Source of the DNA: Halarchaeum nitratireducens
Lineage (GTDB): Archaea; Halobacteriota; Halobacteria; Halobacteriales; Halobacteriaceae
Length of the DNA: 64,000 bases
Direction: 5' to 3'
Assembly (NCBI RefSeq): GCF_014647155.1
Contig: NZ_BMOQ01000008.1
Location: 62,001-126,000, forward strand
The translations under genes and the position numbers were made by a program. The notes under the pieces are model-generated. The model made no database searches and was not told the origin of the DNA. It saw nothing but the letters and a program-made list of their open reading frames with translations. Shown piece by piece: positions 1 to 64,000 of this stretch. The first letter of the stretch is position 1, and each line of letters begins with the position of its first letter.

Positions 1-4
1 GATA

Positions 5-1212
5 GCTTCAACCGCACTAGCGTTCGTCTGAAACCACGCTTTCGGACACTTCAGGTCCATCGACGCCGGCTTCAACCGCACTAGCGTTCGTCTGAAACCA
101 TCGACCGGTCACCGATCCGGCCGAGGAGGATGTAGGCTTCAACCGCACTAGCGTTCGTCTGAAACAGTGTGACGCGACTCCGACGTAGTGCGGCTCGACG
201 TCGCTTCAACCGCACTAGCGTTCGTCTGAAACCTCGCGCTCCAGGTAGTGATCCTCGCGGTCGGGGCCGGGCTTCAACCGCACTAGCGTTCGTCTGAAAC
301 CCGAATCTCGGGCTCGTAGCCGCTCACGTCCTTATGGCTTCAACCGCACTAGCGTTCGTCTGAAACTCGCTCGACGGGACCAACTGCGCGCTCGCACGCA
401 GGCTTCAACCGCACTAGCGTTCGTCTGAAACTCCTCTGGGTCGCGGCACGCCTTCACGCCCCGGTTCGCTTCAACCGCACTAGCGTTCGTCTGAAACACT
501 CCTCGGCCGTAGTCGCAGGGGGGTGGGCTGGAGCTTCAACCGCACTAGCGTTCGTCTGAAACCCGTCGTCGCCGGAGCCCACGCCAATGCCGATCGTGCT
601 TCAACCGCACTAGCGTTCGTCTGAAACCCTGTCTCGGCGGCTTCGAGCTTATCGTCGGTCGAGCTTCAACCGCACTAGCGTTCGTCTGAAACTAGTGAGG
701 TCGCTCGCGCCGTCGACACCTTTCAGTCCGCTTCAACCGCACTAGCGTTCGTCTGAAACGGTGGAGCCGCCGCCTATCGCGTCGGAAAGAGGGTGCTTCA
801 ACCGCACTAGCGTTCGTCTGAAACCCTTTGACGATGCCGGCGACGGAGTCGGTGACGAGCTTCAACCGCACTAGCGTTCGTCTGAAACTATCTCGCCCGA
901 TATGGACCATCGCCCCCAAGAAGCTTCAACCGCACTAGCGTTCGTCTGAAACACTCGACCCCCCGCGATCCGGTCGCGGACGAGCGGCTTCAACCGCACT
1001 AGCGTTCGTCTGAAACCGGTATCCTCGCTCGGTGATTCGATGACCGAAACTGCTTCAACCGCACTAGCGTTCGTCTGAAACCGCGTCTATTCGACGACCG
1101 CCGACGCGGACGGAGAGCTTCAACCGCACTAGCGTTCGTCTGAAACGAGATGGTTCGGTTCGTCCCGGCGCGAGAGCTAGACGCTTCAACCGCACTAGCG
1201 TTCGTCTGAAAC
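5..1212 (-). CRISPR. Type I-B CRISPR array, 19 repeats and 18 spacers in view
   Basis: A 30-base repeat occurs 19 times. On the + strand it begins GCTTCAACCG and ends CGTCTGAAAC; every copy I read is identical. Repeat starts are 5, 69, 136, 203, 271, 337, 402, 468, 533, 598, 663, 730, 795, 859, 923, 987, 1052, 1117 and 1183, giving spacers of 34-38 bases. Read on the minus strand the repeat starts GTTTCAGACG and ends GTTGAAGC, like haloarchaeal I-B repeats whose last eight bases form the crRNA 5' handle. The cas genes lie upstream on the minus strand, so transcription runs leftward and the newest spacer should be next to position 1182. The first four bases of the window are spacer, so the array probably continues to the left. 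No degenerate terminal repeat is visible. Confidence 0.98.
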
Positions 1213-1313
1213 CATCCCCTATTTGCCGTAGGCATCCTATCTTTTGCCCGTTGTCGTAAAGAAGCTACCATCGCTCCTTAATCCACCTCAGAACCCCGGG
1301 GGGTCGATGGATA
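1213..1313 (-). promoter_or_regulatory. CRISPR leader
   Basis: About 100 bases lie between the cas2 stop codon and the leader-proximal repeat. On the minus strand the segment contains ATCGACCCCCCGGGG followed by an A/T-richer stretch that ends directly at the first repeat. Position and length fit a leader carrying the array promoter and the integration site for Cas1-Cas2. No coding sequence is seen here. Confidence 0.7.
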
Positions 1314-1574
1314 CTATAGGAATTTCGCGTCCGCTGCGGGGTCGTCGCCAAACGTGGATCGATTGACGTACGTCTCAGAGGCGAATTTATAGATGATCGC
1401 GGATTCCCCGGGTTCGAGCAGCGCGTCGACTTCGGCTTCAAACTGCGCTAAATCTCCTTCCGTGATCTCGCCTTCGAGCACCGAGTTTTGGACGTGGATG
1501 AGGTAGCGGCGGCCCAGTTTGAGGAGCTTACGGGTGCGATCGGCAGCGACGTCGTAGACGAACACGACGTACAT
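1314..1574 (-). CDS. cas2: CRISPR-associated endonuclease Cas2
   Basis: This 86-residue protein has the normal length for Cas2 and opens with the family signature MYVVFVYDVA, the first beta strand with the conserved Asp. The ferredoxin-like fold is suggested by LLKLGRRYLIHVQNSVLEG (helix, then strand) and a later hydrophobic SAIIYKF strand. With Cas1 it forms the complex that integrates new spacers at the leader end. It directly follows cas1 (stop and start adjoin at 1574/1575), so cas4-cas1-cas2 are one transcription unit pointing at the array. Nothing in it looks damaged. Confidence 0.95.
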   Translation of the reverse strand: MYVVFVYDVAADRTRKLLKLGRRYLIHVQNSVLEGEITEGDLAQFEAEVDALLEPGESAIIYKFASETYVNRSTFGDDPAADAKFL

Positions 1575-2567
1575 TTACCACCACCTCTCGAACGGATCGT
1601 AGTTCTCACCAGTCAGGAGGTGTTTCTTCAGTTTGTACGCCTCAATCTGGAGTAGATACTGGTAGCTAACGGATCGGCCGAGTTTCTCGTGGTCTTTGGT
1701 TCGAGCGAGCGTATCCTCAAACGCACGTGTGTACGTCTCTCGTCCGTCGTCGGTGAGGAGGACGGCGCCGACGTCCTCTCGGAAGTCGTCGCTGGAGAGC
1801 TGTCGTTGATTGAGTAACCGGAAGGTGACGCGGTCGGAGATGACGGGCTTGAACAGGTCGGCGATGTCGTACGCGAGCGAGAACCGACGCTCCCCGGGCT
1901 CGTGGAGATAGCTCACGGTCGGATCGAGTGCGGTCTTGCGTATCGCCGAGATGCAACTGGTGTAAACGAGTGAGTTGCCGTAGGAGAGAAGACTGTTCAC
2001 CGCGTTCGGCGGGGGGTTGTACTCCCTCGATTCGAATCCCCAGCCGTCGCGGAGGATGGCGTCAAACGAGCCGTAGTAGGCGCGGCGTGCCGTCGCTTCG
2101 TGTCCCATGATCGTCTCGATGTCGGCGGTGGCGTCGAGGCTCGCGGCGGCGTCGTCGAGTCCGTCGAGTGCGTCCGACAGGTCACGTCCGCGGTTGTCGT
2201 AGTAGGCGACGTTTCGGCGCATATTGTGGATGCTTCCCCGGACGAACGCGGCGGCGAGCCGACGCCGGTGGTTAGGGTCGTCGTACGCGCGGACCTGTTC
2301 GACGACAGTTTGTCCGGATGTCTGGCCGCGCTCTGGGAGGATTGATCCCACGTACTTGTCGTTCCAGCCGAAGACGTGTGCGGCGACGCCGTGGTCGTTG
2401 AGGAACGAGACGACGCGAGTGTTGTAGTTGATCTGGCCGTGGAGGAACACCGCGTTGGTGTTCTCGATCGGAACCGGCTTCGTCTCGCCGTCGTCGGTCC
2501 GAACGCGGATCGTATCTTGATGCCGTTCGAGCGTGCCGTCGGAGAAGACGTGTCTGTTCTCGTCCAT
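1575..2567 (-). CDS. cas1: CRISPR-associated integrase Cas1
   Basis: A full-length 330-residue Cas1, the metal-dependent integrase that joins spacers to the leader-proximal repeat. The N-terminal beta domain covers about residues 1-85 and the C-terminal helical domain carries the metal ligands: Glu157 in MGHEATA, His222 in SYLHEPGERR and Asp234/Asp237 in YDIADLFKP. The ATG at 2567 is two bases after the cas4 stop; a GTG three codons upstream is possible but would overlap cas4. The gene appears intact, so the adaptation module could work if expressed, although the interference genes normally found upstream are missing here. Confidence 0.96.
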   Translation of the reverse strand: MDENRHVFSDGTLERHQDTIRVRTDDGETKPVPIENTNAVFLHGQINYNTRVVSFLNDHGVAAHVFGWNDKYVGSILPERGQTSGQTVVEQVRAYDDPNHRRRLAAAFVRGSIHNMRRNVAYYDNRGRDLSDALDGLDDAAASLDATADIETIMGHEATARRAYYGSFDAILRDGWGFESREYNPPPNAVNSLLSYGNSLVYTSCISAIRKTALDPTVSYLHEPGERRFSLAYDIADLFKPVISDRVTFRLLNQRQLSSDDFREDVGAVLLTDDGRETYTRAFEDTLARTKDHEKLGRSVSYQYLLQIEAYKLKKHLLTGENYDPFERWW

Positions 2568-2569
2568 TG

Positions 2570-3142
2570 TCAACACCAGCAGAAATCGTGGTACGCACAG
2601 CTGTCGCAGACGGGTTTTTCGATCGCGTCGGGCGGCGTATCGCGTGTTACCACGCCGTGGATACCCCGGATCGCCGATTCAACCTCCTCACGCACTTCAG
2701 GAGTTAGTTCGACGGGCTCACGGCGGCGTTCTCGAGGGTGTGCGAGCACCCCGTCGCGTTCGACGCCGGCGACCCGTTCGAGATACCAGAGGTAGTAGCT
2801 GAGCTGCATTCGCGCGGGCTCGACGACCGACGACGACGGTTTCACCTCAACGACGCGGCCGTCTTGGAGTAGATCGGGGGCGATCATCCCAAGGTGAAGG
2901 CTACCCTTGCGGTCACTGTACGCGGATTCGTCGATGAGCGTTCCACGCGCAATAGCGGGGTTGTCGCGGTCGATTTCGACGTCGTTGGCCTCGAACCAGA
3001 GTTCGCGCTCACAAACGTGATAGTATTGCATCATGACGCCCGTCACGCGGAACGGGTCTGCCAGCGGCTCGCCGCGCGCGGTCGCCAGTAGTCGCTCTAC
3101 TGGGCCCTCTGGACCGTCGGGATCGGAGTCGCATTCGCTCAT
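2570..3142 (-). CDS. cas4: CRISPR-associated exonuclease Cas4
   Basis: A 190-residue RecB-family nuclease with an iron-sulfur cluster, which trims prespacers and helps select those next to a PAM. Visible family features are an early cysteine (Cys44 in HVCERELWF), the nuclease core with the acidic EVK motif at about 99-101, a tyrosine-rich helix ([10 protein letters not shown]), and the C-terminal cysteines 179, 182, 188 and 190 in [12 protein letters not shown], which with Cys44 can hold a 4Fe-4S cluster. Its ATG overlaps the cas3 stop (ATGA arrangement), the standard haloarchaeal I-B order cas3-cas4-cas1-cas2. Confidence 0.95.
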
Positions 3143-4015
3143 AAGAACTGGCTCACCTCGGCGGCCTCGAAGCCGGTTTCGACGTCGAAGTATGCGTCGT
3201 TGCTGCCGGGTGGATAGACGCGTTCCGTCTCGGCGGCGTCGTTCGGTCTCCGGTCCGCCGGGACGAGGGCTGGGAGACCGCGGAGACGTCCGGCGACATC
3301 CGAGTCCGGGCGATAGACGGGTATGGAGACGCGGATGTCGGCGAGCGTTTTCCGGAGCGCGGCGGCGTCGCCGAACTCGTAGGATTCGATCGCATCGCGG
3401 AGCCGTTCGACCGCTTCGTAGTCCGCCTCGGTCCGGCAGACGTACACCTCGAAGCTGTACGTCTGGTCAATGACGGACGCGCCGCGGAGCCGCCGACCGT
3501 TCGCGTCCGTGTAGGCCTCCAGCAACTCGTCGTCGTCGCTGACGGCGTCCATCGACTCGCCGACCGATTCCTGATAGACGTCGAGGGCGTCTTCGGTTAC
3601 GCGGTCCTCGCCGTGCCACGTGTCGGTCTCGACGCCGGCGTCGGCGAGCGCCTCTCGCGTTCGCGTGAGCAGGTCGAGGCCGCTGCCGGTACCGCGGACG
3701 TACACCGCACTGCTCGGTGGCGTCCGCGTCCGGGGGTCCTCGTCGGGGTCGTCCAACTGCCAGACCGTTACGCGACCGTGGTCCGGGTGGCGCTCGTACG
3801 AGCGGTTGCACCGGCCGGCGACCTGTGCGACGCTGTCGAGGGGCGCTAGGTCACGGAAGACGCGGTCGAAACTCACGTCGACGCCCGCCTCGATCAGTTG
3901 CGTCGAGACGAGGACAAACGGGACGTTCGCGTCGATGAGTTCCTCGGCAGTCGTAAGGAGTGCCGTCCGGTCACGGGCGCGGACGCGCGTCGAGAGGTAG
4001 AGACGGTCGAGGTGA
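3139..4015 (-). pseudogene. cas3: cas3, 3' fragment only (helicase domain 2 and C-terminal region)
   Basis: Only the downstream third of Cas3 remains, about 290 residues; intact haloarchaeal Cas3 is roughly 900. It starts within the second RecA-like helicase domain: [10 protein letters not shown], then motif V ([10 protein letters not shown]) and motif VI (QVAGRCNR), then the C-terminal accessory region. The N-terminal HD nuclease and the Walker A and DEAD-box motifs are absent. The reading frame runs on to 4107, but beyond about 4005-4020 it is antisense to an HNH nuclease fragment, so the breakpoint is there. cas5, cas7, cas8b and cas6, normally upstream of cas3, are not in the window. The fragment cannot be a working nuclease-helicase. 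Confidence 0.9.
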
Positions 4016-4377
4016 GCGCGGGATTTCGTGATCGCGTCCTCCGCATGTACGACGACCAGTGTCTCCTGACCGAATTCACTGGGTCGCCGTTTGTGACGCT
4101 TTCCCACGTCGTGCCACGCGCCAAGGACCTACAGGTCGCTGAACATCCAGATAACGTGATGGTTCTCAACTGGCTGCACCATCAGGCGTTCGACGCGGGC
4201 CTGTTCACGTTCGATGGCGACCATGGACTACATGTTCATCCGGAGTTCGAACCGGAGACAGAGTTCTTCGAGAGAACACTCACGCAACGTGCTGGCGAGC
4301 CGGTGCAGTTCCCGAATAGTGCGACCGTCGGTGAAGCGTTCCTTGACGAGCGGAACGGCACCCTCGACTGGTGGTAG
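4016..4377 (+). pseudogene. HNH restriction-like endonuclease, 3' fragment
   Basis: The + frame encodes [17 protein letters not shown], then [27 protein letters not shown] and LHVHPEF before a stop at 4377. This is the C-terminal HNH domain of a haloarchaeal HNH endonuclease family: His in LSHVVP, Asn and His in NWLHHQAFD. The sequence before about 4016 in this frame is antisense cas3, so the N-terminal DNA-recognition part is lost. The fragment and the cas3 stump meet head to head, each without its 5' end, which means one rearrangement removed the start of both genes. No promoter is expected for what remains. Confidence 0.8.
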
Positions 4378-4433
4378 CGTACTCTCTGGGGGTATCCAAC
4401 AGACCTACCGCGGTACCGTGCCGAACGCCCGGT

Positions 4434-4946
4434 TTACTCGTCGTTGAGGAGTGCTTGAGCGCGCTGCACATAGCTGTTCGACTCCCAACTGCGAGCGGCG
4501 CTGATCGCTTCGAGAATCTCGATCGCGTCCATCGAGGGAAGCTGTTCGGTCCGGACGAAGACCGAGAGGAGTGTCGGCGTCGTCACGAGCCGGGTGTCAG
4601 CGAGCGAGGCGTGTATGAGCCCGACGCTGTTGAACTCGTCACAGAGGAAGAGCGCTGCATCGAGGTCGTTCGCGAGCGTGACGGCGGCGTTCTCACCATC
4701 ATCAAGTGGGAAATCGGCATCGAGCGTGACCGCCGTCACAGAGACTGCATCTTCACGATCGAGGACTGCGGTCGCCGCATTACCGTGGGCGTCGGCATAG
4801 GAGGCGCTCTCTCGGAGCTCGTCGACGACGATCGTTGGGACGTGGACGTCGTAGACGTCGAGACATAGATCGAGTGGGTTCGGAGCGTGGTTGACCGCTG
4901 TTCCGAGGCTGACGAGGCCGGAAGTATCCGCGACGAGAACCGTCAT
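4434..4946 (-). CDS. PIN-domain ribonuclease toxin (VapC-like)
   Basis: A 170-residue PIN-domain protein. The acidic metal-binding residues of the fold are visible: Asp in VLVADTSGLVSLG at the N-terminus, Glu in VVDELRES, Glu in DDGENAAVTLA and Asp in LFLCDEFN. PIN toxins cleave RNA and are held inactive by a cognate antitoxin. The start codon directly adjoins the stop of the upstream ribbon-helix-helix gene, so the two are translated as a pair. It is longer than the classic 130-residue VapC, with a helical C-terminal tail (IEILEAISAARSWE). The target RNA cannot be told from sequence. Confidence 0.8.
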   Translation of the reverse strand: MTVLVADTSGLVSLGTAVNHAPNPLDLCLDVYDVHVPTIVVDELRESASYADAHGNAATAVLDREDAVSVTAVTLDADFPLDDGENAAVTLANDLDAALFLCDEFNSVGLIHASLADTRLVTTPTLLSVFVRTEQLPSMDAIEILEAISAARSWESNSYVQRAQALLNDE

Positions 4947-5249
4947 TTAGTGGTCAGCGACGTCGTCGATGTAGTCGTCGTCGAGTTGCTCCTTCAGAAC
5001 GCGGAGATTCGCGGATTCCTCGGCGCCGACGAGTGACTTGAGCTGGTCGTAGGTGATCTCATCGTCGTAGTAGGCGGCGGCGATCTCTTGGACGAGTGCA
5101 TCGTCGTGCGTTGCCTCTTGGAGGTACTCTCGGAGCGCGGTGACGAGGATATCGGTTCGGTCCTCACCGAGGACGTTCGCGAGTGCGTCCGCTCGGTCGA
5201 TGAGTCGGTCAGGGGCGCGGAACTGGACGCGTTTCTTCTCAGCGCTCAT
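4947..5249 (-). CDS. Ribbon-helix-helix antitoxin
   Basis: A 100-residue protein opening MSAEKKRVQFRAPDRLIDRAD, a ribbon-helix-helix DNA-binding domain (beta strand KRVQFRAP, then two helices through ILVTALREYL). The acidic C-terminal half (DEITYDQLKSLVG, then LDDDYIDDVADH) would wrap the toxin. I take the ATG at 5249: an upstream in-frame extension would run through the palindromic operator. The gene precedes the toxin without a gap, the usual antitoxin-first order. Autorepression is likely, given the palindrome four bases upstream of the start. Confidence 0.75.
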   Translation of the reverse strand: MSAEKKRVQFRAPDRLIDRADALANVLGEDRTDILVTALREYLQEATHDDALVQEIAAAYYDDEITYDQLKSLVGAEESANLRVLKEQLDDDYIDDVADH

Positions 5250-5252
5250 GAT

Positions 5253-5267
5253 ATGTACATTGTACAT
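5253..5267 (-). promoter_or_regulatory. Palindromic operator of the toxin-antitoxin pair
   Basis: ATGTACA-T-TGTACAT is a perfect 15-base palindrome four bases upstream of the antitoxin start. A second related site, TGTACATTGTGA, lies at 5291-5302. Paired TGTACA half-sites suit binding by dimers of the ribbon-helix-helix antitoxin. Assignment to this repressor is inferred from position. Confidence 0.6.
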
Positions 5268-5463
5268 CCCCCTACTTAGCGATTGTCGTGTGTACATTGT
5301 GAGCCAATTAGTCCTCATCATGTTATCTCTCCCGTACGAGGTGGGTTTCGAGATCGTACGTCCAGTCGATCGTGACTCATCGAGGATGTGGCGAGCACAA
5401 AAATAATTTGGACGTGGAATGGCTCAATAGGCGCTTCTAGGGTGGCTGGTCGGTTGAACCCGA

Positions 5464-5589
5464 TCAGTCCTCTGTATATTCCCATTCACTGTCTCGTAAT
5501 GACTTCTCGATGCCAGTAAGGAGACCGTGAACAGTTAGGAACGCGCCGACGAAGAACAGTACGAGACTAACAACGGCACCGATATCATC
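5464..5589 (-). pseudogene. Membrane-protein C-terminal remnant cut by an IS
   Basis: On the minus strand the last 41 codons before a TGA at 5464 read DIGAVVSLVLFFVGAFLTV, then HGLLTGIEKSLRDSEWEYTED. This is one clear hydrophobic transmembrane helix followed by a charged, acidic cytoplasmic tail. The frame stops exactly where the IS begins at 5590, so the element cut the gene and the upstream part has been lost. It resembles the tail of a polytopic transporter, but too little is left to name a family. Nothing else is recognisable between 5303 and 5463. Confidence 0.55.
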
Positions 5590-6407
5590 GTGTTTAGTTA
5601 AACGAATTCCACCAGACGGCGAAGGCTTGCAACCACGTTTCTGCGGTCTCCGGATCGACGTGGCTAAAACTATTACTGAACGAGGAAGTTCGGCGTTTTA
5701 TTTCTCGAAAGATACGTTCTACGGCGTTCCGATTTCCATGGCGAACGGTTTGAAATCGGAGTCCTGCTCGATGTAGTGCAGCTGCTAGGTGCTGGGCGTG
5801 ATCGACGAGAAACACGGCGTCTTTGACGTCGTGTTTCTCGCAAGTCTCCCGCAGGAACTGCTGCGTCAATGCTGTCGTAGTCGTCGTAAACAGCCGTAGG
5901 TGCAGGAATTTGTTTGTTTCTGGATCGACGGCGGCGTACAGCCAGAACTGCTGTCCATTGATCCGGATCACCGTCTCGTCAAGCGCGATGTGATCCGGGT
6001 TTGCGTCACTGGCTGGCTGTAGATTTGCCTTCTGCACCCAGTCGTGAACGGCCTTCCGCGACCGTTCGACACCGAACTTATCAAGTATAGATATGGTATT
6101 CAAAAGCGAGAGTCCAGATAAATGAAGTCGAATACCGAGCTCCATCAGCTCGATCGGTGTCCGCTCTCGCTCCACAAACTCCAAGTCGATCCGGTCGCTA
6201 CGACCGCTGAGGCGTGTGATTTCTGCCATAGATCAGCTGAAAGTCATCACGCCTCACTTTTCAGCCTTAACTAAACACCGCCCCGCTCACGCTCCCAAAC
6301 TTCTTCTAAATCCGCGTCATAGCACTCGCTGAGCAGATCTGCGAGCATCTTGACCAACTAACTCAACGACCTGCTCATTCCTCAAACTGGCTTAACTAGA
6401 CAGTGCC
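5590..6407 (-). mobile_element. Hybrid IS6-family unit, copy 1 (IS-A plus 129-base IS-B end)
   Basis: The left 689 bases (5590-6278) form a complete IS6-family element, called IS-A here, bounded by GTGTTTAGTTAA at 5590-5601 and its complement at 6267-6278. It is followed at once by 129 bases (6279-6407) matching the transposase-start end of a second IS type (IS-B, intact at 41649-42394), ending in the IS-B terminal repeat AACTAGACAGTGCC at 6394-6407. The same 689+129 arrangement recurs at 21823-22640. No target-site duplication is visible at the outer edges. Confidence 0.85.
5594..6229 (-). CDS. IS6-family transposase (IS-A, copy 1)
   Basis: A 211-residue DDE transposase with the catalytic acids in place: Asp84 in IALDETVIRI, Asp143 in FLVDHAQHL and Glu171 in NAVERIFREIKRR. 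The N-terminal 65 residues hold a helix-turn-helix-like region (RSRKAVHDWVQKA) that would bind the terminal repeats. IS6 elements move by replicative transposition, forming cointegrates. The frame is unbroken and both element ends are present, so this copy may be active. It is closely similar to the copies at 6408-6999 and 21827-22462. Confidence 0.93.
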   Translation of the reverse strand: MAEITRLSGRSDRIDLEFVERERTPIELMELGIRLHLSGLSLLNTISILDKFGVERSRKAVHDWVQKANLQPASDANPDHIALDETVIRINGQQFWLYAAVDPETNKFLHLRLFTTTTTALTQQFLRETCEKHDVKDAVFLVDHAQHLAAALHRAGLRFQTVRHGNRNAVERIFREIKRRTSSFSNSFSHVDPETAETWLQAFAVWWNSFN

Positions 6408-6951
6408 GAGTTCGACGTTTTATTTCTATACAGACACGTTCTACAGCATTCCGATTTCCATGACGAATCGTTTGAAATCGGAGTCCTGCTCGATGCAGTG
6501 CAGCCGCTAGATGCTGGGCGTGATCGACGAGAAACACGGCGTCGGAGACATCGTGTTTCTCACGAAGCTCCCGCAAAAACTGCTGCGTCAATGCCGTCGC
6601 AGTCGTCGTAAACAGCCGAGCATGGAGGAATTTGTTCGTTTCGGGATTGACGGCGGCGTACAGCCAGAACTGCTGTCCGTTGATTCGGATCTCCGTTTCG
6701 TCGAGTGCGATGTGATCCGAACTCGCATCGCTGGCTGGCTGTAGATCGGCTTTCTGCACCCAGTCGTGAACCGCTTTCCGCGACCGATCGACACCGAACT
6801 TCTCAAGTTCCGAGATGGTATTGGCAAGTGAGAGTCCCGACAAATGAGGTCGAATACCCAGTTCCATCAGCTCGCTCGGCGTCCGCTCTCGCTCCACAAA
6901 CTCCAAGTCGATCCAGTCGCTACGACCGCTGAGGCGGGTGATTTCAGCCAT
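6408..6951 (-). pseudogene. IS-A transposase, 3'-truncated
   Basis: The first 181 residues match the intact IS-A transposase, including all three catalytic acids (IALDETEIRI, FLVDHAQHL, NAVERVCIEIKRR). The final 30 residues of the family, ending in AFAVWWNS, are missing and replaced by a few residues read through the neighbouring IS-B end (TRHCLVKPV). The open frame therefore ends at 6382, outside the element. Loss of the C-terminal helix probably inactivates it, though the DDE core could still fold. Confidence 0.85.
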
Positions 6952-6999
6952 GGACAGCAGGAATCAATCCCGCCTCACTTTTCAGCCTTAACTAAACAC
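6408..6999 (-). mobile_element. Truncated IS-A, copy 2
   Basis: This copy retains the terminal repeat at the transposase-start side (TTAACTAAACAC at 6988-6999) but lacks the last 90 or so bases at the other end. Its cut end abuts the IS-B terminus at 6407 without spacing. With only one end it should not move by itself. IS-A copies 1 and 2 therefore sit in direct orientation around the 129-base IS-B segment. Confidence 0.85.
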
Positions 7000-7021
7000 G
7001 ACCGACAGGACCTCACTCGAG

Positions 7022-7029
7022 TTTAAATA
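7022..7029 (+). promoter_or_regulatory. TATA box for a leaderless transcript
   Basis: TTTAAATA lies about 30 bases before the ATG at 7056, the spacing that places the transcription start at or just before the start codon. It sits in the short gap between IS-A copy 2 and the small reading frame and is the main reason for taking that frame seriously. Confidence 0.5.
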
Positions 7030-7055
7030 CCAATACGCGGCTAAACCGATTGCTC

Positions 7056-7283
7056 ATGGCTGACCCCTCGACCAACACTCCGTTCGACACCGACTCGGAT
7101 GTCTCCTCAACCACGCCGCTCTACTCTCCTGTGACCACAACGACCATCTATCACACTGTCGTCGACCTCAGCTACCCGACTGAATACGTCCCGATCGTCG
7201 CCTGTGTTGCTGCTGCGCCTCACAGAAAACGCCCGCCATCCATTCCAAGCTCATACCCCCAAGAGGCGTCCGCCTACTGGTAG
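7056..7283 (+). CDS. Small protein of unknown function
   Basis: A 75-residue frame begins MADPSTNTPFDTDSD and is rich in Ser, Thr and Pro with no transmembrane helix or recognisable motif; its second half (HRKRPPSIPSS) is basic and unlike a typical halophilic protein. A TATA box at leaderless spacing supports the start. It may be the promoter-proximal part of a gene whose remainder was lost when the nearby IS elements arrived. I do not recognise the family, and it may not be a functional gene. Confidence 0.3.
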   Translation: MADPSTNTPFDTDSDVSSTTPLYSPVTTTTIYHTVVDLSYPTEYVPIVACVAAAPHRKRPPSIPSSYPQEASAYW

Positions 7284-7285
7284 CC

Positions 7286-7484
7286 TCAAGTGGGCCCATG
7301 GACCTCGGAATCGCTCGTACTGTCGACTGCTCGGATACCAGCCTTCGCTTCCGGCAGCTCCACAGTCTCGTCGTTGACGTCGGTTCTAGGGGATTCGTCC
7401 GCCTCGTTCTCCGCTGCTAACTCTGCCGACAGCTCATTGAGGGCGTCCTTCGAGGGGAAGTCCTCGCGGGTGACTGTTCTCGCG
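7286..7484 (-). pseudogene. Acidic coding remnant downstream of the amidase gene
   Basis: Directly after the amidase stop, the minus strand stays open in another frame for about 65 codons: ARTVTREDFPSKDALNELSA and an acidic stretch ending DSTSDSEVHGPT before TGA at 7286. Composition is typically halophilic, more so than any + frame here, but no start codon precedes it. It could be the tail of a following gene whose 5' end was deleted. Weak call. Confidence 0.25.
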
Positions 7485-8435
7485 TTACTCGAAGAGGCTC
7501 GTAGGGAGATACGCCGACACCACCCAGTTCGGCGCGTTCACCACCTCGTTGATCTTCAGGTCAACGGCGGCCGAACAGAGTACGTACGCGTTCGACCGTG
7601 AGAGGCCGTATTCGGAGTTCAGATAGTCGATCATGCCGCTGATCGCATCCTTCGCGGCGACCATGAGGTCGTCCCCGACGCCGGTCGTCGCGTACGCCGT
7701 CCCCCCATCGCGGCCGGCCGGCGCGTACGGGCCGGTCGTCTCAAAGCGTGGCGTCTCGAAGCGCGCGTCCTTCACTAGGTCAACGCGGACAGTCGCCGTC
7801 ATTGGCGCCTCAATACCATTAACACATACCTCGCCGTCGCCCTGCGCGGCGTGGCAATCGCCGACAGAGAGCATGGCGCCCGCCACCTCCACAGGGAGGT
7901 AGAGTGTTGCGCCCTCCGTGAGGTGCTTGACATCAAGGTTGCCGCCGGTCGCGCGCGGCGGGATCGTTGAGTGACGGCCCGATTCAGCCGGTGCGAGACC
8001 AACGATGCCTGGGAAGGGATCAAGGGGAACGCCGATACTGTCAACGAACTGCCCGACGTCTCCGTTGAGGTCCCAGATGTGGATGCCGCACTCATCGAAC
8101 TCCTCGGGAAGCAAGCCGCGGTCCTCCGGCCAGAACGCCGTATATCCCCAACCCTCGTGTTCGAGATCAAGGATCTCGATCGCGACGGCATCACCGGGTT
8201 CTGCGCCCTCGACGGCGACCGGCCCAGTGATCGGGTGGACGGGGTCGAAGGTGGTATTTGCGACATCCGAGGCCGTCGTCTTGGGCGTCACTTGCCCGTC
8301 CATCGAGTCGCGACACTCGAAGGCGACGGTGTCCCCGGGTTCGACGCGCGCGATGGGGTCATAGTCGGGGCTCCAGTCGTGCCGAACGTTCGTGTCGGTG
8401 CGTTCGATCTGGTGATCGATGTTTGCGTCGGTCAT
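7485..8435 (-). CDS. Acetamidase/formamidase (FmdA/AmdA family)
   Basis: A 316-residue member of the acetamidase/formamidase family, which hydrolyses short-chain amides to ammonia and the acid. Recognisable blocks are the N-terminal VEPGDTVAFECRDSMDGQVT, HPITGPVAVEGAEPGDAVAI, GGNLDVKHLTEGATLYLPVE and the metal-site region SVGDCHAAQGDGEVC, followed by the C-terminal EVVNAPNWVVSAYLP. ATG 8435 starts at MTDANIDHQ, one base after the stop of the upstream binding-protein gene, so the two are co-transcribed. The pairing points to uptake and use of formamide, acetamide or urea-like compounds as nitrogen source. Confidence 0.88.
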   Translation of the reverse strand: MTDANIDHQIERTDTNVRHDWSPDYDPIARVEPGDTVAFECRDSMDGQVTPKTTASDVANTTFDPVHPITGPVAVEGAEPGDAVAIEILDLEHEGWGYTAFWPEDRGLLPEEFDECGIHIWDLNGDVGQFVDSIGVPLDPFPGIVGLAPAESGRHSTIPPRATGGNLDVKHLTEGATLYLPVEVAGAMLSVGDCHAAQGDGEVCVNGIEAPMTATVRVDLVKDARFETPRFETTGPYAPAGRDGGTAYATTGVGDDLMVAAKDAISGMIDYLNSEYGLSRSNAYVLCSAAVDLKINEVVNAPNWVVSAYLPTSLFE

Positions 8436-8436
8436 T

Positions 8437-9792
8437 TCAGGCTTGGTAGCGGTCGACGTTTTTTGGGTACTCGCCGGAACTCCCGGATGCGGAGTAGTTC
8501 GAAGAGTCGTAGTTCGACGGCGGCGTGTAGTCTTTTGGTGGTGAGTACTGCTTCGTGCTCGACTCACTCGTTAGGTCACAGCCCATCTCTTCGAGGAAGC
8601 TCGGTTCGATCGTCTGCTTTCCAAGGAACGTGATCGAGTGGTCGTCCTCGACGCGTGCCAACCGCATCACGTGGCTCATGTGGTGGGTCGTCCCTTTCAG
8701 GTGGATGTTGCCCTCGGGTGCGTTGACATCAAGTCCCTTCTCCAGTTCGGCGATGACCGCCGCCTGATCCGTCGCCCCCGCTGCCTCGACTGCCTGCTTG
8801 TAGATGTGCGGGCTGAGGTACGCGCACTCTGCCATCTCCGGGATGTAGGGTGTATCCGGCCAGCGCTTCTGGAACTTCTCCACAAACGTCTGGTTGCGGT
8901 CGGTTGGAACCTCCGGCATGTAGTAGGGTGCCGAGTGCATCCCCGCCATTGTTGGCGGGTCGAAGCGGACATGTTCGTAGCTCTGAGCGAGGTTCACCGC
9001 CGACGCCATCGGGAGGTCAAGGCCGGCCGTGGCCTTCTGCTTGAAGAAGTTCGACTGGTTCGACCCGACCATCACGGTTGCGATGAAGTCTGGATCGGCT
9101 TTCTGGATCTTGTTGACGCTTGACCCGTAGTCCGACACCGAGAGCGGCGCGAACTCGGTCTCCACGACCGACCCGCCAGCCGCCTTGACGTAGCGCTTGA
9201 TCCACTCCGCGGAGATGTGTCCGAAATTGTAATCGGCCGCAATGGTGTACACCTTCGGCCCGAACTGGTCGATCATGTACGGGATGAGCGTGCTGTACTG
9301 CTGGATCGGGACGGACCCGAACGCGAACGTGTAGCTGTCGCAGAGGCCCCCCTCGTACTCGTTCGGGTAGAAGTACAGCTGTTCGTTCTTATCGACAGTG
9401 GGACGGATGGCCTCGCGTGAACTGCTCGCGAACGCCCCGCTCAGCAGGTCGACGTGGTTCTTCTCGATGAGGCGGCGCGCAAGTTGCGTGTAGCGTTGGT
9501 CGCTTGACTGCGGGTCTGGGTCGAAGATCCGTATTTGCCGCCCGAGGATGCCCCCGTTGTCGTTGATCTCCTCGATGGCGAGTTTTGCGGCCTTCCACTT
9601 CGGCTTCGCGTTGATGGCGAAATTGCCGCTCCGGCTCTCCAACACGCCGATGTTGATGGAATCGCTTGACGTCCCGCCGGACGTCGTCCCATTCGACCCT
9701 CCGTTCGATCCACCGATACACCCCGCGAGCGCCGTCCCCGCAACGGACGCGCCGCCCACGAGGAACTGGCGACGGTCCACCGTGCCAGTCAC
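8437..9792 (-). CDS. Urea/short-chain amide-binding lipoprotein (UrtA/FmdD-like)
   Basis: A 451-residue periplasmic binding protein of the branched-chain amino acid/amide type. The N-terminus has a Tat signal (DRRQFLVGGASVAGTALAGC) with a lipobox Cys, so it is anchored outside the membrane. The core begins INIGVLESRSG and includes KLAIEEINDNGGILGR and YFYPNEYEGG, the latter as in UrtA urea-binding proteins. It is the first gene of a two-gene unit with the amidase. The permease and ATPase genes usual for such a system (UrtB-E) are absent on either side, so the transporter is incomplete here or the protein shares one encoded elsewhere. Confidence 0.85.
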   Translation of the reverse strand: MTGTVDRRQFLVGGASVAGTALAGCIGGSNGGSNGTTSGGTSSDSINIGVLESRSGNFAINAKPKWKAAKLAIEEINDNGGILGRQIRIFDPDPQSSDQRYTQLARRLIEKNHVDLLSGAFASSSREAIRPTVDKNEQLYFYPNEYEGGLCDSYTFAFGSVPIQQYSTLIPYMIDQFGPKVYTIAADYNFGHISAEWIKRYVKAAGGSVVETEFAPLSVSDYGSSVNKIQKADPDFIATVMVGSNQSNFFKQKATAGLDLPMASAVNLAQSYEHVRFDPPTMAGMHSAPYYMPEVPTDRNQTFVEKFQKRWPDTPYIPEMAECAYLSPHIYKQAVEAAGATDQAAVIAELEKGLDVNAPEGNIHLKGTTHHMSHVMRLARVEDDHSITFLGKQTIEPSFLEEMGCDLTSESSTKQYSPPKDYTPPSNYDSSNYSASGSSGEYPKNVDRYQA

Positions 9793-9902
9793 GTGACACC
9801 ACCGGACGAACGGACCGATAGCTTGTACTGTTCTGATTGGATATTGCGGACATTCGTTATCTTCAAGCGCATATTGTATCTACGAAGTCCATTTCCGGAG
9901 CG

Positions 9903-9915
9903 GATATATAAAAAT
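9903..9915 (-). promoter_or_regulatory. Probable promoter of the amide operon
   Basis: On the minus strand TTTTTATATATCC forms a strong TATA element about 110 bases upstream of the binding-protein start, giving a predicted 5' leader of roughly 90 bases. No other good TATA is nearer the gene on that strand. Confidence 0.4.
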
Positions 9916-9967
9916 TCTCCTTAAGGAGTGGTAGTACATAATCTGTTTAACCCATTCACGGACGCTT

Positions 9968-10078
9968 GACCGAATGCCGACTCTCAAGTTATAGAAACGG
10001 TCGATACAAATTCTGGATATATGGAACACTTTTGGATGAAGCTCGTATAAATGTCGTTCATCCTACTTTCAATCCTCA
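9968..10078 (-). mobile_element. IS-B internal remnant
   Basis: These 110 bases align in the same orientation with 41761-41871 inside the intact IS-B transposase; shared runs include GAAACGGTCGATAC and TCAATCCT. The matching region encodes the C-terminal RNLIEQWFHTLKMR part. Many substitutions and no ends indicate an old relic. Confidence 0.75.
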
Positions 10079-10180
10079 AGGGATGCTCAGATCTCTCCCT
10101 CCACCGGCGACACCCTCAGATAGTCTGTTTATGGCGCCACTCAAGCACCTAGCCCTGCACGGGCTGGAGGGCGCCGTCCT
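10079..10180. other. Intergenic debris with a small hairpin
   Basis: No gene is recognised. The segment contains AGCCC-TGCAC-GGGCT at about 10151-10165, a short perfect stem-loop of the kind found near ends of IS200/IS605-type elements. That origin is only a guess, because no transposase remnant accompanies it. Confidence 0.3.
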
Positions 10181-10540
10181 CAATCGATCGCACTCGTCGA
10201 GGCGTACCCCGGCCTCATGTACGCCTTCGACCACTTCGCTCACGCGGCGCCCGGCGGCTCGCCCTCCGACGGTGCGTTCGCGTCGCTGTCCGAATACGAG
10301 TCCGCCGCGGTGAAACCCTCGGAGGTGGTCCACCGCTCTGCGGAGGGATTCCCATACGGCGACATGCACGACCACGTCCGTTGGTTCTTGGACGAGTTCG
10401 GTCGTGAGCGCGTCGTGTGGGGGTCGGACTATCCAAACATTAGCGACGAGGCGACGTACGAGGACGCGATAACGTGGCTGGACCACGTCGATGGGCTCCC
10501 TCGCAAAGATAGAGAGTGGCTAACGGACCGTTCGTTCTGT
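10181..10540 (+). pseudogene. Amidohydrolase (COG3618-type lactonase), C-terminal fragment
   Basis: The frame QSIALVEAYPGLMYAFDHFA runs through HVRWFLDEFGRERVVWGSDY and TWLDHVDGLPRKDREWLTDR. It is closely similar to the last 120 residues of the amidohydrolase at 57302-58168 (VFDHFAHADPG, VVWGSDFPN, DREWLTDRAF). The N-terminal half with the HxH metal site is missing and the frame enters unrelated sequence after about 10540. It is the remnant of a second gene of that family, with IS debris just upstream. Nothing else is identified between 10541 and 10742. Confidence 0.85.
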
Positions 10541-10742
10541 GCACACGTCGGGTCTGTGACCGCCTCGATCCGCGTCTCTGGGTGGGATAGCCCTCCATCT
10601 CTAAGAGTGCCGATCCAGCGCGGCTCGATTGAGACCGACCGTTCGCTTGGGGAGAAAGGCAGCCTCTGTCCATTCGGACTGTCTCGACGAGTGGTCCGCG
10701 ATACGGATGTTCGGCGTCGTCCCGTCTGCCGACCTTGCGCCG

Positions 10743-11867
10743 TCACTTCTCGCCGCTCGCGCCCTCGCGCTCGATGGTCTCTCTGGCGGCGCCGTCCGGT
10801 GGCGTGTGCGCTTCGCGTTTCTCGACGGACAGCTCGGCCCAGTGACAGGCCACCTCGTGTCCCTGGTCGCCCGCGACGGAGCGCGTCTCCGGCGCTTCGG
10901 AGACGCAGCGGCCGTCGATGAACTCGGGACAGCGCGGGTGGAATCGGCAGCCGCTCGGCGGGTTCGTCGCGCTCGGCGGCGATCCCGGGAGTTCCTCGCG
11001 CTCTCGCTCGTGGCGCTCGCGGACGCTCGGGACGGAGCGGAGAAGCGCACGCGTGTAGGGATGCTGCGGGTTCTCGAAGAGTTGTTCGGTGGTGCCGCGC
11101 TCAACGACTTCGCCCGCATACATCACGGCGATGCGATCGCAGACGTGCCTGACAACGTTGAGATTGTGTGAGATGAAGACGTATGAAAGGTCGTACTCGC
11201 CTTGGAGGCGGTTGATGAGATTCAGTATCTGTGCCTGCAGAGTAACGTCGAGCGCGCTCACCGGCTCGTCGAAGACGACGAGATCGGGTTCGGTGATGAG
11301 CGCGCGCGCCAAGCCGACGCGCTGTAGCTGGCCGCCAGAAAGTTCGTGCGGGTAGGCGTCGAGCTGCGAGCGCATCAACCCCATCTCCTCAAAGAGATTG
11401 GCGACACGGTCGGTTCTCTCCGTCCCGCTCGCGATGTCGTGTACTTCGAGCGGTTTCCCGACACTCTCCCCGACGGTCTTGCGCGGGTTCAGCGCAGACA
11501 TCGGGTCTTGGAAGACGTACTGGACGCGGCGGCGCAACGCCTTCAGGTCGCGCCCCGAGTAGGTCTCGATGTGCTCGCCGTCGAAAATAACGCTCCCGTC
11601 AGTTGGGTCGTAGAGGCGAGTCAGTGTCCGGCCGAGTGTGCTCTTCCCACAGCCGGATTCGCCGACGACGCCGACCGTTTCGCCCGCGCGGACCGTAAGA
11701 TTGACGCCGTCAACGGCCTTGACGTGCGCCGTCTCACCGAACACTCGGTCAAGGAGGCCGTCGTTGAGCGCGAAGTACTTCTTCAACCCCGCCGTCCGCA
11801 AGAGTTCTCGCGGCGGTGCGGTTGAGTCATTCTGCTCTGATGTCGAATCGGTGTCAGTCGTGCTCAT
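10743..11867 (-). CDS. Oligopeptide ABC transporter ATP-binding protein (OppF/DppF type)
   Basis: A 374-residue ATPase with Walker A (GESGCGKST), signature LSGGQLQR, Walker B (LVVFDEPVSALD) and the switch His in YVFISHNLNV. The C-terminal Opp/Dpp extension contains CRFHPRCPEFIDGRC, the cysteine cluster shared by peptide-transporter ATPases. Last gene of a five-gene operon on the minus strand: binding protein, two permeases, two ATPases. It starts in a four-base overlap with the preceding ATPase gene. It would power import of di- or oligopeptides together with its partner. Confidence 0.93.
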   Translation of the reverse strand: MSTTDTDSTSEQNDSTAPPRELLRTAGLKKYFALNDGLLDRVFGETAHVKAVDGVNLTVRAGETVGVVGESGCGKSTLGRTLTRLYDPTDGSVIFDGEHIETYSGRDLKALRRRVQYVFQDPMSALNPRKTVGESVGKPLEVHDIASGTERTDRVANLFEEMGLMRSQLDAYPHELSGGQLQRVGLARALITEPDLVVFDEPVSALDVTLQAQILNLINRLQGEYDLSYVFISHNLNVVRHVCDRIAVMYAGEVVERGTTEQLFENPQHPYTRALLRSVPSVRERHEREREELPGSPPSATNPPSGCRFHPRCPEFIDGRCVSEAPETRSVAGDQGHEVACHWAELSVEKREAHTPPDGAARETIEREGASGEK

Positions 11868-12934
11868 CGCTCTGGTTGTGGGGACGTCCGCACGTCGTCG
11901 CGCCCGCCGTCCTCGTGCGGGCGGTGGTGGCAGTACGTGTGATGTTCCGCCGAGAGCGCGTGCTCCGGGAGAGAGTCGGTGCAGGCTTCAGTCGCCTCCG
12001 GACAGCGATCGCGGAACGGACAGCCTGCTGGCCGGTCGCGGGGGTCGGGCGCCGATCCCGGTATCGTAGCGAGCTCGTCGCCCCGCTTGGCACCCTCCGG
12101 GATGCTGCGGAGCAGGCCTTCCGTGTAGGGGTGGGCAGGGGCTTCAAAGATGTCGTCCGTTGGGCCGTGCTCCATCACTGACCCCGAGTACATCACCGTC
12201 ACGTGATCGCAGGTCTGCGCGACGACGCCGAGATCGTGTGTGATGAGGAGGATGGCGACATTGAAATCCGCGCAGAGCTCTCTGAGCTCCGTGAGGATAC
12301 CGGCCTCGACAGTGACGTCGAGCGCCGTCGTCGGCTCGTCCGCAATGATGAGCGATGGGTCTCCAGCGAGCGCCTGCGCGATCATCACCCGCTGGCGCTG
12401 TCCGCCGCTCAACTGGTGGGGGTACTCGCTCGCGCGCTGCTCGGGATCGGGGATGCCAACCGTCTCAAGGAGTTCGACGGCGCGACGCCACGACGCCGTG
12501 GATTTGCTTGTTCCCGTGACGTACTTCCGGCGGAGTTCGCTGAGCAGACTCGTGGACTCGTCGACATCGCCGTGGTGGCGGACGACTTCGGCGATCTGCT
12601 CGCCAACCGTCATCACTGGGTTGAGCGCGGAGAGGGCGTCCTGAAACACCATCCCGATTTCGTCGCCACGGACCGCGCGCATCTCGCGCTCAGACTTTGC
12701 AAGGAGGTCTTCTCCCCGGTAGGCGAGGCGGCTCGCGGAGACATCCGCGTCGTCAAGGAGGCGGAGGACAGTGCGGGCGGTGACGGACTTTCCCGACCCG
12801 GATTCACCGACTAGACCGTGTATCTCGCCGGCCTCGACGCTAAGTGAGACGCCGTCAACGGCGCGCGTGTCAGAGCCGTCGGGGTCGGGAAACGTTACTG
12901 CGAGGTCCTCAACGGTGAGGAGGGGATCACTCAC
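11864..12934 (-). CDS. Oligopeptide ABC transporter ATP-binding protein (OppD/DppD type)
   Basis: A 356-residue ATPase. Walker A is GESGSGKSV, the signature LSGGQRQRV, Walker B LIIADEPTTALD and the switch His is in LLITHDLGVV. The C-terminal cysteine motif CPFRDRCPEATEAC is typical of OppD/DppD. It overlaps the permease gene upstream and the second ATPase gene downstream by four bases each, which suggests translational coupling. It pairs with the downstream ATPase to form the heterodimeric motor. Confidence 0.93.
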   Translation of the reverse strand: MSDPLLTVEDLAVTFPDPDGSDTRAVDGVSLSVEAGEIHGLVGESGSGKSVTARTVLRLLDDADVSASRLAYRGEDLLAKSEREMRAVRGDEIGMVFQDALSALNPVMTVGEQIAEVVRHHGDVDESTSLLSELRRKYVTGTSKSTASWRRAVELLETVGIPDPEQRASEYPHQLSGGQRQRVMIAQALAGDPSLIIADEPTTALDVTVEAGILTELRELCADFNVAILLITHDLGVVAQTCDHVTVMYSGSVMEHGPTDDIFEAPAHPYTEGLLRSIPEGAKRGDELATIPGSAPDPRDRPAGCPFRDRCPEATEACTDSLPEHALSAEHHTYCHHRPHEDGGRDDVRTSPQPER

Positions 12935-13824
12935 GGCGACCCACCCCGTTCGCGGACGTCAAGTGCGTCGCGGAGCGCGTCGCCGAAGAGATTGATGCCG
13001 AGGACGGTGATGATGATGGCGACACCGGGAATAATGGAGATCCACCACGCCTGTGTGATGAGCCCCCGGCCCTGTCCAAGAAGCGCCCCCCAGGTTGGCG
13101 TCGTCGGCTTCACGCCGATGCCGAGGAAGGAGAGCGTGCTCTCAGCGAGCATCGCGCGGGCAACGAGCACCGTGAACTGGACGATGATGGGCGCGAGCGC
13201 GTTCGGGAGCACCTCGTCGAACATGATGGCGGTGTCGTCGAGCCCGACGTTCCGCGCGGCCATGACGAACTCCTCCTCGCGGATGGAGAGCACTTCGCCA
13301 CGCGTGATGCGCGCGAAGTCATCGATGTAGGCGAACGCGATGGCAGCGACAACGTTCCAGACGCTCTGCCCGAAGACGGCGACAAGGAGGATGGCGACGA
13401 GGAGCCACGGGAACGCCCAGAGGACGTCCACGAAGCGCATTAGCGTGTCGTCCACCCAACCGCCGAAGTAGCCAGCGACGAGCCCGAGCGTGACGCCGAC
13501 GGCGCCGCCGATGGCGACCGCGCCGAGGCTGACGCCGAGGCTGATCCGCGCGCCGTACATCAGCCGCGAGAGGAGGTCGCGGCCGAACGAGTCGGTGCCG
13601 AAGGGGTGAGCGTTCAGTCCTGGCGCCTGCATGATGGCGAAGTCCTGGGCCATCGGGTCGTAGGGCGCGAGTTCGGGCGCGAATACCGCCGCAAGGACGA
13701 ACGCGACGACAATCGTGAGGCCAAACGTCGCGCGGTAGTCGCCGCGGATCGTCTCGCGGAACTGCCGGAGGCGTTCCGTGCGGACGCCGAGGGTACGTTC
13801 GGCGCCGTCGTACTCCGCCATCAC
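12931..13824 (-). CDS. Oligopeptide ABC transporter permease (DppC type)
   Basis: A 297-residue inner permease. One N-terminal helix (FGLTIVVAFVLAAVFAP) is followed by the periplasmic MAQDFAIMQAPGLNAHPFGTD-type loop, whose HPFGTDSFGRDLLSR block is a DppC hallmark, and then five more helices. A conserved cytoplasmic loop is at YIDDFARITRGEVLSIREEE. It would form the channel with the DppB-type partner encoded just upstream. The start overlaps the partner's stop; either of the two adjacent Met codons could be used. Confidence 0.92.
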   Translation of the reverse strand: MMAEYDGAERTLGVRTERLRQFRETIRGDYRATFGLTIVVAFVLAAVFAPELAPYDPMAQDFAIMQAPGLNAHPFGTDSFGRDLLSRLMYGARISLGVSLGAVAIGGAVGVTLGLVAGYFGGWVDDTLMRFVDVLWAFPWLLVAILLVAVFGQSVWNVVAAIAFAYIDDFARITRGEVLSIREEEFVMAARNVGLDDTAIMFDEVLPNALAPIIVQFTVLVARAMLAESTLSFLGIGVKPTTPTWGALLGQGRGLITQAWWISIIPGVAIIITVLGINLFGDALRDALDVRERGGSP

Positions 13825-14780
13825 TCACCACCGCCGTAGCGGATCTTCGGGTTGACGAACGTGTACAATAGGTCGACGAGGAGGTTCATGAACACGAACA
13901 CGATGGAGATGAGAATGACCGAGCCTTGGACGACCGGGAAGTCTTGGCGTTCGATGGAGCGGATGAGGAGCCGCCCGAAGCCCTGTACACCGAAGACCAT
14001 CTCGACGGCGACAACGCCGCCGAGCATCAGTGCGAGGAGGATGCCGGCGACGGTGACGACAGGCAGGAGGGCGTTCTGGAGGCCGTGCTTGAGCAGGACG
14101 GTGCGGGCGGGGAGACCCTTCGCGCGCGCGGTTTGCATGTAGTCCTCGCCGAGCACTTCGAGCATCGAGGAGCGCGTCATTCGCGTGAGGATGCCTGCGT
14201 AGGGCAGGCCGACGGCGAGCGCGGGGAGGATGGTATGGGTGAACCAAGGGATGACGCCCGCCTTCAGCGACGCGTAGCCGTACGTCGGTAGGAAGGAGAG
14301 AGTGCTCCCGACGGTGAGGATGAGGACGATGCCGATCCAGAACGACGGCATGCTGATACCGAGGAAAGCGACACCAGTCGCGGCGTAGTCCTCCCACTCG
14401 TTGTAGTGGGTCGCACTCACGACTCCGGCGGGGATGGCGACGAGGACGGCGATGGTGATTCCGACAAGCCCGATGCTGAGCGTCGGTTCGGCGGCGTTCG
14501 CGACCATCGAGAGGACGGGATCGCCGCTATATATTGACTGTCCGAAATTGCCTTGCGCGAGGTCCGCCATCCACTTGGCGTACTGGACAGGAATCGGTTC
14601 GTCGAGGCCGAGGTTCGCGCGCATCGCCCGGATTGCGTCGACGTCCGCGCTCCCACCGAGGATGAGTCGCGCGGGGTCGCCCGGCACCGAGCGGACGGCG
14701 ACGAAGACGATGGACGCGACGGCGTAGATGACGACGAGCGACTGCAAGACCCGCTTCGTGACGTAGCGCTCCAGCCCCAT
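13821..14780 (-). CDS. Oligopeptide ABC transporter permease (DppB type)
   Basis: A 319-residue permease with the DppB pattern: first helix VLQSLVVIYAVASIVFVAV, then RSVPGDPARLILGG, four central helices, the cytoplasmic EAA-like loop with RTARAKGLPARTVLLKHGL, and a final helix near residue 290. It lies one base downstream of the binding-protein gene and overlaps the next permease gene, so the operon is compact. The opening MGLERYVTKRVLQSL is typical for the family, which supports the start. Confidence 0.92.
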   Translation of the reverse strand: MGLERYVTKRVLQSLVVIYAVASIVFVAVRSVPGDPARLILGGSADVDAIRAMRANLGLDEPIPVQYAKWMADLAQGNFGQSIYSGDPVLSMVANAAEPTLSIGLVGITIAVLVAIPAGVVSATHYNEWEDYAATGVAFLGISMPSFWIGIVLILTVGSTLSFLPTYGYASLKAGVIPWFTHTILPALAVGLPYAGILTRMTRSSMLEVLGEDYMQTARAKGLPARTVLLKHGLQNALLPVVTVAGILLALMLGGVVAVEMVFGVQGFGRLLIRSIERQDFPVVQGSVILISIVFVFMNLLVDLLYTFVNPKIRYGGGE

Positions 14781-14781
14781 C

Positions 14782-16494
14782 TTAGCCCATGCGCGCGGTG
14801 TGGAAGTTGCTCAGCCCCGCCTGGTTGCCGACCCCGGTGAAAGAGGCGGCACTCCCCTTCGGGATGAGGGGAAAGGTCGTCATGACCCACGCGGTGTCCT
14901 CGATGAAGAGCTCTTCGGCCTGCCGGAGGATGTCCGTGCGCTCCCCCTGGTCCGAGGTGTGGTAATCCTGCTCTAGCAGGCTGTCGAACTCCTCGTTGTG
15001 GTAGAGGTTCGCCTGCCACGCGCCTGCCGACCCCTCCTTCACGGGCGTCTTGAGCTGCTTCCACAACGTCATCCACGGGTCGATGTCGACGTAGCCGTCG
15101 TACATCACGAGCTCGTTCTCGTAGCGGTAGAGGGTGTCCCAGAAGGCCGACTCCTGCTGGACGTTGAGTTCGACCTCGATGCCGACCTGGGAGAGCATCT
15201 GCTGGATGACGGTCATGCGGCGCTCGTCAGTCGGGACGCCGAGGAGCGAGAGCGACATCCGGGGGTCGCCCGTGTAGCCGGCGTCGTCGAGGAGCGAGCG
15301 TGCGGCCTCCCGGTCGTAGTACTGGCCGAGATCGGGCTCCTCCTCGTAGAGCCACGCGATAGAGGGGTTGAAGACCGAGTGAGCGGGCTTCGCGTAGCCG
15401 AAGTGTGCGTGCTCGACGAGCGTCTCCCGGTCGATGGCCTTGGAAATCGCCTCACGAACCTTCGGGTCGGTCGTCGGGAGGTCCTCGTTCTGCCACTTGT
15501 CCGTCGGGTTCGGGTTGCCGCTCGCGTACTGCTGCCACTCGACTTCCGCCGGGTCGTTACAGAGCGGGGCGACGCAGTACCACGCGCCCGGGTTCGCGCC
15601 GACGATGTCGACCGAGTCCATGGACTCCGACTGGGCGGCGTTCTGCGCCGGGACCTGATTCGAGTACTGGATCTCACCGCCGCGGAGCGCCGTCCACATC
15701 GTCGAGGGCTCCGGGATGAGGTTGATCCGGACGGAGTCGACGTACGGGAGCGCGTTCCCCTCGCCGTCGGTCCCCCAGTAGTCGTCGAACGCCTCGAGCT
15801 GGAGGTATTGGCCGGACTCGCGTTCCGTGAGCTCGAACGCCCCGCTGCCGACGGGCATTCGATTGTACTCGTCGGGGTTCCCCTCCGCGACGGAGGCGTT
15901 GACGATCGTGCCGGCGCGACCGGGCCCGCGCGTCATGAAGGAGATGAACGGCCCGATGGTTTCCGAGAGGCTGATGCGAAGGGTCGTCTCGTCCTCGACA
16001 GTGATGCTCTCGATCGACTGGACCTTGCCGAGGTGCGGCGAGTCGTCGAGGCTCATCAGGCGTTCGAGCGACGCCTTCACCGCGGCGGCGTCGAGCGTAT
16101 CGCCGTTGTGGAAGGTCCCGGGTTCGTGGAGGTCGAAGACGTACGTCGAACTGTCCGGGAGCGACCAGTCCTTCGCGAAGTCGCCGACGATCCCACCGTC
16201 CGGTCCGATCTTCACGAGGCCGCTGTAAATGTTCGACTGGAGGGCGATCTCTTGGCCCTTGTCGACATAGTGGGGATCGAGGAACTCGACGGTGTCGGTG
16301 TTCCAGCCGGCCGTGACGGATCCGCCGCTCGCTGCCGTCGTCTTGCTTGTTGTGTCGCTTGTCGTGTCGCCATCGCCTCCGATGCTGCTACAGCCCGCGA
16401 ACGAGGTTAGTCCAGCCGCAGCGAAGAGTTTCGTCGCTGTCCGCCGATTGATGCGTGGTCCTTCGAGGTCGGATTTGTTGAATTCCATGACCAT
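14782..16494 (-). CDS. Peptide-binding lipoprotein (SBP family 5)
   Basis: A 570-residue solute-binding protein, the normal length for DppA/OppA-like proteins. The N-terminus carries twin arginines and a lipobox (INRRTATKLFAAAG, then LTSFAGC). The mature part has family-5 blocks such as YVFDLHEPGTFHNGDTLDA, IRINLIPEPSTMWTALRGGE and VREAISKAIDRETLVEHA. First gene of the operon, so it sets substrate choice: peptides, or possibly glutathione- or gamma-glutamyl-type compounds, since a gamma-glutamyltransferase gene lies just upstream. ATG 16488 two codons in is an alternative start. The 232 bases upstream hold no recognisable gene. Confidence 0.92.
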   Translation of the reverse strand: MVMEFNKSDLEGPRINRRTATKLFAAAGLTSFAGCSSIGGDGDTTSDTTSKTTAASGGSVTAGWNTDTVEFLDPHYVDKGQEIALQSNIYSGLVKIGPDGGIVGDFAKDWSLPDSSTYVFDLHEPGTFHNGDTLDAAAVKASLERLMSLDDSPHLGKVQSIESITVEDETTLRISLSETIGPFISFMTRGPGRAGTIVNASVAEGNPDEYNRMPVGSGAFELTERESGQYLQLEAFDDYWGTDGEGNALPYVDSVRINLIPEPSTMWTALRGGEIQYSNQVPAQNAAQSESMDSVDIVGANPGAWYCVAPLCNDPAEVEWQQYASGNPNPTDKWQNEDLPTTDPKVREAISKAIDRETLVEHAHFGYAKPAHSVFNPSIAWLYEEEPDLGQYYDREAARSLLDDAGYTGDPRMSLSLLGVPTDERRMTVIQQMLSQVGIEVELNVQQESAFWDTLYRYENELVMYDGYVDIDPWMTLWKQLKTPVKEGSAGAWQANLYHNEEFDSLLEQDYHTSDQGERTDILRQAEELFIEDTAWVMTTFPLIPKGSAASFTGVGNQAGLSNFHTARMG

Positions 16495-16726
16495 AATGTT
16501 CTTTCAGTTGGGATTATCGGTAATTGCTGTACGTTCATACTGTAAACGGAGGGATTGTGTGCCATTCACCAAGACATTCGCCTGAACAATCCCCGAACAA
16601 CCACTTATATCTTTCTACTGGTGTGGATACAGGACTAAATACATATGTATACACATTACATCTGTATAAGGTATATACTCTGAGTCGTTGTGGCGGGGTG
16701 GGTCGAAAACGGGGACGCGAGTCGCC

Positions 16727-18325
16727 TCAGAATCCGGTTGCGGCGCCGTCCTTCCGGGGGTCACTCGCGCCCGAGAGCACGCCCTCCCGACGGCGCGTCA
16801 CCTGCGCCCCACCGAACTCGCTCGGCGGGAGTACTCGGACATCGTGACCGCGCCGCGAGAGCTTCGCGAGAGCGCCGTCCGCCAGACGCTCCTCAACGGC
16901 GAGCGACCCGTCCTCTTGGTAGCGCCAGCGCGGCGCGTCGAGCGCCGCCTGCAGCCCCATGTCGTAGTCGAGGAGGTTCGTCAACAGCTGCAGGTGGCCC
17001 TGTGGCTGCATGAAGCCGCCCATCACGCCGAACGCCGCCCAGTCGTCCTCCGCGAAGCGGATGAGACCCGGGATGAGCGTGTGGAACGGCCGCTTCTCCG
17101 GCGCGACGACGTTCGGGTGCTCGGGGTCGAGCGTGAACGAACTCCCGCGGTTCTGGAGGACGAGACCGGTGTCGGGGACGACGACGCCGCTTCCGAAGTG
17201 ACCGAACAGCGAGTTGATGAACGAGACGACGTTCCCCTCGCCGTCTGCGACAGTGAGCAACACCGTGTCACCGTCCTCCGCAGGCGCGCCCGGCCCGCCG
17301 ATGGATACCTCGCCCGCGGCGTCGTCCACTGTCGCCGCGCGCTCGGCTGCGTACGCCTTTGACCCCAGCGACGGCACCGTCTCGTACTCTGGGTCCGTGA
17401 TGTAGTGGTGACCGTCGTGGAATGCCCGTTTCATCGCCTCCGCAAGGTAGTGTATCCGCTCGGCGGAATCGTAGGGGTACGACCCGACGTCGAGCTCCTC
17501 GGCGACGTTCAGAGCCTCAAGCGCGATGAGCCCCTGGTTGTTCGGTGGCAGTTCGTACACCGTCGCGCCGCCATACGTCGTCGAGATGGGATCGACGTAT
17601 TCCGATTCGAAGCCCGCCAAGTCGTCCGTGTCGAGCAGTCCGCCGCGTTCTCGGACGGTGTCAGCGATGTGCCCGGCGAGTTCACCCTCGTAGAAGGCGT
17701 CCGCGCCTCCGTCAGCGAGCGTCCGCATCGTCTCCCCGAGGTCGGGTAGACGCATCACCTCTCCGACATCGGGTGCGCGACCGTCAATCGTGAAGGCCTC
17801 GTGGTCGGCGTCCGTCCGGAAGGTATCGACGTGCTCCGCCCACGACGCCGCAATGACCTCGGAAACGGGGAACCCCTCCTCGGCGTACCGTATCGCGGGC
17901 CCGAGGACGGTCCCAAGGGATGTCCGACCGTGGTCCTCAAGGAGGCGCTCCCAGCCTCGTGCGGACCCTGGGACGGTGACAGCGAGCGGACCTTGTTCTG
18001 GCATCTCGTTCCCGTCGATGCGTTCACGCACGGCCGTGGGGGTGGCATCGGCGGGCGCCCCGCCGCAGCTGCGGAGCGCGCCCACGTCGCCGTCTGCGCT
18101 CCGGTAGAGCGCGAAGACGTCTCCACCGAGGCCGGTGCTCATTGGTTCGACGACGTTCAGCGTCGCCGCCGTCGCGACCGCGGCGTCGAAGGCGTTCCCG
18201 CCGTCTCGGAGGACGCTGGCGCCCGCCTCAGCGGCGAGTGGTTGACTGGTCGCGACGAGGCCATCGCGGGCGTAGACGGTTGACCGACGCGAGGTGAATC
18301 GGTCAAGGTCTGGTGTAGAACCCAT
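16727..18325 (-). CDS. Gamma-glutamyltransferase family protein
   Basis: A 532-residue Ntn-hydrolase of the gamma-glutamyltransferase family, which is autocleaved and transfers or hydrolyses gamma-glutamyl groups. Typical blocks: GLVATSQPLAAEAGASVLRDGGNAFDAA (N-terminus), NVVEPMSTGLGGDVFALY, LPPNNQGLIALEALN, and the processing site region GDTVLLTVADGEGNVVSFIN, where the Thr in DTVLLTV aligns with the nucleophile although the usual T-T-H is altered. GGFMQPQGHLQLLTN is the conserved C-terminal motif. No signal peptide, so it is probably cytoplasmic. Same strand as the peptide transporter, 232 bases upstream, which suggests joint use of gamma-glutamyl compounds. Confidence 0.9.
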   Translation of the reverse strand: MGSTPDLDRFTSRRSTVYARDGLVATSQPLAAEAGASVLRDGGNAFDAAVATAATLNVVEPMSTGLGGDVFALYRSADGDVGALRSCGGAPADATPTAVRERIDGNEMPEQGPLAVTVPGSARGWERLLEDHGRTSLGTVLGPAIRYAEEGFPVSEVIAASWAEHVDTFRTDADHEAFTIDGRAPDVGEVMRLPDLGETMRTLADGGADAFYEGELAGHIADTVRERGGLLDTDDLAGFESEYVDPISTTYGGATVYELPPNNQGLIALEALNVAEELDVGSYPYDSAERIHYLAEAMKRAFHDGHHYITDPEYETVPSLGSKAYAAERAATVDDAAGEVSIGGPGAPAEDGDTVLLTVADGEGNVVSFINSLFGHFGSGVVVPDTGLVLQNRGSSFTLDPEHPNVVAPEKRPFHTLIPGLIRFAEDDWAAFGVMGGFMQPQGHLQLLTNLLDYDMGLQAALDAPRWRYQEDGSLAVEERLADGALAKLSRRGHDVRVLPPSEFGGAQVTRRREGVLSGASDPRKDGAATGF

Positions 18326-18516
18326 ACGACAAACGCACTAACGAGATACAAATGCTTATCTAATAAAGATATATTTGCACATATCGGTGAGGGGTGATGG
18401 CCAGTGAAAAGATAACTCCGCGCTCGCGCAGATCACCCCGGGTCCGTCGGCGCTTCTGAGCGTCGTCCCAGACACGTGTTCTACTAAGTGGAACGACTTT
18501 GGCCACCCAAACTGCT

Positions 18517-19287
18517 ATGTGCACTCGTGACGTGCCTTCGGGTGTGACCTACACCGCCAACTACACCGTTGAGACGACGGCGAAGTCGTTCGCTATCGTC
18601 GCTCACCTTCGCCATCACGGCCCGACCGGGGTCTCCGAGTTAAGCGACGAACTCGGCGTCCCGAAGAGCATTGTGCACAACCACGTGAGCACGCTTCGGG
18701 AACTCGGCTACGTCCGCAAGCGCGACGGCGCGTACCGCCTTTCGCTTCAATTTCTTGAGACTGGTGTTGCAGTCCGCTCGCAGTCGGCGCTGTTCCATCG
18801 AATGGAACACCGGGTCAACGCCGTGGCGAGGCAATTCGACGCGGTCGCTTTCCTGCTTGAACGCGACGGCGCGACGGGAGTCGTGACGCACGTTGCCGAT
18901 GGTGGCGGCGTTGACGCCGCGTTCGACCTTGGTGAGCGACTTGAGCCGACCGCCGCCCCGCTTGGCGTCGCGCTCCTAGGCGAACTTCCGGTTGCGGATC
19001 GAGACGCTATCCTCAACGAGTGTGACGACGACGAACCTGCTTTGGACGCGCTTGATCGCACTGTCTTTATCGACACGCCGAAGGGTTCTTCTAGTCCCAT
19101 CGCAGCCGTTGGCGTCGAAGTGGACGGGGATGTCGGCAGCGTCGGTGTCCAGCTCCCGCACGGCATCGGGAGCGACGGCGAAGGGGAGGTGCGTGACACA
19201 CTCACGTCGCTTTCGGTGGTGCCCACACCTGAGGGGGAACGCCGGCGCTCGTTTGCGACGGCGAAACATTCGTGGCTCGGCGAGTAG
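18517..19287 (+). CDS. IclR-family transcriptional regulator (18.5 kb)
   Basis: A 256-residue regulator. The N-terminal winged helix-turn-helix (KSFAIVAHLRHHGPTGVSEL to NHVSTLRELGYVRKRDGAYR) precedes the IclR effector domain, which is less canonical than in the other two IclR proteins of the window. I choose ATG 18517 (MCTRDVPSG) over a TTG six codons upstream. It is divergent from the gamma-glutamyltransferase gene and precedes a transporter gene, either of which could be its target. The 190-base divergent spacer carries several A/T-rich TATA candidates, but I see no clear operator palindrome. Confidence 0.85.
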   Translation: MCTRDVPSGVTYTANYTVETTAKSFAIVAHLRHHGPTGVSELSDELGVPKSIVHNHVSTLRELGYVRKRDGAYRLSLQFLETGVAVRSQSALFHRMEHRVNAVARQFDAVAFLLERDGATGVVTHVADGGGVDAAFDLGERLEPTAAPLGVALLGELPVADRDAILNECDDDEPALDALDRTVFIDTPKGSSSPIAAVGVEVDGDVGSVGVQLPHGIGSDGEGEVRDTLTSLSVVPTPEGERRRSFATAKHSWLGE

Positions 19288-19443
19288 CGTGCTTTACACG
19301 CATATTGATGTATAATACTTATTGGTAACATGCCTATGTCGACGCGTTCATTCCACTCAGTAGAACGCTAGTAGCGGACGATCTCACGAAAGTATTCAGA
19401 GGATTTAAGTTTCACCCCGCATGGTAGGATCTATGGGGTTCGC

Positions 19444-20742
19444 ATGAGTACAGATGCAGACCACGGCACGCGAGCGAAAGAAGCCTTAGGATTCTCTCGG
19501 TGGTGGCTGATCGTCGCAGCAGCAGGAATGATGGCTGTTGTCGGGCCGTACCAGTACGTCTGGTCAAGTCTACGCTCGCCCGTCGCGCGCCACCTCGGCG
19601 TTGACACCGCGGTCCTCTCCACGGTATTCACGCTGTTCGTCATCTTCCAGGCCGGCTCACAGTTCCCCGTGGGATGGTGGCGCGACAGACACGGCCCGCG
19701 TGCCATCTGCGTCGCCGCCGCGTTCCTCGCGGGCGGCGGCTACGTCGCGCTCGCGTACGCGAACACCGTCTGGCAGGTCTACCTATTCTACTCGCTGGGC
19801 GCGATCGGCGTCGGTATCGTCTATACTATCGCCGTCAACACCGCGCTCAAGTGGTTCCCGGACCGCCGCGGCCTCACCTCTGGCATCGGTACGATGGCGT
19901 TCGCTGCGGGGCCCGCCGCGCTCGTCCCGTACGTCCGCGCGAACACCGGTGCCGCGCTCCCTGCGAGCTCCTTCGTGCACGTCCTACAGACCGTCGGGGC
20001 CCTCATCTTCCTTGTGGTACTCGCCGGCGCGTTCATCATCCGCGACCCGCCGAGCGATTGGCTCGCCGCACGTGGCGACAGTGACAGTGACGACGGGTCG
20101 CTCACCGAGCGCGGGAAACAGTACGAGTGGCGCGAGATGCTGCGCACCTGGCAATTCTGGCTCATGTACGGGATGTTCGTCGCCGTCTCCGGGTCGGGGC
20201 TGATGCTCACTGAGAAGATCGTCGACTACGCGGACCACCTCGGCCTTGCCGCGGTTATCGTTACGCTCGCCGCGACTCTCCTCCCACTCTCAAGCGCGGT
20301 GGGACGCCTCGTCCTCGGCGAGGCTAGCGACCGCTTCGATCCTGCGTACATGATGGCGACGTCATTCCTCCTTTGCGGGCTGGGCCTCTTCGCAGTCGTC
20401 TACTTCGGCATCCAAGGCATGCCCGCCATCTTCGTTGCAGCCGTCGTCGTCGCGACCTTCTTCTGGAGCCCGAAGTACACGCTCTTCCCAACGCTTGTCG
20501 CGAACTACTACGGTTCGAAGCATTCGTCGGCGAACTATGCGCTCCTCTACTCGGGGAAGATGTGGGGTGGCGTCCTCGGTGGGGCGGTCACCGGCCTGTT
20601 CGTCACCTCGCTTGGCTGGAACCAGACATTCCTCCTCGGCGGCGCCCTCGCGGTTATCGCGGGCGTCGCCTCGCTCGCCCTCCGCCCGCCCGCGCCCTCA
20701 ACGGCAGCCGACCGGTCAAGCGGCGAGAAAACGTCCTCCTGA
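19444..20742 (+). CDS. MFS transporter, oxalate/formate antiporter (OFA) type
   Basis: A 432-residue major facilitator with about 12 transmembrane helices. Family features include VVGPYQYVWSSLRSPVARHL in the first loop, the motif GGWWRDRHGPRAICVAAAFL-like block (GWWRDRHGPR) after helix 2, the central hydrophilic loop around residues 200-230, and the second-half repeat of the A motif near GRLVLGEASDRF. OFA transporters exchange organic anions. The following convergent gene encodes a CitE-like lyase for short organic-acid CoA esters, so a di- or hydroxycarboxylate is a reasonable substrate guess. A TTTAAGT element about 40 bases upstream may be its promoter. Confidence 0.82.
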   Translation: MSTDADHGTRAKEALGFSRWWLIVAAAGMMAVVGPYQYVWSSLRSPVARHLGVDTAVLSTVFTLFVIFQAGSQFPVGWWRDRHGPRAICVAAAFLAGGGYVALAYANTVWQVYLFYSLGAIGVGIVYTIAVNTALKWFPDRRGLTSGIGTMAFAAGPAALVPYVRANTGAALPASSFVHVLQTVGALIFLVVLAGAFIIRDPPSDWLAARGDSDSDDGSLTERGKQYEWREMLRTWQFWLMYGMFVAVSGSGLMLTEKIVDYADHLGLAAVIVTLAATLLPLSSAVGRLVLGEASDRFDPAYMMATSFLLCGLGLFAVVYFGIQGMPAIFVAAVVVATFFWSPKYTLFPTLVANYYGSKHSSANYALLYSGKMWGGVLGGAVTGLFVTSLGWNQTFLLGGALAVIAGVASLALRPPAPSTAADRSSGEKTSS

Positions 20743-20782
20743 GAAGCTACTAGAGATATTCTCCGGTCCGAGATATATCACT

Positions 20783-21700
20783 TTACGAATCGTCAACGCC
20801 GGCGAGGTCCGCCTTCCTCGCGATGCGGCGCGCCATCGCGACGGTCTCCTCGTCAACGATGCGGCCGTTTACCGTCGGTACCTCGCCGGGCGCGCACGCC
20901 TCGTAAGCTTCAATGATCTCACGGGCGCGGACTGCCTCTTGTGCGGTCGGCGCGAAGAGTTCGTTCGCTGCCGCGGTCTGCTCGGGGTGGATGACCCACT
21001 TCCCATCGTAGCCGAGCATTCGCGCGTATCGGCAGCTCTCGCGGAACCCCTCGATGTCGTCAATATCCGGGTAGAGGCCGTCGATGGCTGGGACGCCCGA
21101 GCTCGCGGCGGCGTGCGAGATGCGCGAGAGCGGGTAATGCCAGTAGTGGCCGGGGTAGTCGCCGCCCGCGTTGAGGACGTGTCCTGTTGAGTCGATGGAG
21201 GCGCTGTAGTCCCCGGGTCCAAAGATGACGGCGGCGATACGGTCGCTCGCAGTCACGATATCCTCGACATTTCCTATTCCGGTTGCGTCCTCTATCTGTA
21301 CGAAAATAGATATATCTCCCACCGTGAGGCCAGTGTTCAACTCGACGCTTCGGAGGAGCGTCTCCACTGTCTCAATATTTCCCGGCCCCTGGACCTTCGG
21401 GATGATGATGGCATCAAGCGAGCGGCCGACCGCTGCGGTAACGTCAATAACGTCCTCGTGCCACCAGCGCGTCCGAACTCCGTTGATGCGGTAGCTCACC
21501 GGTGTCTCACTCCAATCGTGGCCTCGCACTGCTTCTACGAGGCCAGCGCGAGCCTTGACCTTCTCGCTCGCATGAAGAGAATCCTCGAGGTCAAAGAACA
21601 CGCGGTCCGCGTCGCTCTCAACGGCATCCTTGATAGTTTGCGGGCTGTTCGCGGGCGTTGCCAGATGCGAGCGGAAGAGCGAGTCGGTGTTTGCGTCCAT
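20783..21700 (-). CDS. HpcH/HpaI aldolase / citrate lyase-like protein (CitE superfamily)
   Basis: A 305-residue TIM-barrel protein of the CitE/malyl-CoA lyase superfamily. The N-terminal SHLATPANSPQTIKDAVESD and RVFFDLEDSLHASEKVKAR (acidic metal-site region), the RINGVRTRWWHEDV block (Arg for the CoA-ester carboxylate), IIIPKVQGPGNIETVE, and FVQIEDATGIGNVEDI with its second acidic ligand mark the family. Such enzymes cleave or form malyl-CoA, methylmalyl-CoA or citramalyl-CoA. It is convergent with the OFA-like transporter. The exact CoA ester cannot be read from sequence. Confidence 0.82.
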   Translation of the reverse strand: MDANTDSLFRSHLATPANSPQTIKDAVESDADRVFFDLEDSLHASEKVKARAGLVEAVRGHDWSETPVSYRINGVRTRWWHEDVIDVTAAVGRSLDAIIIPKVQGPGNIETVETLLRSVELNTGLTVGDISIFVQIEDATGIGNVEDIVTASDRIAAVIFGPGDYSASIDSTGHVLNAGGDYPGHYWHYPLSRISHAAASSGVPAIDGLYPDIDDIEGFRESCRYARMLGYDGKWVIHPEQTAAANELFAPTAQEAVRAREIIEAYEACAPGEVPTVNGRIVDEETVAMARRIARKADLAGVDDS

Positions 21701-21822
21701 GCCACTCTCTCAGCGATAGCGCTGCAAAAAAGTGCGGGTGGCCGGCGGGGTAATGTTTAGATTAGCTGATTCCATGCAAAGGTGAAAGCTTTCAACTAAA
21801 TTTCGATGGTCTCTGCGTCATC

Positions 21823-22640
21823 GTGTTTAGTTAAGCGAGTTCCACCAGACGGCGAAGGCTTGCAACCACGTTTCGGCGGTCGCCGGATCGACGTGACTGA
21901 AACTATTGCTAAACGAGGAAGTTCGACGCTTTATTCCTCTAAGGACACGTTCTGCAGCATTCCGATTTCCATGACGAATCGTTTGAAATCGGAGTCCTGC
22001 TCGATGCAGTGCAGCCGCTAGATGCTGGGCGTGATCGACGAGAAACACGGCGTCGGAGACGTCGTGTTTCTCACGAAGCTCCCGCAAAAACTGCTGCGTC
22101 AATGCCGTCGTAGTCGTCGTAAACAGCCGAACATGGAGGAATTTGTTCGCTTCGGGATTGATGGCGGCGTACAGCCAGAACTGCTGACCATTGATTCGGA
22201 TCACCGTCTCGTCGAGCGCGACGTGATCCGGACTCGCGTCGCTGGCGGGCTGTAGATCGGCCTTTTGCACCCAATCGTGAACGGCCTTCCGTGACTGTTC
22301 GACACCGAGCTTCTCAAGTTCTGAGATAGTATTCGAAAGTGAGAGTCTGGACAGATGGAGTCGAATACCGAGCTCCATCAGCTCGCTCGGTGTCCGCTCT
22401 CGCTCCACAAAATATAAGTCGATCCAGTCGCTACGACCGCTGATGCGGGCGATTTCAGCCATTAACCAGCAGAAATCAGTTCCGCTTCACTTTTCAGCCT
22501 TAACTAAACACCGCGCCGCTCACGCTCCCAACCTTCAAGATTCGCTGTCTACAACGTCTCTCTGAGCAGTTCTTGGTTGAGCATAGACACCAAAACCAAC
22601 GAACTGCTCACTTCTCGAACTGGCTTAACTAGACAGTGCC
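21823..22640 (-). mobile_element. Hybrid IS6-family unit, copy 2 (IS-A plus 129-base IS-B end)
   Basis: A second 818-base unit built like the one at 5590-6407: IS-A from GTGTTTAGTTAA at 21823-21834 to its complement at 22500-22511 (689 bases), then 129 bases of IS-B-like end closing with AACTAGACAGTGCC at 22627-22640. The junction falls at the same IS-B position, next to GCTCACGCTCCCAA. The IS-A parts are nearly alike in the two units while the 129-base parts differ at many sites. No target duplication is seen. Confidence 0.85.
21827..22462 (-). CDS. IS6-family transposase (IS-A, copy 3)
   Basis: An unbroken 211-residue transposase that differs from copy 1 by scattered substitutions. The catalytic acids are conserved (VALDETVIRI, FLVDHAQHL, NAAERVLRGIKRR). 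Both terminal repeats of the 689-base element are present, so the copy may be active. One substitution to note: NAAER replaces NAVER beside the catalytic Glu, which should be tolerated. Confidence 0.93.
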   Translation of the reverse strand: MAEIARISGRSDWIDLYFVERERTPSELMELGIRLHLSRLSLSNTISELEKLGVEQSRKAVHDWVQKADLQPASDASPDHVALDETVIRINGQQFWLYAAINPEANKFLHVRLFTTTTTALTQQFLRELREKHDVSDAVFLVDHAQHLAAALHRAGLRFQTIRHGNRNAAERVLRGIKRRTSSFSNSFSHVDPATAETWLQAFAVWWNSLN

Positions 22641-22801
22641 AAGTCCAAGACAAGCCGTCGGGCGCAACCTGGGAGAGCGAGAGCGACGTCAAGAACGAAG
22701 GCTACACCTATTCGTACACCTTCGAGACGGCCGGGACGTACAAGTACTACTGCGAACCGCACCTCTCCCTGGGCATGAAGGGCGTAACCGTGGTCGTCTG
22801 A
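22641..22801 (+). pseudogene. Halocyanin (blue copper protein), C-terminal fragment
   Basis: The frame VQDKPSGATWESESDVKNEG, YTYSYTFETAGTYKYYCEPH, LSLGMKGVTVVV is the end of a plastocyanin-like halocyanin. The copper ligands Cys, His and Met are visible in YYCEPHLSLGMKG. The upstream part with the first His ligand and the Tat/lipobox signal is missing: the sequence before 22641 is the IS-B terminus. The hybrid IS therefore sits at the cut edge of an electron-transfer gene. The frame stays open into the IS, but no functional product is expected. Confidence 0.88.
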
Positions 22802-22842
22802 TCCCGGGCAGGACACCGAAGTGGAGCGATGACGGCCCGTTT

Positions 22843-24159
22843 TCAGCGTTCGATGACCCTCGAAGCGAGTCGTCTCGCCGCCCTGATGCGCCCCGGGATC
22901 CCGGCCCGGGACGTGTAATTCGTACAGAGGTGGATGTCGTCCGGGAGATGAACACGCTCGAGAGCGTCCCACGAGTAGTCGTACGCGGGCATCCCGGGCG
23001 TCAATCGCGTGACTCGGACCGGTTCCGCTGGGACGGACGTCGCGATCTCGAACTCTCGGGCCGCGACGTGACCGAGGCGGTCGTCCGACCACTCGACGGC
23101 CTCCGGCGTCTTCTCGCCGCCGAGATAACAGGTGTAGACGCCGTCGCGCCCGAGGCCCGACGCGTCCGGACGTGTGCGGTCGTCCGCGGAGGTCCGCACT
23201 CGCTCACCGAAGAGCGTGTCGTTCCAGGTCGCACCGAGCGTCACGAACGGCTCCCGGAAGGGGACTTGATGGCCGGACCCGCGCAGGTGACCGTCGGCCG
23301 CGAGATGAACGACTGCGAGAGGATTGTACGAGAGTTCACGAAGCGCGTCGATGTCCGCGGTGTCGAGGGAGCCCAGGAGGTCAGCCGTCACGGCCGCCGG
23401 ACTGGTGACGACCAGTTCGTCGACCTCAATAGTGAACGACGCCGTCTCCACGAGGTACGCGTCGTTCGTCGCACGCACCGAGCGGACCGCCGAATCCAGG
23501 CGGACTGAGTCGGCGTGAGCGTCAGCGAGCGCTTCCGGGAGAACCTGGAGGCCGTCGTCGAAGGAGACGACCGGTGGTGGCGTTCGGTCCCCGAGTCGCG
23601 TCCAGAGGAGTGCGAACAGGACGCTGCCATCGACGTCGAACCGATCGAGCGCGCGAGCGAGCGAGTGCTCGACGGGCATGTGCGCGGGGTCGGACGCGTA
23701 GAGGCCTGCGTAGAGCGGCCCTCCGATCCGGTCGGCGACCTCGCGGCCAAACGCACGAGAGAGGTACCCTTCGACGGACTCCCCCGAACGAGGTGGGGCT
23801 GTGAGCGGCTCGCAGAGCGCGCGGAGTTTGCCCCGCCAGGAGAGGAGGTCCGTCTCGACCGCCTCGCGAATCGAGAACGGGACGCGCCGAAGCGAACCAT
23901 CGCGGTAGACGTATAACGGCTCGTCTGCGGCTTCCATCATCCGGTTCCCGAGAGCGAGCGCGTCGACCAGATCGCGGACATCGGACGTGAGTCGCGTCCG
24001 CTGAGGCCCACACTCCAAGACCCGACCCTCCGCACGGACCGTCCGGACGACCCCGCCCGGTTCGCTGGCCGCCTCGAAGACGACGCTCTCGATTCCCGCA
24101 TCCCGAAGATAATGGTGGACGGACAAGCCCGTGAGTCCAGCGCCGACGATACCGATCAT
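22843..24159 (-). CDS. hemG: Protoporphyrinogen/coproporphyrinogen oxidase (HemG/HemY type)
   Basis: A 438-residue FAD-dependent oxidase of heme synthesis. It opens with the dinucleotide-binding motif IGIVGAGLTGLSVHHYLRDA followed by VVFEAASEPGGVVRTVRAEG, a signature of the family. Later blocks include REVADRIGGPLYAGLYASDP, the mid-protein VVSFDDGLQVLPEALAD and a C-terminal FAD-contacting IHLCTNYTSRAGIPGRIRAA. It converts protoporphyrinogen IX (or coproporphyrinogen III) to the porphyrin at the membrane. The gene is complete, stands alone and is convergent with the broken halocyanin gene. A near-core metabolic gene inside otherwise accessory DNA is worth noting. Confidence 0.88.
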   Translation of the reverse strand: MIGIVGAGLTGLSVHHYLRDAGIESVVFEAASEPGGVVRTVRAEGRVLECGPQRTRLTSDVRDLVDALALGNRMMEAADEPLYVYRDGSLRRVPFSIREAVETDLLSWRGKLRALCEPLTAPPRSGESVEGYLSRAFGREVADRIGGPLYAGLYASDPAHMPVEHSLARALDRFDVDGSVLFALLWTRLGDRTPPPVVSFDDGLQVLPEALADAHADSVRLDSAVRSVRATNDAYLVETASFTIEVDELVVTSPAAVTADLLGSLDTADIDALRELSYNPLAVVHLAADGHLRGSGHQVPFREPFVTLGATWNDTLFGERVRTSADDRTRPDASGLGRDGVYTCYLGGEKTPEAVEWSDDRLGHVAAREFEIATSVPAEPVRVTRLTPGMPAYDYSWDALERVHLPDDIHLCTNYTSRAGIPGRIRAARRLASRVIER

Positions 24160-24349
24160 CTCTGGTCACTGGCGAACGCCGACTCGTGACAGCGGGGAGC
24201 TCGACGCTGCCGATCGACGGTCCCCGGCGCGTCGATCGACCTACTCTCCGGGTCGTCGCCGTGGCTACCGTGCCTCCGGTCCGCGGTGGACGAGGGCGGT
24301 CTGATTAGCGATGGTACGTCAACGTACTCCGTGGTGTCGCCCGCGATAT

Positions 24350-24442
24350 CCATCGCTTAAACGGTGGTTCGAACCAGACACGAGCGCGTCGTCCGCGAGG
24401 AAGTCCTCGATGCCATCGCTTAAACGGTGGTTCGAACCAGAC
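24350..24442. CRISPR. Two-repeat CRISPR-like locus with a different repeat
   Basis: An identical 30-base sequence occurs at 24350-24379 and 24413-24442, separated by 33 unique bases, the size of a spacer. It begins CCATCGCTTAAACGGTGG and ends TTCGAACCAGAC, and contains the 12-base palindrome TGGTTCGAACCA. It is unrelated to the repeat of the main array and no cas gene is nearby. Repeat length, spacer length and internal palindrome fit a minimal CRISPR. The GGTTCGAACC core also resembles a tRNA T-arm, so a tRNA-derived duplication is an alternative. Nothing else is recognised between 24160 and 24688. Confidence 0.55.
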
Positions 24443-24688
24443 TGTAGTCAATGACGTACCACAGAATATGGGGATGTTATCATCGCCTGTCGGTAGTGGT
24501 GTTTCTCGTTCTGTGTCCCGTCCTCTATGTCCTCGAGCCAATCGGACTGGACAGACTCTCCATCCTCCGGTAGTAGATCGGACCACCGAGTCCACGTTAC
24601 GACCGAGGAGACAAGCGACTGTGACGGGGTACTTGTGACTGTTCGACCCGGCATACAACCGGCTGATACTCTATATATTCGTACGGAC

Positions 24689-25433
24689 GGCACTACTTAG
24701 TTGAGCCCGTTTGAGGGACGAGCAGGCCGTTGGCCTTCTCGTTCAAGGATGCTCGCAGACCCGTTTAGCGAGTGCTTAGAGTCGGGTTTAGAAGAAGCGT
24801 GGGACAATGAGCGGACGGCGACGCCCGTCCGGGCGTTCGCCGTCCGCCTCCACGAAACCAGTTGTTCGCTCCGCGAGACAACAACGATTCTTGCTGAAAT
24901 CGGCGTAGACCGGTCGCATGGAGCGGTCCGGAATTGGGTACACGACTCGCTGACAGCGAACGCGACCCGCCGACGGCGTCGCCGTCGCGGGTCGCTGTTG
25001 ACGAAACCGCTGCCGAGATCAATGGCGAACAATCTTGGTTGTACGCTGCAATTAACCTTGATTCGATGCTGATCCCCGACGTCGCGTTATTTGGACGTCA
25101 CGGCACCGATCCGGCAGATGCGTTTCTTCATCGCCTCCAGCAGAAGCACGATCTCGCAGACACCGAGTTTCTCGTGGATAGCTATGGGTATCGGACTGTC
25201 CTCTCTCGATTAGGGTTGATCGGTCACCTCGACTATACCGACTCGAACCATATCGAAAAGTGGGTCCACACCCTCAAGATGCGAATCGACCGCTTCCATC
25301 ACTCGTGGGTGGGCAGTCGGCCGAGCGCACGCGAGTGGCTTGAGCAGTTCATGCATTACTACAACCGCCAAAGACCGCATCAAGCTCTCGATGGAAAGAC
25401 GCCAGCGCAGGAGGTGGAGAACTAGACAGTGCT
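24689..25433 (+). mobile_element. Degraded IS-B-type element
   Basis: Bounded by GGCACTACTTAGTT at 24689-24702 and AACTAGACAGTGCT at 25420-25433, both close to the IS-B terminal repeat GGCACTGTCTAGTT. Length is 745 bases, against 746 for the intact element at 41649-42394, in the opposite orientation. The transposase has a frameshift. No target duplication is visible. Confidence 0.8.
24749..25425 (+). pseudogene. IS-B-type transposase with a frameshift
   Basis: The N-terminal part (MLADPFSECLESGLEEAWDN to VDRSHGAVRNWVHDS) is in one frame and the catalytic part (RVAVDETAAEINGEQSWLYA to the end, QALDGKTPAQEVEN) is in the next frame. The switch lies near 24940-24955. One missing base explains it and matches the one-base shorter element. 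Catalytic acids in the second frame are Asp in AVDETAAEI, Asp in FLVDSYGYR and Glu in NHIEKWVHTLK. Similarity to the intact IS-B transposase is clear but moderate, so this is a related and older element. Confidence 0.85.
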
Positions 25434-26069
25434 CCGTAACACTGTCTCCAAACCGTCTTCGTCAACTTCCCTCTCAAGTCGTTGACGTACTTAGAGATGG
25501 ATTGTCACGAGCGAGCGTGGAGGCTCGGCACGTATCGTGTTGGGAAGACCAGTCAGTGATCAACCGACGGATCAAGCACCGGCTCGTGTGCTCAATCGTA
25601 GGATGCGCTTGCATAGGGAGCCAATCCACCGTGCCTTTGAGCCTTTCCGGGAACAGAGAGAATACTGTCCTCGAGATAGAGAGCAGCCCCGTGATACTGT
25701 ATAATGAGTATCGCCGTGGTCTCGAAGGATCCTATCTCTGCAGTCGCCGCTATAGGTGAGGAGGTTGACAAGGACGCAAGTACGGGCCCCGTCGGCGGCG
25801 CCCCTCCCTCGGGGGAGTCGTCTGATCCGGCCGACTGGATCTGGCCACTGGCGGCTGAGTTGGGATTGAATTGGCCAAGTCGGCGTGTCAAACAGACCGC
25901 TCTCCAGAACATAGACAGGGACGAATTCAGCCATCTGAAATTACAACCATATAATTGTAAATCCTTGCCGGTGGATTATATCGACCCGGCGGCGGCTCAA
26001 ATTTTACCTATAGTGGAAATGTTGGGGACCCTCGAAAGATATATTTACTAATGTTGCAACTATAGAGGC
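25434..26069. other. Gene-poor interval between IS and IclR gene
   Basis: About 630 bases without a gene I can support. A 115-codon frame on the + strand (25704-26051, starting MSIAVVSKDPISAVAAIGEE) is open up to the promoter of the next gene, but it matches nothing I know and overlaps that gene's TATA box. A C-terminal scrap reading GTYRVGKTSQ ends near 25557. The rest looks like decayed sequence. Confidence 0.4.
26040..26047 (+). promoter_or_regulatory. TATA box of the IclR gene at 26070
   Basis: TATATTTA is centred about 27 bases before ATG 26070, which indicates a leaderless transcript and supports that start codon. Confidence 0.6.
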
Positions 26070-26837
26070 ATGGATGCAGGTGACAAAGAAAATGGGCGGC
26101 GGATTGCATCTATAATAAAGGCATTTGACATCATTGAGGAGTTAGAGGAATCCGGGTCAATGACCGCCTCCGAGCTTGCAGCAGCACGCGATATGCCTGT
26201 AAGCACAGCGTACGTCTACTTGCAGACTCTTGCTGAAACTGGATACGTTATTGAGGAGGAGCGCGAATATCGCCTCAGCCTCCAGTTTCTCCGCACAGGC
26301 GGTCAGATCCGGCAACGTCTCGGCGTCTTTCAGTACGCCCAATCTGAGATGCTTGACCTCTGCTGGACAGTCGGTGAACGCGTTGGCCTAGGGGTCGAGG
26401 AGAATGGCCATCGCGTCCAAATCTGGCAGATCGATGGCGAGCAGTCCGAGTACGACGATAACTACGTCGGTGAACACACATACATGCACTGGACAGCGCT
26501 TGGCAAGATGCTGATAGCGAGTATGGATGACGACGAAATCGAGCGAACTATCGACCGATACGGCCTACCCAGAGCAACTGAACACACCATCACGGACGCG
26601 GACGTCCTCTTTGAAGAGATTGAACAGATCCGAGAGCAAGGATACGCAACCGAGGATGAGGAGCGAAAGCCTGGGATGCGGAGCATTTCAGTCCCATTAA
26701 CCGATACGGAGGGGAACACGTGGGCAGCGCTTGGAATCGCGGCGGCGAAAACGCGGATGGGACCATCAACGTGTTCGCAGTACCTCCGAATGCTCCAAGA
26801 GAAGGCCAATCTGATCTCACTACGCTACAATTACTAG
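26070..26837 (+). CDS. IclR-family transcriptional regulator (26 kb cluster)
   Basis: A 255-residue regulator with an N-terminal winged helix-turn-helix (ASIIKAFDIIEELEESGSMT through AYVYLQTLAETGYVIEEERE) and a C-terminal IclR effector-binding domain. The latter has the conserved HWTALGKMLIASMDDDEIER, IREQGYATEDEERKPGMRSI and WAALGIAAAKTRM blocks. It is the first gene of a + strand cluster holding an ABC importer, a creatininase-family hydrolase and an enolase-superfamily enzyme, so it probably controls that cluster in response to the imported compound. In haloarchaea IclR proteins often act as activators of sugar pathways. Confidence 0.88.
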   Translation: MDAGDKENGRRIASIIKAFDIIEELEESGSMTASELAAARDMPVSTAYVYLQTLAETGYVIEEEREYRLSLQFLRTGGQIRQRLGVFQYAQSEMLDLCWTVGERVGLGVEENGHRVQIWQIDGEQSEYDDNYVGEHTYMHWTALGKMLIASMDDDEIERTIDRYGLPRATEHTITDADVLFEEIEQIREQGYATEDEERKPGMRSISVPLTDTEGNTWAALGIAAAKTRMGPSTCSQYLRMLQEKANLISLRYNY

Positions 26838-26980
26838 TGGCATTCTTCACAATATGTAGAACAAAATCGTCCGGGACTATCTCACTTCACCCGGTTTCGC
26901 TCTTCTACGTACTCGAATGACTAATGTCTCCAACGATAGTGGAATACATAGATCCGAGAAGCTATGTCACCTCCTGCCAA

Positions 26981-26990
26981 GTTTTAATAC
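26981..26990 (+). promoter_or_regulatory. Probable promoter of the 27-32 kb transport operon
   Basis: GTTTTAATAC is centred about 33 bases before ATG 27019, near leaderless spacing. It supports the inner start (MSRVTLSNVG) over longer upstream extensions. Confidence 0.5.
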
Positions 26991-27018
26991 CCCACACGGC
27001 TTTCGTTGGCGTGCGAAG

Positions 27019-28122
27019 ATGAGTAGAGTTACACTGTCGAATGTGGGCAAGATCTACGACGGCAACGTACGTGCGGTCAAAGACGTCGATCTCGAAATCG
27101 AGGACGGTGAATTCCTCGTGATGGTCGGACCATCCGGCTGTGGAAAATCGACGACACTCCGGATGATCGCAGGTCTCGAAACGGTCACTAATGGGAAGAT
27201 TCAGATCGGGGATCAAGTCGTGAATGATGTCCGCCCGCAGGATCGGAACATCGCGATGGTGTTCCAGAACTACGCGCTCTACCCGCATATGACCGTGCGT
27301 GAAAACATGAGCTTCGGGCTGCGGCTCTCTGGCGGACACTCAGACGAGGAGATTGACGAGCGGGTCGAGGATACCGCCGAGCTCCTCGAAATTTCGGACC
27401 TCCTCGAACAACATCCGAAACAGCTCTCGGGCGGCCAACAGCAGCGGGTGGCGCTCGGCCGCGCCATCGTCCGCGACCCTGACGTATTCTTGATGGACGA
27501 ACCGCTCAGTAATCTGGACGCGAAGCTCCGAACGCAGATGCGCACCGAACTCCAGCGGATTCAGGAAGAACTCGGCGTCACGACTGTCTACGTGACCCAC
27601 GACCAGACGGAGGCGATGACCATGGGCGATCGCATCGCTATCCTCAACCACGGAGAACTCCAACAGCTGGAACCCCCAGAGCGGTGCTACGACCGCCCGA
27701 ACAACGAGTTCGTGGCGGGTTTTATCGGCTCTCCAAGTATGAACTTCTTTGATGTCGACGTGACGGCGACAGGCGACGGAATCCAGGTTAGTGGGTCGGG
27801 CTTCGAGACCGAACTTGATCTCAACCTTGATACTGGGTCGTATACGTTGGGTATTCGACCAGAGGACTTCGAGGTCGCTGATGGTGACGGACGCCTCAAC
27901 ACAGTCGTCGATGTCGTTGAGCCGATGGGCTCGGATAACTTCCTCTACTTGGAGACCGGCCCGAATGAAATTGAGCTGACTGCTCGGGTAGACAGTACAT
28001 TCCGTCCGCAACGCGGTGATTCGGTCTCTTTGACGTTCGACCCCAATGACGTTCATTTCTTCGCGCCGGACGGAACACGTATTTCGACCGATAACGATCA
28101 ACCGCTCGTTTCCGAGGCCTGA
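27019..28122 (+). CDS. Carbohydrate ABC transporter ATPase (UgpC/MalK type)
   Basis: A 367-residue ATPase. Walker A is GPSGCGKST, the signature LSGGQQQRVALGRA, Walker B FLMDEPLSNLD and the switch His YVTHDQTEAMTM. After about residue 235 a C-terminal TOBE/OB regulatory domain follows (LGIRPEDFEV), as in MalK, MsmK and UgpC. It would energise the two permeases encoded at 30340-32120 with the lipoprotein at 28969. Its stop is two bases before the hydrolase gene. Confidence 0.93.
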   Translation: MSRVTLSNVGKIYDGNVRAVKDVDLEIEDGEFLVMVGPSGCGKSTTLRMIAGLETVTNGKIQIGDQVVNDVRPQDRNIAMVFQNYALYPHMTVRENMSFGLRLSGGHSDEEIDERVEDTAELLEISDLLEQHPKQLSGGQQQRVALGRAIVRDPDVFLMDEPLSNLDAKLRTQMRTELQRIQEELGVTTVYVTHDQTEAMTMGDRIAILNHGELQQLEPPERCYDRPNNEFVAGFIGSPSMNFFDVDVTATGDGIQVSGSGFETELDLNLDTGSYTLGIRPEDFEVADGDGRLNTVVDVVEPMGSDNFLYLETGPNEIELTARVDSTFRPQRGDSVSLTFDPNDVHFFAPDGTRISTDNDQPLVSEA

Positions 28123-28124
28123 GG

Positions 28125-28934
28125 ATGGTTTTCTACACAGAACTCGGAAAGACCGATACTGAGTGGGCAGGAAAATCGTACGCGGAAATTCAGGATCTCG
28201 CCGCTACAGACGGTTCAGTACTGATAATCCCGGTCGGCAGCATCGAACAGCACGGCCCTCACCTCCCAGTAGCGACTGACACCCTGCTCGTGGATGCAGT
28301 GGCGCACGCTGGTGCTGAGCTTGCCTCCCCGGAGGTGCCGGTTTTGGTAACACCACCGGTTTGGAGTGGGTTCTCGCCGCACCACCTCTCTTTCGGGGGG
28401 ACGCTCTCATTGAACTTCGAGAACCTGCGGAACGTGCTTGAAGAGATCGCGATGACTGGCCTCGAAAACGGCTTTGACGCAGTGCTCTTCCTGAACGGGC
28501 ATGGCGGAAACGCCGCATTGATAGATGCGGCGGTGAGCACGGTCGGGCAACAGACCGAAGCAGAGGTACTCGCAACGACGTACTTCCAGCTCGCGACCGA
28601 TGAGGTGATGGAGATACGCGAGAGCGAGCGAGGTGGAATGGCCCACGGGGGTGAGTTTGAGACATCACTCATGCTCCATCTTCGCGATGACCTGGTCGGG
28701 TCCGCGACGGAGATGGCGGCGAATCCGTGGGATGAGCATTACGAGTGGAGCGGACAGGACCTGCTTGAGGGGGGAGTGTTGTCCGTCTATCGTCCGTTCA
28801 AGGACTATTCGGAGTCCGGAGCGATCGGAGAGCCATCGCTAGCGAATGCCGAGAAGGGCGAGCGAATCTACGACGCGATACGGGAGGAGTTCAGTGCGCT
28901 TCTCGTCGCGGTTCACGAGCACAACACCCAATAA
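28125..28934 (+). CDS. Creatininase-family amidohydrolase
   Basis: A 269-residue member of the creatinine amidohydrolase family. Metal-ligand motifs are in place: the GSIEQHGPHLPVATD block (Glu, His, Asp), FLNGHGGNAAL and GGMAHGGEFETSLML. Family members open cyclic amides or lactam-like rings (creatinine) or hydrolyse formamides (ArfB, FAPy deformylase, in archaeal riboflavin synthesis). The position inside an ABC-importer operon, between the ATPase and the binding protein, argues for a catabolic role on the imported compound rather than riboflavin synthesis. Confidence 0.85.
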   Translation: MVFYTELGKTDTEWAGKSYAEIQDLAATDGSVLIIPVGSIEQHGPHLPVATDTLLVDAVAHAGAELASPEVPVLVTPPVWSGFSPHHLSFGGTLSLNFENLRNVLEEIAMTGLENGFDAVLFLNGHGGNAALIDAAVSTVGQQTEAEVLATTYFQLATDEVMEIRESERGGMAHGGEFETSLMLHLRDDLVGSATEMAANPWDEHYEWSGQDLLEGGVLSVYRPFKDYSESGAIGEPSLANAEKGERIYDAIREEFSALLVAVHEHNTQ

Positions 28935-28935
28935 A

Positions 28936-28950
28936 CATAAAAAATAATAC
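28936..28950 (+). promoter_or_regulatory. TATA region before the binding-protein gene
   Basis: The A/T-rich run ACATAAAAAATAATAC sits about 25-30 bases upstream of ATG 28969. It suggests an internal leaderless start that would raise binding-protein expression above the other operon genes. Confidence 0.4.
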
Positions 28951-28968
28951 AAAATCAATAAACTATAT

Positions 28969-30330
28969 ATGGTAGATCAGCGATCATCTGACGTGATGCC
29001 ACACGACACAGACGAGAGTTCGGAGAACAGTATCGACCGGCGGCAGTTGCTCGGCGCGCTTGGTGCCGGTGGCTTGGTCACTATCGCAGGCTGTGGCGGA
29101 GGCGGAAACAACAGTGACGGGACCACCAGCGGTGACGGAGACAAGGAGACGGTGCAGTTCCTGACGATGGGCGTTGGGGACAACATCAAGTCGTTCTTCG
29201 AGGAGAACAACACGGCCTTTGAGGAGGAATACGGTGTCAACCTCGAGTTCACCAGCGTCACGTGGGGGAATGCCCAATCCACTGTGAACAACCGCGTTGA
29301 AGGTGGAAAGGCCCCCGACGTCGCTCGTTGGCCAGCACGATGGATTCCGCAAATGGTCGGCAAGGACGCCCTCGAGCCGCTTGACGACCTCATGCAGGGG
29401 GACTTCCTCGATAGGTTCCCGTCCGGCATCTCTGATGGGGTTCGCTACCAAGACCACTACTACGGTGTTCCGTGGGCAGCCTCGAACAAGTGCCTCTACT
29501 ACAACAAAGACGTTTTCGAGAAGGCCGGACTCGACCCGGAAAACCCGAGCCTCGACTCGTGGGAGGATATGCTCGCGGCCGCTAAACAAATCAAAACCAG
29601 CGACAACGTGAGCACACCCGCACTCGGGCTCGCCGGCGCGGATGCCATCGAGACTGCATCTCAGTACTACCACTACCACTGGTCGTATGGCGCTGACCTC
29701 GTTGATGACGACAACAACCCCGTGGTTAACACGTCCGAGGCTGCGGATGCACTCGACTTTTACGCAGGCCTCAGCACCGAATACGGCGTTACGCAGTCAT
29801 CACCGCTCTCCTCAACGAGACAGGACATCCGCCAACTATTCGAAGCCGGAGAGATCGGAATGGTCATCGGGCACGTTTACACCGGTCTTAATATCGAATC
29901 GGCGAAGGAGAAAGACGAGGCCGATTTCAACTACGGTATTGTCCAAGTACCGAAGGGGCCGGCCGGCCGCTACAGCCTCTTCACTATCGACAGTGTTACT
30001 GTCTTCAGCCAGACCGAAGTCAAGGACCTCGCGTACGACCTCATCAAGTTCTACTTCGACGAGGAACGCCGCTTCCAGTACTCCAAGCAGAAGGGCTTCC
30101 TGCCGGTGACGAAGGCAGTCAGTGAGCGGGACTACTTCACCGAGTCGGGGAACTGGGCGCCGTTCGTCGAAGCGAGTCAGTACGCACGCGCTCGCCCGAA
30201 GTTAAAGCAATTTGGACAGTTCAATAATCGGATGGTACAAGCGATTCAGGAGACGCTTGCCGGGCAGAAGTCCGCGCAAGCCGCACTGGATAGCGCCCAA
30301 GCCGACCTCGAAGAGTTAATGTCGGAATAG
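28969..30330 (+). CDS. Carbohydrate ABC transporter binding lipoprotein (SBP family 1)
   Basis: A 453-residue binding protein. The Tat signal and lipobox read DRRQLLGALGAGGLVTIAGC, followed by a Gly/Ser/Asp-rich linker. The mature domain has family-1 blocks: FEEEYGVNLEFTSVTWGNAQ, APDVARWPARWIPQMV, YGVPWAASNKCLYYNKDVFE. It delivers the solute to the permeases encoded next. ATG 28969 fits leaderless spacing; the Met ten codons later is also possible. Extracellular substrate is probably a sugar or sugar derivative, identity unknown. Confidence 0.9.
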   Translation: MVDQRSSDVMPHDTDESSENSIDRRQLLGALGAGGLVTIAGCGGGGNNSDGTTSGDGDKETVQFLTMGVGDNIKSFFEENNTAFEEEYGVNLEFTSVTWGNAQSTVNNRVEGGKAPDVARWPARWIPQMVGKDALEPLDDLMQGDFLDRFPSGISDGVRYQDHYYGVPWAASNKCLYYNKDVFEKAGLDPENPSLDSWEDMLAAAKQIKTSDNVSTPALGLAGADAIETASQYYHYHWSYGADLVDDDNNPVVNTSEAADALDFYAGLSTEYGVTQSSPLSSTRQDIRQLFEAGEIGMVIGHVYTGLNIESAKEKDEADFNYGIVQVPKGPAGRYSLFTIDSVTVFSQTEVKDLAYDLIKFYFDEERRFQYSKQKGFLPVTKAVSERDYFTESGNWAPFVEASQYARARPKLKQFGQFNNRMVQAIQETLAGQKSAQAALDSAQADLEELMSE

Positions 30331-30339
30331 TAACTATAT

Positions 30340-31278
30340 ATGGGACTCACAGAAGATTACAGCGAACGCGGGCCAGACACGAGATCTGGGCAAGCGATCG
30401 CCTACCTGCAGGAGAACTATCGGACCTACGCGCTCATTGCACCCGTTGCGCTCTTCCTACTAGCCGTCGTCGGGTATCCAATCCTGCAGACGTTCCGGCT
30501 CTCGCTCTACGAGGCGCCAGCGTCGTCGTCAATCAAGACGTTCGTCGGTCTGCAGAACTACGCTCAGATATTCACGAGCGATATCTTCTACCAGTTGCTC
30601 TGGCAAACCGGCCGCTGGATCGTCGTTGCCGTCGCTCTCAAAACGATCCTCGGTCTACTCATCGCACTCCACCTGAAAGGTAACATAAAGGGCCGGAAGT
30701 TCTTCCGGACCGCATTCCTCATTCCCTGGGGAATCCCGTACGCAATTTCGGCTGTGGTCTTCCGATGGATCGAGCACCCCCAGTATGGCTACCTCAACTC
30801 GATCCTGCTGAAACTCGGGTTGATTCATGAACGCATCGGTATCCTCGGTAGCCCAGATATAGCGTGGCTCGGCGTCGTTGTCGCCGATGTCTGGATCGGA
30901 ATGCCGTTCATGGCTATCATCTTCCTAGCCGGCCTTCAGTCCATTCCGGAGCAGCTATACGAGGCCGCCGCAGTCGACGGCGCCGAAAAGTGGAGTCAGT
31001 TTCGCTACATCACGCTCCCACAGCTGAAGGACGTCCTGTTCATTGCGACGCTACTCTCGACGATTTGGACGTTCGTGAGCTTCGACGTGATTTGGACGAT
31101 GACGGGTGGCGGCCCGGTCAATACGACCGCAACACTCGTCATCTGGATCTACAAGACGGCGTTCGATCAGGGGAATCTCGGGCTGGGAGCGGCGTACAGC
31201 GTCATCGGCTTCTTCATCCTGGCGGTGTTCGCCATCATCTACCTCCGGGTCTACACGAGTGGAGGTGAGGAGCTATGA
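30340..31278 (+). CDS. Carbohydrate ABC transporter permease 1 (MalF/UgpA type)
   Basis: A 312-residue permease with about six transmembrane helices, the first at roughly residues 32-54 (LIAPVALFLLAVVGYPIL). The conserved cytoplasmic EAA loop that docks on the ATPase reads LYEAAAVDGAEKWSQFRYIT. It starts nine bases after the binding-protein stop and overlaps the second permease by four bases. Forms a heterodimeric channel with it. Confidence 0.92.
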   Translation: MGLTEDYSERGPDTRSGQAIAYLQENYRTYALIAPVALFLLAVVGYPILQTFRLSLYEAPASSSIKTFVGLQNYAQIFTSDIFYQLLWQTGRWIVVAVALKTILGLLIALHLKGNIKGRKFFRTAFLIPWGIPYAISAVVFRWIEHPQYGYLNSILLKLGLIHERIGILGSPDIAWLGVVVADVWIGMPFMAIIFLAGLQSIPEQLYEAAAVDGAEKWSQFRYITLPQLKDVLFIATLLSTIWTFVSFDVIWTMTGGGPVNTTATLVIWIYKTAFDQGNLGLGAAYSVIGFFILAVFAIIYLRVYTSGGEEL

Positions 31279-32120
31279 CGATGGCCGGCCACGAGCCGAG
31301 TACACTCCGTCGTGTACGCATCTACGGTGTCCTCATCGGCCTGCTCGGACTCGTCATGCTGCCGTTCTACACGATGTTCGCGAGCACGTTGAAGCCGCAG
31401 TCGGAGATATTTAGCTCACCAGCAACGCTCATCCCGGCGGACCCGACTATTGGCGCCTATCTATCGGTCTGGACGCAGACCGACGTCCTGATCTGGGTTG
31501 GGAACAGCTTCTTGATCTCCCTCGGAACAGTCGCAATCGCGCTCGTGCTGGCAATTCCGGCGGCATATGCGTGTGCCCGAAACGATTTCGTCGGCAAGCG
31601 TGCGTTCCTTCTCGCGGTGCTCGTCGTGCAAATGTTCGCGCCCGTCGTGCTCATCGTGGGAATGTTCGATGTCTTCGTCGCTCTCAACCTCTACAACTCA
31701 TATCTCGCCGTTATCATTCCGGCAGCTGCGTTCACGCTCCCGTTCAACGTCTGGATGCTCTACGGCTACTTCAAGACGATCCCGATCGAGTTGGAGGAGT
31801 CGGCACGCATTGACGGCGCGAGCATGCTCCAGATCCTGACGAAGATCATCCTGCCGCTGACGAAGCCGGCACTGGTTGCCAGCGTCACCTACACGTTCCT
31901 CTACGCGTGGAACCGGCTACTCTTCGTGCTCACGTTCCTCACCGAGGAATCGAAGTACAACGTGCCACGTGGTGTCTTCTCAATGGTTGGAGCGCTCCAG
32001 ACGGATTGGCGGATGATGCTTACCGCATCGGTAATCGGTATCATCCCGCTCTTGATCCTCTTTGCCGTCCTTGAGGAGTATATCGTCTCTGGAATGACCG
32101 CCGGCGCGGTCAAAGACTGA
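31275..32120 (+). CDS. Carbohydrate ABC transporter permease 2 (MalG/UgpE type)
   Basis: A 281-residue permease with six predicted helices. The first is VLIGLLGLVMLPFYTMFAST, followed by the typical MalG ATLIPADPTIGAYLSVW loop, and the EAA loop is ELEESARIDGASMLQILTKI. It begins within an ATGA overlap with the first permease. Last gene of the transport block; the enolase-superfamily gene follows after 116 bases with its own promoter-like element. Confidence 0.92.
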   Translation: MTMAGHEPSTLRRVRIYGVLIGLLGLVMLPFYTMFASTLKPQSEIFSSPATLIPADPTIGAYLSVWTQTDVLIWVGNSFLISLGTVAIALVLAIPAAYACARNDFVGKRAFLLAVLVVQMFAPVVLIVGMFDVFVALNLYNSYLAVIIPAAAFTLPFNVWMLYGYFKTIPIELEESARIDGASMLQILTKIILPLTKPALVASVTYTFLYAWNRLLFVLTFLTEESKYNVPRGVFSMVGALQTDWRMMLTASVIGIIPLLILFAVLEEYIVSGMTAGAVKD

Positions 32121-32204
32121 GCGGCCTTCCGCTCTCGGTTCTCCCGTTCATTGCAGGCAGATTCTAGCCTTGGAGAACGTCGAAGATTCGACAGCCAACG
32201 GTGG

Positions 32205-32212
32205 ATTTTATG
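32205..32212 (+). promoter_or_regulatory. TATA-like element for the gene at 32237
   Basis: TTTTATGC centred near 32208 is about 28 bases before a GTG start at 32237. It supports that GTG (VEITDITATT) over an ATG 12 codons upstream that would read through the promoter. Confidence 0.4.
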
Positions 32213-32236
32213 CTGTTCGCGTACACGATATCTTGT

Positions 32237-33403
32237 GTGGAAATCACAGACATTACAGCCACAACTGTCGATGTACCGCTGCGCGAACTTGATGAGACAC
32301 TCGGCATCGGCCCCTACGTAACGAACCACGGACAGGTCGAGTCGATGGAACGCGTTCTCGTGCGCGTCGATACCGATGAGGGCCTCACCGGATGGGGTGA
32401 AATGCGCGTCTTCCTCTCACCGCGCGCGACCGAGGCCATCATCGAAGACGGTATCGGTCCGCTCGTTATCGGTCAATCCCCCTTCGAGACAGAGCGCCTC
32501 CGTCGACAGGTGTTCATCGAATACACCAACATCGAGCTATTCTTCGCTGCCGTCGAAACCGCTTGCTGGGACATCGTCGGGCAGGCGGTCGGCAAACCAG
32601 TCTACGAACTCCTTGGTGGCTGGAGCGCGCCCGAGCAAACGACGGCACGGAACCGAGACGCCGCCGACGCGGAACCGGCGGCTGAACAGGAAATAGAGTT
32701 CGCGTTCTGCCTCGGCATTCTTCCGCCGGAAGAGTCCCGGGTGAAGGCTCGCGAAGCGCTCGACGCTGGCTTTTCCGTCCTCAAGACGAAAGCCGGACAG
32801 AACTGGAAGCAGGACGTCGAGCGGATTCGCGCGATGCACGACGAGGTCGATGGTGAGCTTGAGTTCCGACTCGATCCGAATCAGGGGTGGACTGTCGATC
32901 AGGCGATCCGTGTCGGCGCTGCCCTCGAAGATTCTGGAATCTACCTTCAGTATATGGAGCAGCCGATCCGAACCAACGCCCACCAGCAGCTCTCGAATCT
33001 TACGAGTCGGCTCCGCCAGCCTATTGCACCGAACGAAGACACGTATATCCCCCATAACCTCCGCTCGCTCATCGAAGCCGGTGCCATGGATATCGCCGTC
33101 CTCGACCTCACGCCAGCAGGTGGCATCGGGGGTCTACGCCAGCAGGCCGCCATCGTCGAGGATGCCGGTATCCCGTTCACGCATCACTGCGCGTTCGACC
33201 TTGGAATCCGAACAGCTGTGATCCTGCATGCAGCCCACGGTATCCCTGGCTTCTCGCTCCCCCCGGACACCACCTACTACGCCTGGGAGGGCGACGTCAT
33301 CGAGTCCCCGTTCGAGGTCACCAACGGCCGAATACGCGTCCCTGACGAGCCCGGCCTCGGTATCGATGTTGACCAGGACGCTGTAGAACGGTTCCAGATA
33401 TAG
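32237..33403 (+). CDS. Enolase-superfamily (mandelate racemase/muconate lactonizing) enzyme
   Basis: A 388-residue enzyme starting at GTG with VEITDITATTVDVPLREL. The N-terminal capping domain runs to about residue 125 and the barrel follows. Active-site elements: VLKTKAG (KxK base), FRLDPNQGW (Asp ligand), YMEQPI (Glu ligand), APNEDT (third acidic ligand) and FTHHCAFDLG. The arrangement is closer to the muconate-lactonizing subgroup than to sugar-acid dehydratases. It abstracts a proton alpha to a carboxylate. Substrate unknown; by context a sugar acid, lactone or cyclic amide derivative entering through the upstream importer. Confidence 0.85.
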   Translation: MEITDITATTVDVPLRELDETLGIGPYVTNHGQVESMERVLVRVDTDEGLTGWGEMRVFLSPRATEAIIEDGIGPLVIGQSPFETERLRRQVFIEYTNIELFFAAVETACWDIVGQAVGKPVYELLGGWSAPEQTTARNRDAADAEPAAEQEIEFAFCLGILPPEESRVKAREALDAGFSVLKTKAGQNWKQDVERIRAMHDEVDGELEFRLDPNQGWTVDQAIRVGAALEDSGIYLQYMEQPIRTNAHQQLSNLTSRLRQPIAPNEDTYIPHNLRSLIEAGAMDIAVLDLTPAGGIGGLRQQAAIVEDAGIPFTHHCAFDLGIRTAVILHAAHGIPGFSLPPDTTYYAWEGDVIESPFEVTNGRIRVPDEPGLGIDVDQDAVERFQI

Positions 33404-33549
33404 GGCTCCCATCGGGACTGAATAGCGAACCCGACGCGACAGTAGGCCGTCCCACTGAGCACTCTGCGTCGGCTGCAAGCCCCGCACTCGCCGTTTGGCT
33501 ATGTCGGGACTGACAAGGGGTCGATATCGAAGATGGGGGGCTCGGGTAG

Positions 33550-34368
33550 CTATTCTGGGACTTCGTCGACACCGTAGATGGCCTGCTCGAGGCTATGATC
33601 GAGTCCGGTCGTAAGACCGCCGTCAACGAGGAGTTCAGTTCCGGTGACAAAGGAGGACATATCGGATGCGAGATAGAGCGCCGCATCAGCGACGTCATCT
33701 GGTGTGCCAAAACGGTCGAGCGCGTACTGTTCGAGCCACTCGTCACGAACGTCTGACCCGCCGCTGGCTTCCATCTCGCGGCGCCGATTCTCCGTCTCGA
33801 TAGTTCCTGGGCAGATAACGTTCGACCGGATGCCGTGGCGGCCGTACTGCGTCGCGATGGTCCGCGAAAGAGCGAAGAGCCCGGATTTGGCGGACGAATA
33901 GGATGTTAGCCCGATTCCCATGAGAGCGTTCACTGAGGACATATGAACCATGCGTCCACCGCCGCCTGCAGCCATCTCAGGGAGAACAGCCTTCGAACAG
34001 AGGAAGGACCCGGTCAGGTTGACATCGATGTTTGTCCGCCATGTCGACTCGTCGATCCGGTGGAGGTTATCGTCACCAGCGAGCGAACCGCCCGCGTTAT
34101 TGACGAGGATGTCGATGCCACCAAAGCGCTCCGACGTCGCTTCAACCATCGCACCGACGTCGTCACCGTCGCTCACGTCAACGTCGACGAAGACGCCAGT
34201 ACCACCAGTGTCCTCGATTTGGGCGACAGTATCGGCGCCACCATCGGCATCGATATCCGCTACAACGACGTCCGCACCGGCTTCAGCGAACCGTACCGCG
34301 ATTGCGCGCCCGATCCCGGACGCAGCGCCGGTGACGATAGCCACGTCATCATCAAGGTCTACGATCAT
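33550..34368 (-). CDS. Short-chain dehydrogenase/reductase
   Basis: A 272-residue classical SDR. The cofactor motif is VTGAASGIGRAIAVRFAEAG, an Asp (VADIDADG) after the second strand favours NAD over NADP, NNAG is intact, and the catalytic Ser-Tyr-Lys appear as MSSVNAL and YSSAKSGL. The C-terminal FVTGTELLVDGGLTTG is typical of sugar or sugar-acid oxidoreductases. Convergent with the enolase-superfamily gene. It probably oxidises or reduces a hydroxyl on the same pathway's intermediate. Confidence 0.88.
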   Translation of the reverse strand: MIVDLDDDVAIVTGAASGIGRAIAVRFAEAGADVVVADIDADGGADTVAQIEDTGGTGVFVDVDVSDGDDVGAMVEATSERFGGIDILVNNAGGSLAGDDNLHRIDESTWRTNIDVNLTGSFLCSKAVLPEMAAGGGGRMVHMSSVNALMGIGLTSYSSAKSGLFALSRTIATQYGRHGIRSNVICPGTIETENRRREMEASGGSDVRDEWLEQYALDRFGTPDDVADAALYLASDMSSFVTGTELLVDGGLTTGLDHSLEQAIYGVDEVPE

Positions 34369-34567
34369 CTATCGTCCTCCACTATGAGGTCGGTTGAATC
34401 AGGTGGAGATACGGGTGGCGATAGACGCAGCTGGTGAACTGCTGGGCGGAGCTGGTTCATGCGTACGGCATATACTTCGCTAGACGTGACCATAAAACAT
34501 GCCGCTACCAGACTGGTGAGTGACGCAGCCGAACACTTTTGGCCTCCGCCGATATACCACCGATAGG

Positions 34568-34942
34568 ATGGAAGAGATAGCAACGCCGGACGCGCCCGCG
34601 AGTATCGGACCGTACTCACAGGGAATCATCGACGGTGAGACAATTTATGTCTCCGGGCAGGGACCCGTCGACCCTGAAACAGGGGACATCGTCGGCGAAA
34701 CACTTACTGAACAGACCGAACGAACCCTTGAGAACGTTGCCGCCGTTCTCGAAGCAGCGGGAGCGTCGCTCGACGACGTGGTCAAGACGACGGTTTTCGT
34801 ACGCGACATGCGCTACTACGACGATATTAACGAGGTCTACGGCGAATATATGAGTGAGCCATATCCAGCGCGAAGCGCCGTCGAAGTTGATGATCTTCCC
34901 ATCGACATTGGTGTCGAAATCGAAGTCGTTGCTTCGATGTAG
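34568..34942 (+). CDS. RidA-family enamine/imine deaminase
   Basis: A 124-residue YjgF/YER057c/UK114 protein starting MEEIATPDAPASIGPYSQGI. The family signature YVSGQGPVDPETGDI and the C-terminal RSAVEVDDLPIDIGVEIEVV are present. The Arg that binds the carboxylate of the substrate is in ARSAVEV. RidA proteins hydrolyse reactive enamines and imines, or serve as specific deaminases in catabolic operons. With the creatininase-family hydrolase, this hints that the 26-36 kb pathway handles a nitrogen-containing compound. I take ATG 34568 because the conserved region begins right after it. Confidence 0.88.
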   Translation: MEEIATPDAPASIGPYSQGIIDGETIYVSGQGPVDPETGDIVGETLTEQTERTLENVAAVLEAAGASLDDVVKTTVFVRDMRYYDDINEVYGEYMSEPYPARSAVEVDDLPIDIGVEIEVVASM

Positions 34943-35070
34943 CGGCACGAACATGTAGACGATCCGCGCATCGAATAGTCAATATCATACGCCTCTGGGT
35001 GTGGCGGGTCTCCTCAACGATTGTAGATAGTAGCCGAGAAAATACACACGACTTCAGTCATGGGTTGCTG

Positions 35071-36216
35071 TTACTCACTCGCATTTTCGATCCAGTCGAG
35101 TGACTGTTCAGGAAGAAGCCCGTAGTTGTAGAAGGAGACCCGGGGGACGTCGACGGAGCGGAGCGCCACGACCATTGTCTCAAGTGTCTCACCGTCGTGA
35201 ACGGCCGGTTGGCCTGGTAGGAGACCGACATGGACGGGCACATCCGATGTCAGCGCCTCGACGGTATGATACGCCTCGAGAACGGCGTCCGGCGATGACT
35301 CGTACGCCGGGAGGCAGTAGTAATCAACGTGCGTCCCGAGACGCTTGAGATCGACACCACAGAGCCACTCATTTCCGGGTTCGGGCATCCCGACGTAAGA
35401 CCCGATCGGCGTATCCCCAGCTGCCGACGCAAGATCCGCGTAGAGAGACTCGAGAGTCCGCTCGCGAACAGCGAGATAGTCCGCGACAGCAGGGTGAGCA
35501 CGGACCCACCGCTCGGGCGAGAGGGTAGATGGCACGTCCCCAGTGATGATCTCGTCGACAGTCGTAGCGACGGTCTCACGAACCGACTTGACGGGAACAC
35601 CTGCATCAGCTGCGTTCGCACGACAGTGCTCGCAGAAACAGACACCGAAGAGGAACTCACCAAGAGTTCCGAGTTCGGCATGAATCTTCTGGTGATGCCA
35701 GCCGAAACCTGTTCCGTAGAAGTAGTCGAACGTCTCCAGTTCGATGCGCTCGAAGATACCACGCGTGGCAAGGTCGTGGACGAGCATACACAGATATTCT
35801 TGAACAGCGGGTTGAGACGGACAAAGACCGAAGACCAGGTCGTCTCCATGTGCTGTCTCAAGTGTGACCTCCGGATTCTTCATCCCGAGCCGAGAGTTAT
35901 GACAGCCGATGGTCCATGAGGAGAGAGAGATGTCGGTCTCAGCAAGTTCTACAGCGATTTCAGCAAGCCAGTCACCAGCCATACCTTCATAGGGAACCGG
36001 CTCAAGCAACCCATAGTCTTCCTCTGGCTGGAAATACGCGCTAGAACGCGCGAAGAACGTACGGCGCTTCGGGTTACGTGGCGTGAACGCCTGTACGGTA
36101 TGATAGTTCGTCGCGAGAGTGATTTCATCAACGCCACATTGCTGGAGGCGAGCAGCGGCGGAATCAACACCTTCATCACGAAGGTCCCATGGGTACGCCC
36201 ACATTGTGAACTGCAT
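35071..36216 (-). CDS. Putative TIM-barrel (glycoside-hydrolase-like) protein
   Basis: A 381-residue soluble protein without a signal peptide. It starts MQFTMWAYPWDLRDEGVDSA and alternates strands and helices as in (beta/alpha)8 barrels: DEITLATNYHTVQAFTPRN, FERIELETFDYFYGTGFGWH, IGSYVGMPEPGNEWLC, VDYYCLPAY, and a closing VPVHVGLLPGQ. A Cys pair in FGVCFCEHCRANAADAG (CxCxxC-like) may bind metal. The architecture resembles putative glycoside hydrolases of unknown specificity. I cannot name catalytic residues with confidence. It closes the 26-36 kb cluster and may process the imported carbohydrate. Confidence 0.55.
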   Translation of the reverse strand: MQFTMWAYPWDLRDEGVDSAAARLQQCGVDEITLATNYHTVQAFTPRNPKRRTFFARSSAYFQPEEDYGLLEPVPYEGMAGDWLAEIAVELAETDISLSSWTIGCHNSRLGMKNPEVTLETAHGDDLVFGLCPSQPAVQEYLCMLVHDLATRGIFERIELETFDYFYGTGFGWHHQKIHAELGTLGEFLFGVCFCEHCRANAADAGVPVKSVRETVATTVDEIITGDVPSTLSPERWVRAHPAVADYLAVRERTLESLYADLASAAGDTPIGSYVGMPEPGNEWLCGVDLKRLGTHVDYYCLPAYESSPDAVLEAYHTVEALTSDVPVHVGLLPGQPAVHDGETLETMVVALRSVDVPRVSFYNYGLLPEQSLDWIENASE

Positions 36217-36272
36217 AGACGGCGTAAACTGCGTTATGACTGTACAAATAGCTTCGCTAGAAACCGTCCATC

Positions 36273-36372
36273 GTGTTTAGTTAAGCGAGTTCCACCAGAC
36301 GACGAAGGCCTGCGGCCATGTTTTTGCGGTATCTGGATTGGTGTGGCTGAAACTATTGCTAAACGAGGAAGT
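36273..36372 (-). mobile_element. IS-A terminal fragment (100 bases)
   Basis: GTGTTTAGTTAA at 36273 starts a stretch matching the transposase-3' end of IS-A (CGAGTTCCACCAGACG; CTGAAACTATTGCTAAACGA) and stops at about 36372. The other end is absent. It is an immobile scrap. From 36373 to 36649 I see no gene, only A/T-rich sequence and decayed DNA. Confidence 0.8.
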
Positions 36373-36650
36373 ACGAGAGACGATAGGACGAAAATTTGAT
36401 ATATCGATATATAATTCATAGACTAACAGATGGTTTTGGCCGCGGTAGAGTGTTGTTTAGTTGTCCAGACGTGACGTCAACGCACAACAAAAACTAATAT
36501 CTCAAATTATATCGCGCTACTCTCATAGAGTCGTACCCTTAGGATTACCAGGCCACCGAGCGAATCGGTTACGACGCTGTTCCTGTAAGAGAACAAGCCA
36601 CCGTCGTGGCGCCAAAGAACGATGCAGGCGAAGGGTAGTGTGGTGGCACA

Positions 36651-36660
36651 CTATACTTAT
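36651..36660 (+). promoter_or_regulatory. TATA box of the second toxin-antitoxin pair
   Basis: CTATACTTAT is centred about 30 bases before ATG 36686, consistent with a leaderless antitoxin transcript. Confidence 0.45.
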
Positions 36661-36685
36661 GGACGTTGCACTCCTCGTCTCTCGT

Positions 36686-36934
36686 ATGAGTGAGTGCGTC
36701 GATTCAGAAAGCACGGTTTCGGGGAATCAGGCGAACATCCCTGCCCGCATCCGCCGCGAGCTCGACATTGACGACGGCGACAGGCTCCGCTGGCAGGTCG
36801 AAGACAACGGAGCGTTGCGGGTCGAAGTCGTCCAGCAGCGCAACGGAACGTTCAGCGACTTCGACGGTTACGAGGGCGAGGAAGAGACTGACGTGGTAGT
36901 TGACCACGACGCTTGGGGCGTCGACGTCGAGTAG
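36686..36934 (+). CDS. AbrB/MazE-type antitoxin
   Basis: An 82-residue protein. After MSECVDSESTVSGNQANIPA comes a swapped-hairpin AbrB-like DNA-binding domain (RIRRELDIDDGDRLRWQVED, NGALRVEVVQQ). An acidic tail (GEEETDVVVDHDAWGVDVE) is suited to bind a toxin. The gene ends directly before the PIN toxin start, with no gap. ATG 36686 is preferred because of the TATA box 30 bases upstream. Confidence 0.75.
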   Translation: MSECVDSESTVSGNQANIPARIRRELDIDDGDRLRWQVEDNGALRVEVVQQRNGTFSDFDGYEGEEETDVVVDHDAWGVDVE

Positions 36935-37369
36935 ATGCCGCGCGCACTCATCGACACGAGCGTGCTCTTCGCGGCCGCATATCGACGCGACAGTCATCAC
37001 GACGCCGCCCTCCCGATCCTCCGGGGCGTCGATACTGCGGAGCTTCCGGAGGCAGTCGTCCTCGACTACGTGCTCGCCGAGGCGTTGAACGGACTCACGA
37101 CGCATGCGAGCCACAACGCGGCGACGGATTTCCTCGACCGCATCGAGGAGAACGCCCGCTTCCACCTCGAGTCGTTGTCCAGTGACGCATTCGCGACCGC
37201 GAAGGCGCTCTTTCGGCAGTACGAACGCTTCTCGTTCGTCGACGCGTGCATCGTCGCCTACATGCAGACTGAGGGACTCGGCTACCTCTACGCGTTCGAC
37301 GACGATTTCGACGCCGCTGCCGACGTCTACCGCCTCGACACCGCGACCAACCCCTATCAGCCCGAATAG
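36935..37369 (+). CDS. PIN-domain ribonuclease toxin (VapC-like), second pair
   Basis: A 144-residue PIN toxin with the acidic quartet in expected places: Asp7 in ALIDTSVLFA, Glu in VLAEALNGL, Asp in FSFVDACIVAYM and Asp in YAFDDDFDAAADV. It follows the AbrB-type antitoxin without a gap. Unlike the pair at 4.4-5.2 kb, this one uses a different antitoxin fold, so the window holds two independent systems. A 23-codon scrap ending MTERYD* follows at 37373-37444 and may be the tail of another small gene. Confidence 0.85.
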   Translation: MPRALIDTSVLFAAAYRRDSHHDAALPILRGVDTAELPEAVVLDYVLAEALNGLTTHASHNAATDFLDRIEENARFHLESLSSDAFATAKALFRQYERFSFVDACIVAYMQTEGLGYLYAFDDDFDAAADVYRLDTATNPYQPE

Positions 37370-37636
37370 CCAATGGGGGCAATCTATGCCCGCTTCGACG
37401 ACCTCGACGATTCTGTCGCAGCCATGACGGAGCGGTACGACTGACTGAAGAGCTTCGGTAACCGCGAGGTCGACTTACCTCGCTTTTCTCTCGTTGCGCG
37501 AGACGGAACGGTGTCCGAATAAATGAAACGCGAGAGAAGACGAACCTCCCCACCTATATTTTAGACAATTCTGAAATAGCCAATTCTGAATTAGGCTATT
37601 CAAGAGTATTTTAGCGGTCGGGCACGCCGGGTGCCT

Positions 37637-37985
37637 ATGGAGCGTTTCGTGGACCGCGATGAGGAGCTCTCGCGACTGCGTGAGTGCTACGAATCCGATC
37701 GGGGGGAACTGGCAGTCATCTATGGTCGGCGCCGTCTCGGTAAGACCCAGCTCGCCCAACATTCACTTCGGGATCGAGACGACGCCGTTGTCTACCAAGG
37801 GACCGAGACCACTGCCCAGTTCCAACTCGACGAGTTCATCGACGTCGCCTCGTGGCGCCGTCTGGGAGCGCTTCGTCCGTGGTCTTACCACTCATACGTC
37901 CGAATACACGCTCGTCGTCATTATCTTTCCTCGATCAGCCGTTGATTACGGAGAAAACGGCGTGCTCGGTGGTATGGCGTTCTAA
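37637..37985 (+). pseudogene. Archaeal P-loop ATPase, 5' fragment with rearrangement
   Basis: The frame MERFVDRDEELSRLRECYES, then GELAVIYGRRRLGKTQLAQH is the start of the archaeal ATPase family (DUF234-associated), with Walker A as GRRRLGKTQL, and continues to YQGTETTAQFQLDEFID. After about residue 72 the family sequence is lost: this frame runs into WRRLGALRPWSYHSY and a stop at 37945, while another frame ends FPRSAVDYGENGVLGGMAF at 37985. The Walker B and C-terminal domains are missing. Intact members are around 450 residues. Confidence 0.75.
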
Positions 37986-38031
37986 GGGCACGATTCTGAG
38001 TGGATAGAGCGATACAATCTATTCGCTTAAT

Positions 38032-38078
38032 TTTTGTGGTGCGTTGTTGTCTGGGTCAGACAACCAAACAACACAAAA
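38032..38078. repeat. Long imperfect inverted repeat
   Basis: Two 22-base arms (38032-38053 and 38057-38078) match at 18 positions around a 3-base centre GGT. The outer six bases TTTTGT/ACAAAA and inner GTTGTCTG/CAGACAAC are well paired. It lies in an otherwise gene-free stretch (37986-38390). It could be a terminator, the core of a small mobile repeat, or a paired IS end; there is no flanking evidence to choose. Confidence 0.5.
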
Positions 38079-38390
38079 GATGGGATGGTGGAGCTGGTTT
38101 TTGATGAATCATATTTCGATATATAAAATTCGGGGTCCCACGCGCTTCGGTGTCGCCCACGTCACGGGTCGACGCACCCGGGAGACCCTCGCGTAGGCGT
38201 TCTGCTACGACACACGTGCGGTGTCGCTCGCGCTACTCGGTCTCTTATCCCGCTCACAGCGCGTGCATTCTCTACCTAGCGTCGCGCGACGAGACCGGTT
38301 CGGACGGGCGCAAGATCTCACTCGACGCGTCACTTAGTCGTGATGACGACGTCCACTACGAGGTCAAGGCACTTCGAGTACTTTTCAGCG

Positions 38391-39365
38391 TCAGAATTGG
38401 GCCATCGTCTGATCGTAGGTGCGTTGGAACGCGGCCTCTATTGGGAGTCCGCGGAGGTAGTCGGAGAGCACTTCGACGCCCCACGGGTCGTCGTACCCGA
38501 TCTCCTGAACGGAGTCGATGAACCCGGAGACGTCGAACGTTCCTTCACCGGGGAGCATGCGCTGGCGTGTCGTCTGGTAGGTGATGCTCTCCCCGGAGTT
38601 GTAGCCATCGTTGAGCTCGACGTGCACGAGGTTGTCTCGGTCGATCTGCGTGAGGTCTTCCATCGAGATCTCCATCTTACTGATGTGCCACGTGTCGAGC
38701 AGTATACCGCCGTTACTCGGAGCGCCGGTGACCGCGGCGGCCTCGTCGAGGGACGTCACGTTCGGGTCGACAGGCATGATTTCGAGGCCGACACTCGTTC
38801 CGTGGCGAGCTGCCTCCTGACAGAGGCGCTCGAAGGCGGTGGCGACCTGCGAACGCGGTGCTTCGAAGCCGCGGATGTTGCCGACCTTGATGTGGTGGGC
38901 ATCGAGTGCCTCGGCTGCCTGTAAGAGGAGCTGCCATCGTTCCTCCGCCGCTTGGCGCCGCTCGTCACTCTCGTCGAGGAACCACGCCCCGAGGAACTCG
39001 AGCTCGATGTAGTCGATACCGTAGTCGTCGAATATCGCGGCGATCTCGGCGAGACTCTTTTCCCGCATGATGTGTTGGAGGTCGGCGTGCCAGAGACCGA
39101 ACCCCTCGAAGCCGACTTCCGCGGCGAGTTCGACGCGTTCCTCGAGGCTGAACCGACTCCACTCGCGGCCCGGTATCGGTGCAGGGTTCGTGTCCCCGGC
39201 GAGCGTCCAGTACGTTCCGTGGAGTTCGATGTCGTCGTGTCGCCCCGTCTGTTCTGCGCGTTCGTCCGCCCTCACTGTTCCACTCCCGACCAATGCTGCG
39301 CCGGATCCCACACCCGTCGCTTTCAGGAACGTTCGACGTCCCGTGTACACGTTTCCGTCAGCCAT
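38391..39365 (-). CDS. Exported sugar phosphate isomerase/epimerase-like protein
   Basis: A 324-residue xylose isomerase-like TIM-barrel protein. It has a Tat signal, GRRTFLKATGVGSGAALVGS, ending near GTVRADERAE and lacking a lipobox Cys, so it is probably secreted or membrane-tethered. Barrel blocks: ELAAEVGFEGFGLWHADLQH, IDYIELEFLGAWF, HIKVGNIRGFE, VGLEIMPVDPN (Glu ligand), GGILLDTWHISKME (Asp, His ligands), VHVELNDGYN and WGVEVLSDYLRG (last Glu). Metal-dependent isomerases of this family are normally cytoplasmic; export after folding by Tat would suit a metalloenzyme. Confidence 0.8.
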   Translation of the reverse strand: MADGNVYTGRRTFLKATGVGSGAALVGSGTVRADERAEQTGRHDDIELHGTYWTLAGDTNPAPIPGREWSRFSLEERVELAAEVGFEGFGLWHADLQHIMREKSLAEIAAIFDDYGIDYIELEFLGAWFLDESDERRQAAEERWQLLLQAAEALDAHHIKVGNIRGFEAPRSQVATAFERLCQEAARHGTSVGLEIMPVDPNVTSLDEAAAVTGAPSNGGILLDTWHISKMEISMEDLTQIDRDNLVHVELNDGYNSGESITYQTTRQRMLPGEGTFDVSGFIDSVQEIGYDDPWGVEVLSDYLRGLPIEAAFQRTYDQTMAQF

Positions 39366-39491
39366 TGATGATTCACCGTATCATTGACCAAATACTATCA
39401 TAAATTTTCAGGTAGTAGCAAGAATGGGAGCGAGGTGGCGACACCAAGAGAGCGTACGGGGCTAGCTCCGCCGGTAGCTGCCGAGAAGCAC

Positions 39492-41447
39492 TCAGTCGAG
39501 GGCGGCGCCGTTGTCGAGTCGATCCCGTATCTCGTCGCCCCGTCCGGTGACCGGGAGGTCGAGGTAGGAGCCGCCGTCGGTCTCGATGGTATGCGTGACG
39601 TCGCGCATCAGCGGGAGGAAGTAGACCCCCCGATCAGCGAGTTGACTCGTCATGTCGTCCTGGTTGCGGACGACGAGTCGCAGCTCGTGGCCCTCCTCGA
39701 TAACGGCTGCCGTAGGCGCCATCGCAATGTCGTACTGCCGGATCTCGCCTGCGTTGACCGGCGTCTGTTCGGTCGTGTGAATCGGCCACCCTCGCATCGA
39801 CGCATCCTCGTCGAGACCGCTATACGATGCCCGGAGCCATCCCTGACTGACGAGCTGGCGCTCGCCGTCGGGACCGACGTCCACGAGATCGACGATCCAG
39901 TTCGTGTCCTCGTCGTCGATGGCCGCTTCGAGATGGAGCGCGATCGGGCCGATGAGCTCGAGTGGCTCGTCCATCGTCTCCGAGAACGTGACGCAAGTGA
40001 CCTCGGAGTCGTCGAGCGGAAGCGGCTGATACCAGCTCACGTCGCCGCCGTCGGGTTCGTCATTCGATAGACTACCGTCGGCGTGGAGGTGTTTTTCAGT
40101 CCACTCAGTCCGCTCGGGCGGCCAGTCGTGCTCGAACGTCCACTTATCGACCCCCATGACGTACGTCTTCACTGCCGGTTCGTCGAGGATCCCGGTCTCT
40201 CCGTCACCCAGTAGCTCATCGTTCCAGCGAACCACCTCGTCTTGGTAGTCGACCCACGGTCGCGCGAGTTCGCCCGGCGGGAGGACGATCAGCTTCTTCT
40301 CGTCGTCGGGGGTTCCCATGCGCTCCCATGCCTCGAACGCGCTCCAGTAAAGGCGGTGGTGGGCACCGCCGGGGAGGACACCGCCGACGTACGTCGGCAT
40401 GTCGAGTTCGGAGATGTCGCCGGGCGCACCGTGTGGCTGGAACCACTCGTTGACGAAGAGGTCGAAGGCCATCGGATCCTTCTCCGGATACTGGAACGCT
40501 GTGAGGTATTTGGGGTTGTACTTCACGTCCGGATCGCTCGTCACGGTCTCGATGAGGGCATCAAACTCGTCGTCGTCGAGGGCGTCCTTCGTCATCGGCG
40601 AGTCGTATTCGTCGAGCGACAGCGGATGCGTGCTGTCGTACATATGTCCACCGTGGAAGATGTTGTAGAGGCTCGTGTCCCGCATCCCCGTGAACGTGTA
40701 GTCGCCCGGGAACCAGAACGCGATGGGGAAGAGAGCCTCTAACGCGTCCGGTGGGTCCTGTCCCGCCATCGCTTGGGAGAACGCGAACGAGGACGGTCCG
40801 ATCATGCCGACCGTCCCGTCACACCACGATCGGTCGGCGATCCATTCGACGAGGTCGGTGATATCCGCAGCGTCGTGGAGGTCGAAGAGGTTCTTCACGG
40901 GCCCGCCGCCTGATTCACCGATCCCGCGGGGGTCGGGGACGACGTGAGCGTATCCCTGCTCAACGAGATACGGCGTATCGCCCGCTTCGAGGCTTCCGTC
41001 CCAGAACGGTGCTTCCTGGTAGGGCTGGGGATGATCCCGAAGCCAGAACACCGCCTCCTGTGCGTCTTTCCCCCACATACCCCACGCGAGAAGGGCTGGA
41101 ACGCCGTCGTCGCCAACCTCGGACGGCCGATACGTGTTCACCGCGAGCTCCGCGTCGTCATGGAGCGACACCATCACGTCGCGCTCGATGTCGATACCGG
41201 CGTCAAGTCGTGCTTCGTCCGAGCCGGCCTCGACGTCGCTCGGGCCGTCGTAGTCGGTGTCGAGGTCAGTGCTAGGCGGCTCTCCTGCGACGAGTTGTGG
41301 GTAGCCATCAAAATACGCGTTCGTGACGTCGCCCAACTCCGCCGCTGCCTCCGGATCGATCTGTGTCGGCCGCGGACGATACTCCTCCGCAATGAACGTT
41401 ATATCATCCGCATCGTACCGCTTCGGCTCGCCATCGGTCTCGTCCAT
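39492..41447 (-). CDS. CocE/NonD family (X-Pro dipeptidyl-peptidase-like) hydrolase
   Basis: A 651-residue alpha/beta hydrolase of the CocE/NonD type. Early blocks: DIERDVMVSLHDDAELAVNT and VPALLAWGMWGKD. PYLVEQGYAHVVPDPRGIGES is the typical oxyanion/strand region, and the nucleophile segment reads GTVGMIGPSSFAFSQAMAG, with Ser in GPSSFAF in place of the usual GxSYxG. The C-terminal jelly-roll domain (about 400-651) includes WYQPLPLDDSEVTCVTFSET and GHELRLVVRNQDD. No signal peptide. Members hydrolyse esters or amides such as cocaine esters, X-Pro peptides or cephalosporins. Length and domain order are complete; substrate unknown. Confidence 0.82.
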   Translation of the reverse strand: MDETDGEPKRYDADDITFIAEEYRPRPTQIDPEAAAELGDVTNAYFDGYPQLVAGEPPSTDLDTDYDGPSDVEAGSDEARLDAGIDIERDVMVSLHDDAELAVNTYRPSEVGDDGVPALLAWGMWGKDAQEAVFWLRDHPQPYQEAPFWDGSLEAGDTPYLVEQGYAHVVPDPRGIGESGGGPVKNLFDLHDAADITDLVEWIADRSWCDGTVGMIGPSSFAFSQAMAGQDPPDALEALFPIAFWFPGDYTFTGMRDTSLYNIFHGGHMYDSTHPLSLDEYDSPMTKDALDDDEFDALIETVTSDPDVKYNPKYLTAFQYPEKDPMAFDLFVNEWFQPHGAPGDISELDMPTYVGGVLPGGAHHRLYWSAFEAWERMGTPDDEKKLIVLPPGELARPWVDYQDEVVRWNDELLGDGETGILDEPAVKTYVMGVDKWTFEHDWPPERTEWTEKHLHADGSLSNDEPDGGDVSWYQPLPLDDSEVTCVTFSETMDEPLELIGPIALHLEAAIDDEDTNWIVDLVDVGPDGERQLVSQGWLRASYSGLDEDASMRGWPIHTTEQTPVNAGEIRQYDIAMAPTAAVIEEGHELRLVVRNQDDMTSQLADRGVYFLPLMRDVTHTIETDGGSYLDLPVTGRGDEIRDRLDNGAALD

Positions 41448-41648
41448 GTCTCTAACGAACTGTTGTCTATATTAATTGTTTGGGTAGTTCCGAGATAGCC
41501 AGAGATGCGACTTCCGGTGGACTGCGTGCGCTTTCGGCCGGCTTTCGACGATATTCGATGTCGACGTGGCCAAATTAGTATGTGTTATATATTATTAATA
41601 ATTACATAATATGAGATACTATTATAATTCCGCGTGAATACCACCGAC

Positions 41649-42394
41649 GGCACTGTCTAGTTTAGCACCTCCTTGACAGGCGTTCTTCCATCGAGTGATT
41701 GATGCGGTCTCTGGTGGTTGTAGTAATGCGCGAACTGTTCAAGCCATTCGCGTGCACTCAACCGACTGCCCACCCACGAGTTATGGAAACGGTCGATACG
41801 CATTTTGAGGGTATGGAACCACTGTTCGATAAGGTTCCGGTCGGTATAGTCCACCCGACCGTTCAATCCTACTCGAACGAGGGCAGTCCGATAACCAAAC
41901 TGATCGACGAGAAACACCGCGTCGGAGAGGTCGTGTTTCTCGCGGAGATCGTGCAGAAACGCAGCCGCCGGATCGGTGCCGTGCCGTCCGAATAACTTGA
42001 CGTCGAGGATCAGCTTCGTGTCGAGGTCAATTGCAGCGTACAACCAAGACCACTTGCCGTTGATTTTGATAGCGGTTTCGTCAACGGCGACCCGCTTCGG
42101 TTGCGCCTCAGGCGGGTCGCCAACGCTATCAGATACGCGATGTACCCACTGAAAGATCGCTTGATGCGAGCGTTCTACGCCGAATAGCCGAAGAATCTCT
42201 TTTGGCTCTCGAAGCGAACAATCGGTCGCGTGGAGCCGGACGGCGAACGCCCTGACGGGCGTCGCCGTTCGCTCACGCTCCCAAGCTTCTTCTAAATCTG
42301 GTTCTAAGGACTCGCTGAACAGGTCTGCGAGCATCTCTAGACAAGTTACTCAACGACCTGCTCGTTCCTCAAACTGGCTTAACTAGACAGTGCC
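41649..42394 (-). mobile_element. Intact IS-B (IS6 family)
   Basis: A 746-base element bounded by GGCACTGTCTAGTT at 41649-41662 and its complement AACTAGACAGTGCC at 42381-42394, with one transposase gene inside. This copy serves as reference for the IS-B pieces at 6279-6407, 9968-10078, 22512-22640 and the degraded relative at 24689-25433. Eight-base flanks (CCACCGAC and CTCAAAAC) do not match, so there is no target duplication. Confidence 0.9.
41657..42334 (-). CDS. IS6-family transposase (IS-B)
   Basis: A 225-residue DDE transposase. Catalytic acids: Asp85 in RVAVDETAIKI, Asp144 in FLVDQFGYR and Glu170 in NLIEQWFHTLK. The N-terminus (MLADLFSESLEPDLEEAWER) and helix-turn-helix region GVERSHQAIFQWV are intact, and both element ends are present, so it is potentially active. 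It shares fold and terminal-repeat core (TAGTTAAG) with IS-A but is clearly a separate lineage. Confidence 0.93.
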   Translation of the reverse strand: MLADLFSESLEPDLEEAWERERTATPVRAFAVRLHATDCSLREPKEILRLFGVERSHQAIFQWVHRVSDSVGDPPEAQPKRVAVDETAIKINGKWSWLYAAIDLDTKLILDVKLFGRHGTDPAAAFLHDLREKHDLSDAVFLVDQFGYRTALVRVGLNGRVDYTDRNLIEQWFHTLKMRIDRFHNSWVGSRLSAREWLEQFAHYYNHQRPHQSLDGRTPVKEVLN

Positions 42395-42538
42395 CTCAAA
42401 ACGACCCGGCTATCGCGTCCCGTCATCGGTCCGGTGTCGCCTCACCCTTCGACTGACGGCGACCCGACTCGACGCCGCGACGCCGGCCGCGAGCACACCC
42501 GACCGGGGGTCGCTTCGTCTTGCCTGCCGTCTGGCGTT

Positions 42539-42552
42539 GGGTAATACCGAAT
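42539..42552 (+). promoter_or_regulatory. Near-palindromic operator 1, before the IclR gene
   Basis: GGGTAATACCGAAT lies directly upstream of the A/T-rich GATTAATG (42552-42559), which is 27-30 bases before ATG 42585. An operator abutting the TATA box of the regulator gene suggests autoregulation. The same core recurs at 43356, 43457, 52955 and 53101. Confidence 0.6.
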
Positions 42553-42584
42553 GATTAATGATTCTTAGATGGTTCTGTACTCGT

Positions 42585-43346
42585 ATGTCGAGCGAGGAAC
42601 TGCGTGTCAAGTCGGCGGGGACGATGTTCGACGTCGTTGATGCGATCAAAGAGTTGGACGAGCCGACGGTGACGAACATCGCCGAGCACATCGGCGTGCC
42701 GAAGAGCACCGCACACGATCACTTGACGACGCTCACGGACCTCGATCTCGCCGTCGCCGACGCCGACGGGTACCGGATCGGTGCCCGGTTCCTCGAATAC
42801 GGCGGCTACGCGCGCGAGAACATGCCCGTGTTCCGCGTCGCACGACCCGTGGTCAAGCGACTCGCCACCGAGACGGGCGAGCACGCGAACCTCGGTATGG
42901 AGGAACACGGCCTCGCGGTCTTCCTGTACAAATCGAAGGGCGAGGACGCGGTCACCATCGACACCCACTCGGGCATGCGCGTCCCCGTGCACACGACGGC
43001 GATGGGCAAGGCGATCCTGGCCCATCACTCGCGGGAGTACGTTGAGGCGATCGTCGGCGAGCACGGCCTCCCGCGGATCAACGAGAACACGATCACGGAT
43101 CGCGAAACGCTCTACGAGGAGTTCGAGCGGATCCGCGAGCGCGGGTACGCGACGGACGACGGCGAGCGCGTCGACGGGATGCGGTGCGTCGCGGCCCCGA
43201 TCTTCGACGAGAACGACGACGTCTTGGCCGCCGTGAGCGTCTCCGGGCCCGCCAGCCGGATGCACGACGACCGACTGAAGAACGACCTCCCCCAGCGCGT
43301 GAAGAGCGCCGCGAACGTCATCGAGGTCAACTTGAAGTATTCGTAG
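42585..43346 (+). CDS. IclR-family transcriptional regulator of the 6-deoxysugar island
   Basis: A 253-residue IclR protein. The winged helix-turn-helix spans roughly residues 8-70 (MFDVVDAIKELDEPTVTNIA; GVPKSTAHDHLTTLTDLDLA) and the effector domain includes HTTAMGKAILAHHSREYVEA and ERIRERGYATDDGERVDGMR. ATG 42585 matches a TATA box at leaderless spacing; the upstream ATG at 42558 would sit inside the promoter. Haloferax sugar pathways for pentoses and L-rhamnose use IclR-type activators next to the catabolic genes, and the five shared operator-like sites support the same role here. Confidence 0.88.
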   Translation: MSSEELRVKSAGTMFDVVDAIKELDEPTVTNIAEHIGVPKSTAHDHLTTLTDLDLAVADADGYRIGARFLEYGGYARENMPVFRVARPVVKRLATETGEHANLGMEEHGLAVFLYKSKGEDAVTIDTHSGMRVPVHTTAMGKAILAHHSREYVEAIVGEHGLPRINENTITDRETLYEEFERIRERGYATDDGERVDGMRCVAAPIFDENDDVLAAVSVSGPASRMHDDRLKNDLPQRVKSAANVIEVNLKYS

Positions 43347-43355
43347 CGGCCCGTG

Positions 43356-43371
43356 ATTCGGTATTACCCGA
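43356..43371. promoter_or_regulatory. Near-palindromic operator 2
   Basis: ATTCGGTATTACCCGA is the reverse complement of operator 1 extended by two bases. It lies in the 186-base convergent gap between the IclR and dehydrogenase genes, where no promoter would be expected for either. A second site is 100 bases further on, with a TATA-like ACTATATC near 43414-43421 between them, which leaves room for a short transcript. Confidence 0.55.
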
Positions 43372-43456
43372 GTCGAGCGGCGTGGACGAACGCTTTCCGC
43401 CGGCGATTTTACGACTATATCTCTGTAATTCCCCGCCCGGTAGCCGGTGCTCGACG

Positions 43457-43473
43457 CTCCGGTATTACCGAAC
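43457..43473. promoter_or_regulatory. Near-palindromic operator 3
   Basis: CTCCGGTATTACCGAAC contains the full palindromic core CGGTA-TTACCG. It lies just past the 3' end of the zinc dehydrogenase gene, 60 bases from its stop. Confidence 0.55.
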
Positions 43474-43532
43474 GCGTGTACCACCCGACTCGTTCGTGCG
43501 CGGAGTCGGGGCGGGTCGAGCGACGGCCTACG

Positions 43533-44576
43533 TCACGCGTCGAAGGAGAAGACCGGCTTGCACGTCTCCGAGGAGAGGAACGCCTCGAAGGCCGCGGCCG
43601 GATCGTCCGTCGAGTACGACGTGTCCATGATCGTCGCGGCGTTGACGGCGCCGTCCTCGAGCAAGCGGAGCGCCTGCTCGAAGTTGCGCCACGTCGACCC
43701 GTAGGACGTGTTGATGTCGACTTCGCCGCGCACGGAGTCCGCGAGCCCGACTTCGCTGACGCCGTTCGGGATCCCGACCATCACGATCTGCCCGCCCTTT
43801 CGGACGTGTTCGACGCCGATCTCGACGCCGGAGTGGTGGCCGGTGGCGTCGAACACGATGTCGAACCCACCGCCCTGGGTGCGTTCCTCGACGACGTCGG
43901 ACAGCTCCGTCTCCGCGACGTTGACCGTCTCGATGCCGAGCTCTTCGACGAGCGGGAGCCGATACGCGGTGTCCTTCCCGAGCCCGGAGACGACGACGTT
44001 CGCGCCGAGCGAATCGGCGATCGCGGCGGTCAGCACGCCGATCGGTCCGGGTCCCTGTACGAGCACGGCATCGCCCGGTTCGAGGGCCGACTGCGTCAGC
44101 ACCGCGCGCGCCGCGATACTCGTCGGCTCCGTGAGCGCCGCGTCCCGAAGCGGGACGCCCTCGGGGACGCGGTGGAGGTGTTCGGGATCGACCGTCACGT
44201 ACTCCGTGTACGCGCCGTCGCGGTGCATCCCCGTGATGGAGAAATCCTGGCAGACGTTGGGCTGTCCGTTCTTACACTGGAAGCACTCGCCGCAGTCGTG
44301 GATCGGCTCCTCGACGACCTTCTCGCCCGGCTCGACGGTCGTGACGTCCGCGCCGACCGACTCCACGGTCCCGGAGTACTCGTGGCCCATGATCCGGGGG
44401 ATGGGAATCCAGTGATAGCTCTCGTCGTACTTGTAGGCGTGCGCGTCACTGCCGCAGATCCCGGCCGTGTGAACGCGTACTACCACCTCGTCCGCGTTGG
44501 GTGTCGGCACCTTTCGTTCCTGTATCTCTACGTTCTCCGCACCGGTTTGGACGATTGCATCCATTTGTAGCTTCAC
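43533..44576 (-). CDS. Zinc-dependent medium-chain dehydrogenase (sugar/sugar-acid type)
   Basis: A 347-residue medium-chain dehydrogenase. The catalytic zinc Cys is in GICGSDAHAYK and MGHEYSGTVESVG gives the His-Glu pair. Structural zinc is bound by the cysteines in HDCGECFQCKNGQPNVC, and the NAD(P) fold starts VLVQGPGPIGVLTAAIADSL. In the diketo-hydrolase route a dehydrogenase oxidises the C4 hydroxyl of 2-keto-3-deoxy-L-rhamnonate, and this is the obvious candidate; it could instead oxidise the free sugar. It is divergent from the dehydratase gene, sharing a 169-base promoter region with TATA-like elements on both strands. Confidence 0.85.
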   Translation of the reverse strand: MKLQMDAIVQTGAENVEIQERKVPTPNADEVVVRVHTAGICGSDAHAYKYDESYHWIPIPRIMGHEYSGTVESVGADVTTVEPGEKVVEEPIHDCGECFQCKNGQPNVCQDFSITGMHRDGAYTEYVTVDPEHLHRVPEGVPLRDAALTEPTSIAARAVLTQSALEPGDAVLVQGPGPIGVLTAAIADSLGANVVVSGLGKDTAYRLPLVEELGIETVNVAETELSDVVEERTQGGGFDIVFDATGHHSGVEIGVEHVRKGGQIVMVGIPNGVSEVGLADSVRGEVDINTSYGSTWRNFEQALRLLEDGAVNAATIMDTSYSTDDPAAAFEAFLSSETCKPVFSFDA

Positions 44577-44745
44577 CGTCGACTGACTGCTTGCCGACGA
44601 ACTACCTGGCTCTACCTATCCTGGCTATTTATAATTCTGGGTCCGCCCCGAACGCGGCGCCCGCCCATTACGTACATTTATAATAGTCCACCTCATTGCG
44701 GCTGATGTATGGTTGCAGGAGACGCGACGCCACTGGAGGCCAGAC

Positions 44746-45954
44746 ATGGAAATTACTGAAATCCGGACGACCGACGTCAGCACCGACTCGTGGGGGGAGT
44801 TCGTCGAGTTCCCGCTCGTCACGGTGATGAGCGGGTACGAGGAGTACAACAACGCCGACGGCGACAACCCACAGGCGCGACGGAAGTGGATGGGCCCGGT
44901 CGGCGACGTCGTCGTCGAAGTCGAGACCGATGCCGGCATCACGGGATATGGCGCCGGGAACTGGGCGACCGGCGCTATCTCCACGATCGTTGAAGAGACG
45001 CTGTCAAAGCTCGTCGTCGGTGAGGACCCGGCGGACCGCGAGCGCCTCTGGGACATGATGTATCGCGCCACCATCCCCTTCGGGAGGAAGGGCGCGGCCA
45101 TCGAAGCCATCAGCGCGGTCGACCTCGCGCTCTGGGACATCGCCGGCAAGGAGGCCGGGAAGCCGGTGTACGAACTCCTCGGCGGGAAGACGAAAGACGA
45201 GATCCCCGCGTATGCGAGCAACCTCCATCCTGTCGACTACGAGAAACTCGCATCGGAGGCCCAGCAGTACGCCGAGGCGGGCTTCGAAGCGATGAAGCTC
45301 CGTTTCCGGTACGGACCCGAGGCCGGCCGCAAGGGGATGAAGGAGAACGAGGCCATCGTCGAGACGGTGCGCGACGCCGTCGGCGACGAGATCGCGATCG
45401 CCGGCGACGCCTACATGGGCTGGTCGGTTCGGTACGCGAAGAAGATGCTCGACCGCCTCGAACCCTACGACATGGAGTGGGTCGAGGAGCCGGTCATCCC
45501 CGACGACATCGACGGCTACGCGGAGGTCCGTGAGGCCGCCCCGATGCCCATCTCCGGCGGCGAACACGAGTTCACCCGATGGGGGCACAAGGAACTCCTC
45601 GAACGCGACGCCCTCGACATCCTCCAACCCGATGTCCACCGCTGTGGCGGGCTCACCGAGCTGCTGAAGATCGACAGCATGGCGAGCGCGCACGACGTCC
45701 CCGTCATCCCGCACTCGGGGACGAACCCGCACCTCCACTTCATCGCGGCGTCGACGAACGCGCCGATGGCGGAGTACTTCCCTATCCCCGAGTGGTACGA
45801 GGAGCGGCAGAACGAGGAGAAGGAGTCGACGTATGCCGACGCTATCTACGCGAACCCGCCGAACGCGGAGAACGGCGCCATCCCCGTCCCCGAGGGCCCG
45901 GGGACGAACTCCGAGCTGAACCGCGAGGCGCTCGAACACTTCCGCGTCGAGTGA
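44746..45954 (+). CDS. L-rhamnonate dehydratase-like enzyme (enolase superfamily)
   Basis: A 402-residue enolase-superfamily dehydratase starting MEITEIRTTDVSTDSWGEF. The active-site blocks resemble RhmD of Escherichia coli: FEAMKLRFRYGPEAGRKG, IAIAGDAYMGWSVRYAKKM (Asp ligand), MEWVEEPVIPDD (Glu), ISGGEHEFTRWG (Glu and His), LDILQPDVHRCGGLTELLKI and VIPHSGTNPHLHF (catalytic His). RhmD-type enzymes dehydrate L-rhamnonate to 2-keto-3-deoxy-L-rhamnonate. The Met at 44746 begins the conserved first strand. Two bases separate it from the next gene. An L-fuconate or related 6-deoxy acid is an alternative substrate. Confidence 0.85.
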   Translation: MEITEIRTTDVSTDSWGEFVEFPLVTVMSGYEEYNNADGDNPQARRKWMGPVGDVVVEVETDAGITGYGAGNWATGAISTIVEETLSKLVVGEDPADRERLWDMMYRATIPFGRKGAAIEAISAVDLALWDIAGKEAGKPVYELLGGKTKDEIPAYASNLHPVDYEKLASEAQQYAEAGFEAMKLRFRYGPEAGRKGMKENEAIVETVRDAVGDEIAIAGDAYMGWSVRYAKKMLDRLEPYDMEWVEEPVIPDDIDGYAEVREAAPMPISGGEHEFTRWGHKELLERDALDILQPDVHRCGGLTELLKIDSMASAHDVPVIPHSGTNPHLHFIAASTNAPMAEYFPIPEWYEERQNEEKESTYADAIYANPPNAENGAIPVPEGPGTNSELNREALEHFRVE

Positions 45955-45956
45955 CC

Positions 45957-46988
45957 ATGTCCGAGGTATCCTTCGAGTACAACGTCCCCGTGTTCGCCGG
46001 TGCGCCCGACGAGGGAGCCACCGAGCCCGTCCATCGGGACACGCCGATGTACGAGTCGCTCGACTGGGAGACGACCGAAGCGGGCATCCTGAAGGCCGAG
46101 GAACTCGGCTTCGACGCCGTGTGGGCGCCCGATCACCTGATGCTCGGGCGCGACCACGCGGAGTACGAGTGCTGGACACTCCTCAGCGCCATCGCGGGGC
46201 TGACCGACGACGTCCGCATGGGATCGCTCGTCCTCTGCAACGACTATCGCAACCCCGCGCTCGTCGCCAAGATGGCCGCGACGCTCGACGTCGTCTCGGA
46301 GGGCCGCCTCGAACTCGGCCTCGGTGCCGGCTGGCACGAACCCGAATACGAGGCCTACGGCTGGGAGTACCGCGACGGCTTCGAGCGCCTGATGCGCCTC
46401 GACGAGTCGATTCGCCTCGTGAAGCGTCTATGGGACGACGACGGAAGCGGCGTCAGCTTCGACGGCGAGCGCTATCGGCTCGACGACGCCTACTGCACGC
46501 CCGGCCCCGTTCAGGACCCCCACCCGCCCATCCTTGTCGGCGGGCAGGGCGAGCAGGTGACGCTGAAGCTCGTCGCGAAGCATGCGGACGTCTGGAACAC
46601 TGACGTGTTCAACGGCGACGTCGAGACGCTCGAACACAAGATCGGCGTCATTGAGGACCACTGTGACACCGTCGGGCGCGACCCCGACGAGCTCACGTAC
46701 TCGTGGGACGGCCACGTCATCTGCACGCGCGACGAGGAGAAACTCGAACGCCTCCTCGACGTGATGCTCCCCATCCAGTTCGAGGAGGAGTACCAGGACC
46801 AACCGGACATCACGACGAAGGCGGACGCCCGCGACTACTTCATCATGGGGACGCCGGAGGAGTGCGCCGACGCTATCGAAGCGCGCATTGACGCCGGCGT
46901 CACGAAGTTCCAGGGGTGGTTCGTCGACTACCCCGACTTCGAGGGCATGGAGTTGTTCGCCGACGAAGTGATGCCGCAGTTCCAGTAA
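45957..46988 (+). CDS. LLM-class F420/flavin-dependent oxidoreductase
   Basis: A 343-residue luciferase-like monooxygenase (TIM-barrel) family member. Recognisable: GILKAEELGFDAVWAPDHLM, MGSLVLCNDYRNPALVAKMA, RLELGLGAGWHEPEYEAYGW and HPPILVGGQGEQVTLKLVA. In archaea this class mostly uses coenzyme F420; the F420-dependent glucose-6-phosphate dehydrogenase belongs to the same superfamily. Only two bases separate it from the dehydratase gene, so it is in the same transcript. I see no other obvious sugar 1-dehydrogenase in the island, so oxidation of the free 6-deoxysugar by this protein is an open possibility. Confidence 0.8.
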   Translation: MSEVSFEYNVPVFAGAPDEGATEPVHRDTPMYESLDWETTEAGILKAEELGFDAVWAPDHLMLGRDHAEYECWTLLSAIAGLTDDVRMGSLVLCNDYRNPALVAKMAATLDVVSEGRLELGLGAGWHEPEYEAYGWEYRDGFERLMRLDESIRLVKRLWDDDGSGVSFDGERYRLDDAYCTPGPVQDPHPPILVGGQGEQVTLKLVAKHADVWNTDVFNGDVETLEHKIGVIEDHCDTVGRDPDELTYSWDGHVICTRDEEKLERLLDVMLPIQFEEEYQDQPDITTKADARDYFIMGTPEECADAIEARIDAGVTKFQGWFVDYPDFEGMELFADEVMPQFQ

Positions 46989-47083
46989 CGCCACCCCCGA
47001 GCTCCTCCGCTCGGCCGTTCGCGCGTCGCACCCGACGCCGAGCCACCCCGCTTTTCCGGACCGCCGTCGCCCGCCGTCGGCCC

Positions 47084-48253
47084 TCAGTCGCTCATCACGG
47101 CGCCGACCTCGTCCGTCTCGGTGTCGACGCGACCCTTGATGAGGCGTTCCGTGTCGCGCTCGAAGACGTAGATGTGCTCGGGGGCGATGGTGAACGTCGC
47201 GGCGTCGCCCTCGTCGATCTCGTGGAACCGCGTGAGCGTCGACGTCAGTGTCCCCTCGTCGATCTCGGCGTGGACGATGGCGTCCGTCCCGAGCGGCTCG
47301 ATGACGCGGATCTCGCTGTCGATGACCGGTCCGGCGTGCCCCTGCCGGCCCTCCGTGCTCGCCTCCCTGAAGAGGTCCTGCGGCCGGAATCCGATGGTGA
47401 CGTCGCTCACGTCCTCGGCGACGTCCTCGAAGAGGTCGCGCGGGACGTGGAACGAGCGGCCGGCGAACTCGACGCGATAACGCTCGCCCTCCTCGGTCAT
47501 CGTCCCGTCGAAGATGTTCATGTCGGGACTCCCGACGAACTGCGCCACGAAGAGGTTGTTCGGGGAGTTGAAGATCCGCGCCGGCGTGTCGTGTTGCTGG
47601 AGCGTACCGTCGTTGAGGATAGCGATTTCGTCCGCTATCGTCATCGCTTCCTCCTGATTGTGCGTGACGTAGGCGGACGTGATCCCCATGCGGGACTGGA
47701 GTTCGTCGATCTCCGTTCGCATCGTCTTTCGGAGCTGAGCGTCGAGGTTCGCGAGCGGCTCGTCGAACAGGAACAGCCGCGGCTCGCGCACGATTGCGCG
47801 GCCGAGCGCGACGCGCTGTTTTTGCCCCCCGGAGAGGGACGACGGCTTCTTGTCGAGCAGATCGCCGATTTCGAGCATCTCCGCGACCTCCGCGACGCGC
47901 TCGTCGATCTCGTTCTCCGCGAGCCCGTTGTCCTCGCGCTTGAGACCGAACCCCAGGTTCTCTCCGACCGTCATGTGTGGGTAGAGTGCGAAGTCCTGAA
48001 ACACCATCGCGACGTCGCGGTTCCGGGCCTTCACGTCGTTGACCCGGACGCCGTCGAAGGTGACGTCGCCCTCCGTGGGCTCTTCGAGGCCGCCGATCAT
48101 TCGGAGCGTCGTCGTCTTCCCGCAGCCCGACGGCCCGAGGAGCACGAGGAAGTCGCCGTCGTCGACCTCCAGAGAGAGGTCGTTGACCGCGACGATGTCA
48201 CCGCTCGGCCCGTCGAATCGCTTGGTTACGTGTTCGAGTTCCAGCCGCGTCAT
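47084..48253 (-). CDS. Carbohydrate ABC transporter ATPase (UgpC/MalK type), island copy
   Basis: A 389-residue ATPase. Walker A is GPSGCGKTT, the signature LSGGQKQRVALGRA, Walker B LFLFDEPLANLD and the switch His region YVTHNQEEAMTI, followed by a C-terminal TOBE domain (IGFRPQDLFREAS) and an OB-like end (FTIAPEHIYVFE). It closes a four-gene minus-strand transport operon (binding protein, permease, permease, ATPase). Distinct in sequence from the ATPase at 27019, so the two importers do not come from a recent duplication. Confidence 0.93.
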   Translation of the reverse strand: MTRLELEHVTKRFDGPSGDIVAVNDLSLEVDDGDFLVLLGPSGCGKTTTLRMIGGLEEPTEGDVTFDGVRVNDVKARNRDVAMVFQDFALYPHMTVGENLGFGLKREDNGLAENEIDERVAEVAEMLEIGDLLDKKPSSLSGGQKQRVALGRAIVREPRLFLFDEPLANLDAQLRKTMRTEIDELQSRMGITSAYVTHNQEEAMTIADEIAILNDGTLQQHDTPARIFNSPNNLFVAQFVGSPDMNIFDGTMTEEGERYRVEFAGRSFHVPRDLFEDVAEDVSDVTIGFRPQDLFREASTEGRQGHAGPVIDSEIRVIEPLGTDAIVHAEIDEGTLTSTLTRFHEIDEGDAATFTIAPEHIYVFERDTERLIKGRVDTETDEVGAVMSD

Positions 48254-48316
48254 ACAGGTAACCCACTATCCCGCATATATTAAAATTAGTGTCTCGCGCC
48301 GCGACGTGACCGACGG

Positions 48317-49282
48317 CTATCCCTTGATCGCGCCGCCGGTCAGCCCCTGCACGAAGTAGCGTTGGATGTACGCCAAGCCGAGCAGCACGGGGACGGAGAC
48401 GAGGATGGACGCAGCGGCGACGACGTTCCACTGTGTGTTGAACCCCTGCACGAACGTGAGGAGGCCCGGCGGAACGGTGTACTTCGCGTTCCCGAGGAGG
48501 GTGAGCGCGAAGACGAGCTCGTTCCACGCGAGCAGGAACGCGAAGATGAACGACGCGATGAGCGAGTTGCGCGCCATCGGGACGACGACGTACCGGAACG
48601 TCTCGTAGGGCGAGCACTGGTCCATCCGCGCCGCGTCGATGATGGAGCCGGGGAAGTCGTCGAAGAACCCTTTCATCAGCCAGACGACGAACGGCGCGGT
48701 CATCGCACCGTAGATGAGCACCAGCGCGACGTGGGTGTTGTAGAGATCGAGCATGTTGATGAGCTCCCACTCCGGGACCATGATCGCCGTCCCCGGGAAC
48801 ATTAGCGACGCGAGGAAGAGGCTCATCAGGACGTTCTTCCCGCGGAAGTCACGCCGCGAGAGGACGTAGGACGCCACGGTCCCGAACGCCACCGCGATCA
48901 GACCCGCGCCGACGGACACTTTCAGACTGTTGAAGACGAGCTGGAGGACGTTGATGTCTATCGCCGACGTGATCGTGACGCCGAGCGTGTTCTCGAAGAA
49001 GACTTGGTAGCCGCCCGCCTGAATTGAGGACTCGATGACGACGCTGAACCCCTGGAGCGACCAGTTCTGGGGGACGATGGTCGGCGGGATCTGCTGGATC
49101 TCGGCCGTCGTTTTGAACGCGGTCACAACTAGCCAGTACAGCGGGAAGAGTACGAACAGGCCAGCGCCGGCGGTCACGAGGCCGACCAGCGTCTTCCGGA
49201 GGTAGACGCCGGCGGTCGTGTCGAACAGCCACGATTGATTCTCGCGGAACTCCTCGGTCGGATCGGTGGTTTCGGTGCTCAT
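48317..49282 (-). CDS. Carbohydrate ABC transporter permease 2 (MalG type), island copy
   Basis: A 321-residue permease with about six helices, the first at residues 32-52 (LVGLVTAGAGLFVLFPLYWL). The EAA loop is SIIDAARMDQCSPYETFRYV. A longer periplasmic segment than usual lies between helices 1 and 2, about residues 70-115. It overlaps the first permease by one base (TAATG). Confidence 0.9.
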   Translation of the reverse strand: MSTETTDPTEEFRENQSWLFDTTAGVYLRKTLVGLVTAGAGLFVLFPLYWLVVTAFKTTAEIQQIPPTIVPQNWSLQGFSVVIESSIQAGGYQVFFENTLGVTITSAIDINVLQLVFNSLKVSVGAGLIAVAFGTVASYVLSRRDFRGKNVLMSLFLASLMFPGTAIMVPEWELINMLDLYNTHVALVLIYGAMTAPFVVWLMKGFFDDFPGSIIDAARMDQCSPYETFRYVVVPMARNSLIASFIFAFLLAWNELVFALTLLGNAKYTVPPGLLTFVQGFNTQWNVVAAASILVSVPVLLGLAYIQRYFVQGLTGGAIKG

Positions 49283-50208
49283 TAGAACTCACCCTGGACG
49301 CGGTCGTAGACCTTGATGTAGTAGTACGAGAAGACGAGCAGGACGACAAACAGCATGACGGAGAGCGCGGACGCGAAGCCGATGTTGAAGTCCACGAACG
49401 CCGAGCGATAGATCATCACGGGGAGCGTCGTGCTCGAGTAACCGGGGCCGCCCTTCGTCATCACCCACACCATCGAGAAGTTCCGGATATTGTAGATGAG
49501 CATGAGGAGGAAGCCGATGGCGAGGTTGTACCGCATCAGCGGAAGCGTGATGTACCGGAACGCCTCCCACGGCGTCGCGCCATCCATCCGCGCCGCCTCG
49601 TAGAGGTGTTCGTCGATGCCCTGGAAGGACGTGAGCGTGAGGAGCGCGAACAGGGGAGCGAGTCGCCAGATCATCCCGACGATGGCCGGCCACAGTGACA
49701 GCGAGGGGTCGCCGAGCATCACGACGTAGTCGTCGACGACGCCGAGTTGGACGAGCAGTTCGTTGATGATGCCCTGCGAGCCGCTGAACATGAACTGCCA
49801 AATCGACGCCCCAACGACGCGCGGGAGCACCCACGGGATGAGGACGATTGCGCTGGCGACGCTCACGTACGGGAGCTTCTCGTAGAGCAGCCACCCGAGG
49901 ACGAACCCGATGACGATGGCGATCCCGCTTCCCACGACGACCCAAAGCACCGTGTTGACGATGACCTGGTGGATCTGGGCGCTACTCCAGATGTTCGCGT
50001 AGTTCCCCATCCCGATGAACGTCGATTGGTCGGGGTGGAGGAGACTGCGTTCGAAGAAGCTGGTGTAGATCGCTCGTGCGATGGGGTACAGGATGAACAG
50101 CCCGACGAGGGCGGTCACCGGGAGCACGGCGAGGTAGACCCGGAGTCCCTCCGGGACTCGCTGTATCGCTCGCTCGTACGGGGAGTGTGCGTTTGATTCG
50201 TAACTCAT
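49282..50208 (-). CDS. Carbohydrate ABC transporter permease 1 (MalF type), island copy
   Basis: A 308-residue permease. Helix 1 is LRVYLAVLPVTALVGLFILY and the EAA loop LYEAARMDGATPWEAFRYIT. The segment VWVMTKGGPGYSSTTLPVMI before the last helix is conserved in sugar permeases. Together with the second permease it forms the channel for the sugar bound by the lipoprotein encoded 68 bases upstream. Confidence 0.92.
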   Translation of the reverse strand: MSYESNAHSPYERAIQRVPEGLRVYLAVLPVTALVGLFILYPIARAIYTSFFERSLLHPDQSTFIGMGNYANIWSSAQIHQVIVNTVLWVVVGSGIAIVIGFVLGWLLYEKLPYVSVASAIVLIPWVLPRVVGASIWQFMFSGSQGIINELLVQLGVVDDYVVMLGDPSLSLWPAIVGMIWRLAPLFALLTLTSFQGIDEHLYEAARMDGATPWEAFRYITLPLMRYNLAIGFLLMLIYNIRNFSMVWVMTKGGPGYSSTTLPVMIYRSAFVDFNIGFASALSVMLFVVLLVFSYYYIKVYDRVQGEF

Positions 50209-50276
50209 TGTATTATCCGTGAACTACGTAGCCGGTTTCGCTCCGCGTGTAAAAAGTATTTCGACGCCGCGCCGCC

Positions 50277-51710
50277 CTAGCCGAGGTTCTCGTCGATGAC
50301 CTGCTGCATCTGGGGTTGCGCGTCCGCACACGCCTCCTCGGCCGTCTTGTCGCCGAGCATGACCGGCTGGAGGATCTCCGTGTTGAGGACGTTGTGGACG
50401 GCTTCGAGCCCCGAGAAGGACGGGAACCGATGCGAGGTCGTGAAGAGGCTGTCGTCGTCATAGAGCGTGAGCAGGTCGCCGAACTGGCTCCGGAACAGAT
50501 CCGCCGGCTCCTCGAAGGCGCTCCGGAGCGTCGGGACGCGACCGCGGATCCCGATGTCCTGCTTGTACGTCCACGGCGCGAGCTGCTCGGGCTGGTTGAA
50601 CCACTCGATGAAGTCGAACGCGGCGTCCCGCTCGGCGTCGTTCGCCGTCCCGTTTCCGAGCATGAACCCCTGTGCGTTCTGCATGAGGAGGTCCTGCGGC
50701 TCGAACTGCCCGGACGGCTCGTCGGGGAGCGGGGCGCGCGTGACCACGTGACCCTCGCCGTTGAGCCACTCCTGGGGCGCGCCGGTCGTCTGATAGATCG
50801 CGTTCGCGTGCGAGAGCGTGATGAAGATACCCGACTGCCCCTGTCGGAGGAGGCGGCCGGCGGCGATGTGGTTGTTCTCGGCGATGGAGCTCGGGAAGAG
50901 CCCGGCGCCCGCGATGTCCTGGTAGAGCCGCACCGCGTCGACGAAGCCCGGCTGATCGATCGTCGCGGTGAGCCCGTCGGGGTCGAAGTACCGGCCGCCG
51001 TTCGCGTACACGAACCCGATGAAGTACGAGGACGTCAGCCCGAAGTTCGTCCCGGGCGCGGTGATGGGCGCGGTGACGCCGTCGATGTCCTGCATCTCCT
51101 CGCCCATCTGGATGAGCTCCGGCCACGTGCGCGGCGGCCGATCGAAGCTCGTCTGTTCGAGGTAGTCGGTCCGGATGTCGATGAACGGCCCGAGGTCGGC
51201 GTAGCCGCCCGGGAGCCCCCACTGTCGCTCCCCGCTGTAGTCGCCGAGCCCCTCGTACATCTGCGTCTGGACGTTCGCGTCGATGAAGGGCTCGTTCAGC
51301 TCGCTCAGCAGGTCCTGATAGGGATCCTGGTCGACCGGCTGGATGGCGCCCGCGCCGACGTAGTCCGGGATCTGTTGGGTCTGGCCCGCCATCACGTCCG
51401 GGAGGTTCTGGTTCGCGGCCGCCGACGCGATGATCTGGTACTTGTTCCCCCACGACTTGTGCTCGTACGTGACGTCGTTCGCCTCGTACTCCTGGTATTT
51501 GTTGCTGATGTACTGCCGCTCGGCGGGGATGCCACCGAAGAGCCAGAAGTCGAGGTCTTGTGGCCCGGAGCCACCGCCGCCGGATCCGTCACCGCCTCCG
51601 CCTCCACCCCCACCGCCGCAGCCGGCGAGTCCGGCCGCCGCGGCCGTGCCGAGTCCGGCGAGGAGGGTTCGACGAGTCGTCCTGTCGGGCATAGATTGCT
51701 TGTCGGTCAT
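50277..51710 (-). CDS. Carbohydrate ABC transporter binding lipoprotein, island copy
   Basis: A 477-residue family-1 binding protein with a Tat signal and lipobox (RTTRRTLLAGLGTAAAAGLA, then GCGGGG) and a long Gly/Ser linker. The mature domain includes DLDFWLFGGIPAERQYISNK, NLPDVMAGQTQQIPDYVGAG and WGLPGGYADLGPFIDIRTDY. First gene of the transport operon. A TATA-like TTTATTATAG on the minus strand near 51770 would give a 30-base leader. By context it binds L-rhamnose or a related deoxysugar or its oligomers. Confidence 0.9.
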   Translation of the reverse strand: MTDKQSMPDRTTRRTLLAGLGTAAAAGLAGCGGGGGGGGGDGSGGGGSGPQDLDFWLFGGIPAERQYISNKYQEYEANDVTYEHKSWGNKYQIIASAAANQNLPDVMAGQTQQIPDYVGAGAIQPVDQDPYQDLLSELNEPFIDANVQTQMYEGLGDYSGERQWGLPGGYADLGPFIDIRTDYLEQTSFDRPPRTWPELIQMGEEMQDIDGVTAPITAPGTNFGLTSSYFIGFVYANGGRYFDPDGLTATIDQPGFVDAVRLYQDIAGAGLFPSSIAENNHIAAGRLLRQGQSGIFITLSHANAIYQTTGAPQEWLNGEGHVVTRAPLPDEPSGQFEPQDLLMQNAQGFMLGNGTANDAERDAAFDFIEWFNQPEQLAPWTYKQDIGIRGRVPTLRSAFEEPADLFRSQFGDLLTLYDDDSLFTTSHRFPSFSGLEAVHNVLNTEILQPVMLGDKTAEEACADAQPQMQQVIDENLG

Positions 51711-51795
51711 AGTGGTACGACGCGGACATCGTCGCTGCCGCGTTCCTACTCAGGAAACCATCAGCATCTATAATAAATGTTTTGACGGCGACGGC

Positions 51796-52098
51796 TCAGC
51801 GCATCCGGTAGACCTCCTCGAGCCAGACCTGACTGTCCTCGGCGATGATGCCGTCCATCACGTCGTCCCACGCCGCCTGGGCGTCGCTCTCCGCCATCAC
51901 GTCGCGGATCGCGTCGGGATCGTCGACCTCCATGTAGCCGAAGACGTGGCCGTCGGCCTCGAAGACGCTGTACGTCTCGAGTCCCGCATCACTCTTGAGA
52001 TACGCCGACTCGAGCGCGTCGGGAACGGCTTCGTGGTGCTCGCGGTACTCCTCTCGCTTCCCGGGTTCGATCTCGAGGTGGAAGGCGATCCGTGCCAT
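51796..52098 (-). CDS. rhaM: L-rhamnose mutarotase (RhaM/DUF718 family)
   Basis: A 100-residue ferredoxin-like fold protein of the rhamnose mutarotase family, which interconverts the alpha and beta anomers of L-rhamnose. Conserved traits: ARIAFHLEIEPGKREEYREH with the catalytic His near residue 21, LETYSVFEADGHVFGYMEVD, and the tryptophan helix AAWDDVMDGI. The start at 52098 (MARIAF) is preferred; nine upstream codons have no family counterpart. This small gene is the best single pointer to L-rhamnose or another 6-deoxyhexose as the pathway substrate. Confidence 0.85.
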   Translation of the reverse strand: MARIAFHLEIEPGKREEYREHHEAVPDALESAYLKSDAGLETYSVFEADGHVFGYMEVDDPDAIRDVMAESDAQAAWDDVMDGIIAEDSQVWLEEVYRMR

Positions 52099-52154
52099 AG
52101 CGTCGTTGTGGCGGGACCGCCTCATAGGTGTTCGGGCGCGAGGCGGCGTCGCGA

Positions 52155-52886
52155 TCAGCGCGCCACGTCGTGCTCAAGGATGCCGATACCCTCGATCTCG
52201 ACCGCGACGTGGTCGCCGTCTTCGAGCGCGTCGACGCCCGCGGGCGTGCCGGTGATGATGACGTCGCCCTCTTCGAGCGTCATGTAGCGCGTGATCTCCT
52301 CGACGAGCTCCGGGACGGAGAAGATGAACTCCTCGGTGTTCGAGGACTGGCGCACCTCGCCGTTCACGCGCAGTTCGACGTCGGCGTTCGTCGGTACGTC
52401 CTGCGGGTCCGCGAGGACCGGACCGAGGGGACAGGAGTTGTCGAAGGCCTTCCCGCGCACCCAGTTCTGCTCGACGCGCTGGTCGTCGCGGTTGGAGATG
52501 TCGTTCGCGACGGTGTATCCGGCGATGACGTCGTCGGCGTCCGCCGCGTCGACGTTCCGGCACTGCTCGCCGATCACGACGCCGAGTTCGACTTCGTGCT
52601 CGACCGTCTCCTTCCCCGCCGGGAGCGTGACCGTATCCCCGTGTCCCGACACCGCGTTCGGCGGCTTCAGGAAGAGGAGCGGGCGATCGGGGACGTCCAT
52701 CCCCTCCTCGGCGGCGTGATTCGCGTAGTTCAGCCCGACGCACACGATCTTGGTCGGTTCACACGGCGGGAGAACGTCGACGCTCTCGGGGTCGTACGTC
52801 TCGCCCCCGAACGTGATTTCGCCCGACGACATCCACGTACCGTTGCGAATCGAACCGGCGTGGTCACGGAATCGTACTCGTGCCAT
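52155..52886 (-). CDS. Fumarylacetoacetate hydrolase-family diketo-acid hydrolase
   Basis: A 243-residue FAH-family protein. KIVCVGLNYANHAAEEGMD opens the fold, followed by LLFLKPPNAVSGHGDTVTLP with the catalytic His, the metal ligands in VEHEVELGVVIGEQ, then NDISNRDDQRVEQNWVRGKA and ITRYMTLEEGDVIITGTPAG. In the diketo-hydrolase route such enzymes split 2,4-diketo-3-deoxy-L-rhamnonate into pyruvate and L-lactate. A TATA box (GGTATATGT on the minus strand, about 52908-52918) lies 27 bases before ATG 52886, so translation starts leaderless there. Operator 4 lies about 40 bases upstream of that TATA. Confidence 0.85.
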   Translation of the reverse strand: MARVRFRDHAGSIRNGTWMSSGEITFGGETYDPESVDVLPPCEPTKIVCVGLNYANHAAEEGMDVPDRPLLFLKPPNAVSGHGDTVTLPAGKETVEHEVELGVVIGEQCRNVDAADADDVIAGYTVANDISNRDDQRVEQNWVRGKAFDNSCPLGPVLADPQDVPTNADVELRVNGEVRQSSNTEEFIFSVPELVEEITRYMTLEEGDVIITGTPAGVDALEDGDHVAVEIEGIGILEHDVAR

Positions 52887-52954
52887 ACCCGCACCATTTG
52901 TGCCTCCGTACATATACCTTGCCGTCACCGTCGACCCGCGGTAGATCACGGGAG

Positions 52955-52970
52955 TTGGGTAATACCGGAC
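52955..52970. promoter_or_regulatory. Near-palindromic operator 4, divergent promoter region
   Basis: TTGGGTAATACCGGAC lies between the divergent FAH-family and GntP genes, upstream of the FAH-gene TATA box. It matches operator 1 in 12 of its first 13 bases. Confidence 0.6.
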
Positions 52971-53100
52971 GGGACTTCGACCAAGGGGGTTTACGAATAT
53001 ATATGCGTAAATGAGCTATATTCGAATGTCCAAACCGAGCCGGACACGTGAAATCGTGACCGGGATACCAGTCTCATCGGGACATACTTCACGAATATAT

Positions 53101-53117
53101 TTCGGTAATGCCGGAAT
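53101..53117. promoter_or_regulatory. Near-palindromic operator 5, before the GntP gene
   Basis: TTCGGTAATGCCGGAAT directly follows the TATA-like GAATATATT at 53093-53101, so it covers the region between TATA box and transcription start. ATG 53173 then follows a leader of about 50 bases. The site overlaps the second of two TATA-centred repeats (see findings). Confidence 0.55.
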
Positions 53118-53172
53118 CAAGGGACGGCGGGCCACCAAAAGAACTTTCAAAGAACATTATATACTCGCCGGT

Positions 53173-54498
53173 ATGGTTACCACACCACTCCTTGCAGCGA
53201 ACATAGTGATCGCCGTCGCGGTGACACTGTTCTTGATCATCTACGTCGACTTCGACCCTGCAGTCTCCCTCGTCGTCGGGTCGCTCTACATGGGTATCGC
53301 GTCCGGGCTAGGACTGAACGAGACGGTGTCGAGTATCGGCACCGGATTCGGGAACCTGATGACGGGCATCGGCCTCCCTATCATCTTCGGCATCATGATC
53401 GGGATGCTCCTCGCGGAGAGCGGCGGGGCACGGAAGATCGCGGTGACGCTGACGGGCGTCGTCCCGCACCGCTTCATCCCGTACGCGCTCGCGCTATCCG
53501 GGGCCATCGTCGCCATTCCCGTCTTCTTCGACGTCGCGTTCCTCGTCTTGACGCCGATGGTCGTCGCGCTCTGGCGCGAGACGGACATCGACTACCCGGT
53601 CGTCGTCGGCTCTCTCGTCATCGGCGCCGCGGGGGCACACACCTTCATCCCACCGACACCGAACCCCCTCGCTGCGCCGGAGATACTCGGGTTCCCTCTC
53701 GGACAGATGATGCTCGCCGGGCTCGGACTCGGGATCCCCGCGGTCCTCATCGCTACCGCCGTCTACGTTCGCCTTGTCGCGCTCGTCTGGGACGCCGACG
53801 AAGACATTGAGGAGATACCGTTCGAGGAGGCCGAGGACGAGGGTACGAAACAGCCATCGTTCCTCTCCTCGATCCTCCCCATCGCCGCACCGATCGTCCT
53901 CATTCTGCTGACAACGACGTCGAACGCCGTCTTCGGTAGTGCCAGTCCGTTCGTGCAGTTCCTCGGAACACGTATCATCGCGATGCTCGCCGGCCTCCTC
54001 GCTGCCATCGCCATATTCGTCTCCGTCGTGGGAAAGGCAGAGCTCTCGGAGACGCTCTCGGACGCCACACGTCCCGCAGGCATGGTGTTGGCCATCACCG
54101 GAGCGGGCGGCGCGTTCGGCTACGTCATTCAGCAGACGGAGGCCGCGAACGCGCTCGTCGACCTCATCGGCGTCGGTGGCGACGGATTGGCCATCGTCTT
54201 CCTCGCGTTCTTCATCGGGATGGTTCTCCGCGTCGCACAGGGGTCGGGAACGGTCGCCGGGATCACGGCGATGACCATCGTCGCCGGGATCGAGACGAGC
54301 GTCACCGGATCCGCGCTCGCGCTCGCCGCCCTGTCCGGGGGCATGAGTATCGGCCACATCAACGACAGCGGGTTCTGGGTCGTCACCGAACTGACCGGCT
54401 TGGAGGTCACGGGCGGGATCAAGACGTATACGCTCGGTGAGGCGATCCTCTCCGTCTTCGGCCTCGTCGGCGCCGTCGGGATCGCGCTTTTGACCTGA
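53173..54498 (+). CDS. GntP-family permease (gluconate/lactate-type proton symporter)
   Basis: A 441-residue GntP-family transporter with about 12-14 helices. Blocks: VTLFLIIYVDFDPAVSLVVG, GNLMTGIGLPIIFGIMIGML, FFDVAFLVLTPMVVALWRET and the conserved HTFIPPTPNPLAAPEILGFP. Near the C-terminus come LRVAQGSGTVAGITAMTIVA and GHINDSGFWVVTELTG, a family signature. Substrates in the family include gluconate and other hydroxy acids. ATG 53173 is preferred: the longer frame upstream is basic, untypical and contains operator 5. Here it may import or export aldonates or L-lactate. Confidence 0.88.
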   Translation: MVTTPLLAANIVIAVAVTLFLIIYVDFDPAVSLVVGSLYMGIASGLGLNETVSSIGTGFGNLMTGIGLPIIFGIMIGMLLAESGGARKIAVTLTGVVPHRFIPYALALSGAIVAIPVFFDVAFLVLTPMVVALWRETDIDYPVVVGSLVIGAAGAHTFIPPTPNPLAAPEILGFPLGQMMLAGLGLGIPAVLIATAVYVRLVALVWDADEDIEEIPFEEAEDEGTKQPSFLSSILPIAAPIVLILLTTTSNAVFGSASPFVQFLGTRIIAMLAGLLAAIAIFVSVVGKAELSETLSDATRPAGMVLAITGAGGAFGYVIQQTEAANALVDLIGVGGDGLAIVFLAFFIGMVLRVAQGSGTVAGITAMTIVAGIETSVTGSALALAALSGGMSIGHINDSGFWVVTELTGLEVTGGIKTYTLGEAILSVFGLVGAVGIALLT

Positions 54499-54574
54499 AC
54501 CCCGGCCCGGCGCTCCGCCGACGCGGGGCGACGAGTGGGGAACAGTTATCTGCGATCGGGCAAAATAATGGCGT

Positions 54575-55084
54575 ATGCCACAGGCTCTCACGAGCGAGTT
54601 CCGCGATTCGCTCGCGGCGCACAGCGCCACGTCGTCGGTCGTCGAGACCGCGGCGTTGTCCGACGCCCTCGCCGAGCGACTGGACGGGCCCGCCGTCGCC
54701 ACGCCCCTGCCGTTCGCGGGCGCGTCGCTCGACGACCTGCCGGTGACGCTCGATCCGACGCCCGCCGAACTCGAGGCCGCCGAATTCGGCGTAACGGCCG
54801 CCGAGTTCGCGATCGCGGACTACGGCTCCGTGGTGCTTCGGATGGACACCGCGGGCACCGAGCCGGTGAGCCTCTTCCCGGAGACGCACGTCGCGGTCGT
54901 TGCGCAGAGCGACATCGAACCGGACGCCGAAGCCGCCTTCGAAGCGCTCGACGGCGCGGTGAACACCGCCCGCGCGAGCGCCGTCATCGCGACCGGCCCG
55001 AGCGCGACGGCGGACATGGGCGGTCTCGTCTACGGCGCGCACGGCCCGCGAAACGTCCACGTCGTCGTCCTCTCCGACCGATGA
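54575..55084 (+). CDS. lutC: Lactate utilization protein LutC (LUD domain)
   Basis: A 169-residue LUD-domain protein, one of three subunits of the LutABC L-lactate oxidation complex. The core includes LDPTPAELEAAEFGVTAAEF, AIADYGSVVLRMDT, PVSLFPETHVAVVAQSDI and VIATGPSATADMGGLVYGAH, the last being a LUD signature. The stop overlaps the start of the next gene (ATGA). The pathway this island seems to encode produces L-lactate, so lactate oxidation here would complete it. Confidence 0.88.
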   Translation: MPQALTSEFRDSLAAHSATSSVVETAALSDALAERLDGPAVATPLPFAGASLDDLPVTLDPTPAELEAAEFGVTAAEFAIADYGSVVLRMDTAGTEPVSLFPETHVAVVAQSDIEPDAEAAFEALDGAVNTARASAVIATGPSATADMGGLVYGAHGPRNVHVVVLSDR

Positions 55085-57288
55085 GCACGGATAGCCGTCG
55101 GGAGAAGGCGGCTCGGATCCGCCACCTCCTCGACACGGAGGGCGACGCCGTCGAGTCCAACACGAAGGGCTTCAACGCCGGCCGGTACGAGACGGTCGCC
55201 GACCTCGACGATTACGAGGGGACGAAGGACGCAGCGCGCGCGATCAAGGAGGACGCCATCGAGCGCCTCCCCGAGCTCGTCGAGCAGGTGCGCGAGACCG
55301 TCGAGGCCAACGGCGGCACCGTCTACATCGCGGACGACGCCGCGGACGCGAACCGCTACATCACGGAGGTCTGCGCCGACGAGGACGCGGACACCGTCGT
55401 GAAGTCGAAGTCGATGACGAGCGAGGAACTCGAGGTCAACGAGGCGCTCGACGCGGCCGGTGTCACGCCCGTCGAGACCGACCTCGCCGAGTGGGTGTTG
55501 CAGGTCGCCGACGAAGCGCCCTCGCACCTCGTCGCGCCCGCGATCCACAAGTCCCGGGAGAGCATCGCGGATCTCCTCAACGGCACGTTCGACCCCGAGG
55601 AGCGCTTGGAGTCGGCGGAGAACCTCACGCGCTTCGCCCGCGAGCGTCTCTGGGAGGACATCCGGACCGCGGGCGTCGGCATGACGGGCGCGAACTTCAT
55701 CGCCGCCGAGACGGGGACGATGATGCTAGTGACGAGCGAGGGGAACGCCCGGAAGTCCGCGCTCGTTCCCGACACGCACGTCGCCGTCGCCGGCGTCGAG
55801 AAGCTCGTTCCCTCGGTGAGCGACTTCCACCCCTTCATGGAGCTCATCGGCCGCTCCGGGACGGGACAGGACGTCACCTCCTACATCTCGCTGTTCACGC
55901 CCCCGGTCGACTCCCCGACGCTCGACTTCGCGGACGCGGCCGACGTCCCGCTCTCCGAGCAGACCGGCGAACGGGAGTTCCACCTCGTGCTCGTCGACAA
56001 CGGCCGCCTCGACATGCGCGAGGACGACCAGTTGAAGGAGACGCTCTACTGCATCCGCTGTTCGGCCTGTGCGAACTCCTGTGCGAACTTCCAGCACGTC
56101 GGCGGGCACGCCTTCGGCGGCGAGACGTACACGGGGGGGATCGCCACCGGCTGGGAGGCCGGTATCGGCGGCGAGGAAGCCGCCAGTGACTTCAACGACC
56201 TCTGTACGGGCTGCTCGCGCTGCGTGGACGCCTGCCCGGTGAAGATCGATATCCCGTGGATCAACACGGTCGTCCGCGACCGCCTCAATCGCGGCGCCGA
56301 TTCCGACGCCTTCGACCACCTCGTCGAGGGGTTGACGCCGGACGACGACCCGGGCGGCGTCGACGTCCAGAAGCGCCTCTTCGGGAACTTCGAGACGCTC
56401 GCGAAACTCGGCAGCGCGAGCGCGCCCCTCTCGAACTGGCTGGCCTCCAGTCGCCCGGTTCGCTCTCTCCTCGAACGCGTCGCGGGCGTCGACAGCCGGC
56501 GCGACCTCCCCGCCTTCGAGCGCGAGACGCTCGTCGACTGGTTCGAGGCCCGCGGCGGGTCCCGCGTCGCGCGCGAGTCCGCGAAGCGCGAGGCCGTCGT
56601 CTACGCCGACGTCTACACGAATCACGTGCTCACCGAGCGCGGGAAGGCGACCGTCCGGGCGCTCGAAGCCCTCGGCGTCCACGTCCGCGTCCCCTCGGTT
56701 CCGAGTAGCGGGCGCGCGCCGTTCTCCCAGGGAATGGTCTCGACCGCCGAGGCGAACGCGCGCCGCGTCAGCGACCGTCTCGGGCCGCTCGTCGACGACG
56801 GCTACGACGTGGTCGTGGTCGAGCCCTCCGACCTCGCGATGTTTGAACGCGAGTACGAGAAGCTCCTTCCGGCGGACGAACACGACGCGCTCGCCGAACA
56901 CAGCTACGAGGTCCTCGAGTACGTCTACGGGCTGTTGGAGCACGGTGGCGACGTCGGTGCGCTCCGGGACGGCGACGGTGCTTCCGTCGACTACCACAGC
57001 CACTGCCAGCAGCGCACCCAGGGCCTCGAGGGGTACACCGTCTCCGTCCTCGGCGCCTGCGGGTTCGACGTCACGACCTCAGACGTGGAGTGTTGCGGGA
57101 TGGCGGGGTCGTTCGGCTACAAGTCGGAGTATTACGAGCTCTCGATGGACGTCGGCGAGGACCTCCGCGAGCAGTTCGCGGGCGACGACGCGCTCGTCGC
57201 GGCGAGCGGGACGTCGTGCGTCGAACAGCTCCGCGACCTCCTCCCGCGCGACGTCACCCACCCGATCGAGCTGATCGCGCCGCGCTGA
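55081..57288 (+). CDS. Fused LutB-LutA iron-sulfur lactate oxidation protein
   Basis: A 735-residue protein. Residues about 1-300 are a LUD domain (SKSMTSEELEVNEALDAAGV, IRTAGVGMTGANFIAAETGT). Next comes a ferredoxin-like module with two 4Fe-4S motifs, CIRCSACANSCANF and CTGCSRCVDACP, as in LutB. The last 240 residues (VVYADVYTNHVLTERGKATV; YHSHCQQRTQGLEGYTVS; DVECCGMAGSFGYKSE) are a CCG-type LutA domain. In Bacillus these are separate proteins. The frame is open well upstream of 55081, but the ATGA overlap with lutC and the LUD alignment fix the start. Confidence 0.9.
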   Translation: MSTDSRREKAARIRHLLDTEGDAVESNTKGFNAGRYETVADLDDYEGTKDAARAIKEDAIERLPELVEQVRETVEANGGTVYIADDAADANRYITEVCADEDADTVVKSKSMTSEELEVNEALDAAGVTPVETDLAEWVLQVADEAPSHLVAPAIHKSRESIADLLNGTFDPEERLESAENLTRFARERLWEDIRTAGVGMTGANFIAAETGTMMLVTSEGNARKSALVPDTHVAVAGVEKLVPSVSDFHPFMELIGRSGTGQDVTSYISLFTPPVDSPTLDFADAADVPLSEQTGEREFHLVLVDNGRLDMREDDQLKETLYCIRCSACANSCANFQHVGGHAFGGETYTGGIATGWEAGIGGEEAASDFNDLCTGCSRCVDACPVKIDIPWINTVVRDRLNRGADSDAFDHLVEGLTPDDDPGGVDVQKRLFGNFETLAKLGSASAPLSNWLASSRPVRSLLERVAGVDSRRDLPAFERETLVDWFEARGGSRVARESAKREAVVYADVYTNHVLTERGKATVRALEALGVHVRVPSVPSSGRAPFSQGMVSTAEANARRVSDRLGPLVDDGYDVVVVEPSDLAMFEREYEKLLPADEHDALAEHSYEVLEYVYGLLEHGGDVGALRDGDGASVDYHSHCQQRTQGLEGYTVSVLGACGFDVTTSDVECCGMAGSFGYKSEYYELSMDVGEDLREQFAGDDALVAASGTSCVEQLRDLLPRDVTHPIELIAPR

Positions 57289-57301
57289 ACACCCCCTTCC
57301 C

Positions 57302-58168
57302 TCAGAGACCGGCGTGCCGGCGGAACGCGCGGTCGGTCAGCCACTCGCGGTCGGCCCGCGAGAGCCCGTCGACGTGCGCCAGCCACGAACACGCCTCGTC
57401 GTACGACGCGGCGTCGCTCACGTTCGGGAAGTCCGACCCCCAGACGACGCGCTCGCGTCCGAACTCGTCGAGGAACCAGCGGACGTGGTCGTGCATGTCC
57501 GCGTAGGGATAGCCGTCCGCCGACCGGTGCACGATCTCCGAGACCTTCACCGCGACGGCGTCGTGCTCGGCGAGCGCCGCGAACCCCGAAAACGGCCCCT
57601 CGTCGGGCGGGACGCCGGGGTCCGCGTGCGCGAAATGATCGAAGACGTAATCGAGGTCGGGGTAGGTCTCGACGAGATCGAGCGCCTGATCGAGTTGAGT
57701 CTCGTCGGCGAGGATCTGCACGAGCGCGTCGGTCTCCCGGGCGGCCTCCCAGAACGCGGTCTCGTCGATGGCGTCCCGGAGCCACGTGACCGTCGGATCG
57801 AAGTACTCCCACATCGCGTCGCGCGGACACGCGGCGCCGAGTCGGAAGCCGAGCACCCCCTCGACCGCCATCGCGTCGCGGAGCGTCTCCGCCGCGTCGG
57901 CCGCGAACGGGTCGAGCATCACGACGCCGTGGAGTCGGTCGTGCTCGGCCACGCAGTCGATCGTGTACCCGTTGTCGGTCCACTCGGTGATCGGGTAGCC
58001 GACGACGACGGCCTCGTCGACGCCCACGTCGTCCATGTCCGCGAGCAACCGCTCGGCGGTGTAGACGGTGTGGACGTCGAACGAGTCGACGAGATCGAGT
58101 ATCGGGCCGGTCGTCCACGGGTGCTCCCGGCTCGGATACCCCCACGCGTGAGTGTGACTATCGATCAT
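57302..58168 (-). CDS. Amidohydrolase-family sugar lactonase (COG3618 type)
   Basis: A 288-residue metal-dependent TIM-barrel hydrolase. It starts MIDSHTHAWGYPSREHPWTT (HxH metal site), then YPDLDYVFDHFAHADPG (His ligands) and RVVWGSDFPNVSDAASYDEA (Asp ligand). The family includes L-rhamnono-, L-fucono- and galactaro-lactonases. In the proposed route it would open L-rhamnono-lactone to L-rhamnonate before the dehydratase. Convergent with the Lut genes, 13 bases from the LutBA stop. A decayed paralogue is at 10181-10540. No signal peptide. Confidence 0.87.
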   Translation of the reverse strand: MIDSHTHAWGYPSREHPWTTGPILDLVDSFDVHTVYTAERLLADMDDVGVDEAVVVGYPITEWTDNGYTIDCVAEHDRLHGVVMLDPFAADAAETLRDAMAVEGVLGFRLGAACPRDAMWEYFDPTVTWLRDAIDETAFWEAARETDALVQILADETQLDQALDLVETYPDLDYVFDHFAHADPGVPPDEGPFSGFAALAEHDAVAVKVSEIVHRSADGYPYADMHDHVRWFLDEFGRERVVWGSDFPNVSDAASYDEACSWLAHVDGLSRADREWLTDRAFRRHAGL

Positions 58169-58342
58169 ACGGTAGCATTACCATAGATCGTGCTTAACGA
58201 TGTCGGAATCCGCCATTACGGAGCGACGCGTGTTCCGCATCGGCCCTCCACGCCCTCTCCCGCGCGTGGCCGTCACGCTCGCCCCGACGCTACGCGTGCC
58301 TTCCGTCGGGATCGACGCCCATGGGCGAGACGGTCGGCGCGC

Positions 58343-59356
58343 TCAGTCGGCCGTCGGCAACCGAACCCTGAACACGCTCCCTTCGGGTTCGTTGTCCTCG
58401 ATGTCGACGGCTCCCCCGTACTGCTCGACCAACTGTCGGACGAGATAGAGCCCGATCCCGCTCCCGAAACTATCGGCTCCTTTGCGGCCTTTCCGGAAGA
58501 CCGCGTCCTTCTGCCCGTCCGGAATACCGGAACCATTATCAGCGATCCGTACGACGACGTATCCGTCAGTAGCTGCGCATGAGACTGTCACGACCGGATC
58601 GGCCGAACCGTTGTGCTGGACGGCGTTGTTCAGCAGGTTCCTGAACACGGTCCCGAGCATCTCGTTGGCGGTCACCGTGACGTCCGGTACCTGGCCTTCG
58701 AGGCGGAATTCGGCGTACGGGAAGAGCTCGCGCCGGCGTTCGATCTCGGATTCGATCGCCGGCGGGAGTGGTGTGGGCGCGACGGTGGGGTCGTCTTCGC
58801 TCGCCAGCGTCCGCATGTAGTCCCGTGCCGTCTCCGTGATCTCGACGACGTTCTTCGCGCTCGTGCGCACCCGCCGGACGTCCGCAGGAACCCGGTAGCC
58901 TGACTCCAGCAGGACGACGTCCCCGGGGACCACATCTTCGCTATCGATTTCGCGCGTCTCCCCGTCTCGGAAGACGGTCGCCCGGGTGCGGAGCAGCTGC
59001 TGGAGCGCTTGACTGCTCCGCTCGGCTTGCCACTCCTGTGCGCCACCGATGATCGCGTTCAGGAGCAGGACGGCGACGATGAAGACACCATCAGTAACTT
59101 CACCGATTGCAACGGAGACGGTCGCTGCGATAGCCAGAATATAGATGAGTGGATTCTGGAACTGGTCTAGCCCGATCTTCCACCACGTTCGAGGTTTCGC
59201 TCTCGGCAGTCGGTTCAGCCCGTACTCCTCGCGTCTCTGGGTTGCTTCGGCAGAGGTGAGGCCGTCAGCAGACGCATCTAGCTTCTCAGAGACAGCGTCG
59301 TGAGACATCGAATACCACCGGGTCGAATCCGAGACGTCTGCGGAATCGGCAACCAT
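58343..59356 (-). CDS. Chimera: P-type ATPase N-terminus joined to histidine kinase C-terminus
   Basis: A 337-residue open frame with two unrelated halves. Residues 1-160 are the start of a cation P-type ATPase: WYSMSHDAVSEKLDASADGL, LNRLPRAKPRTWWKI, two helices (about 68-105) and the actuator-domain entry VFRDGETREIDSEDVVPGDV. From about residue 162 it becomes the end of a sensor kinase: AKNVVEITETARDYMRTL, N box MLGTVFRNLLNNAVQHNG, G1 DNGSGIP and G2 GSGIGLYLVRQLVEQYGG. The phosphorylated DKTGT segment of the pump and the H box of the kinase are both absent. The join is in frame near 58875. It is probably the product of a deletion; whether it is made is unknown. Confidence 0.85.
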   Translation of the reverse strand: MVADSADVSDSTRWYSMSHDAVSEKLDASADGLTSAEATQRREEYGLNRLPRAKPRTWWKIGLDQFQNPLIYILAIAATVSVAIGEVTDGVFIVAVLLLNAIIGGAQEWQAERSSQALQQLLRTRATVFRDGETREIDSEDVVPGDVVLLESGYRVPADVRRVRTSAKNVVEITETARDYMRTLASEDDPTVAPTPLPPAIESEIERRRELFPYAEFRLEGQVPDVTVTANEMLGTVFRNLLNNAVQHNGSADPVVTVSCAATDGYVVVRIADNGSGIPDGQKDAVFRKGRKGADSFGSGIGLYLVRQLVEQYGGAVDIEDNEPEGSVFRVRLPTAD

Positions 59357-59391
59357 AGAACGGATATGCGAGAGACTCGATGTTGATAGAC

Positions 59392-59871
59392 TTAGTTACT
59401 CCCCCGATACGAGTGGTTGAGTCCCCACGGTCGCTGTTCTAACAAGTACACATCTTGGCGCCCGGATTCAGAGAGGCAACCGTAGGGCTCATACGCCGGA
59501 CCGCTACTCCTCGTACGTGACCCGGCAAGCCACGAGAGAAAGAACCCGAGCACCCATCCGGTGAGGACGAGGTAGTAGCTCAGAATGAGGAGGACGCCAC
59601 CGAGGATGAGCCACCCGAGTGCCGTGTATTCCGTCTGTATCGAGCGGAATGCAGAAACGACGTCCGTCCGGAGGTGTCGTCCGATGGCGAGTTCGAGGAT
59701 AAGCATCGGGAGAGCACAGACGACAGCTGCGATCAGGTAGGGGATGAGATAGGTACCGCCGCCGTTCTGGCCGACGACCGCGGAGAAGCGCCAGATGTTC
59801 CCGAGTCCAACGGCGGCGCCGACTGTCGCGAGTATGAATCCGAATCCGGACGACCACCGTGCCGTAGCCAT
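59392..59871 (-). pseudogene. Neurotransmitter:sodium symporter (NSS/SNF family), 5' fragment
   Basis: The first 116 residues are the start of an NSS transporter: WSSGFGFILATVGAAVGLGN, IWRFSAVVGQNGGGTYLIPY with the sodium-site residues of helix 1, LPMLILELAIGRHLRTD, and helix 3 (LGWLILGGVLLILSYYLVLT). After about LSWLAGS (near 59520) the sequence becomes unrelated and stops at residue 159; intact members are about 450 residues. The cut lies just 36 bases past the end of the chimera gene, so both breakpoints probably reflect one rearranged zone. Confidence 0.85.
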
Positions 59872-60244
59872 ATCAGGGTATGTGCACAGCGAGTGCTTAA
59901 ATAAGGGTCTCCCGAGATGCCGAATTTATCGTAATGGTATATCGGGTTTGGAATTTATCGCCAAGTGTAAAATAGCTCTACAGAAGTAGATTGTCAATTC
60001 ACACTCGAGATCTAGTATGTATTACGCATATCAAACCTATTCTCTAAGATTGTCCCACTGTAGTATACCCCCGGCCATGTTGTGCCTCGACACTCAATAC
60101 TCTCAAAAGATATTTATTTTATCCGTAGTTCTCTCCGAGAGAATGCGTTGAATGACACTTGTCCTTCACATGATGGCAACCGTTAAGTAGAACAGTTGGC
60201 CCGGCTCATCGGCCCCGCGAAACTCGCAGACCGATTGATCATCC
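59872..60244 (+). other. Gene-free interval with the operon promoter
   Basis: No gene is recognised across these 373 bases. The segment is A/T-richer than its surroundings and has several A/T runs. The main signals are the promoter and palindrome described at 60112-60143. A 12-codon frame at 60152-60187 is too short to call. Confidence 0.5.
60112..60143 (+). promoter_or_regulatory. Promoter with palindromic operator for the 60-64 kb operon
   Basis: TTTATTTTATCC (60112-60123) is a good TATA element. It is followed by the perfect 15-base palindrome TTCTCTC-C-GAGAGAA at 60129-60143, which lies between the TATA box and the expected transcription start near 60146. A protein bound there would block initiation, a classic repressor layout. 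The transcript would have a leader of about 100 bases before ATG 60245. Confidence 0.55.
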
Positions 60245-60673
60245 ATGACCTCCCTCACGCAACTTCCCTCAGACGAAGCCACTGACCAGTCTGATAATCA
60301 GTCAACGCTCCGTAACAGCGTTCCTCTTCGGATCGGTGTCACGCTGCTACTATTCAGCTTGGTAGCCGTCGAACCCGTTGCCGCGGCCCAGAACAACGCG
60401 GTCTGTAGCGCAGATAAACTGCCGAGCATGATCTCCGGGTTCTTCCAGCTCACCACCGCGCTGGGAATCGTCGGTCTCGCCGTCGTCTGGCAGGCCGACT
60501 CCCTCATCGATATGTTCACCCTCAATCCCGAGCAGAAGAAGGGATTGAAGCGGCACAAACGCTCCGCGCTCAAATCTACGGTCATCCTCGTCGTCCTCGG
60601 CCCACTCTATACCGTCGCGGGATCGATGATGAACCTCCCGCTCGCACAGTGCGTCAACCTCGTCCCCTGGTAA
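60245..60673 (+). CDS. Small exported membrane protein, VirB2/TrbC-like
   Basis: A 142-residue protein with an N-terminal hydrophilic stretch, a signal-like helix at about 29-48 (IGVTLLLFSLVAVEPVAAAQ), a short loop, and two further helices (about 62-83 and 109-128) separated by a basic segment (KGLKRHKRSALK). Signal peptide plus two helices is the plan of VirB2/TrbC pilin-like subunits of type IV secretion systems. Two cysteines (VCSADK and AQCVNL) could form a disulfide. First gene of a tight + strand operon. The family call rests on architecture and context, not on a specific motif. Confidence 0.55.
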   Translation: MTSLTQLPSDEATDQSDNQSTLRNSVPLRIGVTLLLFSLVAVEPVAAAQNNAVCSADKLPSMISGFFQLTTALGIVGLAVVWQADSLIDMFTLNPEQKKGLKRHKRSALKSTVILVVLGPLYTVAGSMMNLPLAQCVNLVPW

Positions 60674-60694
60674 GCCAACTCCCGGCCTCCACCC

Positions 60695-62425
60695 GTGACC
60701 ACCCCCGATCGACGTGCCCTCCGCGCACTCGCTGTCGTCACGATCGCCGTCGCGACAGTCACGGGACTCGTGACAGCCAGCCACCCCCGACCTGGAAGCG
60801 AGGGGAATGGCCTCACGCAAAACCAGTCGGCGACGCTCTGGTCGCGTGACGCAGACAACTACACGAGTCAAACAGCCTATTGACAGCGCTACGGCGAGAA
60901 TCGGACCGCGATGGGTCAGCTCGCGAACGGAACGGACATCACGTTCACGCGGCCGCCCGCCACTGCTTCCACTTGGACGAGCCACGACTTCACCGACCTC
61001 CACGCCGGCGGACCGCACACCTCCATCCACACACCCGACGCCGACCTCGAGAGCAGCGTGTTCATCGCGGATGCTCACGCGACGATCTTCGCTGCCCAGC
61101 CGTCGACGCAAGCGCATCTCTCAAAGAATCAGACGACCCGCTATCTCGCACCGAACGGCACACTCCGCGGCTTCGTCGACTACCGCGTCCGCTACCCGAA
61201 CACGACGACGAACGGCAATCGGAGTGTCGACTGGTCGCTCACCAGCCACCAGATCACGAACGTCACCCTCACGCAGGACGGCCAGACGATCGCGACGGCG
61301 CCCGGATCACACACGCCCGTCCTCCACTACCAGCTCGACGACGCCCAACAGACGAAACTGACTCTCCACGCAACGATCCACGTGCGCGTCCAGAAGACCG
61401 TCCGTGTGAACGGAACGGTTGTCGACGTCACGACAAAGGGCGACTCACTCACCGTCTCGGACTCGCTGGCGGGGTCAGTCTACAACCTCTCGGCGTCCCC
61501 CTACTACGCCACGTATCCGAACGGTGACGCCGGCGTCGCGATCTTCCAGTCCGCGCCGTGGCAGGGGTATACGCTCACGAAGAACGGCAGCGCCCGCGTT
61601 CGTGGCGTCTGGCGATTCTACACCGCCCGCAACACGAGCTGGGATACCCTCGTCAAGTCCACCCGCGATGGAGACAGGCAGACAGCCTCCGATTCGATTC
61701 CGGTCTTCGTGCACGCCTATCCGTCGCGGATCGGACCGGTCGCCGAGCCCGTTCGGACGGGACCCTCAATCATCACGACGTGGGGGACGAATCGATCCTC
61801 TCCGAGCGCGACGCTCGGCCCGAACATCCACATCGACATCGTCAACCGCTCCTATACCACGACGTACGGCCTCGCCGTCCGCGCCGACCACGTCGACCGG
61901 CAGGCGCTCCACGTCGCAGGAATCGTCCGCGGCGTGAATGCGAGCATCGTCCAACCGCAGCAAGGGTCAAAACGCCAGCTCCGCCGGAGTAACCTCACCG
62001 CCCACGTTGTCTCGCAGAACGCCTCGCAAGCGACGGTTCGCGTCGAACTCCACGACAACAAGACCGGAGCACCGATCGTCCTCAACCAGAGCGGGCGGTA
62101 TCCGATCTTCCAACGGTCCCGTGACGGCTACATCACGGTTGGCGGGAAGCGGGTAACGACGAACGAATCAGGCGTCGCGATGGTGACACTCCACCAGCCG
62201 GGCATCTACACGGCTCGCTATCACCCCGAGTCGTGGCTCGGGACGGACCCCGCGTACGTGAGCGACCGGGCGACCGTGCGCTGGCACCCACTCGGCACGC
62301 TCGGTGGATGGCTCGATTTTATTGTCGCCGTCGGCTGGCGACTCATCCCGTTCGCCGTGATGTTCTACGCCGGCCTGCGACTCCTCCGGATGCTCGGCGC
62401 CGAACGCTACTTTAGTGACCCATGA
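60695..62425 (+). pseudogene. Large surface protein with C-terminal anchor, split by an in-frame TGA
   Basis: A GTG start at 60695 opens MTTPDRRALRALAVVTIAVA, a signal-like helix, and continues to DNYTSQTAY before TGA at 60881-60883. The same frame resumes (QRYGENRTAMGQLANGTDIT) and runs to 62425. The combined product would be 576 residues: an extracellular beta-rich, Thr/Asn-rich region with many N-glycosylation sequons, then a C-terminal helix (about WLDFIVAVGWRLIPFAVMFY). The downstream part has no signal of its own, so the TGA most likely inactivates the gene unless it is read through. ATG 60911 is the first Met after the stop. Its 3' end overlaps the lipoprotein gene by four bases. Confidence 0.65.
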
Positions 62426-63288
62426 CACACGACACAGCCACTTCGATCGACCGACGCACCGCCCTGAAAGCACTCGGAAGCGGCACACTCGTCTGTCTGG
62501 CAGGCTGTAATGGCACATCTACGAGTACAACGCCGTCGGGGACGTCACCAACATCGACGACTACTGCGACGGGGCCGTTCACGTCGATCAGTGTGCAGGG
62601 GACGACACTCGTCGTCGAGGTGGATGCCTCGGCTGACGTCGACCACGTGAATCTCGTGAAGCCGAACGACTCGCTGTTCGGCAAGCGGTCACTCGCTGCC
62701 GGCGCCCACCGTGTCTCCTTCGACGTCGGAACAGCCTACTCGCCGGGAACGTACAAGGTCGTCGCGGTCAACAAGGGAAAATCAATCGCGACGGTCAAGC
62801 GTTCTCTTCGGCCGAACCTCGAGATCGAGAAGATGGGTGTCGGACGGAACCATCCGTCGAAGATGTGGAACGGAACGTCTCACAAGTCAGGTGATGAGGC
62901 TTTTGTCGTCGTGAAGAACAACGGGAGCGGCCCGAGCGCAGTTACAAAGCTCCTCTTCCAGGGTGCAGTCCCGTATCCAAGCGGGGAGAACGGGACGAAC
63001 TACGCAGACGACCCCAGTGTGAGCGGGATTTATGATCCATCGACCGACGCTGAGACACAACAAGTCGTTGTGCCACCGGGAGAGCGGAAGACGATTTACA
63101 GCGATCGTTCTCCATTCGGGTTCGTCCCCGGTGTCGGAACGAATTGTAAGAGCGATCCGCAAAACGGGACGTTCACAGTTAGTATCACGGGGAGCGTTCG
63201 TGATTCATCGACCTCCCAGACCTACCAGATACACTATTCGGCGTCTGAATCGTTCAACAACTGCTCAATCAAAATTGGGGAGCAGTAG
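62422..63288 (+). CDS. Tat-exported lipoprotein of unknown function
   Basis: A 288-residue protein with a twin-arginine signal and lipobox (SIDRRTALKALGSGTLVCLA, then GC). A Thr/Ser-rich linker is followed by an Ig-like beta domain (TLVVEVDASADVDHVNLVKP; YSPGTYKVVAVNKGKS). A second beta-rich half has possible cysteine pairing (VGTNCKSD; NNCSIKI). Start overlaps the upstream gene's stop (ATGA). Two bases separate it from the next gene. I do not recognise a named family; with its neighbours it probably belongs to a cell-envelope secretion or conjugation apparatus. Confidence 0.7.
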   Translation: MTHDTATSIDRRTALKALGSGTLVCLAGCNGTSTSTTPSGTSPTSTTTATGPFTSISVQGTTLVVEVDASADVDHVNLVKPNDSLFGKRSLAAGAHRVSFDVGTAYSPGTYKVVAVNKGKSIATVKRSLRPNLEIEKMGVGRNHPSKMWNGTSHKSGDEAFVVVKNNGSGPSAVTKLLFQGAVPYPSGENGTNYADDPSVSGIYDPSTDAETQQVVVPPGERKTIYSDRSPFGFVPGVGTNCKSDPQNGTFTVSITGSVRDSSTSQTYQIHYSASESFNNCSIKIGEQ

Positions 63289-63290
63289 TC

Positions 63291-64000
63291 ATGGTTGATC
63301 TAATCGATGTCGTCCTCCAGAGTTTCAAGGACGCGGTCAACTGGTTCACTGGCCTGTTCATGCAAGGCCTTCGACACGGGTATCACACCCTGACGGTCGA
63401 TACCTTCGGTACGCCGACTCCGAATACGCATAGCGGGTTTGTCTTCGGACAGCCGACAAACGCGCCGTGGCAAGCGATCCGTCATGCGCTGGTTGGCGGC
63501 CAGATTATGATGATCTCGCTTCTCCTCCTCGTAATCTGCGTACAGGGCCGACACCTCATCCGGATCTTCAATATCGGGAGTGCCTACGAGTCACGGAAGA
63601 CCAAACGGACCGCGTGGGTCGGTGCGTTCCTCATCATAACGTGGTATTGGTTGGGGGTCGTCGTGCTCTATCTGGTAAACGGATTCACGATTGCGCTCTT
63701 GCCGAGCTTATCTACCCTTGGCACAGTAATGGTCCGTCTCATCGGATCCGCACTCTCGAATCCAGCACTCTCGCTCATATTCGGACTTCTTGGAGGGGTT
63801 TCAATGTGGGCACTTGAAGCGCTCTACTACATCCGAGAGATTCTTCTCTACGTCTACATCTACGGAATGCCAATCGCAGTCGCCCTTGCGTACGGGAACA
63901 TCCCCGTTCTATCAGATGTTGCGATGGGATTCGCCAAGCGCTTCGTCCCACTCGCAATTCTCCCGCTGCCAGCAGCGATCGTGTTCAAAGGCTACGACCT
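63291..64000 (+). CDS. Polytopic membrane protein, VirB6/TrbL-like (partial, runs off the window)
   Basis: ATG 63291 opens MVDLIDVVLQSFKDAVNWFT and the frame stays open for 236 codons to the window edge. At least five hydrophobic segments are visible: IMMISLLLLVICVQG, TAWVGAFLIITWYWLGVVVL, LSLIFGLLGGVSMWALEALY, ILLYVYIYGMPIAVALAYG and FVPLAILPLPAAIVF. A long amphipathic N-terminus followed by clustered helices resembles the VirB6/TrbL channel component of type IV secretion systems. It follows the lipoprotein gene after two bases, in one operon. The gene's end and any VirB4/HerA-type ATPase would lie to the right. Confidence 0.65.
   Translation, partial: MVDLIDVVLQSFKDAVNWFTGLFMQGLRHGYHTLTVDTFGTPTPNTHSGFVFGQPTNAPWQAIRHALVGGQIMMISLLLLVICVQGRHLIRIFNIGSAYESRKTKRTAWVGAFLIITWYWLGVVVLYLVNGFTIALLPSLSTLGTVMVRLIGSALSNPALSLIFGLLGGVSMWALEALYYIREILLYVYIYGMPIAVALAYGNIPVLSDVAMGFAKRFVPLAILPLPAAIVFKGYD

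Follow-up and report, generated by a model that had tools for sequence, protein, structure and literature searches.

A type I-B CRISPR locus of Halarchaeum nitratireducens that probably lost its Cascade genes in one deletion

What does a type I-B CRISPR locus amount to when cas4, cas1, cas2, and a long array are left in it but the effector genes are not: a module that still records DNA, a source of crRNAs for another effector in the same cell, or a derelict? We studied such a locus in the draft genome of Halarchaeum nitratireducens (27 contigs totaling 3.14 Mb, with 98.2% completeness and 3.1% contamination), whose placement in the genus Halarchaeum was confirmed, using a stretch of 64,000 nucleotides (positions 62,001 to 126,000 of contig 8). 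This whole stretch is referred to here as the window, and positions are those of the window unless a contig is named. Most probably, we are dealing with a haloarchaeal type I-B locus gone derelict, which lost Cascade by one deletion and is now dispensable beside a type I-D system.

Results

What is left of the type I-B locus lies on the minus strand at the left end of the window. The leader-side part of the array (positions 1 to 1212) is followed by the leader (1213 to 1313), cas2 (1314 to 1574; PF09827, and TIGR01573 above the cut-off), cas1b (1575 to 2576; 384 bits with TIGR03641 versus a cut-off of 304), and cas4 (2570 to 3142; PF01930, and TIGR00372 above the cut-off), the start of which overlaps the stop of a cas3 remnant (3139 to 4002). 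The array beside cas2 is of the haloarchaeal kind with 30-nt repeats and extends past the left edge of the window; it comprises 29 identical repeats, 19 of them inside the window, and one distal repeat with one mismatch. An IS240-type transposase (contig 8, 60,756 to 61,283) adjoins the distal end, where its called start falls within the last, mismatched repeat and its N terminus looks shortened.

The cas3 gene keeps just its C-terminal third, as the initial annotation had proposed. In the open reading frame (ORF) at 3139 to 4107 (minus strand), Cas3 sequence is confined to the C-terminal ~290 residues, and the first ~35 codons (4003 to 4107) are antisense HNH sequence. The remnant covers the end of the helicase region and the C-terminal domain (PF22590, positions 29 to 104 of 106) and has neither the HD nuclease nor the helicase motifs of the front part, so that the type I-B locus has no Cas3 with an HD nuclease and a complete helicase. 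Relatives are ~880 to 950 amino acids long (within the family, open frames of 879 to 948 amino acids, one contig-end case excepted). Cas3 homologues at an E value of ≤1e-30 were found in 98 of the 392 genomes of the order, with open frames of at least 841 amino acids; the exceptions were the frame studied here (329), a frame cut by a contig end (546), and a single frame of 652. Given this near-universal length, the remnant falls outside any short protein family. A stand-alone short Cas3 or helicase family (~320 amino acids) was rejected on this basis, as no short relative aligning end to end with 3139 to 4107 was found in the 392 genomes, 98 of them bearing homologues.

Next to the cas3 remnant, a plus-strand ORF (3997 to 4377) matches HNH_2 and represents what is left, on the 3' side, of an HNH nuclease gene. 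Over 120 residues, it shares 76% identity with the end of a 326-codon ORF from another genome of the same family (G023). The HNH_2 domain is retained, and the N-terminal ~200 residues of full-length relatives, present in the G023 ORF, are absent. A search of the genome with residues 1 to 195 of the G023 protein gave no match, an empty result that is weak as it had no positive control. A modified-base reader domain, guessed by eye in the HNH N terminus, found no support in Pfam or PDB. The genome encodes one more HNH homologue of this kind, with 44% identity, on contig 6 (251,503 to 251,859).

The two remnants are joined head to head, the HNH gene being divergent. The homology of the HNH ORF to its full-length G023 relative starts at base 3997, and Cas3 homology starts with LYLSTR at base 4002, reading leftwards; Cas3 relatives have ..LLHLSTR or ..VLFLSTR where the remnant has ..RLYLSTR. 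The two homologies thus overlap by 6 bp, GTAGAG, at 3997 to 4002. The head-to-head arrangement had been recognized by the initial annotation, although its position for the break (4005 to 4020) is displaced from these homology limits. We infer that GTAGAG may be the microhomology used in the deletion.

The genes cas5, cas7, cas8b, and cas6 are absent from their usual place at the locus. As a reference, we used 70 comparator type I-B Cas1 loci, picked by Cas1 or Cas3 similarity and not a census (in two pairs, both members are one and the same locus). Every locus with enough flanking DNA matched all effector genes; the incomplete ones were on short contigs (L145, L147, and L069) or, in L162, which was without only cas6, beside a contig end. 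The initial annotation had left room for Cascade and Cas3 encoded elsewhere, and the search of the rest of the 98%-complete draft returned no type I-B effector. Genome-wide, Cas8b/Csh1 (TIGR02591) had no match at an E value of ≤1 (the control, Haloferax volcanii, was positive), and Cas7/Csh2 (TIGR02590) and the Cas3 HD family gave noise matches only (12.7 and 13 bits, respectively). The sole Cas6-like match in the genome belongs to the type I-D system described below. In Haloferax, a stable crRNA population requires a Cascade-like complex (PMC3945376). Without Cas6, Cas5, Cas7, Cas8b, and Cas3, the array would be unable to be processed and used as type I-B immunity.

How the effector genes may have been lost is suggested by the junction. 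The ancestral order would have been the usual cas6-cas8b-cas7-cas5-cas3-cas4-cas1-cas2-array, with the HNH nuclease gene divergent upstream. Since the HNH gene is divergent from the cas operon, a deletion from mid-cas3 to mid-HNH yields exactly the junction observed. An intact operon used for comparison, that of plasmid pCBA1220-01 (NZ_CP054708.1) from Halarchaeum sp. CBA1220, belongs to the same genus; measured against it, the losses comprise cas6, cas8b, cas7, cas5, ~1.8 kb of cas3, and ~0.6 kb of the HNH gene, which add up to ~7 to 8 kb or more. One deletion of this size would have taken everything from mid-cas3 to mid-HNH, possibly via end joining at the 6-bp match. An inversion or translocation was not favored, since it would leave the 5' parts of cas3 and of the HNH gene elsewhere and neither was found in the assembly; for this reason, a single deletion would explain the junction better than an inversion. 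The earlier suggestion that a single event removed the starts of two defense genes holds up in this respect.

Could the junction be chimeric, or could Cascade reside on an unassembled plasmid? The genome is a draft with some contamination and the only one of its species in the set compared, and a plasmid-borne Cascade could be missing from such an assembly. The junction, however, lies inside a 178-kb contig, fragments of cas8b, cas7, or the cas3 HD region occur on none of the 27 contigs, and the signs of decay in the remnant (see below) are consistent with a loss that is genuine and not very recent. An argument against an assembly error is that it would have to lose several kilobases of cas genes from all contigs as well. 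Taken together, we regard an artefact or a missing replicon as very unlikely, and a real deletion remains our preferred reading.

Around the junction, two more related transposase copies were detected at 5594 to 6229, which matches DDE_Tnp_IS240, and at 6382 to 6951, which is similar and looks truncated. The type I-B locus therefore sits in a stretch rich in insertion sequences.

We then evaluated the remaining acquisition genes. The cas ORFs still present are all open, and in the alignment Cas1 retains E160, H225, and D240, which we take to be its catalytic positions. Cas1 also carries seven sole deviations at columns invariant in 49 other sequences (the next highest count is two), sits on a terminal branch that exceeds all others among 67 (0.78; median, 0.11), and showed an excess in Tajima relative-rate tests versus two comparators (P values of ~3e-4 and 1e-3). 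The Cas3 remnant has four sole deviations at invariant columns (at most one in the others) and a branch of 0.81, whereas the branches of its two sisters measure 0.45 and 0.37. The relative-rate excess was not significant for Cas4, Cas2, or the Cas3 remnant. The long branches of Cas1 and Cas3 may stem from the age and poor sampling of the lineage instead of decay, and some of the changes in Cas1, Cas3, and the leader may predate the deletion.

The leader had been described as intact, which goes too far. Its length and position are normal, and its most conserved motif, 64 bases ahead of the first repeat (-64), reads GAGCGATGGTA instead of GGTCGACGGAA. In comparison with other leaders, the motif keeps its position but is degenerate, with 4 mismatches of 11 versus 0 to 2 in most comparators. 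Furthermore, the region upstream of the cas operon is deleted. The nearest co-oriented genes upstream of what remains are an adjoining pair of small genes at 4434 to 5321. The pair is antitoxin-toxin-like, the first gene having a weak RHH match and the second being PIN-like by eye only.

Would the remaining genes still insert spacers? In a live acquisition-only module, Cas4-Cas1-Cas2 would insert spacers by the naive route, the spacers would never be used, and transcription would perhaps come by read-through from the small gene pair. The open ORFs, the retained Cas1 residues, the 29 identical repeats, and the lack of a rate excess in Cas4 and Cas2 argue for such a module and count against a derelict locus. 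Likewise, low-level naive acquisition in Haloferax volcanii proceeds without interference (PMC7521656). In Haloarcula hispanica, by contrast, type I-B acquisition depended on Cas3, Cas4, and Cascade, and none of 300 cas3-deleted colonies showed any (PMC3936756). Cas1 of the window is 62% identical to that of Haloarcula hispanica and 64% identical to that of a Haloferax relative, so that relatedness does not decide which requirement applies. The sole deviations and rate excess of Cas1 and the degenerate leader motif also stand against live acquisition, as does the fact that no spacer convincingly matches the genome itself, a trace that would tend to arise from unrestrained acquisition. On balance, a live module appears unlikely to us. 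Promoter capture, in which cas4-cas1-cas2 would be driven by the small-gene promoter and still record DNA into an array unable to act, is very unlikely. The adaptation-only module of the initial annotation is thus recovered in its parts (Cas4, Cas1, Cas2, and the identical repeats), whereas working acquisition is called into question by the signs of decay in Cas1 and the leader, the loss of the upstream region, and the requirement seen in Haloarcula hispanica. In a derelict locus, the acquisition genes would probably be silent or nearly so and drifting.

The content of the array was compared with the genome itself and with databases. Matches of the whole array to its own genome were only weak, the best being 84% over 37 bases near a gene resembling those of integrated elements. 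It involves the full length of an old distal spacer, the 27th from the leader (contig 5, 177,680 to 177,716), and the nearby ORF resembles the replication protein of an integrated element. No spacer target was found in phage records, and the plasmid matches of the spacers were other CRISPR arrays, hit through repeat similarity. For six spacers, the first 22 bases were compared with 2.9 million viral contigs, and none of them was matched exactly.

A second CRISPR type is encoded on contig 7, where a complete type I-D locus spans ~140,783 to 154,610. It comprises Csa3, Cas6, Cas10d (an 886-codon open frame), Csc2, Csc1, Cas3', Cas4, a Cas1d-like protein, and a Cas2-like ORF, and an array lies on either side of it, one with 17 and the other with 22 repeats, each 37 bases long. 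Overlapping the end of cas10d is a separate ORF of 145 amino acids whose match is to the C-terminal part of the Cas10d/Csc3 profile, as though the small subunit were encoded by a gene of its own. Could this effector process and use crRNAs from the type I-B array? In favor are the complete locus with its Cas6 and the resemblance of the two repeats over their final eight bases (GTTGAAGC and ATTGAAAC). As wholes, however, the repeats differ in length (37 versus 30), sequence, and predicted fold, and the type I-D system has two arrays and a cas4-cas1-cas2 set of its own, so we regard shared use as very unlikely. More plausibly, the complete type I-D system would serve the cell independently, making the type I-B locus dispensable.

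Discussion

The locus offers a well-resolved example of a Cascade cassette apparently lost in one step, with memory and recording genes lingering beside a second, complete CRISPR type. As an instance of gene loss, it is clean but ordinary. Degraded CRISPR loci are already known in haloarchaea. If the recording genes were active, the organism would offer a natural setting in which to study acquisition without interference, although the sequence evidence leans against it; promoter capture, if true, would make it a natural spacer recorder without interference.

Among known systems, the type I-B locus of Halarchaeum sp. CBA1220 shares the cas4-cas1-cas2-array order, and its Cas1 is 65% identical, but it has the full cas3, cas5, cas7, cas8b, cas6, and undamaged leader motif that the Halarchaeum nitratireducens locus is without. 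The residual CRISPR of Haloquadratum walsbyi HBSQ001 is likewise a haloarchaeal locus disabled by deletion; there, all cas genes were lost and 5 complete spacers are left (PMC3119063), while here the acquisition genes and ~29 spacers are left. The proviral type I-B system of Haloferax lucentense is another partial haloarchaeal locus beside a different CRISPR system and represents the mirror case, with the effector present and cas1, cas2, and cas4 absent (PMC12596717).
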